From: Antedon mediterranea
Lineage: Eukaryota > Echinodermata > Crinoidea > Comatulida > Antedonidae
Direction of reading: 5' to 3'
Assembly (NCBI RefSeq): GCF_964355755.1
Contig: NC_092672.1
Coordinates: forward strand, 20,456,501-20,520,500
Length of the DNA stretch: 64,000 nt
Positions 1 to 64,000 of the stretch are shown in pieces (within the stretch, counting starts at the first letter, position 1; each line of letters begins with the position of its first letter). The position numbers and the translations under genes are program-made. Under the pieces are notes generated by a model. That model worked only from the letters and a program-made list of their open reading frames with translations, made no database searches and was not told the DNA's origin.

Positions 1-295
1 TTAAAAAATGTTTTCTTACATTTTGAACGGAAGTATTTATTTGTTTATAAGCCCAATTTTCCAGTCTTAATTTTACATTTTGAAAAAAGGTATTTATTTG
101 TTTATAAGCCCAATTTTCTAGTCTTAATTTTACATTTTGAAAAAAAGTATTTTATTTGTTGATAAGCCCAACTGTGCAGTCTTATTTTACATTTTGAACG
201 AAAGTATTTATTTGTTGATAAGCCCAATTTTGCAGTCTTATTTTACATTTTAAACGAAAGTATTTATTTGTTGATAAGCCGAATTTTCCAGTTTA
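1..295. repeat. Tandem repeat, about 55-bp unit, about 5 copies
   Basis: Five imperfect head-to-tail copies of an AT-rich unit containing TTTACATTTTGAACGAAAG and TTGATAAGCCCAATTTT. Copies differ by small indels and substitutions. No coding potential is seen. A diverged further copy lies at 835-990. Confidence 0.8.
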
Positions 296-1162
296 ATAAT
301 AATGACCCCTTCCACAGTGCTTATACCATATACATTTTACATGATATTGACCGTGGGTTCTTTACGCCTCTGATGCATTTGTTTTTATTGTACCTTTTTA
401 ATAAATTATTATATGTTTAGGCCTAATCACACCCAATTTAATGAAACGGTCAGATTCCGATTTCAATTGAACGAAAGTAGTACTGTATTTATTATTCATT
501 GATAAGCCAAGGGTCCCATGGCGTTAGCCGATATCTTGAGCATTTGACTCTTGTAACACAAATCATTCTTCAAAATCTAAAGAAAGAACCTCACACGTCT
601 TTTTTGTGAGTGATACACTATGGATATGCCCACGGAAATAATATGTGGACATTGCAAACAATCATAGGCCTACAGTAACAAACATAACATGGCTAATAAG
701 CATAACATTCAGACTTGCTTGTTTTCTAGTGGATTTTTATTTACTTTAGCATGTAGAATAAAACTAGTAACAGTGGCTATATTAATAATTATACTGATTA
801 TCCTTGATGTTATCGCGTCTAATAATAAAATATTTTGTTGTTGATAAGCCCAATTTTTCAGCCTTGATTTTACATTTTGAACGAAAGTATTTATTTGTTG
901 ATAAGCCCAATTTTGCAGTCTTAATAATGACCCTTCCACAGTGCATTTTACATGATATTGACCGAGGGTTTTTACGCCTCTATAGGCACTGATCAATACC
1001 ATAATTAATGTACTTTTTTAAATGAATATTGAAATGTTTCAACACTCCCAGATTTCCTCATCTTTATCGTTTCAAAAATTAATTAAATAATTTTCAGTGT
1101 ATCACCGGGCGGTTTGGAATTTATTTCTATGCCCGTTGTGTTTATATATATAATATTAAGTA
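296..1162. other. Non-coding, with a diverged duplicate of the 5' tandem repeat
   Basis: No gene is recognised. Positions 835-990 repeat the organisation of 250-380: two tandem units, then a stretch reading ACCCTTCCACAGTGC, then CATGATATTGACCG and TTTACGCCTCT. The whole block was therefore duplicated locally, not only the monomer. Short open frames here are repeat by-products. Confidence 0.6.
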
Positions 1163-2818
1163 TCTATATATAAATTATGGTTAATTCTGACATAGGCGAG
1201 CACAATGCAAAAACTTCTCTACAAATCTCCGCCTTGGATACCTACCTTATCTATCCGAGATGTACCGCGAAACGTAGATTTGATAACATTAGTGTGCACG
1301 CCGACGCTATTATTCCATATTTATATCTTAGGAAGAATATTATAAAGAGTTTTTTAACAACATTTATGATTTCAACATTGGATTTTCCTCTCAATTTCAA
1401 TTCTTCCCGGTCAAAGTAATTTCCGGGTTTAAGATAAGTTCACCTTAGTTTCAAATATTTTCTCTCTTTTAATAATAATAATAATAATAATAATAAATGA
1501 AAACTTATATAGCGCCGGTATCCTCCACCCATGTGGCGCTCATGGCGCTTTGTGCATTAACAACGTGCGAGAACATCAGCGAATAGCGACGTCTTTAGGT
1601 TGGTCTTGAAACTGTTTAGACTAGTTGAGCATTTAACTGTTGCTGGTAAGCTGTTCCATACACTTGCGGCCGCAACGTAAAAAGATCTCTGACCCCACTG
1701 ATTTTTCGCTCTACGCTCTTGAAGAAGGTTTTGTGACAATGATCGTAGGCCTCTGCGGGATGATTCGTAACGATCCACAAGGTCAGATAAATAAGCAGGA
1801 GCACTGTCATACACAAGGGAGCAGTTAAAATAATAGATTTGACTCTAAAGGTGACTGGAAACAGGCACTTTCCATCAATCAATACAGTGTCCCTTTGGAA
1901 GACGAAAAAAAAATTGGCCATTAATCATAGCCATTTCAGTTTTTTGTTTATTTTAAAACATACCACACGTGTGTGAAGGTACAGTAGTTAAATAATAGGA
2001 ATTATACTGCAAATTAATAAAGATCAAATTAAATATACGCCATAAAGAATCAGAATATATTGTAGTATAGTATTATAAAATTACATAGGGAGATTTGATA
2101 AGACATTTTTCGAGTGAAATCCCGATAGCTGAGTTTTATTGAGTAAGCTTGCAGGAATAACTGTAGGCTATCTTCCTGTGTCCCGTTAGGACCGAGATGT
2201 CTGCCCATGTTGCAAGCCGTAATGTCTTCTTTCTTGGGCCCACTCTGTCACGGCAGTTAGTTTCAAAAGATGATTAAATTAAATAATGTATTAATAATTA
2301 TTAGGATGGTATTCATTTGAATAAACGCCTCTCCAATAAAACATCACTTTGAATAATAACCACCCCACAACCCAACTATCTAATAAACGTCCATCCACAT
2401 ATTTATAATAACACAATTATACTATTTGTAGTAGAATTCACCGCACTGTTATCTGCAATTTACCAAGCATTTGTTATTCTTTTTTACCACTTTTCATATC
2501 TATGAGAGGATTTCATTTGATTATAAATGTTACCATATTATTAAAACTAAAAAATTTAACATATTATATCCCTCGAATAAGCACCTCCCTCAAATGACCT
2601 CCGCCTCCCCAAAGGGCCCTACCAAACAATAAAAACTATACTTTAAAATGTTATTAATCATCTAAAACACTGTGAAACAAAATAGTTTAGTTTTACGAAT
2701 GTCCAGCATTTTCAATAATGGTAACCGACAGAAAATGTATAAGGAGAACATTATCATTCCGAGAACCATCGTCTACACTTCCTAGAGGGGGAGCGAGCGA
2801 AGCGAGCTCACCCTCTAG
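1163..2818 (+). mobile_element. Non-autonomous Helitron-like element, copy 1 (carries a LINE insertion)
   Basis: The element begins TCTATATATAAATTATGG after a host A and ends in CTAG before a host T, with no target-site duplication. Those are Helitron hallmarks. The last 37 nt fold on themselves: CTAGAGGG pairs with CCCTCTAG around a GAGCGAGCGAAGCGAGC core. It matches the element at 3978-5290 in inverse orientation along its whole length, except for about 340 extra bases at 1472-1809, which are a truncated LINE. No Rep/helicase frame is present, so it depends on a partner. The terminal position of the hairpin differs from the usual layout, where the hairpin sits about 10 nt inside CTRR, so a related rolling-circle class is possible. 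Confidence 0.7.
1472..1809 (-). mobile_element. 5'-truncated CR1/L2-type LINE 3' end inside the Helitron copy
   Basis: Comparison with the second Helitron copy defines this insertion directly, because the other copy runs straight across the site. Read on the - strand it encodes the C-terminal tail typical of CR1/L2/Jockey-type reverse transcriptases: AYLSDLVDRY, then LRS, WGQRSFYVAAASVWNSLPATV and SFKTNLKTSLF. After the stop comes a short 3' UTR with GCGCTATATAAG and a (TTA)n microsatellite tail at 1472-1496. Only the last 80 or so codons remain, so it is dead on arrival. It inserted after the two Helitron copies diverged, or into this copy only. Confidence 0.85.
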
Positions 2819-2845
2819 TAATTATGAATTCACCAACACTTTCAG

Positions 2846-2994
2846 GCCCGGGGCCGAGTTGTAGACCAGACTTCCATGCACAGCCACATGTTAAGGAATA
2901 TGAATCTCTTTATGATTTTAATATGGTTCGAAATGATATTACACAACAACGATTAGACAGCAACTGTGCAAGAGTCAAACTAATAAAATCGGAA
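2846..2994 (+). pseudogene. OGFOD2: OGFOD2-like N-terminal exon remnant
   Basis: The exon follows an acceptor (CTTTCAG) and reads through EYESLYDFNMVRND and QQRLDSNCARVKLIKSE. By recollection of the family, this aligns with the segment ending just before the YHP motif in vertebrate OGFOD2. No clear donor follows and the frame stops at TGA (2995-2997). The next expected stretch, between this exon and 3348, was not found. It lies only 28 bp downstream of the Helitron copy ending at 2818. Confidence 0.5.
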
Positions 2995-3347
2995 TGATGA
3001 CCTATTGTAATCAAATTCTATAAAAAAAATTAGTAAAGGATTCTAACTTAAATAACTGTACATTGTGAAGCTCATTCTGCCATGGAACAGTAATCGAAAA
3101 AGATAAAAATCAAAGCTATACACTAGTAGAGCAGGCTTTCCTATATGATTAAAACTATTTGACGAAAAGGCATATTTCAAACACATTAAAGGAAAAGTTA
3201 AGCACACAAAAAATGGTAAAATTACATGTTTTTGCATTGTTATTTTGTGAACAATGGATGTTCTATAACTCAAAATGGCATTCAAAAACTTGCATATTTA
3301 CTGTAATTACGTTTCATGTTTCACATTTAACTGTTTTTTTTATGTAG

Positions 3348-3472
3348 GAGAGCGTATTTACTCTTTTCCAATATTTACTGAAGAGTTTTGTAATTCATTT
3401 AAAGAAGAAATAGAACATTTTGAAAACACAGATTTACCAAAAGGAAGACCAAATACAATGAACAATTATGGT
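3348..3472 (+). pseudogene. OGFOD2: OGFOD2-like exon (SFPIF...PKGRPNTMNNYG)
   Basis: The exon has acceptor TATGTAG and donor GGT|GTAAGT. It encodes RIYSFPIFTEEFC, a helix with EEIEHFENTDLPKG, then RPNTMNNYG. This is one of the best conserved blocks of OGFOD2, lying just N-terminal to the double-stranded beta-helix core. The frame is intact. Confidence 0.85.
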
Positions 3473-3795
3473 GTAAGTGTGGCTACCGTAAATGCCCTGC
3501 TTTGCATAAACTACTCAAAAACCCCACCTCAAATATTAACTCCCCTACCCCATACAACATCATTAGGTATAAATGCCCCTCATAAACATGACATGACTTC
3601 CATGATCTACAATTGACCAAGCATGGTGATTTTTACTGTATTTTATCACTTCTTGATATTGATTTTGTTTTTAAAAAATGTATTTGATTTCTTTGTTATG
3701 TAGAAGGATTGAAAATAAATAAAAATAAAATAAAAGGCACTATTATTATTAAAACATAGAGCTGCTTAAAATTTTCAAAATGTATTTTGTTGTAG

Positions 3796-5366
3796 GTATT
3801 AATGAATGAATTGGGATTTGATGACTACTTCATCACACCTTTACGTCAGAATTACATAACTCCACTCGCTAGGCTCTTGTATCCAGACTGTGGTGGAGAC
3901 TTGTTAGACTCTCACAAAGCTTTTGTTGTAAAGTACAAGATTGGAGAAGATTTGGATCTTAACTATCATTATGATAACTAGAGGGTGAGCTCGCTTCGCT
4001 CGCTCCCCCTCTAGGAAGTGTAGACGATGGTTCTCGGAATGATAATGTTCTCCTTATACATTTTCTGTCGGTTACCATTATTGAAAATGCTTGACATTCG
4101 TAAAACTAAACTACTTTGTTTCACAGTGTTTTAGATGATTAATAACATTTTAAAGTATAGTTTTTATTGTTTGGTAGGGCCCTTTGGGGAGGCGGAGGTC
4201 ATTTGAGGGAGGTGCTTATTCGAGGGATATATGTTCAATTTTTTAGTTCTAATAATATGGTAACATTTATAATCAAATGAAATCCTCTCATAGATATGAA
4301 AAGTGGTAAAAAAGAATAACAAATGCTTGGTAAATTGCAGATAACAGTGCGGTGAATTCTACTACAAATAGTATAATTGTGTTATTATAAATATGTGAAT
4401 GGACGTTTATTAGATAGTTGGGTTGTGTGGGGGGGTTATTATTCAAAGTGATGTTTTATTGGCGTTTATTCAAATGAATACCATTCTAATAATTATTAAT
4501 ACATTATTTAATTTAATCATCTTTTGAAACTAACTGCCGTGACAGAGTGGGCCCAAGAAAGAAGACATTACGGCTTGCAACATGGGCAGACATCTCGGTC
4601 CTAACGGGACACAGGAAGATAGCCTACAGTTATTCCTGCAAGCTTACTCAATAAAACTCAGCTATCGGGATTTCACTCGAAAAATGTCTTATCAAATCTC
4701 CCTATGTAATTTTATAATACTATTCCCCACAATATATTCTGATTCTTTATGGCGTATATTTAATTTGATCTTTATTAATTTGCAGTATAATTCCTATTAT
4801 TTAACTACTGCACCTTCACACACGTGTGGTATGTTTTAAAATAAACAAAAAACTGAAATGGCTATGATTAATGGCCAATTTTTTTTTCGTCTTCCAAAGG
4901 AACACTGTATTGATTGATGGAAAGTGCCTGTTTCCAGTCACCTTTAGGGTCAAATCTATTATTTTAACTGCTCCCTTGTGTATAAAAGAGAGAAAATATT
5001 TGAAACTAAGGTGAACTTATCTTAAACCCGGAAATTACTTTGACCGGGAAGAATTGAAATTGAGAGGAAAATCCAATGTTGAAATCATAAATGTTGTTAA
5101 AAAACTCTTTATAATATCTTCCTAAGATATAAATATGGAACAATAGCGTCGGCGTGCACACTAATGTTATCAAATCTACGTTTCGCGGTACATCTCGGAT
5201 AGATAAGGTAGGTATCCAAGGCGGAGATTTGTAGAGAAGTTTTTGCATTGTGCTCGCCTATTTCAGAATTAACCATAATTTATATATAGATGCAGAGGTC
5301 ACTCTTAATATATCACTTACAAGTGATTTCACTGAGGGGTCATTGTATTTTGGAGGCATGCGTCAT
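3796..5366 (+). pseudogene. OGFOD2: OGFOD2-like catalytic exon, split by a Helitron
   Basis: The exon is 3796-3977 plus 5291-5366. The left part has acceptor TTGTAG and reads NELGFDDYF, LARLLYPDCGG, DSHKAFVVKYKIG and NYHYD, where H-x-D supplies two of the iron ligands. The right part reads AEVTLNISLTSDFTEG and LYFGGMRH, then donor GTAAGT. Removing 3978-5290 rejoins GATAA and TGCAGAG without loss or gain, giving an uninterrupted HYDNAEV frame. As it stands the Helitron end CTAG completes the Asn codon and then reads TAG, so translation would stop straight after the HxD motif. Confidence 0.88.
3978..5290 (-). mobile_element. Non-autonomous Helitron-like element, copy 2, inserted in an exon
   Basis: This 1313-bp copy is the inverse of the element at 1163-2818 without the LINE. 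On the - strand it is flanked by host A (complement of 5291) and host T (complement of 3977), begins TCTATATATAAATTATGG and ends with the hairpin and CTAG. There is no target-site duplication, and the interrupted exon shows that insertion was precise at an AT dinucleotide. No protein-coding frame of note is present. Confidence 0.78.
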
Positions 5367-5858
5367 GTAAGTATAAACAATGCCTGAAAATGTCCAGTTA
5401 TAAAAAACAAAGCAACGATTTGTATTATTTTGGCACTGAATAACATAATTAAATGGTTTACATTCTATTTTAGGTAATACTTTATGACCAATATGATTTT
5501 TTGTTATTATGACTGATACATTAATTTTGTTATTATGACCCGAATACAATTTTTTAAAGTAAAAATGTAGCTATATTGGTGACAATCATATTGTACATAT
5601 TCTATTTAACCACCCTCAGATGCTTGTTTTCAGTACCTGAACTTTTCTGTTCATACACATGATAAAGAATCAAGACAAGGTGTTCTTAATGTCATTTCCT
5701 GGTGGCAGTCTGAAGCCAATCTAACATTAGTCATATAAAATATTGCACACTAGGCTTCCATTTTGGCTTTTGTATACCTCTGTTGAATCTACAAGTGACA
5801 TGGTTGTCTTTTATATAGCAACATACCAGGTTTGTTAATTTTGTGTTGTTTTTAACAG

Positions 5859-8800
5859 CAACAAGGAATAGAAGAACCACAGCGTACTGAATATTGCCAC
5901 AAGCCAATGCAGGATAACCTCTTGTGATTGTACGAAATCATTGGTTATCCGCAACGAAGTTGCAGGATAACCTCTTGTGATTGTACGAAATCATTCTGTA
6001 TGATTTTTGTGTAACGCTTTTCTCTAAAACTCGCAAACATAACATTTCGGTAACTATCTTAACATATTGACATTTACGTAACGTCGTCAAGCGAAGCTTT
6101 TCATGACGTTTACAATTGCGCAACGTGACTTACGCGCGATTTAACGATTTTGTCGTATTTAACATAGCTCGACAACCAAATAACATTTCAACTTGAAACT
6201 TTGCAAAAGTTTAATTTATATCATGCGCTAACTTTCTGTTGAAAAAAAATTCCGTGTTTTACACAAAGTTACGCGCGCACGCGCATTTAAAATTTCGAAA
6301 TGCGCAAAATTAATTTCTAATCAACTTTCTACGCGTTTCATGTCGTTTTAAGCATGTCAAAAATTCCCACGCGTGCGCACATTTTTACGTGTGCGGTGCG
6401 CACGTAGCATTGAAAACGTAGTTTTTTCGCGTGATTTATGTTTTTCCAGCCTTTTCTAGTAATTTTACCAAATTTTAAACAATTTCGACTTAAAGATACG
6501 TCATACCAGCACGTCGAATTGGACAATTTGCGCGCGTTTTTTATGAAAAGGTTAAAAAATTCGTTTAAAATATGCCTTTTTTTAAACAGTCGTAATTTCT
6601 AAACTAGACGGTCAAATTTTTGTGGATGACATATTCTAGAAGTAGATGAGTTGTAGATGTCGGATCAGGTATTAATATGGCTAACCGGACATTGTGACGT
6701 CATCGTATGGCCACGCGAATATAAAATTTAGGATTTTTGTATCTTTCGTCATAGCTCATCACATTGAATAGAGCGCATCTCCACTTATCCGTTTTCCATT
6801 TTTACCCCGATTTTGATATTGTCTAGGTCAATCAACTATCTTTCGCATGAGTTAAAAATATTTTAATTTTTTTGACGTCATCATGCCTAAAAATTTAAAT
6901 CACGTGTGGCATCAATTTCATCTTTACAGTAAATTTCAATCTGTTATAGCTCGTAAGAATAAAATGTGATAATCACGATTAAAACTTTTTCTGGAAGCTA
7001 TTGGATTGTAGATACGAAATTATGTAAACATGTTGCCAATCGGAAATTGTGACGTCATCATATGGCCAGTTTAATAAAAAAGGTCGTATTTTCATCTTTT
7101 GCGTCATAATTCATTACATTTAAAAGAGCGCGCATCAATATTTCACGTATTCAAATTTCTTCTACACGCTAATACGTTGTTGCTGAAATAATTTCCTTTC
7201 GGAATTGTTACCTTCGCGTTTCATTTTAAAACTGTCAACATGTTAAAAATTGCAATAATTAGCGGGTCCCGTAATTTTACCTATTCTACACTGTATGTGA
7301 TATGGATACAGATTATACTGTGTATACTATATATGAATTTATATATAGATAAAATTCAGCAATAACAACATATCATATTCTTCAGTTCAGGTCATAATGC
7401 CAATGTGACCTCTTCCTTTTGTCCTCAACCTATCCCCTTAATGTTAATGTTGCACCACTTGCGCGGCGGATAACCAAACTCGTCAAAGTGACGAGTTACA
7501 TGTCTAGTTCTGTATGATTTTTGTGTAACGCTTTTCTCTAAAACTCGCAAACATAACATTTCGGTAACTATCTTAACATATTAACATTTACGTAACGTCG
7601 TCAAGCGAAGCTTTTCATGACGTTTACAATTGCGCAACGTGACTTACGCGTGATTTAACGATTTTGTCGTATTTAACATAGCTCGACAACCAAATAACAT
7701 TTCAACTTGAAACTTTGCAAAAGTTTAATTTATATCATGCGCTAACTTTCTGTTGAAAAAAAAATCCGTGTTTTACACAAAGTTACGCGCGCACGCGCAT
7801 TTAAAATTTCAAAATGCGCAAAATTAATTTCTAATCAACTTTCTACGCGTTTCATGTCGTTTTAAGCATGTCAAAAATTCCCACGCGTGCGCACATTTTT
7901 ACGTGTGCGGTGCGCACGTAGCATTGAAAACGTATTTTTTTCGCGTGATTTATGTTTTTCCAGCCTTTTCTAGTAATTTTACCAAATTTTAAACAATTTC
8001 TACTTAAAGATACGTCATACGAGCACGTCGAATTGGACAATTTGCGCGCGTTTGTTATGAAAAGGTTAAAAAATTCGTTTAAAAAATGCCTTTTTTTAAA
8101 CAGTCGTAATTTCTAAACTAGACGGTCAACTTTTTATGGATGGCATATTCTGGAAGTAGATGAGTTGTAGATATCGGATCAGGTATTAATATAGCTAACC
8201 GGACATTGTGACGTCATCGTATGGCCACGCGAATATAAAATTTAGGATTTTTGTATCTTTCGTCATAGCTCATCACATTGAATAGAGCGCATCTCCACTT
8301 ATCTGTTTTCCATTTTCACCCCGATTTTGATATTGTCTGGGTCAATCAACTATCTTTCGCATGAGTAAAAAATATTTTAATTTTTTTGACGTCATCATGC
8401 CTAAAAATTTAAATCACGTGTGGCATCAATTTCATCTTTACAGTAAATTTTAATCTGTTATAGCTCGTAAGAATAAAATGTGATAATCACGATTAAAACT
8501 TTTTCTGGAAGCTATTGGATTGTAGATACGAAATTATGTAAAAATGTTGCCAATCGGATGTTGTGACGTCATCATATGGCCAGTTAAATAAAAAAGGTCG
8601 TATTTTCATCTTTTGCGTCATAATTCATTACATTTAAAAGAGCGCGCATCAATATTTCACGTATTCAAATTTCTTCTACACGCTAATACGTTGTTGCTGA
8701 GATAATTTCCTTTCGGAATTGCTACCTTCGCGTTTCATTTTAAAACCGTCAACATGTTAAAAATTGCAATAAATAGCGGGTCCCGTAATTTCACCTATTC

Positions 8801-9161
8801 TACACTGTATGTGATATGGATACAGATTATACTGTGTATACTATATATGAATTTAAATAATAAAATTCAGCAATAACAACATATCATATTCTTCAGTTCA
8901 GGTCATAATACCAACGTGAACACTTCCTTTTGTCGTCAACCTATCCCCTTAATGTTAATGTTTCACCACTTGCGCGGCGGATAACCAAACTCGTCAAAGT
9001 GACGAGTTACATGTCTAGTTATTTGGATGCGATCTTCCAAAATAAGGAATAAATTGTGTCCAATGTGTGATAATAAACCTCAACTTATTAAGACTGTTGG
9101 ATTCGGAGATGGATTCACTCAACCAGAAAATACAACTGTCGATGTTTGTTGTACTTTATAA
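5859..9161 (+). pseudogene. OGFOD2: OGFOD2-like terminal exon, split by a Helitron dimer and internally deleted
   Basis: The left part 5859-5940 has acceptor TTAACAG and reads EEPQRTEYCHKPMQ. It then runs through a TGA to A5940. The right part 9019-9161 continues in the same frame as IWMRSSKIRNKLCPMC, GFGDGFTQPENTTVDV and a TAA at 9159-9161. Both ends are clear OGFOD2. The family block between them (LLHRG..LHGA.., carrying the distal iron His, and the Arg before NL.IW) is missing. About ten codons are present where roughly 25 are expected, so a deletion preceded or accompanied the insertion. Confidence 0.82.
5941..9018 (+). mobile_element. Head-to-tail tandem Helitron-like dimer
   Basis: Two nearly identical copies, 5994-7507 and 7508-9018, abut with the junction CTAG|TTCTGTATG. 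Each ends with a 9-bp hairpin (AACTCGTCA...TGACGAGTT), six further bases and CTAG, the canonical Helitron 3' architecture. Host flanks are A5940 and T9019, again an AT target with no duplication. The copies differ by scattered substitutions and small indels. Each copy also has an internal diverged repeat: GACGTCATCRTATGGCCA and following sequence recurs about 355 bp downstream. A 53-bp leader (5941-5993) contains TTGGTTATCCGC, the inverse of GCGGATAACCAA near the 3' end, plus a copy of 33 bp of host flank. No transposase is encoded. Confidence 0.75.
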
Positions 9162-9669
9162 TGCATATGTCAACAATTTTACAACTCAAATAATATATTT
9201 ACAAGATTCTTCCGATGGACATGTGTATTTATGACCTCTCTGCGACCTAACTATGTGACATGTAAAGATGTCAAGAATGGTTGAGCCTGTGATGTAGCAG
9301 AGACATTGGTTTGAAATCCTTTTTTTGTTTGAAAAAGTGTGTCGGCTGTGAGGTTTAGGAGAAGATAGAGTTTATGGGAAGTTTATAAGAAGATATGAAA
9401 ACATAGTCTCCATCAAAGGGAACTATTATAGTACTATATATACATTAGTATAGTATAAATATATATTATATAATAAAAATAATAATAAACTTTTATAAAG
9501 CGCTATTTACTGATGTCTCACAGCACTAAAAGACCAACAAGAATTATTGAAAAGGTGAGATTTTAGAGGTGAATTGAATTGCTTAAGAGATTTACACTGA
9601 CGGGTATGAAGTTGAAGCTGGTGCCAAACTAGTGGCACTTGTGCAAGAACCCCGTAAAAATAAGCTTAA
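9162..9669. other. Non-coding; possible LINE 3' tail on the - strand
   Basis: No gene is seen. Around 9460-9520, read on the - strand, AGCGCTTTATAAAAGTTTAT followed by an ATT-rich tail resembles the 3' end of the LINE at 1472-1809 (GCGCTATATAAG then TTA repeats). It is too short to assign firmly. Confidence 0.35.
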
Positions 9670-12161
9670 AGATGTATTGTCCCCCTGAAAAAATTTTTTT
9701 TTTCAATATTTTTGTTGAATAGGCCATTTTAATTGCACATAAAAATTATTCACTTTGACCTCAATTTGGATTGAAAAAAATAATTTTGTACACGGGAAAA
9801 TCGCAATTTAATGCAAAAATTAACCAACCGGAAGCTATTTGTCTGGAAGACAAATGTGTTCCGGTTTAATTTAACCCTTGACCTGAGTTTGCTCATAAAT
9901 ATTCATATTGTATGGATACATCGTGTGGATGATGATGCTTTCCAAATCAACAGCCAACAACGATAGCAATGCATGCGTGCGAGAGAGTCGAGTAGTGATG
10001 ATGCGAGACGAATCTTGAAGAAAACACGAAAACTATAGCTAGCAGAATGCTAAGTTAGAATTACAGTTGGTAACTTTGATGTTGAATCTTTTTCATTTAG
10101 GTGAGTTTTTGTTTCGCTAACAGGAGAGGCCTAGCTAGGCCTAGGCCCAAATTTGCTGCTACTGTACTACTAGTCTACTACTACTACTAGCACTGACCAG
10201 GGAGTTGTTACTCCCTGCACTGACAGCCTAACTGCTGCCTACTTCTGTCTCTAGAAGTAGAGTGTAGTAGGCCTAGGCAGTACACTGCTAGCTAGGTCTA
10301 CAGTAGACCACCACCAGAAGGGATGTATTTTTGTTTTAATCATGATGAATTGGTTTAATGTTTAAAGATTTCAACTATCTATTCGGCAGTGAAAATTAAA
10401 AAAAAAAGAAAATCTAAATATTGTTTTGTTTTGGATGTTTTACTGATGCAATATTTTAAAAATATTTTCTGTATCAAATGCAATAGGTTCAAATTAACAT
10501 TCCGCAAATAAACATTTTATGCAGATATTTTGACACAAATTTCTTTTTTTTTAGGTTGATTGATTGAACAATAAGAGCAAGTAGTGAGAAACATAAAATG
10601 TATCGTACAGTGGCAACATTCACAATTTATTGAAACGTTTCTTACTATTAAAATGACACTTTGTAATGGATGTGAGCGATCTTAGAAGACTATAGCTGTC
10701 GTAATTACTGCTGCCACAATCAACACATTGATAATTAGTAGACAAATTGACACAAAAAACAATACAGGAATTCAATAAGATATACTGTATATACTGTATA
10801 TATTTTATTAACTCCTTTTGCACTGTAATATTTACAGTAAAATTATGAAGTGTAAGTAAATTTTAAGAATTTATCCTGTGTACTGTTGTACTGTAGTAGT
10901 TTTTTTTTATTTATTGAATGTTATGTTTACAAAATAATATACTGTACATATAATACAAAAAAAATTATACAATATTTTACAAGCTGGACAAGAACATATT
11001 GGCCGAATGCAGCAGGAGAGTCAGAAATATTTTTCCTGCAATATCCAATCATATTCCAATACCGAGTCTATCATTGTTGTCTTTGGGTGACCTCTGTTCC
11101 AGTCTTCATCAGCTCAACGTCTTTAAAAAAAGTAAAAGCAAAGTATGAAAATCTGGAAAAAATAGATCATGCATATTTAGTTCAAAATTGGGCTAGTGAA
11201 ATTGCTTACTTTGACATAGTCAAATAAGTATACTGTACTACCTTTTTATGGTAATTAAAACACATTACTTATAATGTTATAACTTATAAAAAGAGAAAAT
11301 AAATATTTGACTTACTACAGTACAGAGAACATTTGTTTGTGTTGTAAAATGGCTAAGCTGGCTTTTCCCCTATGTCTACTTGTACAGTGCTGCTGGAAGG
11401 TTCTCAATTTCAGGCTTGTATTGCAACCATTTTCTCTGAAAAATGTTTGTTTTATTTTTATCATAAAAATTAGTTAAACGAGCTTCAACTGTAAATATAT
11501 ATGGTACAGCAAGCTGGCTGTATTTTCGGAATGTAGCTAAGATTGATGGCATATAGCCTAGGCCAGTCTATGAAGAGTACAATGTATAGGGCCTAGCTGG
11601 GCATCTTCTGTAGGGACCCGATTGTCACAGTCTGCTTGCTACTAGCCTACCAGCATGTATTAATTATTCTAGGCCTAGGCCCTAGCCCTAAACGGAAAAA
11701 ATCCCAGGCTAAGTTAATTAATTTACCTTCATGTTATTATTGCGTTATATATATTATTATATTTAAAATAACCGTCTAGGCCTACCTACCGACAAATTAA
11801 CAGCTCAGCTTTACATATTTATACGATCAGGCCAGGGAAACCCACAGTCGAGTCGCGTCGATCTCTGGTGGTGTTGTTGTACATACAACGTGCATCGTCC
11901 ATTGTTAGATCAGATCTCTGCTGTGTGGATGCTCATTAACATATCATGCATATGTATGAGTTAGCTCTACCGGCCTAATTTCTGAGCCGATGAGTTCGAA
12001 AAAATGGTAAACTTATTTTGATTTTATTATAAGCGAAATCAATATTTTTTTCGGATTTTTTTTCGGTGGAAGTGAATAACTTTATGTTAACTACAAAACG
12101 GTCTATTCAAAATTTGATTTTTTTCATCTTTATTTTTCATTTTTTGGGGGACAATACATCT
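9670..12161. mobile_element. TIR element flanked by TTAA, about 2.5 kb
   Basis: Both ends carry AGATGTATTGTCCCCC in opposite orientation. Similarity continues imperfectly for about 100 bp on each side (for example TTGAATAGRCC and TTATTCACTT). TTAA lies immediately outside each end (9666-9669 and 12162-12165), consistent with a TTAA target site as in piggyBac or Kolobok, though no transposase is visible. The interior is non-coding, with TAGGCCTA-type palindromes at 10130-10290 and 11570-11690. It is probably a non-autonomous element or a decayed parent. Confidence 0.6.
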
Positions 12162-12189
12162 TTAATTGTTGAATAATTTGTAAAAAGTA

Positions 12190-12370
12190 TTTAATATATT
12201 GTTGGTGGAAAATGTTTTAATAAACAAACGAAAATAAAGAACTGATTGTAAAATTGTTGGAAAAATGTTTTATTAAAACGAAAAAAAGAACTAATTGTAA
12301 CATATTGTTGGAAATGTTTAATAAACAACAATAAAAGAAACTGCTTTAGTTGTTGGAAAATGATAGAAAG
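12190..12370. repeat. Imperfect tandem repeat, about 58-bp unit, 3 copies
   Basis: Three AT-rich copies each contain TTGTTGGAAA, TGTTTWATAAA, AAAGAACTRATTGTAA. They are diverged and of no coding significance. Confidence 0.6.
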
Positions 12371-12705
12371 AACATAAACGGCCATCTCTTACAGAGGCCT
12401 ATTTAGTTCATTGTTGGCAAACTGCTTTCAGTGGTTTATTCAATTCATCGTAAACTGGATTCAATTTGTCTTCCACACGTTTCATCCACTCAGCAATTTC
12501 AGGCTGGTTCTTCAGTAAACTTTTACCAGATGGACAGGCAAACGGTTGAACAACCTGAAAAAATTTTAGAAATACTATTAATATATATGAAATATTTTAA
12601 TGGGCACAAATGAAATGTTTTCTTACTAATACATGCACTAATCATTTAACATAAACTCCAAATATTTAGAATTTCATTTTTTAATCAATATATTGTTTCA
12701 GTTTG

Positions 12706-13372
12706 ATGAATAAACAACGCTATGACAAAAATGCATCTTATAAAATCAAACAATGCTCCTTCAGAAGGTTGTCCGTTGATGGTTAATGAATAAAGAGCGA
12801 TAGGATGATTTGGACAATGGGAATGTATCGTATAAAATAAACTATAGCTCCGTCAGAAGGTTATCCGTTGATGGTTAATGAATAAAGAGCGATAGGATGG
12901 TTTGGACAATGGGAATGTATCGTATAAAATCAACTAGGCCTATAGCTCTCTCAGAAGATTGTCCGTTGGTGGTGAATGAATAGAGAGCGATAGGATGATT
13001 TGGACAATGGGAATGTCTCGTATAAAATCAATTATAGCTCCCTAAGAAGATTGTCCGTTGATGGTTTATGAATAAAGAGCGATAGCACGATTTGGACAAT
13101 GGGAATGTACGGTATCGTATAAAATTAACTATAGCTCCGTCGGAAGGTTGTCCGTTGATGGTTGATGAATAAAGAGCGATAGGATGATTTGGACAATGGG
13201 AATGTATCGTATAAAATGAACTATAGCTCCTTCACAAGGTTGTCCGTTGATGGTTAATGAATAAAGAGCGATAGGATGATTTGGACAATGGGAATGTCTC
13301 GTATAAAATCAACTATAGCTCCTTCAGAAAGTTGTCCGTTGGTGGTTAATGAATAAAAGAGCGATAGGATAA
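12706..13372. repeat. Minisatellite, about 92-bp unit, 7 copies
   Basis: Units carry TTGTCCGTTGATGGTTAATG, AAAGAGCGATAGGATG and TTTGGACAATGGGAATGT. Unit starts fall at about 12769, 12861, 12959, 13051, 13148, 13240 and 13332, so spacing alternates between 92 and 97-98 bp because some copies carry a short insertion. A partial unit precedes the array. The period is not a multiple of three and no frame persists. Confidence 0.9.
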
Positions 13373-15313
13373 ATTATTATTTGCAAATATTTTTATGTTG
13401 CTTTTGTTTTTCCTTTCATTATTTTGCTCAGTTGTTTTATTGTTTTATTTTGGTTGCACCACTAACGACAGTGTGTGCCACTGATAAAAAAAAGTGATGA
13501 CCAATAAATAAATATGTCTAGGATGTCAATATAAATTTGTATTGTATTTGAAATAAATAATTAGAAGGTATTATAAATGCATATTATCATTTATTTATAG
13601 GTCAGCTGGTGCGTTTACAATCGTTAATCCATCCATATCTAGGAAGATATATACACCAGGCCTAGAGAACCAATTACGGTTATTTAAATAAACGCCAATT
13701 GAATAAGCAACCGCCCCACCCCCTCTCCCCATAAAACATCCCTTGTAATAAACGCCTCTTGACTCTTGAATGTAGTCTATTTCGAATATAGTGTATGGTT
13801 TAGGCTAATCGTAAGCTTGTTATGAACTAATCAAGTTCTACTACTCTAAATTGCATATTTGTTTATGTAGGATGTAGGCCTACAAGGCAGGCAATGCAAT
13901 TTATTTTAGAGTGATTTCATTTTGTATATGTTTTAAATTGTATCTTATTGTTATTGCTATTATTCGCCAGTTTCATAATGTGTTTTTGTTTATGTTTTAA
14001 TGTTTATCATATTATGGAAAAATAAATATTAGCAGTATCAGCACTTATTCTTTTTATTAACTATACCTACAGAAAACGTCGTTTATAATGCTTTTGCTAA
14101 ATAAGTAGAAAATACGAATTAGCAATTTACACCCACGCTAAGGTAAATACAGACTGGCACTTTAACAATGTGTGAAATATGGTGTTCCAAGTTAACTAGC
14201 CAGAGAAATAAATGGTAGGCCCAGTACTTACATCATTGTAAGATATCAACAAACTGGCCAGTTTTACCGTGACTATCTGCTGCCACCAAGCACTCGACAT
14301 TCTACGCATACGATTACAGACTGTGCTTGTTATTAGCAGAAGGGTCATCAGATCCCCCTCCTGGAATTGACATTCGTTATAGTTTAGTTACCTACGAGTA
14401 AGTTATGTTGTAATTAATGAATAACAATAATTCTTCTCTTTAGTGCTATTTTAAAACGTTGGGAAGAATATTAATGATGCCTGTCTATTTAACTTAAAAT
14501 CAAGAAATGTCATTTTTTTAAATACATTTATCTTGTACATTAAATCTAGTATCCAGTTGTGATTGATTCTTGCTATACAGCTGCAATATCAATAATTTGT
14601 AGTGCTGGTTTTTCTATCTTAAACTTATATAAACCACAATGTATTCTTGCTAGTAACAATACTCATAAACATAAAGTTATAAAAAGTACAAGAACTTTGT
14701 TATCGATATTCTTTCGTAAAAAATAAATCGATCTTGTAGGCTTACAAGCAAACCGGAAGTTTGATAAAGCAAACATTCATATTGTTCTGCTTTACACACC
14801 TTGAGAAAAATAATGCAATCGTGAATAACAAACCAGGGAGTTCAACTCCCTGAACAAACTGATACGTACAAAAACTGGCGGTGCTTGTTTTCTCTTTAAG
14901 TTTTAAATAGCACAGTGTATTATTGCTCCAATATGAATAATATAAGGAAGTTATACAAAGTACAATAACAGGCGTCTCATTGTTACCGATCTCTTCTCCA
15001 ATAAACAAATCTTTCTAGTACCGGTAAATCGGAAGTGTGGTAATTGTAAAAGAACAAAATGAAACACATTTATGCTCCAAATATTATTTGTTTTACAGCT
15101 TTATATAAGGCAGCTTTAAAAGTTCAATAATATTTACTGATTAATTTTGTTTTATAAATACTAATAATTCGCAGAAAAAGGCGCAGCTTAAAAGAAAAAT
15201 GAAATTAAGTTCTGATGAGTATAGGCCTATTGTTATACCGATAAGGAAGTAACAGTAGACCTACAATAATAATAGTACTAAGAAAACATAACATCAATTA
15301 CATTGCTTGTCTT
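13373..15313. other. Non-coding, no recognised element
   Basis: AT-rich sequence. Small hairpins occur, for example AGGGAGTTCAACTCCCTG near 14833. A stretch with ATAAACGCC near 13690 resembles text inside the Helitron copies. No convincing exon was found. Confidence 0.5.
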
Positions 15314-15626
15314 CGTTCGGCTGATCAAAACCTACTACTTGTTCCTAGAATTAACACCAAATCTTATGGACAAAGGTCTTTTATGTTCTCTGTTGCTTCT
15401 CTTTGGAATTCTCTCCCTCGTCATTTTACTCATTCAACTGCTATTTTTAAAAAAGAACTTAAAACGCATCTTTTTAACATCAAATATAAGCGCCTTTGAT
15501 TTTTACTTTGGTTTAGTTGATTCTGGCGCTATACAAATACCTAAATTATTATTATTATTATTATTATTATATTATTATTATTATTATTATTGTTATTATT
15601 AGTGTTATTATTATTATTATTATTAC
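15314..15626 (+). mobile_element. 5'-truncated CR1/L2-type LINE 3' end with (TTA)n tail
   Basis: Frame 15314-15499 reads SYGQRSFMFSVASLWNSLP, then STAIFKKELKTHLF and a stop. This is the same reverse-transcriptase C-terminal signature as at 1472-1809 but from a clearly different family. After the stop the 3' UTR runs GGCGCTATACAAATACC and ends in a long TTA/ATT microsatellite (15543-15626). Only about 60 codons remain. The long-looking frames over the microsatellite are artefacts. Confidence 0.85.
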
Positions 15627-16880
15627 AGTTGATTGTACATTACAGGGATCAATTTGGCCGCGCCCTGGTTGGAAACTTTTATATTATATACAATATTTAG
15701 GTTTTTTTTATTCATGCAGGTTTGTTTACCGTGCCTCACAATGTTATGTTATGTCCGTTCATTTTTTTTTATTAAATCGAAAACAAAAGGGAATTAGAAT
15801 TTTGAAAGTGTGCAATAAGCAATTATGTCCGATTTTCACTTATATTTTTAATATTATTTTTTATTAGTGTAGGTCTACTGTTCCACGCGTATATTTATAT
15901 TATCAACCCATTGCCAAAAGTAAATAAACCCAGTGTACCAACAGATTTTAGGGCAGTTACAATTACGTCTAACGTTACCGTAAACGTTGAGAAAGATTGA
16001 ATGTATCAAGACTCAAGGAAACATTTGTAATGTAGCCTAGATAAGAACCAATTTGCATCCAGAGCTCAACGATGCTGTTAATTCTTTTCTCCATAATATT
16101 TACCAACGCCTTGATCCAAACAAATTTATGTAAATGGTCTCTTTATCGATTTCCCCAGTGCATTTAACACTATTTTACCTCATATTTTAATTGAGAATGC
16201 GTCAATAATGTCAGTACCCATTGTAGTATATTGTAGGTGATTGTTAATAGACAACATTTTCGGTATAGTAGGAAAGAAATTTACGCGAAAATATCTTTCA
16301 GAACAATTATTCATTGTTGCAAATATTTACGCCTCCATTCTATATAATTATCCAACGATAATATATACTTTACAATTTAATTCCGACTGTAAATGTTGTT
16401 AATGTTGTTTGTGTTATTATTCATACATCTAGATTCGTGGTTGACTTTTTAATAGCTTTGACAGTGCTATACAATTCATTTCATAATTCATCATTTTCGC
16501 CGATTTTTTTTAGCTTGTAATTTGTATTAATTAAACAATTCATACATTCACAATTCTTGAAGATGAACAGGCAAAAAATTAGTTAACATACTTAGTATCT
16601 GTTACTGTACAATATTATTTTCAGATGTTTCCTTTATAAACCTCACTTCCTGAACAAGACCATTAAGTTTACAATTATGAACTATTTCTAATAAGGAAGT
16701 TCATCTTAAATGTGTTGAATTGGTGCAGGATAGGCATTTGTATCCTGTCTCAAGGCTGTCAGGTCAGGTTTTGTTCCATGTAAGTTTACAGTTTTGCTGC
16801 TACCATCGCGTCAAAGGGCGCGTTTATACAACACGCATTACACGCATATTCTACACGCCTACGAGAAGTGTGTTGTATAA
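15627..16880. other. Non-coding; one copy of a roughly 80-bp dispersed repeat
   Basis: No gene is recognised. At 16728-16812 a segment with TCCTGTCTCAAG, TGTAAGTTTACAGTT and TGCTGCTACCATCGCGTC is a single copy of the repeat found three times in tandem at 19735-20015. Confidence 0.5.
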
Positions 16881-17323
16881 CCAAAGATTGTATAGCGCCG
16901 CAAGATAGGCGGACAGGTTATTATTGTGATTTAAATGTAAATGGTTTAAACTTTGCGGTCCGCCTAGAAGTATCTGTGGTTAACCTTCTTGATGAATGAT
17001 TCATGGAAAAGGGAAGAAATTATGTAAACAAAGTAAAATAAAAGTTTCTTTGGGATCTGGACACTTTCCGATTAATTCTGTGTGTTTACATTGATACGTT
17101 TGGTTAGACAACTTCGTTCTTTAACCGAAACATCGTGGATATTGCCTTGACAACGACTTTATTCCAGTTCAAATTTGTCCGCCGGAATGGCGTCCATGGA
17201 TTACAAAGGTCTCACCCAGTTACCTACGAATGGCGTCCATGGATTTACTGGGCGCGTAGTGTTATAAGATAGGAGCTTGGCAACAGTTACCTATCTTGCG
17301 CCGCGGCGCTATACAATCTTTGG
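16881..17323. mobile_element. MITE-like TIR element with TATAA duplication
   Basis: Ends read CCAAAGATTGTATAGCGCCG and its inverse, followed inside by AAGATAGG on both sides. The direct repeat TATAA lies at 16876-16880 and 17324-17328. The element is 443 bp with no coding capacity. The right end carries an extra palindromic GCCGCGGCGC. The superfamily is not clear from the ends. Confidence 0.72.
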
Positions 17324-19734
17324 TATAACAACAAAGGTTATGTTTATGAACATTTAAAGTATCTGGATATGCCAGAGGTCTCTCCTGACAAGGCTAAATC
17401 AAAATTCTCCCTACCGTTTACAGACTTCTAGTTATCCGGCTACTCATGGCCTTATTTTCAGCCTGATTTGCGTGATTATCTCATAAAATACATTGTTTAA
17501 TCCAGCAAACTCCCCTGAGGACAAGCCAACCCTCCAAATTTGCCGGGATGAGGTTGGTCCGGATAACCCAGGTGGTAGTACTCAAAAAAGTCATTAAGGG
17601 TCGTTAAGGCATGATTAATGACCCCAAAAGATGACAAGTTATCCGGATACTTGCTGTTCGTAAACGGGCCCATAGAGATTCCGTGTAATGAGATTTTAAT
17701 TGCAAAAAAGGCTACTTGGCTGAATCCTAAAATTTGGTGGATTCCCGGTCGCCGTTACCGTGTTGGAAGTGTCCTCAGGGTATATTTTGACCTCTCGTTA
17801 AAACAAGTCGTAATATAAATCATGTCATGCGACGTTGCTAACAAGATTGGGCCCATTTATTGCTGCTTCGCTGCCAGCAATCATCCTCCTACCACGTCTT
17901 ACGCCTAGCCATAAATCAGCATTAAATAAGCCAGTGGGTAAATCTTTATGGAATTAATTCAAAAGGAAAGCAATATGCTTAACATTGAATGTGAAAGATA
18001 TAACAATAAAAAAACAAGTATAGAAAAATGGGTAGCTTTAAGAAATACTATTATGTTAATATAAATTCTAATTTGCTCGATTATCAGAAAAGGAATTCAC
18101 AGTGATACGAGTTACAGGTGGTGCTGATCTGATTTAATTCGTTTTATCTTGTATATAAATACATTGTATAATCCGGGTTGTAAAATTAAAACAAACAATT
18201 GAAAATCTCACAAATTCTTTATGTGTAAAATATTTTAAAACGAAGAACATTAATGAAAATAGGAGGCAATACGGAATTCATAAATGTAAAAATGTTACTG
18301 ATGAATTGTAACGACATTGGGAATTAACAAATGTGTTAAATAATATGATTTTATGTAATGACATGAGATAATATAATGAATGTGGATAAAAGTGGTGTTT
18401 GCACCACAAAAGAGAAAAAAAAAGCTATCGATGGAATGGTGGGTACGAAATCCATGATAATTTAGTTACTTATCTAAAATAAATTCGACGGGAACCTGAT
18501 TTTACAAGAGGACCTCTTATATGAGTTTGTGAGGACTCCGTTTATAGAGGACATCTTAATATCTGTCATGTTCTAAAGACTCCTTAATATCAGTTCAAAT
18601 TGATCAGTTCTTTTCTAATGAAGAATCTGGGCAATTTACAATCAAGCAACAACACCACATAATTCTACGTGAATTCTGCTGTACGTGAGCTAGCCTTAAT
18701 ATAATACCGCCTGATTACGGTATATAGGCCTACAGTATTAGCTTCAGAATAAATGACGACGCATTCTACAGATATTAAAACAAAATGAAAATATTAAATT
18801 GGCTTCGTCGAAATGTTGTACCTTGATAGACAGACCCCCAAGCAGACAGCCCACATTACTGTACAGAGACAATCTGCACTGCAGCACAATCTATTGGTTT
18901 TAACTGTACACGCGGTGATTCAACTAAAAGTAGTAAAAACATTTTGGCACACAAGGCGTATCATATAATTTGCGGACCATGACCGAAGCACTTCCGCTTC
19001 GATCTATTCGACGAAAATCAAAAAAGGATAACTATTTTCTGCTTTATATTTAATTTAATGTAATAGCTTGATCTAATAACAGGCGTAACAACACAGAATA
19101 CATATTGTAGTTTAATACTGGCTCAAATATGTTTGTTTTATATAAACTGTATTTTACAAAATTACAATAGAACTTCATTTTGCAATAGTACCTAATTTGG
19201 CGCCTTATCTTAGACGCCAAATTAAGTGCGGTACCTCATTTGGCAGTGGTACCTCATTTGGCGTGACAGGGGCCAACTCGTTCGTAGTGGTAGTAGGCCT
19301 CTATCATTTCCCACTCCAAACAGAAGAAAAAATAACATCGCAAAAATGGCATCTTCTTCCATAGTGTATAGATGAAACAATGAAACCCTTAAAATAACTT
19401 TTATTAAATGAACCGAGAACAAAATTAACACAATGCAAACGTGAACGAATACAATAATGAAAATGGTAAAAACCGCGCGAATACATCGGACAGCGAGGAG
19501 GCGACGATGATTGTTGACAACTCCGCCAATTCAAGCGATCAACGATTTGACCTTTTATCCTAGCATGCACTGCGTGTTGATGAAACTTCCGGTACAACAC
19601 GGTATCGTGATTTCTAGTTTTAGTATAGTAGTACAGTAACAACAGCAAACGTTAAGGTGGGTTGACCTCGGTCCCAACAACACGCTAAAAATTAAAGCCA
19701 TGTTCAAATTTAGGGTGTTGTATAAACACGACCT
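17324..19734. other. Non-coding, nothing recognised
   Basis: No exon, RNA gene or bounded repeat could be supported. Short local repeats such as GGTACCTCATTTGGC (about 19230-19260) occur. GAGGTACCACT and GCCAAATGAAC near 21450 read as related sequence. Confidence 0.45.
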
Positions 19735-20015
19735 TCAAGTCAGAGGTTATTAGCGGATATTATCCTGTCTCAAGATTGTTCAAGTCAAGTTTAGTTCTAG
19801 TAGGCCTATGTAAGTTTACAGTTGCTGCTACCATCGCGTGGATATTATCCTGTCTCAAGATTGTTCAAGTCAAGTTTATGCCTAGGCCTAGGTAGGCCTA
19901 GTTTTATGTAAGTTTACAGTTGCTGCTACCATCTCGTCCAAGTCAGAGGTTATTAGCGGATATTATCCTGTCTCAAGATTGTTCAAGTCAAGTTTAGTTC
20001 TATGTAAGTTTACAG
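19735..20015. repeat. Tandem repeat, about 100-bp unit, about 3 copies
   Basis: Each copy contains ATTATCCTGTCTCAAG, TTCAAGTCAAGTTT and TGTAAGTTTACAG. The first and third also contain GTCAGAGGTTATTAGCGG. A single copy is found at 16728-16812. Confidence 0.75.
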
Positions 20016-20784
20016 TGTTATTCAAGTTTACAAACGCTACCCAGGCTACTTTCAAATACAATTATTTGGATTTAATCGTTTTACTTTATAGTGATTTAAT
20101 GTTCAATTTGTTAGCAGATAAAAGGTATGTTATTTCTACATTATATTACTCTATGTTTAGAACGAGATTATTCACACTTCTAGTTCATTCGGCGTGAGTA
20201 GCAACAAATTGACGACAATCATCACCCCTAAGTTGAAACATTGAATCAAATATCAACAAAATATACAATTGTGTTTATTTGCATGGTATCGCACACGTCA
20301 TTGTCTTACAACAATTAAATAATTTTAGGGTGGGACAGTACCTAATTATAACATTCGTATCGAGCAACCCACCAGGGATTTAGTATTATAGGTCGTAACA
20401 GCCGTCCCACCCGATCTTGGTCAGTTTTAAACATTTGAAAATAATTGAAAATCTAAACTTATACAATGTACCACAAATAACATTTTGTTGCCATAGGCTA
20501 TGCCAGGCCTAATTACAAGAACAGTTCTAATATTCCAATAACGGGGCCACCAGGACGAGGAAGCTTGACACTTATTAAGCATGTGTGAATATTGTATGAA
20601 TAAATATTACAATAGAACTATACTGTATGTATGTATGCATCTACGGTGTCTCTTATTAAGCATGTGTGTTGAATTGTATATATGCTGTGTGTACAGTTAT
20701 AGTTTACCGTATTTTCTACACTTAATTTCGGACAGAGACTAACTAAACCTTTTCGACATCCAGGAATTATTATAGAATATTATA
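20016..20784. other. Non-coding, nothing recognised
   Basis: AT-rich sequence with no supported exon. A short direct repeat around ATTAAGCATGTGTG occurs near 20575 and 20652. Confidence 0.4.
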
Positions 20785-20905
20785 TATTATAGAATTGATG
20801 GAGTGGAGTTGTGGCTACCAATTCAAGGGTCCTGGGTTCAAGTCCTGTCATATGTCAGGATTTTTTCTAATGACAAATTACAACTCCACTCCCAAAGGCT
20901 TGTAA
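20785..20905 (+). repeat. tRNA-derived SINE-like sequence
   Basis: TGGAGTGGAGTTGTGGC is followed 20-30 nt later by CTGGGTTCAAGTCCTG, a good B-box for internal RNA polymerase III initiation. The body does not fold as a functional tRNA. A related copy in the other orientation is at 21960-22080. Both place GTGGAG..TG before the B-box. Confidence 0.5.
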
Positions 20906-21299
20906 TAAGACTTTGTTTATGTAGAGCATAAGTTTCCTAAACAGAAAGAAAGTTATGAAGATGAGATAAATTATAAAATAAAATTAATATTAATCCCTAC
21001 CGTTTCTCGACCCTCAGTCACCGAGATTAATTTGTTTAGCATTGGGAGTACATTAACATAAAGTATGTCAATTAAGGTCCAGGGACCACCAAATGGCCAT
21101 TTGTAAGTTTCTATCTCTTTACCAACTTTCAAGGAAGTGGCCCAAATAAATACGCTCAAATTGAATTAGATAGTATTTATAAGCATTTATATACATCCAC
21201 ATCGTATTTTCGATTTGTTTGTCATCATTATCAACTGTCTTTTACGTTTTCTATTACTTTTATTTTGTTTATGTGCTTGTGGAATTAACATTTTTTTAG

Positions 21300-21870
21300 A
21301 TGACAGAGATACCACCTAATTTCACTATCATGGGATGCCCATTGACATCCTTATACCAATATCACCAGCGACAGACATTTTGTCTGCTGCAATAGGCCCG
21401 TCAGACTCGCCGAGGGAGGGCCTAAAAATGGGGTTAGCATAGAATAGTGAGGTACCACTCAAAATTAATGCCAAATGAACAAGTTGTGTTCATACAATAC
21501 TAAATGGGTAACGACAGACTAATTGTCTGCTGCACCACAAGTGCCAGACACCCTAAAGTTTGACTGGAGACCCCCTTCCCCCAACTAGCCTAGATTAGAT
21601 ATTGTAGATACCACCAGCAACCAAGATAGTGGTTGTCTTATAGGCCATTTCATATTCATTACAGGTTGGTTGCTGGTGGTACAGTATCTACAATATCTAA
21701 GGTTACATATGGTATACTTATGGTAAGGGGAGTCTCTAGTTAAACTTTAGAGGGGTCTGCCAGGGCCAAGGATAGTGTAATAGGTCATTTCGTATTCCTT
21801 ACAATGTGCTAAATCATATAACATCGGTTGCTGTCGTTGGTGATATTGGTATATATGGTATATATACATG
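21300..21870. repeat. Foldback (nested palindromic) sequence
   Basis: Inverted arms close on a centre near 21650. AGATATTGTAGATAC and CACCAGCAACC on the left mirror GGTTGCTGGTGG and GTATCTACAATATCT on the right. Further out CTAAAGTTT and GAGACCCCC mirror GGGGAGTCTC and AAACTTTAG. Furthest out CCAATATCACCAGCGACAG mirrors TGTCGTTGGTGATATTGG. The arms are imperfect, so it is not an assembly artefact of very recent origin. Confidence 0.65.
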
Positions 21871-21959
21871 GTTACGTAAACAAGAATAGAAAAAAAAAAA
21901 TCGCTTATCGTAGAGTATATAATAAGCATCATTCAGTTAAACTAAGTCTCATTTGAGGC

Positions 21960-22080
21960 TTAGGGAGTGAAAGAGTGTGAGTTATAACCATATATGGCAC
22001 TAAATCAGGATTGAACCCCGGACCTTGGGATTGGAAGGCAAACACCAACCTCCATGATACAGCTCCACTCCAATGGCTGT
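21960..22080 (-). repeat. tRNA-derived SINE-like sequence
   Basis: Read on the - strand it has GGAGTGGAGCTGTATCATGG and then CGGGGTTCAATCCTG, a B-box match. It is related to the sequence at 20785-20905. Confidence 0.5.
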
Positions 22081-24146
22081 CAATGGTGAAAACATAACGG
22101 CACACAACATAACATAAACATGCTTCGTAGTTTCTTTTCTCCAACTACAATTTGGTTTCTAATTACTCCTGTAAAAAATGTGCATTATGATGATTACGTC
22201 ATTTTACAGACAAAGGAAACTTTATATTATGCGTTTTCATAAATAGGTGAATAAACATATACAGTACATATTTGTTTTTTTATTGACGAGGTTGTAATAG
22301 TAACTTCAGTAACTATTACAGTATATTTATTTGTTATACGACACGAGTCAAGTGTATCTGATAGGTACGTGCATTTATTCGAAAAAATAAGTCTAGATAG
22401 ATCACTTAGGCGTCTGAAATCACGGCCCAACAAATCAGTACTCATGACATCAATTCGATCTAGTTTTGTTCACACAAATGTTTCCAGGAATTTTAACACC
22501 GCAACCAATGATTAGCCCTAAATTTAGTAAACTGTATGATAATCCTTAGCTTAATAAGAGGTAGGCTACAGTTTAATTTGTTACTAAATAAGAGCTAGCG
22601 TTTCCGCCGATCGCCGAATATCTTACTGTATTTATTTAGTGTGGTTCTTATACTGTATAAATACAATCAACTTTATTACTGCGGTTTCATCACCACCACC
22701 CCGTGCCGCCCAATCCACATCAATTAATTGTTCTTTATGGTATGCAGTATTCGTTATTTTGTCTTTATTTCTGAATACCCCAAATTAAGGGGACATTTCC
22801 GTTTTTGTTTAGTGTCCCAATGTCCCCGTGAGTTCTATTGTATTCGAGAACACTGGATGCACATCTGAGTCATAGAAAACTTTCTGAATGATTTAAAAGA
22901 AGAAGAAAGTGCTCTTGTTGAAACTTTTAAGAAGTCTACGAAAATTAATATGACGGATAGATTACAATTTGATGAAGCTACTGTTGGATACAGTATGTAT
23001 GTAAAGACAAACTTAAACCTGAACAAATACATTGTCAAAAATGTGAGAAGGAAGATAAAAAATACATATCAATTTTATCCTATAAGTTTAGTGCAATTTA
23101 ATTCAGTGCACAAACTGCAGTGTTCGCGGCTTTCACGCTACAGTAATTTCACTGCAGACTTCTTACGCAGTTGTTTACCGCTTGAAAATTTGGACGCTTA
23201 CATTATTGATAGGATAGTCACATTATAGCGGTGTCATGAACACGGGATCAGATAATTCAAACACAAGTTTAATAGTACAGTAAAACAATGTTAATGCATA
23301 CTGTACAAATGGTAAATATGTTATAACCGTTGTTACACAAAACCCTATGTGCACTACTTGTGTTACGATTACAATCTGATATAATGAAAGTTACCAGGCA
23401 TAATGTGTGTAAACCGTGTGGATCTGTCTCGCTGCGTTAGTCAAATTTCCATGGACACCCAATTATTTTTCCAATTAAATATCATGTTTTGTTTAATTAT
23501 ATAAAACAAAATTAGACTTTTTAGTTTCCTCAATATTTGGACTTTAAAATGATATGTGATTTTAAATTTTTTTATTTTTTTTTTTTTTATTTCATACTAA
23601 ATGTATAATTAGATGTGATATTTGTATAGCCAATAGAAGACCTGATAGTCCCTCTCGACGGCGGACATGCAATATAATTTTTTTTTAAGTGCATGGACTC
23701 TACGCGTCGAAGTATGGGTGGATACACTGTAAAAGGTAGCAAAACTGTGATTTCCGACGAGATAACACATATTTAAGTGATGTGATTTATGAAATAATAT
23801 GAAGCTTTCATTTCTACACATTTTACCGTTTGAACCAGATACATCCGACGATTATTAGTGGAGAAAACTAAAAAACACGCTGGAAAAGGGGGATTTTTGC
23901 ACAATTTGGCCGCGTTTTCAAGGTACCGTATACAGCGCGTGTGTCGCTTTTTTACGGAATAACATTGCAATATGTAAAACGTGGTTTTTTTTTAATTATC
24001 AAAAGTGATCATTGTCACAATCTGGTCAAAAGCCATATATATTCTATCTCTTAGTGTACGTGAATTCTGTAATCCGATTGGTCAATAATTATGTGATGAC
24101 ACGTCAAATCTATCTTTGCTAATTAATACTGATATTATAGAACTAC
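22081..24146. other. No recognised gene; one unassigned open frame (22950-23228 +)
   Basis: The + frame around 22890-23228 reads LKEEESALVETFKKSTKIN, then MTDRLQFDEATVGYSMYVK, and stays open for over 100 codons in otherwise AT-rich DNA. Its first half has protein-like composition with charged residues in a helical pattern. I do not recognise a family, and no clear splice sites frame it. It may be a decayed exon or chance. The rest holds poly-T near 23570 and nothing else supported. Confidence 0.3.
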
Positions 24147-24625
24147 AGTAGTAAATCAAACAAAGTTTCTTGGTGTTCATCTAGATGATAAATTATCATT
24201 TGCATATCATGTAAATTCAATCGCAAAGAAAGTTTCAACAGCTATAGGCACCATTAATAAAATAAAACGCGTACTCCCATACGAAATCCTATTAAAAATA
24301 TACAACTCTCTCATATTACCTAACCTAACATATGCCATAACACTATAGGGATCTACTGTACTAATCAAACTATTTTAAATCGTCTTTATATTTTACAAAA
24401 GAAAGCACTAAGAATTGTTTGCAACGTTCCTTTTCATCATCCTTTTCTACCACTCTTTGCCCGCACACAAACATTAAAATTATCTGAGCTGTACCAAAAA
24501 AGTGTTGCGATACTCATGTTTAAGTTTCATCATAAGAAGTTGCCTATTACTTTTGATTCTTTCTTTGCTACAAACAATTCCAAACATAATTATGAGACAA
24601 GGGCTAAATACAAAATAGTATAGTA
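24147..24625 (+). mobile_element. Decayed LINE reverse-transcriptase fragment
   Basis: The frame from 24147 reads TKFLGVHLDDKLSFAYHV, then IAKKVSTAIGTINKIKRVLP, then IYNSLILPNLTYAIT. These are the RT thumb and downstream motifs of CR1/L2/Jockey-type LINEs. It then meets a stop and shifts frame. Later pieces in other frames give LQKKALRIVC-like text and a final NYETRAKYKI-like block. Several frameshifts and stops make it inactive. It lacks a clear 3' tail. Confidence 0.8.
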
Positions 24626-26467
24626 AGATGTACGACTTAGAACCAGTGTAGGTATAGGGAGAATGAAGATGAAAGGAAATAGTATAGTAAACCAAACTTG
24701 ACAACCTTCAATATATTTCCTGATGGAATCACTGCTTACAAAATAAATAAAACGATTAAGTTATTGTGAAATGGCCATATTAATTTACAGAAAAGTTTAA
24801 TGTATCACTTTTACTATAATAATAATATTAAGGTGAAGTATAGAGAAAATGTAAACATGCTATGATACTGATAGTATAATTATTGAAATAAAAACGAAAG
24901 ATGAGTTTAGTGATTAATGGTAATGATAGATGAGAAGTACGTATACAGAAAATAACAATTTATATATGAATAGGGCATATATGATTCAACCGATTCTGCT
25001 ACTGTCCACAGGTGCTATCTGTATAACTATAGAAAGTTATCCACGTTGAACTATGATAAGTATCAACCCATGCTATGGAACGATAGGTAAAAAGAAAAGA
25101 GACGAACTCAAACTGTGATGATAGATAACCTGAGCAAATATAAAAGCAACTGAGAATAGAAAAAGATAGAAATGGAGAGCTTTGGAGGAGTGATGTGTCC
25201 TGCAGTATGGAAAAAGAAAAAAAGTGTCATCACCACGTATATATTTTAGAATATGCTAAAACAACTTTAACTTGTGGTCATATAAGATATCTTCGATTAA
25301 TTGTGATGAATTAGATGAATTTTGGTGATGTATAACTTTATATTTTAAATCCGAAAAAACAAAACGATTTTGAATATTGTTTACATTTTCTCACGTCTTT
25401 TTATTAATTATTTGATAGATTATAATTATTAAGACATGGTTTAGTCCTTCTAGCCCCAAGTCTGTCGCCTGTGATATTAATAATAATTAATTAATAGGCC
25501 ACAACCTTCTTATAAAATTCTGCAATTTATTACATTTAGTACATGTAGTTCTGACTTGCAGTAATCTCAACCATATGATTCTTTTTTTAGATTGATTTTT
25601 CGTAGATATTAGGCCTACATTCCTATGACTACCGTATTTATTCGAGAATAAAGCCCATGTGGTGTTCGAAAAAGAGTATTCGAATAAATAGGCCTACACG
25701 TAGGTATTACTTTTTAAATCATTATTATATGGATTTATAATTATATTATTAGTATTCGCATGGACTCCCATGGAATTAGGCCAACGTCACGTCAGAAATT
25801 TCCCAGGTACGTCTTCTCAAGATTATTGCAGGTCATCTTTAATGGTCGACTGATTACGTATAATCGGCATGCAGCGGTCGTCGTTATTAGTCGTAACACA
25901 TGTGGAAAGTTTTCAAGAATCAAACACGTGTCTTTCTAGCTAGGCCTAGTTATTTTACATATTTTAGTACGGTTAACTTTAGTAAGCACGATGACTGTTT
26001 AGGAGAAAAGAGTAATAATAGGCCCTACTGGACTAGCTAGGCCATTCTAACACTACCAAAAAGACAAGAATATTTTAGGCCGTAAGTACAGACAGTAGGA
26101 TGCAACTCTCCTCCTAGGAGGCCGTCGCGCGTGTCCTGCTCTCCTGGACCTAGGTTCATGCTGTAGGCCTAACTATAATAGATTGATGTCTATCACATCA
26201 GTTTTCCGACTGGAGGGGGACTTAATGATTTTAAGATTGAATGCCTGGGCCAGATCATTAAAGAAATTAACAATCTCCGTATCAAAATAGATCAAAACAT
26301 TAATTTGACTATTAGTATTATTAGTATACTATTAATACAGGGGCTTAGGCCTAGCCTTTTTAGAGTAGTTTTTTAGGGAAATTTAAGTTTACGGGCACAT
26401 ACCTGTATCATAGGCTATTGACTATGCCTGTATGTAGATCGGGTAATTTACGAGATAGACATTTTAC
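24626..26467. other. Non-coding; rich in TAGGCCTA-type palindromes
   Basis: No exon is supported. 25630-25700 contains an inverted pair around TTATTCGA. 25940-26400 is dense in CCTAGG and AGGCCTA palindromes. Confidence 0.45.
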
Positions 26468-26471
26468 TTAA

Positions 26472-27718
26472 AGACCCCTTCCCTGCAATTTTGGACGTTT
26501 TTTGGAAAATAATACATATATATCACTTTAAAAACATTAAACCATGTCATTCCTTGTCTTAAATGTACGTTTTATGGTAAATTATGATAAAAAGTGAGAA
26601 ACAATGCACTACCTAAGTAGGTCGCGGCGATCGACCTCTCGTGGACGGTCTCGGGCCTAGCCTAGCTAGGCTTAGTTTTGTAGGCCTAGCTGGTAAACAT
26701 CGGTAACGTACGAACATCGTACGCTAGCTATATACCTAGCCTGACGTTGTATAGTTGCTGCATTAATTGTCTTTCTATTTTTGCCAGACTCCGTTGATAC
26801 AAATTGGGGAAAACCCGGTATTTTCGCTGAAAAGTTAGGAGTCTTCCATTTGGTTTGGCTTCACGATCGATCGAAAAGTGGGCGAATTACAGGTGAAAAA
26901 CAAAAATATCAATCCGCGCGCAATGCATTTTGGGATTTATAGCGGGCCGCTATAATTATTAAAATCGATTTATTTTTCACATTTTTTAACCGTTTAAAGA
27001 CGAAAAAAGTTATCGCAATAGGACCATATAGTATTATTTTTACATTAAATATAGTTTGTGATCTTAAATTAGATCTAAAAAACGTAGGGAATGGGGCTTT
27101 AAAGACACTAGTAAACCTGCAATTTTTTATGTTTTGTAAAAATAATGCATATAATATACAGTATAACTTGAAAAACATTAAACCAGGTCATTTCTTGTCT
27201 TAAATGTGCGTTTTAATTACGATAAAAAGAGAAAAACGATGGACTACGTAAGTAACTCGCGTCGAAAGTTCTCTTGTAGACGTTTCTAGACCTAGCTTAA
27301 TAGTAGGCTTAGTTTTGACTTTTGTAGGCCTAGCTGATAAACAGCAGTAACCTACGAACATCGTACGCTATAGGCCTAGCCTGACGATGTCTTGTTGCTG
27401 AATTAATTGTCTTTCTTTCTTTGGCAGAATCCATTAATAATACAAATTGGGGAAGAACTGGTATTTCCTCTGAAAAGTTACGGTTCTTTTAATTGTTTTC
27501 CCTTTCATGCGATCGGTCGAAGTGGGTACATCACATCACAAAAATATAAAAATATCAATCCGCACGCGATGCATGTTGGGATTTATAGCGGGCTGCTAAA
27601 ATGATTAGAATCAACTTATTTTTCACATTTCTTAACTGCTTAAATATGTATATAGTATTAACTTTTTCATAAAATGTAGTGTGTGACCATAAGTAAAAAA
27701 AGCACAAGTCTAGTGTCT
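26472..27718. mobile_element. Two adjacent TTAA-bounded TIR elements sharing a central TTAA
   Basis: Unit 1 is 26472-27098 and unit 2 is 27103-27718. They are homologous head-to-tail: both contain AAACATTAAACCA, ACGAACATCGTACGCTA, TTAATTGTCTTTCT, and ATCAATCCGC before GGGATTTATAGCGGGC. TTAA sits at 26468-26471, 27099-27102 and 27719-27722. Unit ends are inverted: AGACCCCTTCCC against GGGAATGGGGCT, and AGACACTAG against CTAGTGTCT. The units are diverged by many substitutions. There is no transposase. This is compatible with a TTAA-targeting MITE that inserted next to a sister copy. Confidence 0.65.
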
Positions 27719-27885
27719 TTAAAATGGACCTAAAATGAATTTTCGATTTTTTTCATTTTGGAATGGTGTTTTGCAGTTAAACAAAACTTTATAAGTTCCT
27801 CCATTCGGCCTCACCATTGTTTTCCAGTTAAATAGTTCCACCAAGTTCTCAAATTAAATGATATGCTTAATGCAAAATGTTGATT

Positions 27886-28391
27886 CATGAACACATTGGT
27901 GCATCTATCTGGGATGTATTGTTAGGATGTTAAATGTATCTGACGCAGTTGATCTTTGATGTGCTTGTCATGAACACATTGGTGCATCTATCTGGGATGT
28001 ATTGTTAGGATGTTAAATGTATCTGACGCAGTTGAACTTTGATGTGCTTGTCATGAACACATTGGTGCATCTATCTAGGATGTATTGTTAGGATGTTAAA
28101 TGTATCTGACGCAGTTGAACTTTGATGTCCTTGTCATGAACACATTGGTGCATCTATCTGGGATGTATTGTTAGGATGTTAAATATACAGTATCTGACGC
28201 AGTTGAACTTTGATGTGCTTGTCATGAACACATTGGTGCATCTATCTGGGATGTATTGTTAGAATGTTAAATGTATCTGACGCAGTTGAACTTTGATGTG
28301 CTTGTCATGAACACATTTGTGCATCTATCTGGGATGTATTGTTAGGATGTTAAATGTATCTGACGCAGTTGAACTTTCATGTGCTTGTCAT
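27886..28391. repeat. Minisatellite, 83-bp unit, 6 copies
   Basis: Copies start at 27886, 27969, 28052, 28135, 28223 and 28306, each with CATGAACACATTGGTGCATC and GATGTATTGTTAGGATG. They are nearly identical, with one 5-bp insertion in copy 4, so the array is young. The period is not a multiple of three. Confidence 0.95.
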
Positions 28392-30139
28392 GCTTCCATG
28401 ATTTTTAACGATTGTTGTCCACTATCTTGCATACCATCATTAAAGGACGTTTTCTTGCATGTGCCATGAAGTCATATGATCCCTCATAGACTGTACGTTA
28501 CGACAGAGTAATTAAATTGTCCGAATGTGGTTAAACAACTTTTATATTTTTTCTAAACATCTAATAACATATTTTATTGTTACTGTATCTTGAAATATTA
28601 TAAAAATAAATTACAGCCTATTATATGCAATTGCTATCATTTAAAATATTCATGCGATCTCAAACAGTATCAAATCAAATTTATTTATGATAGAAATTTC
28701 ATGATAGATTGATAATCTTTTTGAAATTGGTCTATATAAATGTTTGGTTATTATTATTATTGTAGAATTTACAAAAGCAACAAACAATGAACGTTTAACT
28801 TTTTTTTTAATTTGCGAATTTTCTGACTTGCTGTATTAATTTATTATGAAGCAAAGTACAGAATATAACTGTTTATAATATACTTAATAGTAGCCTCATT
28901 TATTTGTATCAAAATATGCTTCAATTAAGATGCCTATGGGCTGACTCAGTAGCCGGTTATCTAATGTATACATTTTAGTTTTCTTATAGTTGTTTAACTT
29001 CATAGGTAGAATAATCATGTTGTCATGCTGTATGTCATTGAATTGAATTGCTACATATATAGAACAACTTTATTAGTTTCTTTCATATGATCATTATCTT
29101 TTGTTTTTCCTGTAAACATTCAGTTGGTTAGATTTTGTCTTGTCTCTGATTATTAACTACTAATGACTTGTTTGATAATGGATTTATTCAATACCTAATT
29201 GCATATAGTAATAACATTACTGTTATCATCTTTTTTGATTTTTGCATTATATTTGGTTTTATAGTCAAACCTGTTTCAAGAGCATTATTCAACATGCATA
29301 TAGATTCACGAAATGTAAAATTGTCATAATAAAAATCATAAAGAAACCTATGTTGGATCGCATTGTACTTTATTTCACCTGTTTTTAACTGTACATGAGA
29401 CAGTATGCGTTTTAAAATGGAATCCCAGAGTTCAGCTGGACTTGTTACATGATTTTTGCTGGTGGTCTAGAGCTGAATAAAAACAGTACCGGTATTAGTA
29501 AAATGTTTGGAATAATAGTGCAATTTCTGGACATACAGAGATTCCCAAATTCCGAACCTTGTACGTGGGCTAATTTACATTTAAATCAGAGCCGAAACTA
29601 GCCCTTGATCCTCACAGTGCCTCTCTGTATTAAACTACAAAATGATAAAATATCATCTCAAACCAATCTATTGAAAATGTAAAATCAAATCTGATAAACT
29701 CAACTAATTTTAAACTGATGATGCAATTTCTTGACTTAAGTTGTAGATTGTAGGATACCTTCCAAGCCATGTATGATAATGACATGATTTTAATCAAACA
29801 TCTTTATTTTATTAATACTTTGTATGAACCTCATCTTATTCAGTGTTTGAGTATTTTTAATAATTCCAGGTAAAAATACATGTACAAAAGATCTTAACCA
29901 ATCATTGTTTTTACATAAGGTACCTTGATACACCTACCTAAAATGGTAATTCACGTTGGTTTGTAGTTCTAATCAACTATATGATAAAAACAAAGAAAAC
30001 CTATGGTGTAAATTTTACAGAATATATTGAATTGCCCTGGTTATCAGATAAAAGTGTTGGTCTTTTGTACAACAATTTGCATTCAAGTATTAATATAGAA
30101 AAAGCATTATATATTTTAGATTTGTTTAGGTTATTAGAG
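28392..30139. other. Non-coding, nothing recognised
   Basis: AT-rich sequence upstream of the 99-bp array. The open frame starting near 29981 runs from unique sequence into the array, but nothing else supports it as a gene. Confidence 0.45.
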
Positions 30140-31217
30140 GAAGGGATAGTATATAGGTTGAGTTTAAAGCCACAATGTGCAGATGATCCCAATGATTGCT
30201 TCATTCTTTGCCATTGTGATGAGCTGTCAACATTAGAGAAAGGGATAGTATATAGGTTGAGTTTAAAGCCACAATCTGCAGATGATCCCAATGATTGCTT
30301 CATTCTTTGCCATTGTGATGAGCTGTCAAAATTAGAGGAAGGGATAGTATTTAGGTTGAGTTTAAGGCCACAATCTGCAGATGATCCCAATGATTGCTTC
30401 ATTCTTTGCCATTGTGATGAGCTGTCAAATTAGAGGAAGGGATAGTATTTAGGTTGAGTTTAAAGCCACAATCTGCAGATGATCCCAATGATTGCTTCAT
30501 TCTTTGCCATTGTGATGAGCTGTCAACATTAGAGAAAGGGATAGTATATAGGTTGAGTTTAAAGCCACAATCTGCAGATGATCCCAATGATTGCTTCATT
30601 CTTTGCCATTGTGATGAGCTGTCAAAATTAGAGGAAGGGATAGTATTTAGGTTGAGTTTAAAGCCACAATCTGCAGATGATCCCAATGATTGCTTCATTT
30701 TTTGCCATTGTGATGAGCTGTCAAATTAGAGGAAGGGATAGTATTTAGGTTGAGTTTAAAGCCACAATCTGCAGATGATCCCAATGATTGCTTCATTCTT
30801 TGCCATTGTGATGAGCTGTCAACATTAGAGGAAGGGATAGTATTTAGGTTGAGTTTAAAGCCACAATCTGCAGATGATCCCAATGATTGCTTCATTCTTT
30901 GCCATTGTGATGAGCTGTCAACATTAGAGGAAGGGATAGTATTTAGGTTGAGTTTAAAGCCACACTCTGCAGATGATCCCAATGATTGCTTCATTCTTTG
31001 CCATTGTGATGAGCTGTCAACATTAGAGGAAGGGATAGTATTTAGGTTGAGTTTAAAGCCACAATCTGCAGATGATCCCAATGATTGCTTCATTCTTTGC
31101 CATTGTGATGAGCTGTCAACATTAGAGGAAGGGATAGTATTTAGGTTGAGTTTAAAGCCACAATCTGCAGATGATCCCAATGATTGCTTCATTCTTTGCC
31201 ATTGTGATGAGCTGTCA
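30140..31217. repeat. Minisatellite, 99-bp unit, 11 copies, with a 3-unit higher-order pattern
   Basis: Each unit contains ATAGGTTGAGTTTAAAGCC or ATTTAGGTTGAGTTTAAAG, then CTGCAGATGATCCCAATGA and GCCATTGTGATGAGCTG. Because 99 is a multiple of three, open frames persist on both strands (33-residue repeats). Units 1-3 and 4-6 repeat as a 296-bp trimer, each trimer ending in a 98-bp unit with a single-base loss that brings a TAG into frame. Units 7-11 are almost homogeneous 99-mers. The protein text matches no family I know, and I read the array as non-coding. Confidence 0.93.
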
Positions 31218-31420
31218 CACAAGTTTCTTTTTATCATTAAGTATCTACCACTAGTATTCAAATAACTCATAATTTTATCATCATGTTTTTATGTCTGTGA
31301 AAAGAAGCTGTGTATTTATTAAAGCAGTTTACTTTAATATAAAAATGTTTTTATTTGAATTGAAAAATTGTTTTTTTTTTATAATATAACATTATACATT
31401 GTTTTTGCGTTTTCTTTCAG

Positions 31421-31483
31421 TTTAGCAATACAATGGCTCTCCATAGAAGGCTGGTTAATCTTTGTAAATTCAATGGCATTCAG
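31421..31483 (+). CDS. Ankyrin-repeat gene, N-terminal exon (probable start codon 31433)
   Basis: The acceptor TTTCTTTCAG precedes it and the donor CAG|GTAGGC follows. The only ATG, at 31433, opens MALHRRLVNLCKFNGIQ, ending in phase 0. This is an amphipathic start typical of the capping segment before ankyrin repeats. The frame is also open back to the acceptor, so this could be an internal exon of 21 codons. If the ATG is the start, an upstream non-coding exon is implied. Confidence 0.62.
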
Positions 31484-32122
31484 GTAGGCAAGTTTACACT
31501 GTTTTAGGATAATAGCATTTAACCAGCAACAATTATAGCAACACTATCACATTAACAACTTAATAAATTGTTCTATTAGCTTATGATATGGAAACAAAAG
31601 AGAACTAAAACAAGTAACTAAATAAATTAAATAGTGACAACAAATTACAGTATTACAATGAACAAAATAATCACTGTAGTGCTTCTATGCTGGTGGCTCA
31701 TTTGATGTGATTGTTTTGATTTAATTTATTGGACCAGCATGATATCAATACAATACATGCAATACAACATATGAAAAATGTTGGGCAGGGGCAGCTTAAG
31801 CAAAATACATTGCTGTAAATCAAATGAACCAGCTACCCCTCATACAAAAATAAATATTAAAAAATAATTAAATACAAATTTCATTAAAATTTTTCTATAA
31901 AAATATGTTTACAAAATTAATGTAAATACAAAATTTAAGGCAAGAAGAAAAAAAAATTATTTATTTGGGCAATCTAATATTATTATAATGATAATATTAT
32001 AATATAATGGCTGTAATTTAATACATAGAATGTATGTTGTCGTCTATGTTTACTATAGTATATATGTATTTTTAAGAAAAATGTAACTGAATGCATATTG
32101 ATCTATATGTTTTATTTCATAG

Positions 32123-32197
32123 ATTGCAGGGGAAAAAACTGCTAAAGAAATTTGCCATTTCATTGTTAGCAACAATGCTGTCAACATCCAAGACCAG
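32123..32197 (+). CDS. Ankyrin-repeat gene, exon 2 (partial first repeat)
   Basis: The acceptor TTTCATAG and donor CAG|GTATAC frame exactly 25 codons in phase 0: IAGEKTAKEICHFIVSNNAV, then NIQDQ. This is the second half of an ankyrin repeat (helix 2 and the VNIQD turn). It joins the previous exon and the next one without a frame change. Confidence 0.75.
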
Positions 32198-34381
32198 GTA
32201 TACATCAATTTGTTTTCCTTTGTAATGAATTTGATATGTACGTTAAATTACTTGACACTAATTAAAGTACGTCAATACTAATTTGTTTTTAAGATCTTTT
32301 ATAATTGTTCTCTGGTTGCATATTTGCAGTTAACATTCACACTTATTGTTAAAAGCATCATATTTTTTTCTCAACATAATTGTTTCACTTCTTGAGCATT
32401 TTTTTGTGTTAACAAGTTTTTTGTGTGTTTATATTTTATCTTAGCTGTATGTTAGATGGTTTGTCAATATAATTGAGTACTCTTTCTTTCAATAATGTTT
32501 GCTCTGACAATTTGGTTGGCTAATACCGGATTTGAATAATGGCTTGGTAACCCAATCCCCTGTAATTGTAATTAATTTCAGAATCTGAACAATGATATAA
32601 TTATTAATAATATAATAATAATTTGATAACTAAACAAACTTTTATTAACATCATACTAGAGTAGTAGAAATATATACTTTTCATTTATTAAACTTTATCA
32701 CTGAAAGAAAAATACAAGGCACAAGACAGTGAAAAAAAGTTATGAACAGGTGGCAAGCACTTCTATCCACATTGGACCCCTTGTACAAATAACAAAACAT
32801 AAAAACACAAACATTTAAGATATAAAAATAGCTGAAATTATACTATTTTCAGTTTCATATACAAAGCGCAACATTTAAGACCTGGCCACAACAAGCATAA
32901 TGGAGGTACACATCTAATTGGTGACAGTGGTTTAGGCTACTTTTGTGCTTTCCTGGCAGCTAGTGACTATGATTTTATATTTTCTTCTTGCGTCGTGTTT
33001 GTTTAATTTGTTGATTTGTATTATATTTTGTAAAATGTATCTTTTGAATAAATAATAATAAATAATATAATACCTACAATGGGAAAAGATAATACCCATG
33101 TGCATGTAATGTCAGGGTCAAAGTTATTTAACAATTTTTCTCTTGTAAAGTTTACATATAGTTTAATGAATTGTGGAATATTATTCGATCTGATACAAAA
33201 CGTTAGTAGATTCCAAATGGGAATAATCCTTTTAAAAATATGATTAATTTAGGGGATTTAGCTTTACACTTCACAGACTTCTTATTTAATGTTACCATTT
33301 AAGTTATTGTAAATGTATGCTTCTTTTATTTCGTGATAAATATAAATATTTCTAAATATATGTTGAATGAAACTTATAAAGAGACATAAGAACAAACAGA
33401 TGCAGTTCTGGTAACCCCGTAGCCTTCAGAAGAAAAGTAAAATTATAAAACAGCCTAAAACATGGTAGAACACTGGAGGCCGATTATTCAAATTTTGTCA
33501 CAAACCCCTTTTCTCCCTCCCTATTTTTCAAGGCTGAATCCGCAAATGGGATTTATTAACAATTTTGTTGATATGATCATCCCAACATTTACAACTTGAT
33601 CCTCTGTCAGTCAAAATGACTCATTAATAATATTATTATTAATCATAATCGTTTCCTTTGTGGTGTTTTTTATCTACTCATCTGACCGCGAATATATAAA
33701 TAAATTGAAATTTCCCACGGTAGAGGTATGATGGCACCACATGGTGAACCATAATGAACTAGTAGTACTGTAGTAAATAGGCTTAGGCCAACTTCTAAAA
33801 ATAAAACTTCCAGTTGAACCAGAAACGATGCCGACAACAAAAGATCGTTAACATTCTAAATATAGACCTAGAATTTGTTGGCAGGCCTGGAAAACGCGAC
33901 GAAGATTGTTTTCTAGATTTTGTGTCTCATGACATGAAACGCGATACTCTCTCTCCAAATGAACAGTACCCATACGTAGGGGTGTCTAGAAAACTGAGAT
34001 CTAGAATACTCAGATCTCAGATATATCTGAGTTTTCTAGATCTAGAAAACTCAGATATCTGACTAGCACTGTAAGTAGAAAAGCTTTTCTTTACACAATA
34101 GTTTGCATTCTGGCTAACTATTTCAAAATAAAATTGATTATACTGTAGATGATATAGTTAGTATAATCTATTTTATAGTTTAGAATTAAAGTATACTTTG
34201 ATCATGAGCATAAGAATAGTTTACACAACAATACATTTACAATTCTTTGTAGAAATAATCATTTAAAATTGATATTTGTTTTTAGAAAAATTATTTTCAA
34301 CATTGACAAAATATTAACTTTGATTAAATTAAGGATATTTATAAGATTATTAATGAAAACATTTCTTCTGGTTTTGATTCG
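32198..34381. other. Ankyrin-gene intron, possible retroposon tails
   Basis: The intron between exons 2 and 3. Stretches near 32670-32790 and 32990-33060 look like decayed retroposon ends but cannot be assigned. 33990-34065 holds local palindromes built from CTAGA, AGATCT and CTCAGATAT. The frame 33814-34062 runs into these and has no support as a gene. Confidence 0.4.
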
Positions 34382-34530
34382 TATATTGATATGTAGTTCT
34401 TTGATAGTAAACCAGTTATGTAAACTTACGTTTGCAAGACAGTTTCGTCAAGCTGACACCTAGATGAAACTGTCTTGCAAACGTAAGTTTACATAACTGG
34501 TTTACTATCAAAGAACTACATATCAATATA
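34382..34530. repeat. Long near-perfect hairpin, 68-bp arms, 13-nt loop
   Basis: Left arm 34382-34449 and right arm 34463-34530 are complementary over 68 positions with one mismatch, which is a G-U pair if transcribed from one strand. The loop is 13 nt. It sits 90 bp upstream of ankyrin exon 3 in its intron. Short copies of TATAAGATTATTA lie outside both arms. Confidence 0.95.
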
Positions 34531-34620
34531 AGATTATTAGTCATTTTTTGTGTGTGTTTAGATATTAAGAAATGATGTACATGTTTTGTAACCTTGATTA
34601 TTATTTAATATTTTCAATAG

Positions 34621-34719
34621 GATGGCTATACAGCATTAATGTATGCTGCTTATGCAGGTAATACAACCATCTGCCAACTGGTCTTAGATGGAGGAGCTGA
34701 TGTCAATATGCAGACTAAT
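34621..34719 (+). CDS. Ankyrin-repeat gene, exon 3 (one complete 33-residue repeat)
   Basis: A 99-bp phase-0 exon with acceptor TTTTCAATAG and donor AAT|GTAAGT. It reads DGYTALMYAAYAGNTTICQL, then VLDGGADVNMQTN: the canonical TALxxAAxxG helix 1, the hydrophobic helix 2 and the GADVN turn of one ankyrin repeat. One repeat per 99-bp exon with symmetrical phase permits expansion by exon duplication. The product would be a protein-protein scaffold of unknown partner. Confidence 0.93.
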
Positions 34720-35508
34720 GTAAGTCATACAAACAGTTTAACATTAATTTAAACCTTCAGTGAAACAAATCAATAAATTTAAACTATTGTTTTTAGATTT
34801 TAGATGACTACCACCACTATAAGACTTTAGGAAAATCATAGATATTATATAATATCTCTATGGGAATATTAATTTAGTTGACAATACACTACTGTAGTAT
34901 CCATGTTATTATACTATTGTAGTTATATTATAATAATACCAATTCTCGTAACAAACATATTTTAAATATATCTTGTACATTCTTAAAATGAATAGAATGA
35001 CACAATACTGGTGTGTGAGGTCAATATAGAAATGATGAATATTATAAGTTATAAACACATGCGTAATAACTTATTTTCTTCTTTTTTTACAAATTCTCAT
35101 ACTATTCTGATTAAATTTGCAATCACATTTTTTTATTAAGAACATGTATACTTCAAGTTACTTGTTTACACACTGTTATACCATAACATATTATTGTTAT
35201 GGTATAACAATGTATTCAATAATATACACATTTATTTTCCATAATTCATTGCCGAATGCTGCTTTAGAAATAAAGTGTGAAATGAATTTTACAGCTCAGT
35301 TTTTAAGCATTTTTGCTATTGATTATTATAATTTAACTACAGTACTCTGTAAAATAAAAAATGATGATAGCATACACCTCAATCATCAAAGTTTGTAAAG
35401 TTAAATGGTATTATAGTCAGTATGTTTTTATAAATTGATAACATTCAATAGAATACTCATAACACTTTTCATAGCATAAACTTCTTTTGAATATTTAACT
35501 GTATTTTA

Positions 35509-36431
35509 CAGGGGCGGATCCAGGATATTGAAATAGGGGTGGCGTAGTTTTGCGAGCGAAGCGAGCAAACATTGGCATTGGCTGGGGGCCAGGGGGCCGC
35601 CAAGGGCCCCTGGAAATGTTGGCGTTCTAGCGCATTGTAAGTCGTTTAAAACGATTTACAAACATCTCATATTTGTCATACCAAACACTCTAAAGCTCGC
35701 AAATGTGGAACATGCAGCTGATATACTTACCTAGGGTACCAAAGCAAGCTAACAACTTGCCTGTACTTTACATCTAAATTTTTACAACGCGACGATGTTT
35801 TTCAGCTTTTATATAAGCATAAACTTGTCCTAGCCTAGGCCGGTATTATTTTCTTACACGCGCGCCGGGTCGATTGCGGTGACTACTTCTTCGCATGCAG
35901 CTAGTAAAATGACGTCACGTTAAAGCGGGTGATAGTCTCATGCATATTAATGAAGTAAACTTGCTGAGAGTGTTTTCCACCACCACGTAACACATGCGAC
36001 GGGAGATTTATCAAAACTCCGAGCCATCGACTGACGATCATGTTTTTGACGCCTAGTATAGTAGCACTGACCATGTGGCTTCATCAACTATTCATTGACT
36101 GTGATTGATCGTCGGAGGTACCGCTACTCTACAATACGGGAGTGACGATCACAATGGATGCCGACCTGCTTAGTGGAATACGACCAAGCTCACCACGTGG
36201 CTTTTATCAACTTGCTCCTTTTACACTTAACTGTGAATGATCTTTGGTAACGCTACAGATTGATAGTACACAAAGGATGTCGACGTACATGCTTGGTGGA
36301 ATGCGATCAAGTTGACGATAGGCTCCGACGTACTATTTTCACTATGAAAATGTGCAAACCATCGGTTTGATGACCGTCGAAACGATACATGTTTTTAAAA
36401 TCTATTTGATTGCCCCATACGTCCGCCACTG
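35509..36431. mobile_element. hAT-like MITE
   Basis: Ends are CAGGGGCGGATCCAGGAT and GTCCGCCACTG, the inverted CAG(G/T)GGCGGA type common to animal hAT non-autonomous elements. TTTTA occurs directly at both flanks, but a full 8-bp duplication is not seen (GTATTTTA against TTTTAGTA). It is more GC-rich than the intron around it, and includes GCGAGCGAAGCGAGC, a motif also present in the hairpin of the Helitron at 1163-2818. No coding frame. Confidence 0.65.
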
Positions 36432-37930
36432 TTTTAGTATTAGGCAGGTCAGAAAACAGGATTAACATTTGTTGATATAAGTATGTACATTTAAAAAAAT
36501 AAGTTGTGAATATGAATCACGTCTATCATCAACCTTCACCTTGATTCCTTTGCTCTTTATAGTTTGAGGATATTTCTAGATTAAAATGAAATATCTATGC
36601 TGAAATGAAAGGTAGTGAGGATTACTTTTGATAGAAGGGCTGTTCTTACCTAAAATTAGAGCAAATACATAAGCCCATAACACCATAATAATATTATGAC
36701 AAAATATATATTACATACACACACATATATTATACAAATTTCATATTTTTTGTGGTATATTGTTCTGTATAATTTTGAAGATCCTAAGTTGTTTAAATTT
36801 AACCAATGGCAGCATATCATAGTTAAAATTATTTGAGTTGCTCCTACAGCCTTGTGTTAAATGTTAGTTGGAACCATTGTTATAATTTTAAATCTTTTGG
36901 TTTAGGAACCAAATTCAAGCCTATTAAATTCCATTGATTTGCTACTCATATATTTTTGTAATTTTTTGGTTAAATTTAGCTATTTTAGGGCTTTCAACAA
37001 TCTACAACATTTTAATTTTTATGGGCTAGTCAGAATACAATATCTAGCTATTTTTTGGTTTTCAACAATCTACAACATTCTTTTTTTATGGGCTAATTAA
37101 AATAATACAGTATCTAGCTATTATTTGGATTTTCAACATCTACAGTATTCTAGCTAATTTTGGGTTATTTAAAACTGATTGTAAATTGCTAAAGGCCACA
37201 TAACAAACAAAACTTGTTTAGCGTCCCCTGCCCTCCCAGATGTTTGGCTTTTCTCTGGTGTAATTTTTTTTTTGTGTTAAACAGTTTATGAGAAAAAATT
37301 GCTTTAATTGATTGAAGCTTAACACTAACATTATTGTGGTTATAATCAAGAAATTGCAAATGACAAGGCAATTAAATTAATTCAACAATACATTGATAAA
37401 GATGCACACAAGTCTAGTCAACAATTCTTGCATAAGCTATATTTAAATTTTTAATTTTAGTTTAATGAATTTAAGATTTTTTTTTCACACTTAATGTAAA
37501 TTAATTCTGCCCACCTATCTCCAAATAACCCACAAAATTATAGATGATACAATCTGTTTCATATTTCAGAATTTATTAATATACCTTATATTTTAGTGAA
37601 CAAAATGCCATAAGTAAGAAGCAATTTTTTTATTAACCGATAGAAGCATAATGTATATTTTCAAATGTAAAACAAATCGGAATAGCTCACACAAAACAAT
37701 AAATTGTACATGCTTTATAAAACAATATTTAAAAATGTATTGTTTCGAAAATTAACTAAAGACATTGTTGTGGGAAAATAGGACAAGTAGATCAAAATGC
37801 AAGATAAACATTTATTATTCAATAAGGATGTTGTATAAAACTATAAGATATTTAATCATTTTGTTTTATTAAGTATTAATATGATGTAAGTATGTTTTGT
37901 AATATTGTTAATGTTTAATATATTCAATAG
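36432..37930. other. Ankyrin-gene intron, part of a 3 kb duplication
   Basis: 36650-36930 is homologous to 39683-39950 (CCTAAAATTAGAGCAAATA, AACCAATG, TTAGTTGGAACCATTGTTAT). With exon 3 and the decayed exon 4 this shows an old tandem duplication of exon plus intron. No other gene is seen. Confidence 0.6.
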
Positions 37931-38025
37931 AATGATCATACAGCATTACATGTTGCTGCTCAAGTGGGCAGTACTGAAATCTGCAATCAGATATGCCTGC
38001 AGGAGCAAAATGTTCAAAATAAGTC
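37931..38025 (+). pseudogene. Decayed ankyrin-repeat exon (duplicate of exon 3)
   Basis: The acceptor TATTCAATAG is kept and the exon starts NDHTALHVAAQVGSTEICNQ, a good helix 1 and turn. It then loses frame: the GAG/GAN text appears one base out (CCTGCAGGAGCAAAATG) and the donor expected as GTAAGTCATAC is reduced to AAGTCATAC. Exon 3 and this exon also share flanking intron sequence. It is most likely skipped in splicing. Because all exons are phase 0, skipping would keep the ankyrin frame. Confidence 0.78.
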
Positions 38026-40046
38026 ATACATTCATTATTATTCATTATATGTTAATCTGAAATTTCACTCTTCAATTTACTTAATCGAATAGTAATACAT
38101 TCTTAAAATTTTTCAAAAAAAAAACACAGAATTGATCAATAAATGTGTAATAATATGCCAAAATAGTATGAATAATTTTATTCTGAAATAATTATGAACA
38201 ACACTTGTTATTTGTATAAAATAAAATTCTCAAAATCATCTATTAAAACTTGTAATCAACTGTTTGTATTAGCAAATGTACTTCACGTTTGTGCATGCAT
38301 GATCTTATATACACATAAAACACAATATTTTTGATGTGAGTAAAAGATTTCATCATTCAATGCTAAAATGAGAACTTGAATTGTACAACACAGTTTTTAA
38401 ATGTTTGTTATTTTATTTCATTTCATTTATTCATTCGACCAATAAACAGATACAGAACAGAAAAAAGCACATGGTCAGGGGAAAATAAAGCAAAACAATT
38501 ACTATAACCGCCCTGGCTTTTAAACACGATGTAGCTCTCGTTCTGCGAATCCTAGCAACTAACGAAAAACAGTGACGTTAAGCTTGAAAATCCCCTTTTA
38601 GAATGTGACATCTTTTGTGCCTTCTATTTGCATAAGCGATGTTTAAGTAGTAATACGCAGGGTGGTTTTAGGCACTTTAGGTGCTAAAGGGGTAAAGAGC
38701 AATAGACATACTGTAAATTAAAACAACAAAATACAAAAAATATTGCACCAAGTAAAACATTTGTACAAGCTTATTAAAAAGTCTCTTGATGTTCAAAATT
38801 AGTATAAGGGACCGATACATAAATATACAAAATTAAATAACTAAAAGATTAATAATCGGTTATTGAAAATTTAACTACTGTAATATAATAGAAGTCGCCT
38901 TAACATAGTAGCACAAATTAAATTGTAAATTTTGATTAAAATCTTTATTAACTCAAGATCCTGTATATTTATAGCATAACGGAACAAAATGTCCTTTTTT
39001 TAAAAAGAGCAAAATAGACATAAATTGGCATTTGTCAACATTGAGACAATTAAGAATTGAGAATAGAGTTGTAGCTTGATGATTAAGACGGTCGGATAGC
39101 AATCTATAAGGGTCCTGTGTTACATGTTTTTAAGAATAAAAACTTATTTCATTGTATCCTATAACTTTTTTAAACATTGATGCTTTCAAGTAAATTTAAA
39201 ACAATTAATGGATGGATATTATAATTGAAGACTATCTAAGTTGTAGTCCAGCAGATGCGGACATTCAGGCGACCCTTGTGAATCACAAACGTTAAAGAGT
39301 GAAAAAGTTCATTAAATTATGAAGCCTTGTCATAAACAGTAGAATTGAAGCAATTTTATGATACATTACAGAAGGATAATCACTAGATTTATTTTTACAT
39401 TTCATCTGACTCCAAAATCTTATTTGTACAGTAGCCTTGTATGTTTAGCTAAAGAATAAATTTACACTGACAGTACAGTATCTCAAGCTAACTTTAAATT
39501 GTTTTTTGTCATTTTTAAAAATACAAAACAGAAGAGCACAAAACAGGCCAATGTCAAAATTATTATTATATTAAGTTAATTTATACTACAGTGTCCACGA
39601 GCAAAGCACATCTACCTTATAAAATGAATAATGAATAATATATTAAGATTTAATGACAATTTTTGACAAAATGTGTTTTATAACCTAAAATTAGAGCAAA
39701 TATACCAAAACATGAGCCCATATTATTAACATGATAATATTATGAAAAATTTGATATTTTTTGGTGGTTGTTGTGCTTTGTATAGCAAATTTTGAAAATG
39801 TCTAATTAACCAATGACAAGCAAATCATAGGTAAAATTACTTGAGTTGCATCTAAAGCATGTACTGTAGTACCTGTGTTGAATCTTAGTTGGAACCATTG
39901 TTATCATCTTAAGTCTTTGCTTTAGGAATCATATTCAATCCTTTTAGATAAACTATTTAGTTCTACTAGCCTTACTGGCCGTCTAACGGTAACCATCTAC
40001 AGTGATTTTGAGATTCAGGAATCAAACATACTGTAGTACAGTAGAA
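38026..40046. other. Ankyrin-gene intron with duplicated segments and a tRNA-like remnant
   Basis: 38030-38410 matches the sequence 3' of exon 3 in patches. 39060-39125 (GAGTTGTAGCTTGATGATTA, GGGTCCTGTGTTAC) vaguely resembles the SINE at 20785. 39683-39950 is the counterpart of 36650-36930. No exon is supported. Confidence 0.5.
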
Positions 40047-41229
40047 TAGTGCAACACAATATCTAGAAATTGATGTACAGATGACAATACATGTCAGAAC
40101 AAATACTCAGAGGTACATTATAGCATTTATGTTATAAGAGTTTAGTTAATAGTACAACACAATATCTAGAAATTAATGTACAGATGACATGTCAGAACAA
40201 ATACTCAGAGGTACATTATAGCATTTATGTTATAAGAGTTTAGTTAATAGTACAACACACTATCTATAAATTGATGTACAGATGACATGTCAGAACAAAT
40301 ACTCAGAGGTACATTATAGCATTTATGTTATAAGAGTTTAGTTAATAGTACAACACAAAATCTAGAAATTGATGTACAGATGACATGTCAGAACAAATAC
40401 TCAGAGGTACATTATAGCATTTATGTTATAAGAGTTTAGTTAATAGTACAACACAATATCTAGAAATTGATGTACAGATGACATGTCAGAACAAATACTC
40501 AGAGGTACATTATAGCATTTATGTTATAAGAGTTTAGTTAATAGTACAACACAATATCTAGAAATTGATGTACAGATGACATGTCAGAACAAATACTCAG
40601 AGGTACATTATAGCATTTATGTTATAAGAGTTTAGTTAATAGTACAACACAATATCTAGAAATTGATGTACAGATGACATGTCAGAACAAATACTCAGAG
40701 GTACATTATAGCATTTATGTTATAAGAGTTTAGTTAATAGTACAACACACTATCTATAAATTGATGTACAGATGACATGTCAGAACAAATACTCAGAGGT
40801 ACATTATAGCATTTATGTTATAAGAGTTTAGTTAATAGTACAACACAATATCTAGAAATTGATGTACAGATGACATGTCAGAACAAATACTCAGAGGTAC
40901 ATTATAGCATTTATGTTATAAGAGTTTAGTTAATAGTACAACACAATATCTAAAAATTGATGTACAGATGACATGTCAGAACAAATACTCAGAGGTACAT
41001 TATAGCATTTATGTTATAAGAGTTTAGTTAATAGTACAACACAATATCTAGAAATTGATGTACAGATGACATGTCAGAACAAATACTCAGAGGTACATTA
41101 TAGCATTTATGTTATAAGAGTTTAGTTAATAGTACAACACAATATCTAGAAATCGATGTACAGATGACATGTCAGAACAAATACTCAGATGTACATTATA
41201 GCATTTATGTTATAAGAGTTTAGTTAATA
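40047..41229. repeat. Minisatellite, 98-bp unit, 12 copies
   Basis: Units contain TAGTACAACACAATATCTAG, TGTACAGATGACATGTCAG and AGAGGTACATTATAGC. Copies are almost identical. Copy 1 has a 5-bp insertion. A shared variant (CACTATCTATAAATTG) in copies 3 and 8 suggests a five-unit block was copied. It is intronic with respect to the ankyrin gene. No frame persists because 98 is not a multiple of three. Confidence 0.95.
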
Positions 41230-44200
41230 GCCCCATTTTGATATTTGAGTGTCTTTTTTGTTTTCATTAATTCTAAAAGCAAGTAATATAATTTAAAATA
41301 CAAATTGCCGGTGCAATATTATTATAGTGCACACAGTAAAATGAATGTAGTCAGAAATGAAAAAATCTGAATCTTGTTAATATATTACATTTTAATATAT
41401 CTTCTTTCTTGTTTGTTTGTGTATAAATAGACCTTTATTATGTTTTTAATTATATGTTCATTGTCAGTGACATATTTTCCATCCTCATGTTTGGTGTAGG
41501 ACATTAAAACTGCATTTCATTGTCATGTTTTCTTAGCTTTCAAAGCCTGTTCTTTAATATCAGTTCAAACTGGAGAACAACAACCTGGTTGAATATTCTA
41601 GCACCCAGTCTCCTATTATTCAATGTTTTTAATGTCTTGATTTGTGGTGAAAAGAATATTTGATTACAGATACAGATACAGATTTTAACTTTTATTGTCC
41701 AAATAAACTGGAAATTGCATTTGCTCACTTATCACATAAAAATATCGTATAAAAATAGAGTATAAAAATAGAGTATAAAATGTAGAAAAACAATATAAAT
41801 TAAATACAATAAATTATACAATATTGTGAAATAAGTAAATAATATTCTAATTTTAGCTAATTTATGTGAACATCATTCAATTTGAGGCCTCTAATATTAA
41901 TCTCATATTTAATAGTAAACATGTCCTACTGTTTTATAACAATTTGATCAATTTTAAATTTGAGTGCTAAAAACTTGTTTGCTAAATCTAAAACTTAGTT
42001 TTCTTCATCTTTCTGAGATAAAACATTATTTGAATGCCTTTCTGTTGAATTTGACAGTAAAACAAAGGTAATTTCATTGCAAACCATTGTTTATATCACC
42101 ATGGTTAAGGACAGTTTTAAAGAAGACTCAATAGGCCAAATTTGTTTTTGTTACGTTTCAGGATTTTAATTTCTTATTTTTTATTTGAGAAATGTACACA
42201 ATTTTTTAAAGATGGTCTTACAGTTCAGTTGTGTTACATACCTTAGATTAGAGTGGGTAATAAATGCTTTATTTTTATTTTTTTTTATTACCATTAAAAT
42301 ATACAATGTAGCTAATAGATTAAAAAGTCATCCATCTCCAAAATTTGATTATAAAGAAAATGTGAAATTAATTAACATTTTGTTTTTATTTATTTTATCT
42401 TTCATATGTTATTACTCTATGATTTATATATACTACAGCTTATGTATTCTCAGTGTTCTTTCTTTTTAATTAATTTGTGGTTAATTAAATTCCACAAATA
42501 TAAAATTTATGGAGGGTGACATTTAAGTTTATCTAAATTGTGTGCACAATAAAAAGAAGTTTGCTATTCATTTTGTATAACAAACACATGGAATATTTTA
42601 AAACACATTTTGTTTCTATTGTTCACTAATCATTGTATACTTTATTGTTTTATAGCATTGCTATGTTTTAATATTGTTGTTGTTCCACTTTAGTGCTTTT
42701 TGACAATTAGGCTTAAATATAGTTGTTACTTTGTGCAAAACAATATCAGTTTTTTGTAGCAACAGTGTACAGTTATATGCTCTAATTTAAAATATAATCT
42801 TTAATGTGTATTATTATCAATACATAATGCTATACATTTTGGTTTTTCACGCTATGGTCATAAATTTCCATTTGAAACACTTTATAAAACATTGAAAACA
42901 ATAGTGCCTTGACCATTTTATTAAATTAATATACATTTTTTTAAACAGTATTTAATCAATAGTTGCAGGTGTATTGTCCTCAAAATCATGAAAAATGAAG
43001 ATTAATTACCGTAAATCAGATTTTAAATATGTTATTTTCTAGGGTTTTAATCAAGTTAATCACTTCCGTAGAAAAAAAAAAAAAAAAAAATAATGTTTTC
43101 ACTTATAAAATGACAAATAAATGGTTAAATATAACCAAAAACCAATTAGCTGCCAGTCACATTGAACATTTTTTCATTAAAATATTTAATTTGAATTTTT
43201 TTCAGGTAAATACATTTTTTAGGATCAAATTGTTGGTCAAAATGGATAACTATTATGTTACATTCAAAATGGCACATTCAACAAAAATGTTAAGAGTTTT
43301 TTTTTCAGGGGGACATCTTTAACAAAAACACTTAACATTTCACAAACCTTCAATTGTTCTTACATATGATTTTGTATTTTTGTATATGAAGTGCAATTTT
43401 TACAAATTGTTTTTTAGACAAGTCACTTAAATGCCCTATGATCCCTGTGCATTATAATGATCAAAGATGCTAGTTGTACTGAATATTTTAGTATGATGTT
43501 TTATTCATCATCTTTATTGATGAATTTTGCCATATTCTCTTTTATTGTCAATACACTACCAACTCTGTCCACCACCTCCTCCTCATTTAATAGTGAAGAG
43601 CAATGATATTAAAGGATGTAATATACACCCATTTTAGACCCATTTTTAGTTTTCCATAATACATTACAAGGGCCTATACATTTTATATTACACAGTGCCC
43701 TCACTCATCATTTATTACTTTTTAAAATTTCTTTTTTTGTTCGCACTTTCAGTACAAGTGTACTGTTCAACAAAAACCAATGTACTTGACGGTGATTATT
43801 TTGCTTTTTATTAAAAGAAAGAAATTAACAAACACAAATAAAAAACAAAACTTGGTCTACTAAAATCCGTAAATAAGTGCATATATATTAAAAGCTTTGG
43901 TTGCAGTGCAAGTTAGTTGACCAATAACCAGCAATTTGTTTAGTTTGATTAGGTGTACTGTAATAATATCATAGGCTATAAAACATGTACATTTACTATT
44001 AAAATTTATATCCTGATGAATTTCAACATTTCTTAAGAGCTACAGTAAATGGAACTTAGTCTACAACCTAGTTTTCCTGATAATAACAATCTGAGATAAA
44101 TCTTTGTTTTAATACACTTATTGATAGATTTGATAATAAAACAAAGGGATTGTCATTGGCAACCCTTGTCACCATGGTTAGGAAAAGACTGAATAAGTCA

Positions 44201-45760
44201 AATTGTTAAAGACTGTTCGTTTCATGTCCAGGATTTGAATTATTTAATTTTTATGCGGGGAAATTACTATTAGTCAATCAATGAATTCTACTACAAATAG
44301 AAATATGTTGTAAATGCAATATTGTGGGCATGCAATGCATGTGGTGGGGCGTTTACTTAAGGAAATAGTCCAAATGATGTTCTATAGGGACGTAATATTC
44401 GTGGGGGATTATTCAAAAGAGGGTGTTTAATCAAATTGTCATCCATGCACCCTACCAGGTCCCCATCTCTGAAACCTATCAGCACCACAACCACACAGGT
44501 TCAGTACATTTTCTAGTAAAAAGACCTCCAACCCAGCAAATGGGCATTTGATATGGAACACAATCTAAAATGTTTGTCACCGAAGTTGAGCTTGAGTGAC
44601 AGTCGATACTGAAACACACATGGAATTTGATTTAGTGATTTGAATAAAATAAATTTAATTAATTTCAAACAATGACAATTTATTTAATTTATTTAAAAAT
44701 TGATATTAAAATATAAAGCATTTTGTTCATTTAATCTGGGGATGGTAATGGGGTAAAAAATAAATAATAATTTAAGTATAAGCTAGTAAAATAGTTTGTT
44801 TAGCAGAATTGCTATCGAAGTTTACTCAATAATATAGTTCTGCTGTTACCACTATTACATTCTTGAATGATTAATTAACACCAAACATGTTGAGTGCTTT
44901 CTGCCTTTTTAGCTTACATAAATTTTGCCATTTTGGTGCTTAATATCAGGTGAATAGTGGTAAAGTTGGCACCACCTGCAGTTGATTGAATGTATCAGTT
45001 AAATGTTCTTGATTATAATTTCTAGGGCATAGACCTATAATCATTGATACAACTGAAGTATCTTAACCCTTATCTATCTTATCTAGTTTGTTAACTCTTC
45101 TCAAAATGAATTCACAAGGTTCTTCTAGATAATGTAGTGTTTTTTCGTTTGTTTTTTTGATCACTTGCCTAATTTTAGGTCTTGAAATTTAAAAATGAAT
45201 ATTTGGTTGAAAGAAATGAAAAAATGATGAAAATGAGAGCCTCTGTAGGCTGTACACTGTTATGTTTTAAACAGTATAGTTGTAAAACTAAATTTTCATG
45301 ATAAATGGTTTATTAAATTTTATAGACTTATTATGGCTAGTTAGTATGGCAGCTATTAATTATATAAACAGTTTAGTTTTCTATTAATACTAAACATGTT
45401 GGATAATCATTTGACTAATATCAAAAAAAGTTTATTGTTTAATTTTATAAATAATCATAGTTATACTAAATAAAATACCAAAAAGTAATGAATTTATTAT
45501 TTAAAGTATTTATTATTCCAATACACAACTGAAATTAGTTTTGCTTATTAATACTCTGAATCTTTTTAGTTTCTTTGTAAAAATAGTTAATTCTTGTTTA
45601 TATTGTTTTAAAAGTATTTGTACTAAAAAATATTAGTTTAATATGTAGTATTTTTAATGATTTAATTAACACAGTAGGTTGTGAATCATTTTAGTTGTAT
45701 GCCTAATTACTGTAATAATATCATAAATTGTCAATATTATCTAATAGTTTTAAACGTATA
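41230..45760. other. Ankyrin-gene intron; possible LINE 3' tail; duplicated segment
   Basis: 41660-41740, read on the - strand, carries GGACAATAAAAG and then repeats of ATCTGT, like the 3' end of a CR1-type LINE. 42840-43600 is patchily homologous to 58200-58680 (AATAGTGCC, GATCAAAGATGCTAGTTG, CACCAACTCT), another intron duplication in which no second ankyrin exon survives. Poly-A lies near 43072. Confidence 0.45.
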
Positions 45761-46096
45761 AGGCCATGTAAAAAAAAACAACAGTTGATCGTCCTGGTTT
45801 TCTAAAAAAAGGAAGGAAGAGGCTCTTTTTATTTTTTATTTTTCCAAGATGGCGACTCACTACCGTATTTTCTTGAATAAACATGCCGCTATGAATAAAA
45901 ATCACTCCCACCCCTCGCATACACCCTTCCTGACAATTCAAATAAATATGGTAAGTACTGTAAGATGTCTAAACAAACATAAGTATACAGAACAGCAAAT
46001 ATTAAATTACACCTTTTTTTTATTTTATCAGGGGGTCACAATAAAAGTCCTTTTTGTACACTTTGACTTTATATCAAACTTCTGGATATTATTAGC

Positions 46097-46447
46097 CTAC
46101 TGTGGCACAAATGCTCTAGTGTTTTTCCTTTTGGGTGTTTTGCCTGATTCCTTGCATTCACTACAAAGTGGATAATTCATGTTCTCAATTGATAAATTGT
46201 GCTCAGTTCCACAATAAAAGCACAGGGGGTCTGTGAATGTTATGTAATAAGCTGCTTCGATAGGCAGGGCACATGTCATTTTGTCATTGACAAAAACAAT
46301 AGAATCGTCCTCTCCCAGGATGTCTTGAAAACAAGTTCCACATGAATACGACAGTGTGTCCAGTTCTCGTTCCAAGAGCTGCCCTTGGTCACGCTTCAGA
46401 ACATGAGCTGCATAACATACTCGCCACTTGAGGCATTCTTCACACTA
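46097..46447 (-). CDS. Cys-rich putative zinc-binding protein, last exon
   Basis: Read on the - strand, acceptor TTCTAG is followed by CEECLKWRVCYAAHVLKRDQ, then YSCGTCFQDILGEDDS, DPLCFYCGTEHNLS, YPLCSECKESG, a basic tail with TPKRKNTR and a stop. Four CxxC pairs suggest two zinc sites, perhaps for nucleic-acid or protein contact. The phase fits the exon at 54545-54739 (both phase 0). The gene lies inside 34-bp inverted repeats and is thus likely a transposon-borne gene. I do not recognise the family, and no catalytic domain is visible here. Confidence 0.55.
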
Positions 46448-46668
46448 GAATAAAGAATGAAAAAGAGTAGGGGTAAATATATGGTAAATTCAGTTGTGTT
46501 GAAAGAATTCTGAACATGACAATAATATGATAATATGACATCCAAAGAGGGAGGGAATATCAATGCATACACACATATTTTAAACAGGACGTGGGTCATG
46601 TACCCGAACACGTCCGTAAACATCTAGCCTATATATATGGGACAGTTTCAACCCAGCCGGGTCGATTC

Positions 46669-46966
46669 TGTTGTGATTTTAGGTCGGTGCTGGAATGGCC
46701 TGGTAATGAAAGCTACTAGGCTTACCTTAACAGTCCCGCTTGTCCTAAATCACACAAGTATCCGCAAGCAGTAAATCCAAATATCTTGGTCAATTCCGGT
46801 TGTGTCCGTTTCTCCTTGGTTCCTGCTTCGAATAGATCGGTTCGGCCGGCGTCAAGGCCCCACGTTAACATTTGCATACCCCCTGTATGCAAATCAAGCT
46901 ATCGGGGCGACGCCCTCGTTCGGTCGGAGGGGTGGTCTGTTTACCCAGCGGGCGCCGTTCACAACA
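46669..46966 (-). repeat. 3' LTR of the gypsy element
   Basis: Ends are TGTTGTGA and TCACAACA, perfect 8-bp inverses with TG/CA termini. It is identical to the other LTR except at two positions (near 46686 and 46795). It contains an inverted pair of octamer motifs at 46870-46894. Host ATTC abuts it on the left. Confidence 0.96.
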
Positions 46967-46977
46967 CTCCTCCCGTG
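46967..46977 (-). other. Polypurine tract of the gypsy element
   Basis: On the - strand ACACGGGAGGAG runs directly into the TGTTGTGA start of the 3' LTR. This is the expected position for the plus-strand primer of an LTR retrotransposon. Confidence 0.75.
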
Positions 46978-47198
46978 TTTGAAAAGCGGGCACCCCGTCC
47001 TGGGTCCACCTCGGGGGTAAACCAGGTGATTTTCGTACGTGAAAAAATACCCGATACCCGTAGCTATGTAGACTGCTCCCAACGATCTCTTCAGATAGTC
47101 AATGGCCGTGGGACATGCCAGTAGCACCGTCCCCCGCTTCCGTCAGCAAACGGCACCTGGTCCCTGTCTGAGAGAGAAGAGAAAATAAACGCGAGTAC

Positions 47199-50100
47199 CT
47201 AATTGTTAACCGAGGACTTGCAGTCCGCACATCGATATAAGTCGATGTCCAAGGCCTCAGACGGTGCAATATTCACACATGCACCATGGTACCACACCTC
47301 GCAATAGTCACATTGTATCATAAATGAGCCGGCCCAGGGCTGGCGACATAGACAATACAACGGTCCTCCTGCATCCGGATCTGTAGGTGAAGAGAGAGGA
47401 AGTAAGTTAAAATCAACCAGCCATTTAGGAAGCTGTCGATCCCGACAAGGCTTCAGCTTGTCATGATTTAAAACCACTGTCTTGTTTCTCAGCTGCACCT
47501 GAAATAAACAAGAACTAATAACCTTAGTGATAATACCAGGCCCCTTCCAGGGGGGACACAATTTCTTGCACTTCCCCCGAGGGGTAGCGTTGTCCAGAAC
47601 GTAGACTTTGTCCCCACATTGGTATGGACGTTCCAGCACTCGAAGATCATAGTCCCGTTTCATCCTCTTCTGAGTCTGCTTTAGCGTATCCCTAGCGATG
47701 CCATGGGCATCACGGGTCGCTTTCACCAAATCTGCAACGTAGATAGCGGCTTCCTGCTCATCAGTGGACCGGCATTCTCCGAACATGAGATCAGCTGGTA
47801 AATTAACCTCTCGGCCCAGCATCAGCATGTTTGGAGTAAAACCAGTCAAGCGGTTCACCGTGGCGCGTAGTGCACCAGCAATCTGCGGTAGATAGACATC
47901 CCAGTCTCGTTGTCTCTTCCCAACGAAGCATCGTACAGCATCCATAAGTGTTCGATTAAATCGCTCTACTTGACCATTAGCCGACGGTCGGTAGCTTGTC
48001 GTCCGGGTCTTGTGGATCTGTAAAACTTTACATAAAGATGCAAACAATTCACTCTCAAAATTTCTCCCCTGGTCTGAGTGTAACTGAAAAGGTACACCGA
48101 ATCTAGAGAAGAAGTCCCTTACTAGGGCTCTAGCGGTTACCTCCGCAACCTGAGACGGGAGCGGGCTGATCTCAACCCATTTTGTGAATTGGTCGACCAT
48201 CATAAGAACGTAAATATTCCTCTGTTCAGTTTTTGGTAACGGGCCGAGGAAATCGATATGTACGCGTTCCATTGGAACGCCGGCCTGGAATTCAGTCAAC
48301 CGATGTCGACCTTGCCGAGTAGCCTTCTTGCTTCTATTACAAATATTGCAAGTCTGTACATACCTCTGTATATCCCCGCCCATACCGTACCAGAAAAACT
48401 TCTCCTTCAATCGGAACTTGGTCCGGGCGACCCCTTGATGACCCGCCGACGGCAAATCATGATGTAACCTAAAAGCTACGGCGTGTAGCTCCTTGGGCAA
48501 CACAAGTAGTCGTCCGGTACCCTCTGCTTGGTTGATGAACAGTATACCTGCTTCCGTGAGATGCAAGCGTTGCCTGTTCAGCCAGTAGTGTTTGGTGGCA
48601 GCGCTGGAGATAAACAGCTGATTCTCGGAGGGTTCCCCATTCCGCAACCAGTCCAGAACAGGTGCCAAGTCAGGATCACTCGTTTGATGTTGCCGTAGCT
48701 CATCCAGTGAGTAACCCCAACACTCGGCTTCCTTCGGCCGTAGCTGTACTGCAGCCACTCGTCCACCATCATCGTCCTGTAGGAAAGAAAACTGAATCGT
48801 ACCGTTAGTAGCAGTCCGTGATACCTCTATACTTACTTGTCCACCGGGGTCCCAAGGAACATCGTCCCCTGGCAGAGTACCCTCCAGGTGGTCCACGGCT
48901 ACCTGGTGTACGTGCACGATGGGCACAACGTCGTCCACTTCATCCTGGAACGTTGACCATCTCGCATCCGCTCGTTGACAGTACGAACAGCCCCCACAGG
49001 GAAGCCCTTCAAGCGCAGGCCGTTCGTGGCTACTGTCATGAGTTTCGGGTCGGCGAGACAGAGCATCAGCGTTGCCATGGTGTTGCCCTCGGTGGTGTTC
49101 AATCAACAGGTGGTACTGGCTCAACTCCTCGATCCACCGAGCGAGTTGCCCCTGTGGCTGCTTGAAGTTGAGGAGCCAGGTCAGGCTGTTGTGATCAGTC
49201 CGCACTCTAAAAGGTCTGCCCAGAAGGTAGTGCCTAAAATGCCTTGTCATGAACACAATTGCTAGCAACTCCTTGCGTGTAGTGCAATAGTTCCGTTGTT
49301 CATGAGTTAGACGAGCACTTGCGTATGCAATTACCTTCTCCTTACCTTCCTGCACCTGGAGCAGCTCGCCTCCTAGCGCTTGATCCGAAGCGTCGACATC
49401 CAGAATGAATTCATCAGTCCCGTTCGGCAAGGCGAGTAGAGGAGGTTTAACGAGAGCAGCTTTCAGGTCGGTGAACGCTTGTTGTTGTTCCTCATCCCAG
49501 TGAAACTTCACCTCTTTTTTAGTGAGTTCATATAGAGGTGCAGCTAAACCAGCAAAGTTCTCAATGAACTCTCTATGGTAATTAGCCAACCCCAAGAACT
49601 GCTGTACTTCTCTCAGATTGGTAGGTGTCGGCCAGTCTTGAACAGCCTTTATATCCGAATCGGACACTGCCACCGTATCCTCCCCAACGATTCGCCCTAA
49701 AAACTCAACCTGTTTCTGAAAGAAAACACACTTTTTAGGTTTAAGTTTAAAGTTGTTAACACGAAATTGCTGCAGAACCTGAGAGAGGTTGCTGAGATGA
49801 TCTTCAAACGTTTTACCTAGCACGACAATATCATCGAGAAATGCCAATACCGTATCCCACGCCAATCCCCGCAGCACCAAACCCATGGCACGGGAGAAGG
49901 TTGCAGGACAATTGGTAAGACCAAATGGCATTTTCACGAATTCATACAGGCCATGCTTGGTGATAAACGCTGTCTTCTTACGGTCTTCATCCTTCATCTT
50001 AATCTGCCAGTACCCCCAAATCGCGTCCAGTTTAGAAAACCAGATATTCCCCGACAGTGTGTCAAGGCAATCACGAATCAGAGGTAATGGATACGCATCT

Positions 50101-51347
50101 TTAGTCGTGATGTTGTTGAGAGCTCGATAGTCAATGCAAAAGCGCACAGAACCATCGCGCTTCCGGACCAACACAGGCGGTGACGCCCATTCAGACATGG
50201 ATGGTTGAATAACACCAGCCTCCAACATCTTCTTTATCTCCTTTTCCTCCTCCCCCACAAAGCGCAGAGGAGTATGGCGGAGTCGTTGCCTGATCGGTGA
50301 GGCATCTCCAGTGTCGATGCTGTGTTCAATATCACCAAAGGTGCCAATGTCGAACTGATGAGCGGCGAAGACATCCTGGTAATCAACCAATAGTTTAGTG
50401 AGCGCGTCAGCCTCTTCACCTGAGAGATTAGATCTCGAAGAGTCCAACATGCCCACTAGGTGCGCCGGCACCCCCTCGGGTTGGTTACCGTCATCGTCCG
50501 CTTGATTCGACAAAGCATCCTCGGACGGAGTCACCCCCGTCTGGAACACACTCACCCCTTCAGCTTCCCTGGCCGTACCTATCTGTCTACCCTTTTTCAT
50601 AGTAAGATAGTGATCAGATGTGTTGATGACACAGATGCATGGCGCATCAGTGCGTAGATGTAAAGTTGCCGGTATCGCCACATCGTCAGTAGTTGGAACT
50701 GGCTCTATAAAGAAATCAGGCATAGATACATTGTTAGTCACAAGTTTACATTTAACATGAGCGGCTGAGTGAGGAGGAATTACTCTCCGTTTAGCCACCG
50801 TTACCTGGGCAACCCTAGGTTCCACCGGTGAATCCCCTCTTAGAGATATGGTACTGCCCCCAATTGCCAAAAGCAAATTCCCACAATCGATAACGGCTCC
50901 CTGTGGATGAAGAAAATCACCACCCAAGAGCATATCGTCATTGATGGGGGCAACATAAAAGAATTCATGGTACTCTTTGGTTCCCAATGTAAACTGTAGC
51001 GGCCCCACCTTCGACCCTGGCATAGATGTCCCCCTCCCTGCCAAAGTAAAGGACAGGGTGGACACCACAGGTGGTGCCGGATCTAGACTTTTATAAACCT
51101 TATCGGATAGTATGGTAAAATCCGCTGCAGTATCCACGACTGCGTCAATTTTGGTACCATTGACAAAAGCAGTTGCATGCAACGCATTCAATGATTTTAC
51201 CCTATTGATAACAATCCGGGTTTGCGTCTCTTCAGTTTTGGTTGTCGTCGGTGTAGATGATTCAATCAGCCCTGAGCTAATTGCAGACGGCTCAATGATC
51301 GTCACAGGATCCGGTGCTACCCCCTCTGTATTTACAGGCTTGGCCAT
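47199..51347 (-). CDS. pol: Gypsy Pol: protease, RT, RNase H, integrase, C-terminal PHD finger
   Basis: 1382 codons from the first ATG. The frame is open further upstream to 51458, overlapping gag. Aspartic protease: DTAAD near residue 71 and MLLGGDF. RT from about residue 384, with SKLDAIWGYWQI and the catalytic FLDD near 503. RNase H from about 648 (LDVDASD, RKELLAIV, RTDHNSL). Integrase: HHCC finger about 967-1004 (CNICNRSKK), then the catalytic D near 1030 (HIDFLGP), D near 1091 (HSDQG) and E near 1126 (NGQVERFNR), giving a 35-residue DDE spacing. A GPY/F-like stretch (PPWKGPGIITKV) precedes a PHD finger at about 1327-1376 with C-x-C, C-x2-C, WYHGAC and C-x2-C. All key residues are present, so the enzyme could be active. 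Gypsy elements normally carry a chromodomain or nothing there. Confidence 0.96.
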   Translation of the reverse strand: MAKPVNTEGVAPDPVTIIEPSAISSGLIESSTPTTTKTEETQTRIVINRVKSLNALHATAFVNGTKIDAVVDTAADFTILSDKVYKSLDPAPPVVSTLSFTLAGRGTSMPGSKVGPLQFTLGTKEYHEFFYVAPINDDMLLGGDFLHPQGAVIDCGNLLLAIGGSTISLRGDSPVEPRVAQVTVAKRRVIPPHSAAHVKCKLVTNNVSMPDFFIEPVPTTDDVAIPATLHLRTDAPCICVINTSDHYLTMKKGRQIGTAREAEGVSVFQTGVTPSEDALSNQADDDGNQPEGVPAHLVGMLDSSRSNLSGEEADALTKLLVDYQDVFAAHQFDIGTFGDIEHSIDTGDASPIRQRLRHTPLRFVGEEEKEIKKMLEAGVIQPSMSEWASPPVLVRKRDGSVRFCIDYRALNNITTKDAYPLPLIRDCLDTLSGNIWFSKLDAIWGYWQIKMKDEDRKKTAFITKHGLYEFVKMPFGLTNCPATFSRAMGLVLRGLAWDTVLAFLDDIVVLGKTFEDHLSNLSQVLQQFRVNNFKLKPKKCVFFQKQVEFLGRIVGEDTVAVSDSDIKAVQDWPTPTNLREVQQFLGLANYHREFIENFAGLAAPLYELTKKEVKFHWDEEQQQAFTDLKAALVKPPLLALPNGTDEFILDVDASDQALGGELLQVQEGKEKVIAYASARLTHEQRNYCTTRKELLAIVFMTRHFRHYLLGRPFRVRTDHNSLTWLLNFKQPQGQLARWIEELSQYHLLIEHHRGQHHGNADALSRRPETHDSSHERPALEGLPCGGCSYCQRADARWSTFQDEVDDVVPIVHVHQVAVDHLEGTLPGDDVPWDPGGQVSIEVSRTATNGTIQFSFLQDDDGGRVAAVQLRPKEAECWGYSLDELRQHQTSDPDLAPVLDWLRNGEPSENQLFISSAATKHYWLNRQRLHLTEAGILFINQAEGTGRLLVLPKELHAVAFRLHHDLPSAGHQGVARTKFRLKEKFFWYGMGGDIQRYVQTCNICNRSKKATRQGRHRLTEFQAGVPMERVHIDFLGPLPKTEQRNIYVLMMVDQFTKWVEISPLPSQVAEVTARALVRDFFSRFGVPFQLHSDQGRNFESELFASLCKVLQIHKTRTTSYRPSANGQVERFNRTLMDAVRCFVGKRQRDWDVYLPQIAGALRATVNRLTGFTPNMLMLGREVNLPADLMFGECRSTDEQEAAIYVADLVKATRDAHGIARDTLKQTQKRMKRDYDLRVLERPYQCGDKVYVLDNATPRGKCKKLCPPWKGPGIITKVISSCLFQVQLRNKTVVLNHDKLKPCRDRQLPKWLVDFNLLPLSSPTDPDAGGPLYCLCRQPWAGSFMIQCDYCEVWYHGACVNIAPSEALDIDLYRCADCKSSVNN

Positions 51348-51436
51348 CGGGCCTAGCTTGGGGATAGTCGACGAACCATCCTCTTTCTGGCCAGCTTCCG
51401 GAACCGGGTTAGGTCGTCGGCCCTCTGACCCAACCC

Positions 51437-53314
51437 TTACTCGTTTAACGGATCCGGCTCATTGCCACTAACCTGACGCAAACGGCTCGCTAATCTCGGA
51501 CACTCCCTGCGGAAGTGTCCCACCTCCTTACATTCAAAACAAGCCAGTTCGCCTGGTTTCAGGAAACGCATGAGCTGATCCAATTGATTCCGCATGGCGG
51601 CAATCTCCGTGTTCACGGTGTTCTCCACCCGTCCCAGATTGGTATTCAACGTCTGGAAATTACCCTCCACAGTAGCCAAACGGGCTTCTGTAGTAGGAGT
51701 ATTGTTGGTGGGTGGCACCGACGTCACAGTTCGAGGAACCCAAGCTGGTGCTGGCCTTTGAAACGTTACACGGTTTCCCCTCATAGGCCTCCCTCGCACC
51801 TGCTGAATGGACACCTCATCGACAGTTTCACCCTCGGTATCGTCCTGGTCTTCTGAAGGTAGCTGAAAAGATAGTGGGGGTGCAAAAGAAGTACGGACCG
51901 TGGACCTAACATGAGGTTTCACGGTATCCTTAACCTTACTCTTACGTTTACTATATAGCCCCCTATAACTATCATATTTTTCAAACATCCTAATAGCTCT
52001 GGGAATAGTTGAACAGTGCTTGTGCATGACGTGCCTACCTACTTCTGCATCCCTGCACCCAATACAAAACCTAACTACGGCCTGCTCTTGGATCCACTCC
52101 TTGGGCAAATCCTTAAACGCCTTTCTAGTCAAGGTTAGCACTCTATCTCCCCATTCCTCTATAGTCTCTCCCTCATTTTGCGTAGCAGTCTCTAATTTAG
52201 CTTGGAGGACTGCGGGGAGCTCGTCCTCACTAAAACGTCGGTTGAAAGCTTTAATGATCTGCCTAAAGCCTAAATCAGCGTCCATTTCTATCAGATTCAC
52301 ATAGAACTCAGCCGCCGCCCCGTCTAAACACCAAGTAAGGACGTCCTTACTTTCACGGTTTGTGAGTTCCTGCTCCTCTATAAATGAAGCCAACCGCCGC
52401 TTAAAAAAGGACCAGTTGTCTCCCCTCCCCCTAAACGTTAGAGACCTAGGTATATCTTTTTTACGCATCCTCCTACGTTCTACAAAATCCTGCCGGCCTT
52501 CATAGTGCCTGACTCTCGGGATAGCCCTAAGACACTCCACTGCTGTCCTAGCCCCTGCACTATGTCTATCCGACTGTCTATCCGACTCTCTACTCCTGCT
52601 ACTATCAGTATCAGCACCATCCCCACTAAGGTCACTATCGCTGGCCGATGGAGATCGCCGGCGAGCCCTAGTTTTAGACCTAGCGGTTTTAGATAGTCTC
52701 CTGGGGAGTCTTTCCTCCTCGTCCTCCCTAGAGCTAAAACACGAGTCTAAGGTTATCGGAGATGGCTTTTTGATGTAGCTCCTACGTTGTGTTGACCTAT
52801 TCTTACTCCTATCCTGGTCAGAACGCCCAGCGAAGGTGGATGGCGTATAAGCCCCAAGCCCACCTTCGAGATAACGAGGATCACTAGCAGGTCCTGTAGT
52901 ATAATACGTACCCGGTACGTCTAATAAAGGAGTAGCCTGGGGCGATGAGAGGACGTGGTATCGACCACTATGGCCCCCGTCATTTTTCCCCCGATATGCC
53001 CCTTCCATACCTACAGATTGTGAGACCTGCGACCCCTTTCTGGCCGCTCTATTTTGCTTCTCCACTAGAGGTGACACATTATCAATCATCTGGCCTACGC
53101 CTCCCCCTAAACTCGGATTCGGCTGAAAATCCAGGTAGTCCACCAACCTGGCAGTACCAGCTACTCCGTGTATCTGATTAATATTAGAGGGCGTAATGTT
53201 GCCATGGGTAGCCCGCCATTTAATTATTCTAGTTGCTCGTTTCTTCCCTACATTAGGGACTCCATGAAGATCTTGCACTGGGCAAAAGTTAACTAGAACC
53301 TTATTAGACGACAT
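51437..53314 (-). CDS. gag: Gypsy Gag with N-terminal HhH domain and zinc knuckle
   Basis: 625 codons plus stop. Residues 1-65 read VQDLHGVPNVGKKRATRIIK, then INQIHGVAGTARLVDYLDF, which fits two helix-hairpin-helix motifs of ComEA type (a DNA-binding fold). Residues about 120-280 are low-complexity, rich in Arg, Ser and Asp. The capsid-like core spans about 290-460 (LTFRGRGDNWSFFKRRL, FNRRFSEDELPAVLQAKL, FCIGCRD). Near the end CFECKEVGHFRREC is a CX2CX4HX4C nucleic-acid knuckle (about 595-608). Gag ends in NEPDPLNE. Pol lies in the -1 frame, so a Gag-Pol fusion probably needs frameshifting at 51443-51449. Confidence 0.93.
   Translation of the reverse strand: MSSNKVLVNFCPVQDLHGVPNVGKKRATRIIKWRATHGNITPSNINQIHGVAGTARLVDYLDFQPNPSLGGGVGQMIDNVSPLVEKQNRAARKGSQVSQSVGMEGAYRGKNDGGHSGRYHVLSSPQATPLLDVPGTYYTTGPASDPRYLEGGLGAYTPSTFAGRSDQDRSKNRSTQRRSYIKKPSPITLDSCFSSREDEEERLPRRLSKTARSKTRARRRSPSASDSDLSGDGADTDSSRSRESDRQSDRHSAGARTAVECLRAIPRVRHYEGRQDFVERRRMRKKDIPRSLTFRGRGDNWSFFKRRLASFIEEQELTNRESKDVLTWCLDGAAAEFYVNLIEMDADLGFRQIIKAFNRRFSEDELPAVLQAKLETATQNEGETIEEWGDRVLTLTRKAFKDLPKEWIQEQAVVRFCIGCRDAEVGRHVMHKHCSTIPRAIRMFEKYDSYRGLYSKRKSKVKDTVKPHVRSTVRTSFAPPLSFQLPSEDQDDTEGETVDEVSIQQVRGRPMRGNRVTFQRPAPAWVPRTVTSVPPTNNTPTTEARLATVEGNFQTLNTNLGRVENTVNTEIAAMRNQLDQLMRFLKPGELACFECKEVGHFRRECPRLASRLRQVSGNEPDPLNE
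51443..51449 (-). promoter_or_regulatory. Candidate -1 ribosomal frameshift heptamer GTTAAAC
   Basis: On the - strand the gag frame reads CCG TTA AAC GAG TAA, placing G-TTA-AAC in the X-XXY-YYZ register. The pol frame is -1 relative to gag and open from 51458, so a slip here would join Gag directly to Pol. The heptamer sits one codon before the gag stop. GTTAAAC is a known slippery variant. Confidence 0.6.
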
Positions 53315-54139
53315 GATCTAAAAAGTGTCTCTCTTCTATTGGGTTGTTATGCTCCTAAATCTAGTTACAGTGTATGGCAGATGTTATTAAGCAAAGAGTA
53401 CGATACAAATTAAAATACCGCCAGACGTAATAAAAATTACAGGCCCAACAGTAGAATAAAATATCGTCAATGCAGTAACACACACACAATATTGCAAAAT
53501 GGTTGTTGGAGATGCAAATATAATAAAATATTTCACCAGCAAACCTGCAATAAGAAACAACTAGATTATTCAAAAAGACGTCAATACAGTTTAACAACAC
53601 TTACCACTAAACCTTCCCCCGATGCAAAGAAAGGAGAGCGATAATGCCACTGTGAGGTTAACACAATAATACGCACAGCCAATATAATTTCTCAAGATGA
53701 AAAACCTGACTGACGGACGAAAAAGATGTTATCAATAAAAAACAATCAAATTTAAAATTAGTGGTGCCACTCAGTTCAACGGCCACGCCTAGTATCCCAC
53801 CAGGTGATACGGCCTAGTAAACTGCCCACTAATCCTTCAACTATAGCAAAATAAATACAACTCCCGGTACGCATCGACTACCCCGTCGATACGCTAATCA
53901 GCAAGCATCCAAATGCCACAATACTGCGTGATTAACTTTACCGGTATGTTATACCTTCAATAAATATACCAACTTCAATAAACTAACAAATGCACCGTAA
54001 GTACAATAAGTTAATAATTTCAGCAGAGGACGAAATACCTCGCAATCAACCCGATCACGTTAAGAATGCCAGCTGGCAATCAAGGCACCCGCCTCCCCAC
54101 CAAAAAAAAAGATTTCCGAGCTTTTGCTCGCAGCGCCAA
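53315..54139 (-). other. 5' leader of the gypsy element
   Basis: About 825 bp between the 5' LTR and gag with no long frame. Immediately inside the LTR on the - strand lies TTGGCGCTGCGAGC, then AAAAGCTCGG. The TGG start fits a tRNA primer-binding site (tRNA not identified), and CGAGC-AAAA-GCTCG can fold as a small hairpin. The packaging signal would be expected here but cannot be seen. Confidence 0.6.
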
Positions 54140-54437
54140 TGTTGTGATTTTAGGTCAGTGCTGGAATGGCCTGGTAATGAAAGCTACTAGGCTTACCTTA
54201 ACAGTCCCGCTTGTCCTAAATCACACAAGTATCCGCAAGCAGTAAATCCAAATATCTTGGTCAATTTCGGTTGTGTCCGTTTCTCCTTGGTTCCTGCTTC
54301 GAATAGATCGGTTCGGCCGGCGTCAAGGCCCCACGTTAACATTTGCATACCCCCTGTATGCAAATCAAGCTATCGGGGCGACGCCCTCGTTCGGTCGGAG
54401 GGGTGGTCTGTTTACCCAGCGGGCGCCGTTCACAACA
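54140..54437 (-). repeat. 5' LTR of the gypsy element
   Basis: 298 bp, a near-identical partner of 46669-46966, flanked on the right by ATTC, the target duplication. It contains the octamer pair at 54341-54365, which probably contributes to promoter activity. The LTR should drive transcription leftward into gag. Confidence 0.96.
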
Positions 54438-54544
54438 ATTCGCCCCTCTATATGGATAGGCAAACTCTACACTCTCTCGCGACAATATGCTAGCCTACAG
54501 TTTTGTTACTTCTATATGAACATTTTTACCGAACAATTACTCAC

Positions 54545-54739
54545 CTCCGTAGTTTGGTATTGGTCTCCTATCGGTCCACCTTGATCAAATTCGCCGCCTG
54601 CAAAATCAGAGAAAATGTCTGCGAGAGTACGTCGGCCGTCCACTACACCGTTCTCGCATACCAAGCAAGGGCCGGCTTCACGATTTTTGTTGCAGTCCGA
54701 ATTGAAACACAAATAAAAACCATGTTGTTTATCTACTAT
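54545..54739 (-). CDS. Cys-rich putative zinc-binding protein, upstream exon
   Basis: Read on the - strand from acceptor GACTAG, the frame gives VDKQHGFYLCFNSDCNKNRE, then AGPCLVCENGVVDGRRTLAD and a Gly/Asp-rich stretch, ending ACG GAG before donor GTGAGT in phase 0. It joins in frame to the exon at 46447-46097. The intron would have been about 330 bp before the gypsy inserted. CxxxxC and CLVC pairs continue the zinc-binding theme. The 5' end of the gene is not resolved: the - strand frame at 54860-55051 could be an earlier exon. Confidence 0.5.
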
Positions 54740-55323
54740 CTAGTCTAGCAGTATCCTACTATCCTAGATCAAATTATTATGTAACAGTTGATAAAAGGAC
54801 TAAAAAGTAGGCCTACCAAGGAACCAATAATTATAAATATTAATAGTGTATACTGTAACTCAAATGTATAGAATATAGCGATAGAAACAAGGTAGAACCA
54901 AAAACATGTGTTCTCCAAATCCAGTCGTTTTTTGCTTCACGGCAACATTTTTAGGGAGTAGCGAGCATATAGCGGCTGTGAAAATTCTAATTAGATCCAG
55001 ACGTTTATGTAAAATATTATACCCATGATGAGTGTAATTCAAAATATTCATACATTCAACGGCAGTGATACCTCTATCATCGCTGACCTATAATCAAAGA
55101 ATATGACCTCAAATTTATCGCAGTCGACGATGTGTATCGATGGCTCCCGACGGCTGTGGATCACGAAAAAAGAAAGAGCTAGGCCTAGCTTTCGACAAAG
55201 GTACAACATAAATCAATGTTTTATATACAAAATATCGAAATAAAAAATAAAATAAAAATTGATGCGGCCTGAAAAAAGCATGCGGGCGGGGACGATCAAC
55301 TGTTGTTTTTTTTTATATGGCCT

Positions 55324-57960
55324 AAACTAAAATATAATAAATTAAGACTCTTTGTACACATTTTGTACATCATTGCTTTTTTTTTTGTACATCATTGCTT
55401 TTTTATACCGTTGCCACTGCTTTTCGTTCTTTGCAATACCCATGTTTATACTGTTATATACATTAATATCTTTCCTTTTTTAGTAGTGCCATCTATGTTT
55501 TGATATTTTCCAAAAATGTTATAGTGCATGCTATTAGTGTGGACATAACTATCATAAAACCTCTCAATATTTCATTTGTTCAAGTTGAGATGTCATACTT
55601 TAATTCATCGTTCACATCAGCAGTTGATTGAATGTAATGTTTAAATATTATCTACTCAACAAATATGTTCCATTTGTATAATGTACAGTACAGTAAGCAT
55701 TAGCAAACCTTTACATTATTTTTTCTTTTTGCGCATTTAAATACCCTATAAAAGTATGAATACACATGTGGTTGATAACCACAATAAAATAAAATATAGA
55801 TAAATTGGCCAGACAAATTGGTACGCATACTGGCCCACATCTTTCTGTTTCACTACATTATACTGGTACTGCCAGTAACTGCTGCTGCTAATAACTTTAT
55901 CAATTCCAATAATTCAGACAACAATGAACACAAATAAAAAACAACAAAAAAAACAACTTTTTACCATAAAAAAGACTTTCTGAGATAACAGTTTTAATTA
56001 TTGTTCTTTCTTCATTAAATGTTATTTTTTAAATTGATATTCTATTTAATAATTTAAGAAACAAAGATTTATTATCAATTATTTTTGTTTAAAAATCAGT
56101 AGTAAACATTTTGTGTAAAATAAATATAGTTTGAATTACTAGACTATAGTACTATGCATATTCTGAGTGGCATTACTCACTAAGGTTGGAGTGACCCACT
56201 CATACCCATACATTCTAGTGAACAAAAAAATGTATAATTTTTCATGAGCCTTTGTTGTACAGCAGCAGCCGACAAACGTACTCGCTAATCAAAAAATTTA
56301 TTATCTATATATACCCCATTCGCCAAAAATATTTACCATAGAGGAAGTATTGTTTTGACCATTAATTATTCAATGATAATCTGACGGTAATTATATTTAG
56401 CCCCTATGTTGACAGCCAAAACATTGTTTATTGAACATAGGTCAAACTAATGTCTATATACATCTCATAGACTCTCTGTGCGCATGCCCAGTTTGAGTTA
56501 AAAAATTCCCATTTAGACTCTTTTCCCAGACGTGCTTTGAGGTGTGCTCATGTCCAGTTTGTGTTTCTAAATACCCATTTTTTCAGCCTTAATAAACTAT
56601 TTTAAGCCTGCATTGTAAATGTTTCCTAATGCTTCCATTCTCTTGAATGTAACTGCCTACAAAAAAAAAATTGTTGTGTACTTTTTGAAAATTTACTTTT
56701 TCATTAATTTTATTTACTGAAGTATAAAACATTTCAATAGAATAAGCAATGATTGGAACATGTGATACAGCACTTTATTTGTTTATTGGTATACTCAGTA
56801 TGCATGGTCTACTAGGAAAGTTGTATGTAGCCTCAGTGAATATTATTCACATCCTATACACAATGTATATTATTCCACTGTTTGTCTTCAATTATAGGAT
56901 TTATAGTATAGATAATTTTTAGTTGCATTGAATCTTTTTCAAATGTTGGTATATATACATGTGAATAAATAATGTTTATTTCTTGTTATAATTACTGTAT
57001 AATGATTTATTTCAAGTGATTTATTTTTATATCTTTGAATTAAAAAGAATAACAATTTTTATGAATTTGTTTTAATGTAAATTTTATTAATTTTTTGTAA
57101 GTCAATTCAATAAGTATAACACAAATAATAAAGATCTTAAAATCTATTAAACTGTATAAATGTTAAGTTTGCATTTCTTATGTACTGTATTGATTTTCAG
57201 ATTCAATATTTTTCACATTGATATGATTTGTTAGGTTCTTGGTATTCTGGCATCAGCCAAACCTTTACCCATTTTAATTCTCTGACAGGCTTGAGCTATT
57301 TAATTCAGGGAGGTATAAAAATGGTCATGGTATTTCTAAAAACTGTCCATTTGATCTAACAACTTTAAAAAATGAAACAAATATGGTTCAAAAAGATGTC
57401 TACAATTAAATTGTCCATCTTTGTTTTTTTATCAGATTAAACTCAAGATTAACATTGTTACAATCAATATTTAGACTAATATGCTACACTTGCAAGAACT
57501 TGTACTAGCTAAACTCCACCACCACACAATAGAGCAATGAACTATTTCTTTGCTCTATCATCACATAAAGGATAATTAACATAATGAAGTTAGTTAAACA
57601 TGCCCCTGAAAGTAAAAGTTTGTATGCCAAACCTTCAATAATTTAATATTAAAAAAAAAAAATATATAAATAAAACTAAAAAGTGATTGATATTTAAATA
57701 TCAGCAACAACATTTTGACATTAAAATTGAAATAATACAAATTTGTATAAAAGTATATAAAATAATTATCATATTAAAAAAAATGTATACAAAAGTAGAA
57801 ATCAAATTCAGAAACTAATTTGACTTGGTTCATTGCGTATGATGATGCAGTAAATAGTTGCAAATTGATTTTTGTAAAGTAACCCTCTGTATAAATTACA
57901 TAACAATTGAATATGTGTACTGTAAGATATAACCAATATTGTATGTATTTCATATTATAG
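55324..57960. other. Ankyrin-gene intron, nothing recognised
   Basis: AT-rich sequence. GCAGTTGATTGAATGTA near 55619 also occurs near 44980, another sign of duplicated intron text. No exon is supported. Confidence 0.45.
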
Positions 57961-58059
57961 AATGGTTGGACAGCTTTGCATAATGCAGCATTCTATGGAG
58001 AAACAGACTGTTGCAGCCTGCTGGTGAATGCAGGAGCAGGTGTCAATGTATCAGAAGAA
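57961..58059 (+). CDS. Ankyrin-repeat gene, 99-bp repeat exon
   Basis: Acceptor CATATTATAG, donor GAA|GTAAGT, exactly 33 codons in phase 0: NGWTALHNAAFYGETDCCSL, then LVNAGAGVNVSEE. Helix 1 (TALHNAAFYG) and the GAGVNV turn are canonical. The last residues differ from exon 3, suggesting it is followed by another repeat beyond the window or in unrecognised sequence. The 23 kb separation from exon 3 is filled by the decayed exon, a hAT-like MITE, a minisatellite and the gypsy nest. Confidence 0.92.
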
Positions 58060-59602
58060 GTAAGTCATCTTCATTATTATTTATTTTCATTTTTAAATAT
58101 ACTGTATAACATTTTATTTTTTAATTATAATGGTCTTTTGGGTAATAATATTTAATGTATAAAACTTCATTGATGCTGAAATTGGCATAATTTGAAGATA
58201 TTCAATATATTTTTTTTTCTCTGATATTTAATCATAAAAATTGCTATGACACTACATTAACATTTTGTCATGTATTTCCATTGAACAATTAAAACAATGA
58301 AAATGATAGTGCCAATTTTACTTAACTAAACTACAGCAACATGCTATATGCACAATTGAAATATATCATCCTTATTCCAAAGTGTTGATATACAGTAATT
58401 TAAACAGTATTATAAACACTACAACTTCACAAAATTTCAATTTTTCTTTAGATCATTATGATTTTGTATATCTTAAAAGTTCATTTTTAACAATATTTTT
58501 TAATAACTTTTTGAAACACTATGATTCTACCTGTATATCACATAGAGGTACAAATGATCAAAGATGCTAGTTGATAGACATATAGACTGTATTCATTTAC
58601 TTTATAATTATCATCATACTCATTTGCCATACTCTCCTTTATTCCTTTCAACAACATCACCACCAACTCTAACCACCTACTGGTTTTAGTCCGTCACCAT
58701 GGATGATGATGCAGAATTTGGTTGAGCGCTAAAGTGATCTTTTATTACACACCCACATTATAGCTCTTTTTTATTAGGTTGTAATTAATTATTTTTTCCA
58801 TACAATATAAGATACAGATAGTATATCTGCCACTTATCTTTTATCTATCTTTATTTATTTATTCTTTCTTTATACTCAGAATCACTTTTTTAAAGTGACA
58901 CATCTAAAAACAACAATAAAACTGAAATAGTGGTACAAATATAATTTGTTTATTTACCGTACATAGGTTTTAACAAATCACCTTACATAATAATTACAGT
59001 ATCAAACCACCATTACAATGTCATACAAAATTTGTAAAAATAAACAAATCATCATTAGCATAACTAGGTGCAATATTTTTAGTCTATTGAAAAAAATGTT
59101 TCCTTCTTAAACATTTATTTAAATATACATACACATCACATAGTAAATTATAGTTAACAAAAAATAGTGACATTGTTTAACACTAAATAACTAAGAAACA
59201 CAAGAAACCTGAACTAGACTTAAATGTTCATACAAACATGTAACAAGTTCAGAGTGTATCCAACATTTAACATTATGAAATATTTTAGACCACTGACAAT
59301 GATGACCACCAGTGCTTTCCAAAGTCTGCAGTTTCTGTAATTATTCATTCATATTTATCTCCATCATCCAACATTATCAAACAAAACTGTTTTGAGGATA
59401 AGCATAGCTATATGTAAGGTTCAACTTTAATAATTTCAAAAAGTTTTACACACAACACAAATAAGTAAAGCTTTCCCAGTTTATTCAAAGTTACATTAAC
59501 AATACATAATATTTATTTCTACTGATACTGTACAAGCAATGCTAAATACTACTAAAGCTTAATAATAAACTACATTTGGCCTCTTGGGGGCTACCACTCA
59601 TA
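58060..59602. other. Intron or intergenic, nothing recognised
   Basis: 58200-58680 shares text with 42840-43600. A phrase with CACCAACTCTAACCACCTAC near 58660 recurs in altered form near 43560. No further ankyrin exon is visible. Confidence 0.45.
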
Positions 59603-59610
59603 TGACATTG

Positions 59611-61667
59611 CAGTAATGGCGCCAGCGGGGGGGCCGGGGGGGGGGAGTCGTCGGGGAGTATTGGCCATATTTGTCGGGGAGAAAAATATGATCATTTCTT
59701 TTCTGGTAAAAAATAAAACCATATTAAGTGTACTACATTTTAAGTAACTGCGGCATTCCATTTTTGACGTACGTACGATATACTGACAGCGAAGTAAACA
59801 GTATGTGGTACGCATTTGTCTGGCGGTGTCTCTTTGTACGAATCTTTCATGGCCCGGCCCGCAATATTTCTTTTCGTACATAAGTTGGGGATCCCTCGTA
59901 AAACGTCACAAAATAAACATGAATATTCATTAGTCATATCCATAAGGTCTGACGTAAGAATTGAGCTAACTACAATTCGCTAATGCAAACGATTTCTGTC
60001 GGGCCGTCTGTGTAGTCGAGTGGATACGACTATGGACTTTACATGTCGATGTATGGGGTTCGAATCACATGAGCTACTTCTTTTACTTTATACTAGTGAG
60101 AGAGAGATTATTTAGAGGGTTAGATTTAGTTATATTTAGGAAGTAGTTCGGCTATCTTTCACATGGGGTCCCCAACTTATGTACGAAAAAAAAAATCGCT
60201 GCCCGGCCGGCCCGGCCGGCTCACTGCGGTATACGCGTCGACATATCTGGGCTGTATCATATTACATCCAGGGACCAAAATGTGTATTTTTCAAATTCCA
60301 GGCGAAAATCGAAAATTCATTTGCAACTACGCATCGACGTACGTTCATACAGGGATAAAGCTACGAGTTATGTTCTCACGGTTGAGTTTACGAATTGTTT
60401 CAATTTACCAATAACCATTGTTGTACCGCGTATATGTTCGCTGTCGATTAAAGGGGTTTGGGTGGGGGTTCGATTGGGAAAAGGAAGCGGTTGTCCCGAA
60501 CCATAAAACAGGGTCTGGTCACGTTTCTTTTCGCGCATAAATCTCGATCTAGGGTGTGGGGGGGGGGGGGTGTGAATAGGGTGGCTAGCCACCTCCCTTA
60601 ATTCTAAAGGAAAAAAAAAGATGCACCAAACCCGCAACCGTCGCTAGAGATGCGGATTCGACGCACTTGACTCTCTTTTAATTAAGAAGAGTAGGCTAGA
60701 GCTATAGCTGTGTAAATAGGCCTACATATTGAAAGAGCTAAGAGTTTAATTACTATTTATGAATTCAAGAGTTTAAAAAGAAAAAGCGATTTAAAATCTT
60801 CGGAAAATACCCACAACTGAGTTATTTTCAAAACACATGCACTCCCACTACCAGCATCACGTTGTCTTAGCTCGCTCCTCGTGTGAATGCTGACGTCATC
60901 ACTCTCCAAAAATACACCAGTTTCCGCCCTGGTCCGTGTGCAAGCTTTAGCGTGGACCTGTATATACACCCCTGAACAAAGTAGAGTGTAATATTGTGAA
61001 CTTTTTTCTCGCGTATGAAGGTTTTTTATATAATGGTATGCAGTATAAACGATAAAAAAAACGTTAAACATGATGTTCTTTTATTATTATTTCATAGGCA
61101 TAACATAAACATGAAATGTCTTGTTCTATGTACACGGCCGAAAAAACGTGTGTGGCGTATTTGGTATTTTATTGATTTGTGTTATAGACACGGCGTTAAG
61201 GCAATCATCATTGTATACAAAATTACATTGAGTTATTCACCCGGCTATAGGGTATATTTGAGGTTAACAGACCACCAAAGCACAGTCGTACACTAAACAC
61301 ATGCACTATAGAGGCATTTTCGGAGTGCCGCATTACCAAATGTTCATTTCGTTTGAAGTGTTTTTCGATCAAAGTTTATTATTAGTTCGTCGAAAAAGAT
61401 CCGTATTAGAGTATTTAGGAAGGATTTATTTAAATTTACATTATTATGTGACATTGTTATTAAATTTAATGGAAACAGTTGCTCTAGCCTATTAAACATT
61501 GTGTAAGCATCTATTTTTTCAAAATTTTCTGAGGCTCGGGAGGGGGAATACCCCCTCCCAAACCCACCCCCGCTTTCGTGCGAACGGCCCCCGTGGGGGA
61601 ATTCGGCCCCCCGTTGGGTAATTCGGGCCCCCCCCCCACGATCGGGGAAATCCTGGCGCCACCACTG
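59611..61667. mobile_element. hAT-type element with perfect 8-bp duplication
   Basis: Ends CAGTAATGGCGCCAG and CTGGCGCCACCACTG are inverted, with G-runs just inside both. TGACATTG occurs directly at 59603-59610 and 61668-61675, the 8-bp duplication typical of hAT. The 2057-bp interior encodes no transposase I can recognise, so it is non-autonomous. It contains a foldback pair (59851-59893 against 60164-60225, sharing TTCGTACATAAGTTGGGGA) and a tRNA-like segment at 60008-60075. Confidence 0.85.
60008..60075 (+). repeat. tRNA-like (SINE head) sequence inside the hAT element
   Basis: TGTAGTCGAGTGGATACGAC fits an A-box region, and GGGGTTCGAATCACATG is a B-box with T-loop. The acceptor stem does not pair properly, so this is a tRNA pseudogene or SINE head, not a functional tRNA. 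Confidence 0.5.
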
Positions 61668-61675
61668 TGACATTG

Positions 61676-63299
61676 CTATATTAAAGGTCCAGTGTATTGT
61701 CACAGGAGCCAGTAAATCAAATGGTTGTTATTAAGTATATCGGAAGGATGTAAGTGACATCCGTTAGGTAAATTGTGGAATTTGGGGGCAAAATAATTCC
61801 CCAGAATTATACCAGCCAAATGAGCGAATAGCATGAGTAACATATGAGTTAGCGCCTGTGTTGAAGTTAGGTGTTGGATGATGCCGGGGGATGGCTGGGT
61901 GGGAAGATTGAAAAGTTTGTACAACTATTAAATGGCTAATTTAACAATGAAGTGTGCTATTATGCATCTTAGTAAACAACTAAAATACCCATTGGTTGCC
62001 AATTAGAAATTAGCCTATCCTACATTTTGTGGTTCCACTATTAGATATACCCGTTGGTCTATAGAAATACATTGTCAATTACTGTGGTTGGAACTTTAAT
62101 TACCTGTAGAAACAATATACCATTCATCATAACACTTCTGTAACTCTGAAATCTACCCACATTATATACCACATCCTTAGTTAAAAAGAAAGTACTTGTG
62201 CTCTGTATAAACTATAATTTATTACTTTAAATTTCCTTTAACATTTTCTAACATTAATGTTAAAAGATTACTTTTAAAAGAACTTATATAGACAAATTTC
62301 AAATTTCAGTACAAGCTATTTAACTATTTAAAAAATAAATATGCCAAGTTATATTTTAATCAATGGATGTAAATGACTTTATTATATAAATGTATTACAA
62401 TTGTTTATAAACTCTTCATTTTTGTAGCACAACTAATATTGACCTTGGTTTATCCTTGTTTCAGTTGGATGGTCCTACCTTTACAATAGAATTACATTCA
62501 TTTTCACAGAGTAAATTAAAATTTATCTCCTTTAAAATTAAATTCAATAAACTTTATCCCATAACAATTTTCTTATGAATAAATAGATGGAATTATTCTT
62601 AGTTTATTGATTTGATTCAAACCAATTTCATACACATTTACACATCCAGAAATATTCTGTTCATTTTACTACTATTATACAATTCATTATTAGCTTTGTT
62701 ATGGGTTTAACAAGCTAAATTCTGTCTGTCATATAATATAATAATTAATAGTCAAAGGCAAAAAATGTCTTAATAGGCAAACAATTTCTTATTAATCATA
62801 CATCCTAATAATCTATCCATAATTGTTTCATAATATCACATAATAATTTTGATTTTTATTGTGCTACAATAAAGTTCAAATTACACAGTAAAATCTCTAT
62901 TCTTTTGTACATAAATGATAGAGAGGCACTTTAAACAAAATTGGAAAATAAACGGTGTTGTAAAGAATATTATCAGATGACTATAATATAGGTAAATATA
63001 ACGTTACGTTTCTGGTGTTTTTATGGTCAAATTTTTATTTTTGTTTTATTGTTTATTGTGGCTAGAACTACACTGTTTCCTTCGCTAGGCTGATCCTAAT
63101 GCTAATCCTAATGCTCCTAATGTTCACATGATTATCATGGACCGATATGTCCCCCACCTTCAAATGAATAACCTTATTTTTTCTCATAAAACCAAATAAA
63201 GAAAGCAGATCAAGCATTTAGTAAAAATTTTATACCTGCATTTTCTTACGCACAACGCCTTTGCACCTACGCTTAGCACCTTCCAATATCATGTGCAAT
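61676..63299. other. Non-coding, nothing recognised
   Basis: AT-rich sequence with no exon, RNA gene or bounded repeat that I can support. Confidence 0.4.
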
Positions 63300-63890
63300 T
63301 ACACTTGAGTTATTGTCTTCTTCTTCTAGACTGCAATCATGTTCCCATTTAATACTGAAATATGGAGATTCAATCCTGGAATAGCACCATTCACCATCAC
63401 AACCAAATACGACTTAGCATTTGTTCAACATTATCGACTCCATAACTCAATTAACCATTTAGTAGGTAGCCTAACCAATACGGTTCCTGCCACAATCATC
63501 CAGTTTATGGGCGCTTGGTCTGTGGCTGTAGCCATTCAGTTTTCCTTAGTCATTTGACTTAACCATTCCCAATTGGCAATTGGTAAGCGTCTATACGCAA
63601 ACAACACTGAGCTACTAAACCGAGGAATCTTAAAATTATCAAAAGTGAGTTGACCCCAAATGGCATTCCAAATAATAGAAACAATCTCATTCATAAAAAT
63701 CTATCTCCCTGCTGAGCAGATCAGCCTCCCAATTGCGCTCTCTATGCACCCATTGGACGTCTCTGAATAAATTTTTTTTCGCAAAGCTCTAAAGCCAACT
63801 GATCCAAGTCTTCATGCATGCTACTTTTCCTACAAATTGAAACAACACCTCTGTTATCTATAAATATTTTAATTTGTTTCTCTTTTAAGG
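63300..63890 (-). mobile_element. Decayed DIRS-like retroelement, RNase H region
   Basis: Read on the - strand from 63890, pieces in shifting frames give IKIFIDNRGVVSI, EDLDQLALELCEK, then VQWVHRERNWEADLLSRE, then WGQLTFDNFKIPRFSSSV. The order D-N, W-x2-RExN-x-EADxLSR, WG-x-LTxD-x-F and RF-S is that of DIRS/Ngaro-type RNase H and its downstream segment. Stops and frameshifts make it inactive. The + strand frame over the same bases is its antisense shadow. The element may continue past the window, though 63891-64000 looks unrelated. Confidence 0.6.
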
Positions 63891-64000
63891 GGCCGTCCAA
63901 AAACTAATTTTCCGCGAGTTCCGCGATAACATACCCTATTACTTACTCAACCATGAAAGTGAACGTCTCTTGCGGTAATGAGGCAAAATCATTCAAGCTT

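What the first reader, a model, noticed from the sequence alone, without database searches (positions are those of the whole stretch)
47199..47370. KDM7/PHF8-like PHD finger fused to a Ty3/gypsy integrase
The last 50 or so residues of Pol form a PHD finger whose text (PLYCLCRQP, FMIQCDYC, WYHGACV, DIDLYRCADC) resembles the PHD of the KDM7/PHF2/PHF8 demethylases, known readers of H3K4me3. Chromoviruses use an integrase chromodomain to choose their insertion sites. This element may use a PHD to choose active promoters or other H3K4me3 chromatin. Seen: the domain and its position. Known: the KDM7 PHD reads H3K4me3. Inferred: a targeting role and capture from a host gene. I cannot say whether it has been reported.
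Basis: partly seen in the sequence, partly recalled or inferred. Interest (0 to 1): 0.88.

Follow-up and report, generated by a model that had tools for sequence, protein, structure and literature searches.

The report
Gypsy integrase with histone-reading PHD finger
The integrase of this animal retrotransposon ends in a PHD zinc finger, kept in related elements of molluscs, echinoderms and a crayfish, which is predicted to read the H3K4me3 mark of active genes and would likely steer new insertions towards them.

Summary
A Ty3/gypsy element (46669-54437, minus strand; 298-bp LTRs, 2 differences; ATTC target duplication) has one open Pol frame ending in a PHD finger (Pfam PF00628, E 2.5e-10), just behind the integrase SH3-like domain, where chromoviruses carry a chromodomain. 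It is no freak of one copy: of 215 proteins inspected (the window's tail included), 167 match a PHD model; of 152 complete fingers, 146 keep all eight zinc ligands, 152 the cage Trp, 150 the cage Met, 144 the cage Tyr/Phe. Named hosts are molluscs, echinoderms and a crayfish. The window copy is nearest KDM7-family PHDs (PHF8, PHF2, KDM7A) and has a Y-W-M-W version of their Y-Y-M-W methyl-lysine cage; its model superposes on H3K4me3-bound PHDs. Capture from KDM7 itself is not shown: the clade profile scores KDM7, DIDO1, CFP1 and BPTF nearly alike. H3K4me3 reading and steering of integration are inferred; there are no binding or insertion-site data. The open literature searched has PHDs in LINE ORF1 and one Ginger1 transposase, and an engineered PHD tether for HIV-1, but showed no PHD on a Ty3/gypsy integrase.

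The parts
46669..54437 (-). Ty3/gypsy LTR retrotransposon, LTR to LTR
   Evidence: 298-bp LTRs, 2 differences, TGTTGTGA...TCACAACA ends; flanking ATTC at 46665-46668 and 54438-54441
54140..54437 (-). 5' LTR
46669..46966 (-). 3' LTR
51437..53314 (-). gag ORF, 625 aa; capsid-like and CCHC zinc-knuckle matches
   Evidence: ORF; PF03732 1.3e-5, PF00098 3.1e-5; CCHC motif
47199..51347 (-). pol ORF, 1382 aa from its first listed start (frame open upstream to 51458, -1 relative to gag): protease, RT, RNase H, integrase, PHD
   Evidence: searched in pieces
50907..51170 (-). aspartic-protease-like domain
   Evidence: PF13975 4.8e-7
49692..50168 (-). reverse transcriptase
   Evidence: PF00078 3e-32; Ty3-G Gag-Pol 7q5b 6.7e-48 and 4ol8 8.1e-49 best PDB matches
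49113..49499 (-). RNase H
   Evidence: PF17917 9.3e-35, PF17919 3.2e-33
48324..48497 (-). integrase H2C2 zinc-binding domain
   Evidence: PF17921 1e-17
47985..48275 (-). integrase catalytic core; D35E spacing present
   Evidence: PF00665 1.1e-15
47436..47633 (-). integrase C-terminal SH3-like domain (GP-G form of the GPY/F region)
47367..47393 (-). low-confidence linker between integrase CTD and PHD
   Evidence: pLDDT under 50 at residues 186-194
47220..47357 (-). PHD finger: C4HC3 ligands 47220-47354, cage residues Y198 (47355-47357), W205 (47334-47336), M210 (47319-47321), W219 (47292-47294) of the 249-residue tail P0001

Best explanation
The last 50 residues of this Ty3/gypsy Pol are a PHD finger joined to the integrase C-terminal domain, predicted to bind the H3K4me3 histone tail and so likely to tether the pre-integration complex to nucleosomes of active promoters. 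Shown here: the fusion, the PHD family membership, the kept zinc ligands and cage residues, the predicted fold, and conservation across many related elements. Inferred step 1: the Y-W-M-W cage holds trimethyl-lysine 4 of H3, as the Y-Y-M-W cage of KDM7 does. Inferred step 2: integrase brings cDNA to such nucleosomes, because the PHD sits behind a probably flexible linker next to the SH3-like domain, the position of the chromodomain in chromoviruses. Inferred step 3: insertions are therefore enriched near transcription starts or in expressed genes, which favours later expression of the element. Also inferred: the finger came from a host PHD of the KDM7/DIDO/CFP1/BPTF group, before the sampled elements of molluscs, echinoderms and crayfish diverged or spread.
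Confidence: 0.6

Rival explanations
1. The PHD binds H3K4me3 or another histone state but serves a step other than target choice, for example keeping the pre-integration complex on chromatin through division, or recruiting host remodellers to express the provirus.
For: Cage conserved, yet nothing here ties it to site choice; the PHD lies in Pol and could act before or after strand transfer.
Against: It follows the integrase SH3-like domain directly, and an engineered PHD tether sufficed to redirect HIV-1 integration (PMC8149907, passage).
Confidence: 0.2
2. The PHD reads something else: unmethylated H3K4, another methyl-lysine, DNA or an integrase partner.
For: The second cage position is not conserved (W/D/Y). 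EBS/SHL proteins with related PHDs also appear in H3K27me3 complexes (titles; that their BAH domain does this is recalled). Some PHDs bind DNA or non-histone ligands (PMC10321576, passages), and PHF2's PHD is also solved with a VRK1 peptide (title).
Against: Trp 152 of 152 and Met 150 of 152 at cage positions; readers of unmethylated H3K4 generally lack that Trp (recalled).
Confidence: 0.15
3. The PHD is a passenger or merely a structural cap of the integrase, with no ligand.
For: 6 of 152 complete fingers have a broken ligand, and many copies are cut short before the finger.
Against: Broken ones may be ordinary dead copies (inference); the finger is better conserved than the part before it, and cage residues are among its most conserved.
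Confidence: 0.05

Closest known systems
Chromoviruses (Ty3/gypsy integrases with a C-terminal chromodomain)
   Same: Ty3/gypsy Pol order; a histone-reading type of domain behind the integrase CTD; likely same logic of chromatin tethering
   Different: PHD finger instead of chromodomain (no Chromo match in the tail); predicted mark is H3K4me3 rather than methylated heterochromatin (chromodomain passage in PMC3601003; H3K9me recalled)
KDM7 family PHD (PHF8, PHF2, KDM7A)
   Same: C4HC3 PHD, Y-x-M-W cage, best PDB matches of this copy, DIDLY string shared with PHF8 and KDM7A
   Different: W for Tyr14, one residue shorter before FMI; no JmjC; fused to integrase; clade as a whole equally near DIDO1, CFP1, BPTF
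CR1 and L2 LINEs with a PHD in ORF1 (PMC4120745, passages; Kapitonov and Jurka 2003 cited there, not held)
   Same: A retroelement carrying a PHD; [quoted passage not shown]
   Different: Non-LTR element, PHD in ORF1, not on an integrase
Ginger1-9_HM DNA transposon (PMC2836005, passages)
   Same: Gypsy-like integrase/transposase with a PHD among its C-terminal domains
   Different: DNA transposon with inverted repeats; PHD together with a Ulp1 domain; listed for one of 16 Ginger1 families in Table 1
ING2 PHD-LEDGF IBD fusion (Ferris 2010, cited in PMC8149907)
   Same: H3K4me3-reading PHD steering integration
   Different: Engineered host factor in trans, HIV-1

Membership tests
Ty3/gypsy (Metaviridae) LTR retrotransposon | LTRs with target duplication | tested here: met
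   298-bp LTRs, ATTC duplication
Ty3/gypsy (Metaviridae) LTR retrotransposon | Pol order protease-RT-RNase H-integrase, RT nearest Ty3 | tested here: met
   Pfam order in pieces; 4ol8 (Ty3 RT, recalled) 8.1e-49 and Ty3-G 7q5b 6.7e-48 are the top PDB matches
Chromovirus | chromodomain at the integrase C-terminus | tested here: not met
   only PHD-type and weak integrase-C matches in the last 249 residues at E up to 0.1
PHD finger (PF00628) | profile match over cut-off with C4HC3 ligands | tested here: met
   40.6 bits against cut-off 24; ligands read
H3K4me3-reading PHD | aromatic/Met cage (KDM7 YYMW) | tested here: met
   YWMW in this copy; Y/F 144, M 150, W 152 of 152; second position variable
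H3K4me3-reading PHD | binds H3K4me3 peptide | not testable with these tools
   needs ITC or peptide array
KDM7-derived PHD | groups with KDM7 PHDs in a tree to the exclusion of other PHDs | tested here: inconclusive
   quick tree, 51 columns, 4 of 139 inner branches supported; the four KDM7 rows group with each other; profile does not separate families
Ginger1 transposon | terminal inverted repeats of a DNA transposon, no LTRs or RT | tested here: not met
   LTRs and RT present

The most novel reading that the evidence does not exclude
A widespread, old clade of animal Ty3/gypsy elements, the mirror image of chromoviruses, chose active promoters instead of heterochromatin by welding an H3K4me3 reader to its integrase; nature made the tether that engineers later built for HIV-1.
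Probability: 0.5. Interest if true: 0.85.

Novelty: new variant of a known kind. Interest (0 to 1): 0.74.

Why it matters
Chromodomain integrases taught that retrotransposons can read histone marks to pick insertion sites. A clade that reads (as predicted) the opposite, active mark would give a natural test of how tethering specificity shapes element spread, host damage and genome architecture in molluscs and echinoderms. Public annotation has filed pieces of it as host chromatin genes (COMPASS SPP1, ING4-like, ALFIN-like), so it also corrects those records.

Tried and rejected
Chance or artefact: rejected by Pfam and by recurrence. Read-in from a neighbouring host gene: rejected, one ORF before a 3' LTR. 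KDM7 origin as a fact: not accepted.

PHD-less relatives: of 99 rows (window included) with at least 300 aligned integrase columns, 79 have a PHD match. Of the 20 without, by my reading of the tails only 3 (P0186, P0210, P0213) run on into a different long tail; the other 17 end before, or seem to lose frame in or near, the PHD. In the integrase tree (96 rows) those 3 plus truncated P0209 form a clade (100/97), next to PHD-bearing P0061 and truncated P0183 (six rows, 99/96); the root is arbitrary, so gain against loss there is open. The label needs 15 changes, at least 14 by supported branches, against a shuffled mean of 17.5. Named proteins without a finger: Mytilus edulis P0080, Nucella P0081, Pinctada P0188, Anneissia P0202.

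Led nowhere: own-genome search (not completed), so sister copies' insertion sites could not be mapped and no dN/dS was made; viral and bacterial contig scans (no relatives by tblastn); a PHD-only protein search (one candidate, none significant); Rfam and tRNA scans (nothing). The careful PHD tree did not finish; the quick one is cited. Folds not listed are not taken as absent. Host species is not known; the nearest relative is a protein of the crinoid Anneissia japonica (71 percent identity over 99 percent of 499 aa).

Full report
OBSERVATION. The window holds a minus-strand LTR element at 46669-54437. Its 298-bp LTRs differ at two positions and have TGTTGTGA/TCACAACA ends, and ATTC flanks both sides. 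Gag (51437-53314, 625 aa) and Pol (47199-51347, 1382 aa) are open. Pol lies in the -1 frame and its frame overlaps the end of gag; a GTTAAAC heptamer sits there in the phase expected of a -1 slippery site (read; that such a heptamer works in a virus is recalled). Searched in pieces, Pol has protease-, RT-, RNase H-, H2C2- and rve-domains in Ty3 order, and its RT is nearest Ty3 among solved structures (Ty3-G 7q5b 6.7e-48; 4ol8, Ty3 RT by recall, 8.1e-49). The last 59 residues are PF00628 PHD at 2.5e-10.

BREADTH. Two protein searches gave 161 and 1827 significant proteins, of which the best 120 each were listed. I inspected the 215 different proteins P0001-P0215, P0001 being the window's own tail. 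92 of the first 121 and 75 of the next 94 match the PHD model, all at E 1e-3 or better: 167 of 215. Named hosts with a complete finger: Pecten, Mercenaria, Mytilus galloprovincialis, Haliotis and Patella (molluscs), Anneissia and Lytechinus (echinoderms), Procambarus (crayfish); with a partial one: Argopecten, Dreissena, Strongylocentrotus, Acanthaster (tables). Named proteins without one: Mytilus edulis P0080, Nucella P0081, Pinctada P0188, Anneissia P0202. A few come from bacterial MAG records such as Candidatus Thiodiazotropha, most likely contamination by an animal host (inference). 152 fingers are complete: ligands intact in 146; W29 position Trp 152; M20 position Met 150; Y7 position Tyr 128, Phe 16; Y14 position Trp 65, Asp 54, Tyr 18, others 15; the Asp after the third Cys 135. 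The model came from 69 proteins picked by a C4HC3 pattern, so the ligand counts are partly circular; among the 83 complete fingers not used for it, ligands are intact in 77, Trp in 83, Met in 83, Tyr/Phe in 79.

INHERITANCE. For 74 elements with both parts, mean pairwise identity is 0.64 for H2C2+core, 0.47 for the helices and CTD before the finger, 0.51 for PHD; PHD distances follow core distances (r 0.48) and CTD distances (r 0.66), 0 of 999 permutations as high in each. The finger thus travels with the integrase and is at least as constrained as the part before it; only rows with a PHD match entered this comparison. The integrase tree joins the window to Anneissia P0122 (100/100) and sets a small lineage with other tails (P0186, P0210, P0213) apart, but PHD-bearing P0061 lies beside it, and presence of the finger is only weakly clustered overall (24 of 500 shuffles as low), which I put down mainly to truncated copies. 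The PHD quick tree with nine host PHDs has 4 supported inner branches of 139; it does not rule out one origin and does not show the donor. By pairwise score 88 of 154 element PHDs are nearest KDM7, 48 CFP1/SPP1, 13 DIDO/PPS, 5 BPTF.

SETTING. The element lies in sense orientation in a predicted phase-0 intron of a minus-strand Cys-rich gene: donor GAG|GTGAGT about 0.1 kb on one side, acceptor CTAG|TGTGAA about 0.2 kb on the other (no transcript was seen, and Pfam names neither exon). CpG o/e is 1.18 in the right 1 kb, 0.54 in the left, 0.81 over the window. This is one insertion and is offered as context only.

MECHANISM. Shown: fusion, cage residues, conservation; predicted: fold. Inferred: H3K4me3 binding; tethering; enrichment near active genes. 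The engineered ING2-PHD/LEDGF fusions that moved HIV-1 integration towards start sites (review passage) show that such a tether can work.

KNOWN OR NEW. Ten full-text searches of the open-licence PMC library were made, eight of them (all but 44 and 73) on PHDs and retroelements. I looked at passages in PMC3286476, PMC5408684, PMC3601003, PMC6875170, PMC2836005, PMC8149907, PMC4120745, PMC10799480, PMC4255032, PMC6409691, PMC10321576, PMC11790891 and PMC7613515; the other listed papers were seen in listings only. They gave PHDs in CR1/L2 ORF1 and in Ginger1-9_HM, and no PHD on a Ty3/gypsy integrase. Subscription papers and Repbase notes are not held, so an earlier report is possible. I rate it a new variant of a known kind.

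Noticed in passing
P0070, P0177, P0102, P0093: Integrase-PHD fragments are named as host chromatin genes in public records (COMPASS component SPP1, inhibitor of growth protein 4-like, PHD finger protein ALFIN-LIKE 3-like).
   Followed up: partly
window 53000-53314 (-): The Gag N-terminus gives a helix-hairpin-helix match (HHH_3, 1e-5, 26 bits, just under the Pfam cut-off of 27), which I would not expect in a Gag.
   Followed up: no
window 50907-51170 (-): The protease active-site motif of this copy is atypical, so its activity is not assured although the frame is open.
   Followed up: no
window 29942-31288: Tandem coding-like repeat (unit near LEEGIVFRLSLKPQSADDPNDCFILCHCDELS) open on both strands, CpG o/e 0.02 in 30001-32000.
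   Followed up: no
window 6001-8000: CpG observed/expected of 2.04, far above the window value of 0.81.
   Followed up: no
window 57961-58053 (+): Ankyrin-repeat exon (Ank 4.7e-8) on the opposite strand from the predicted gene that hosts the element.
   Followed up: no
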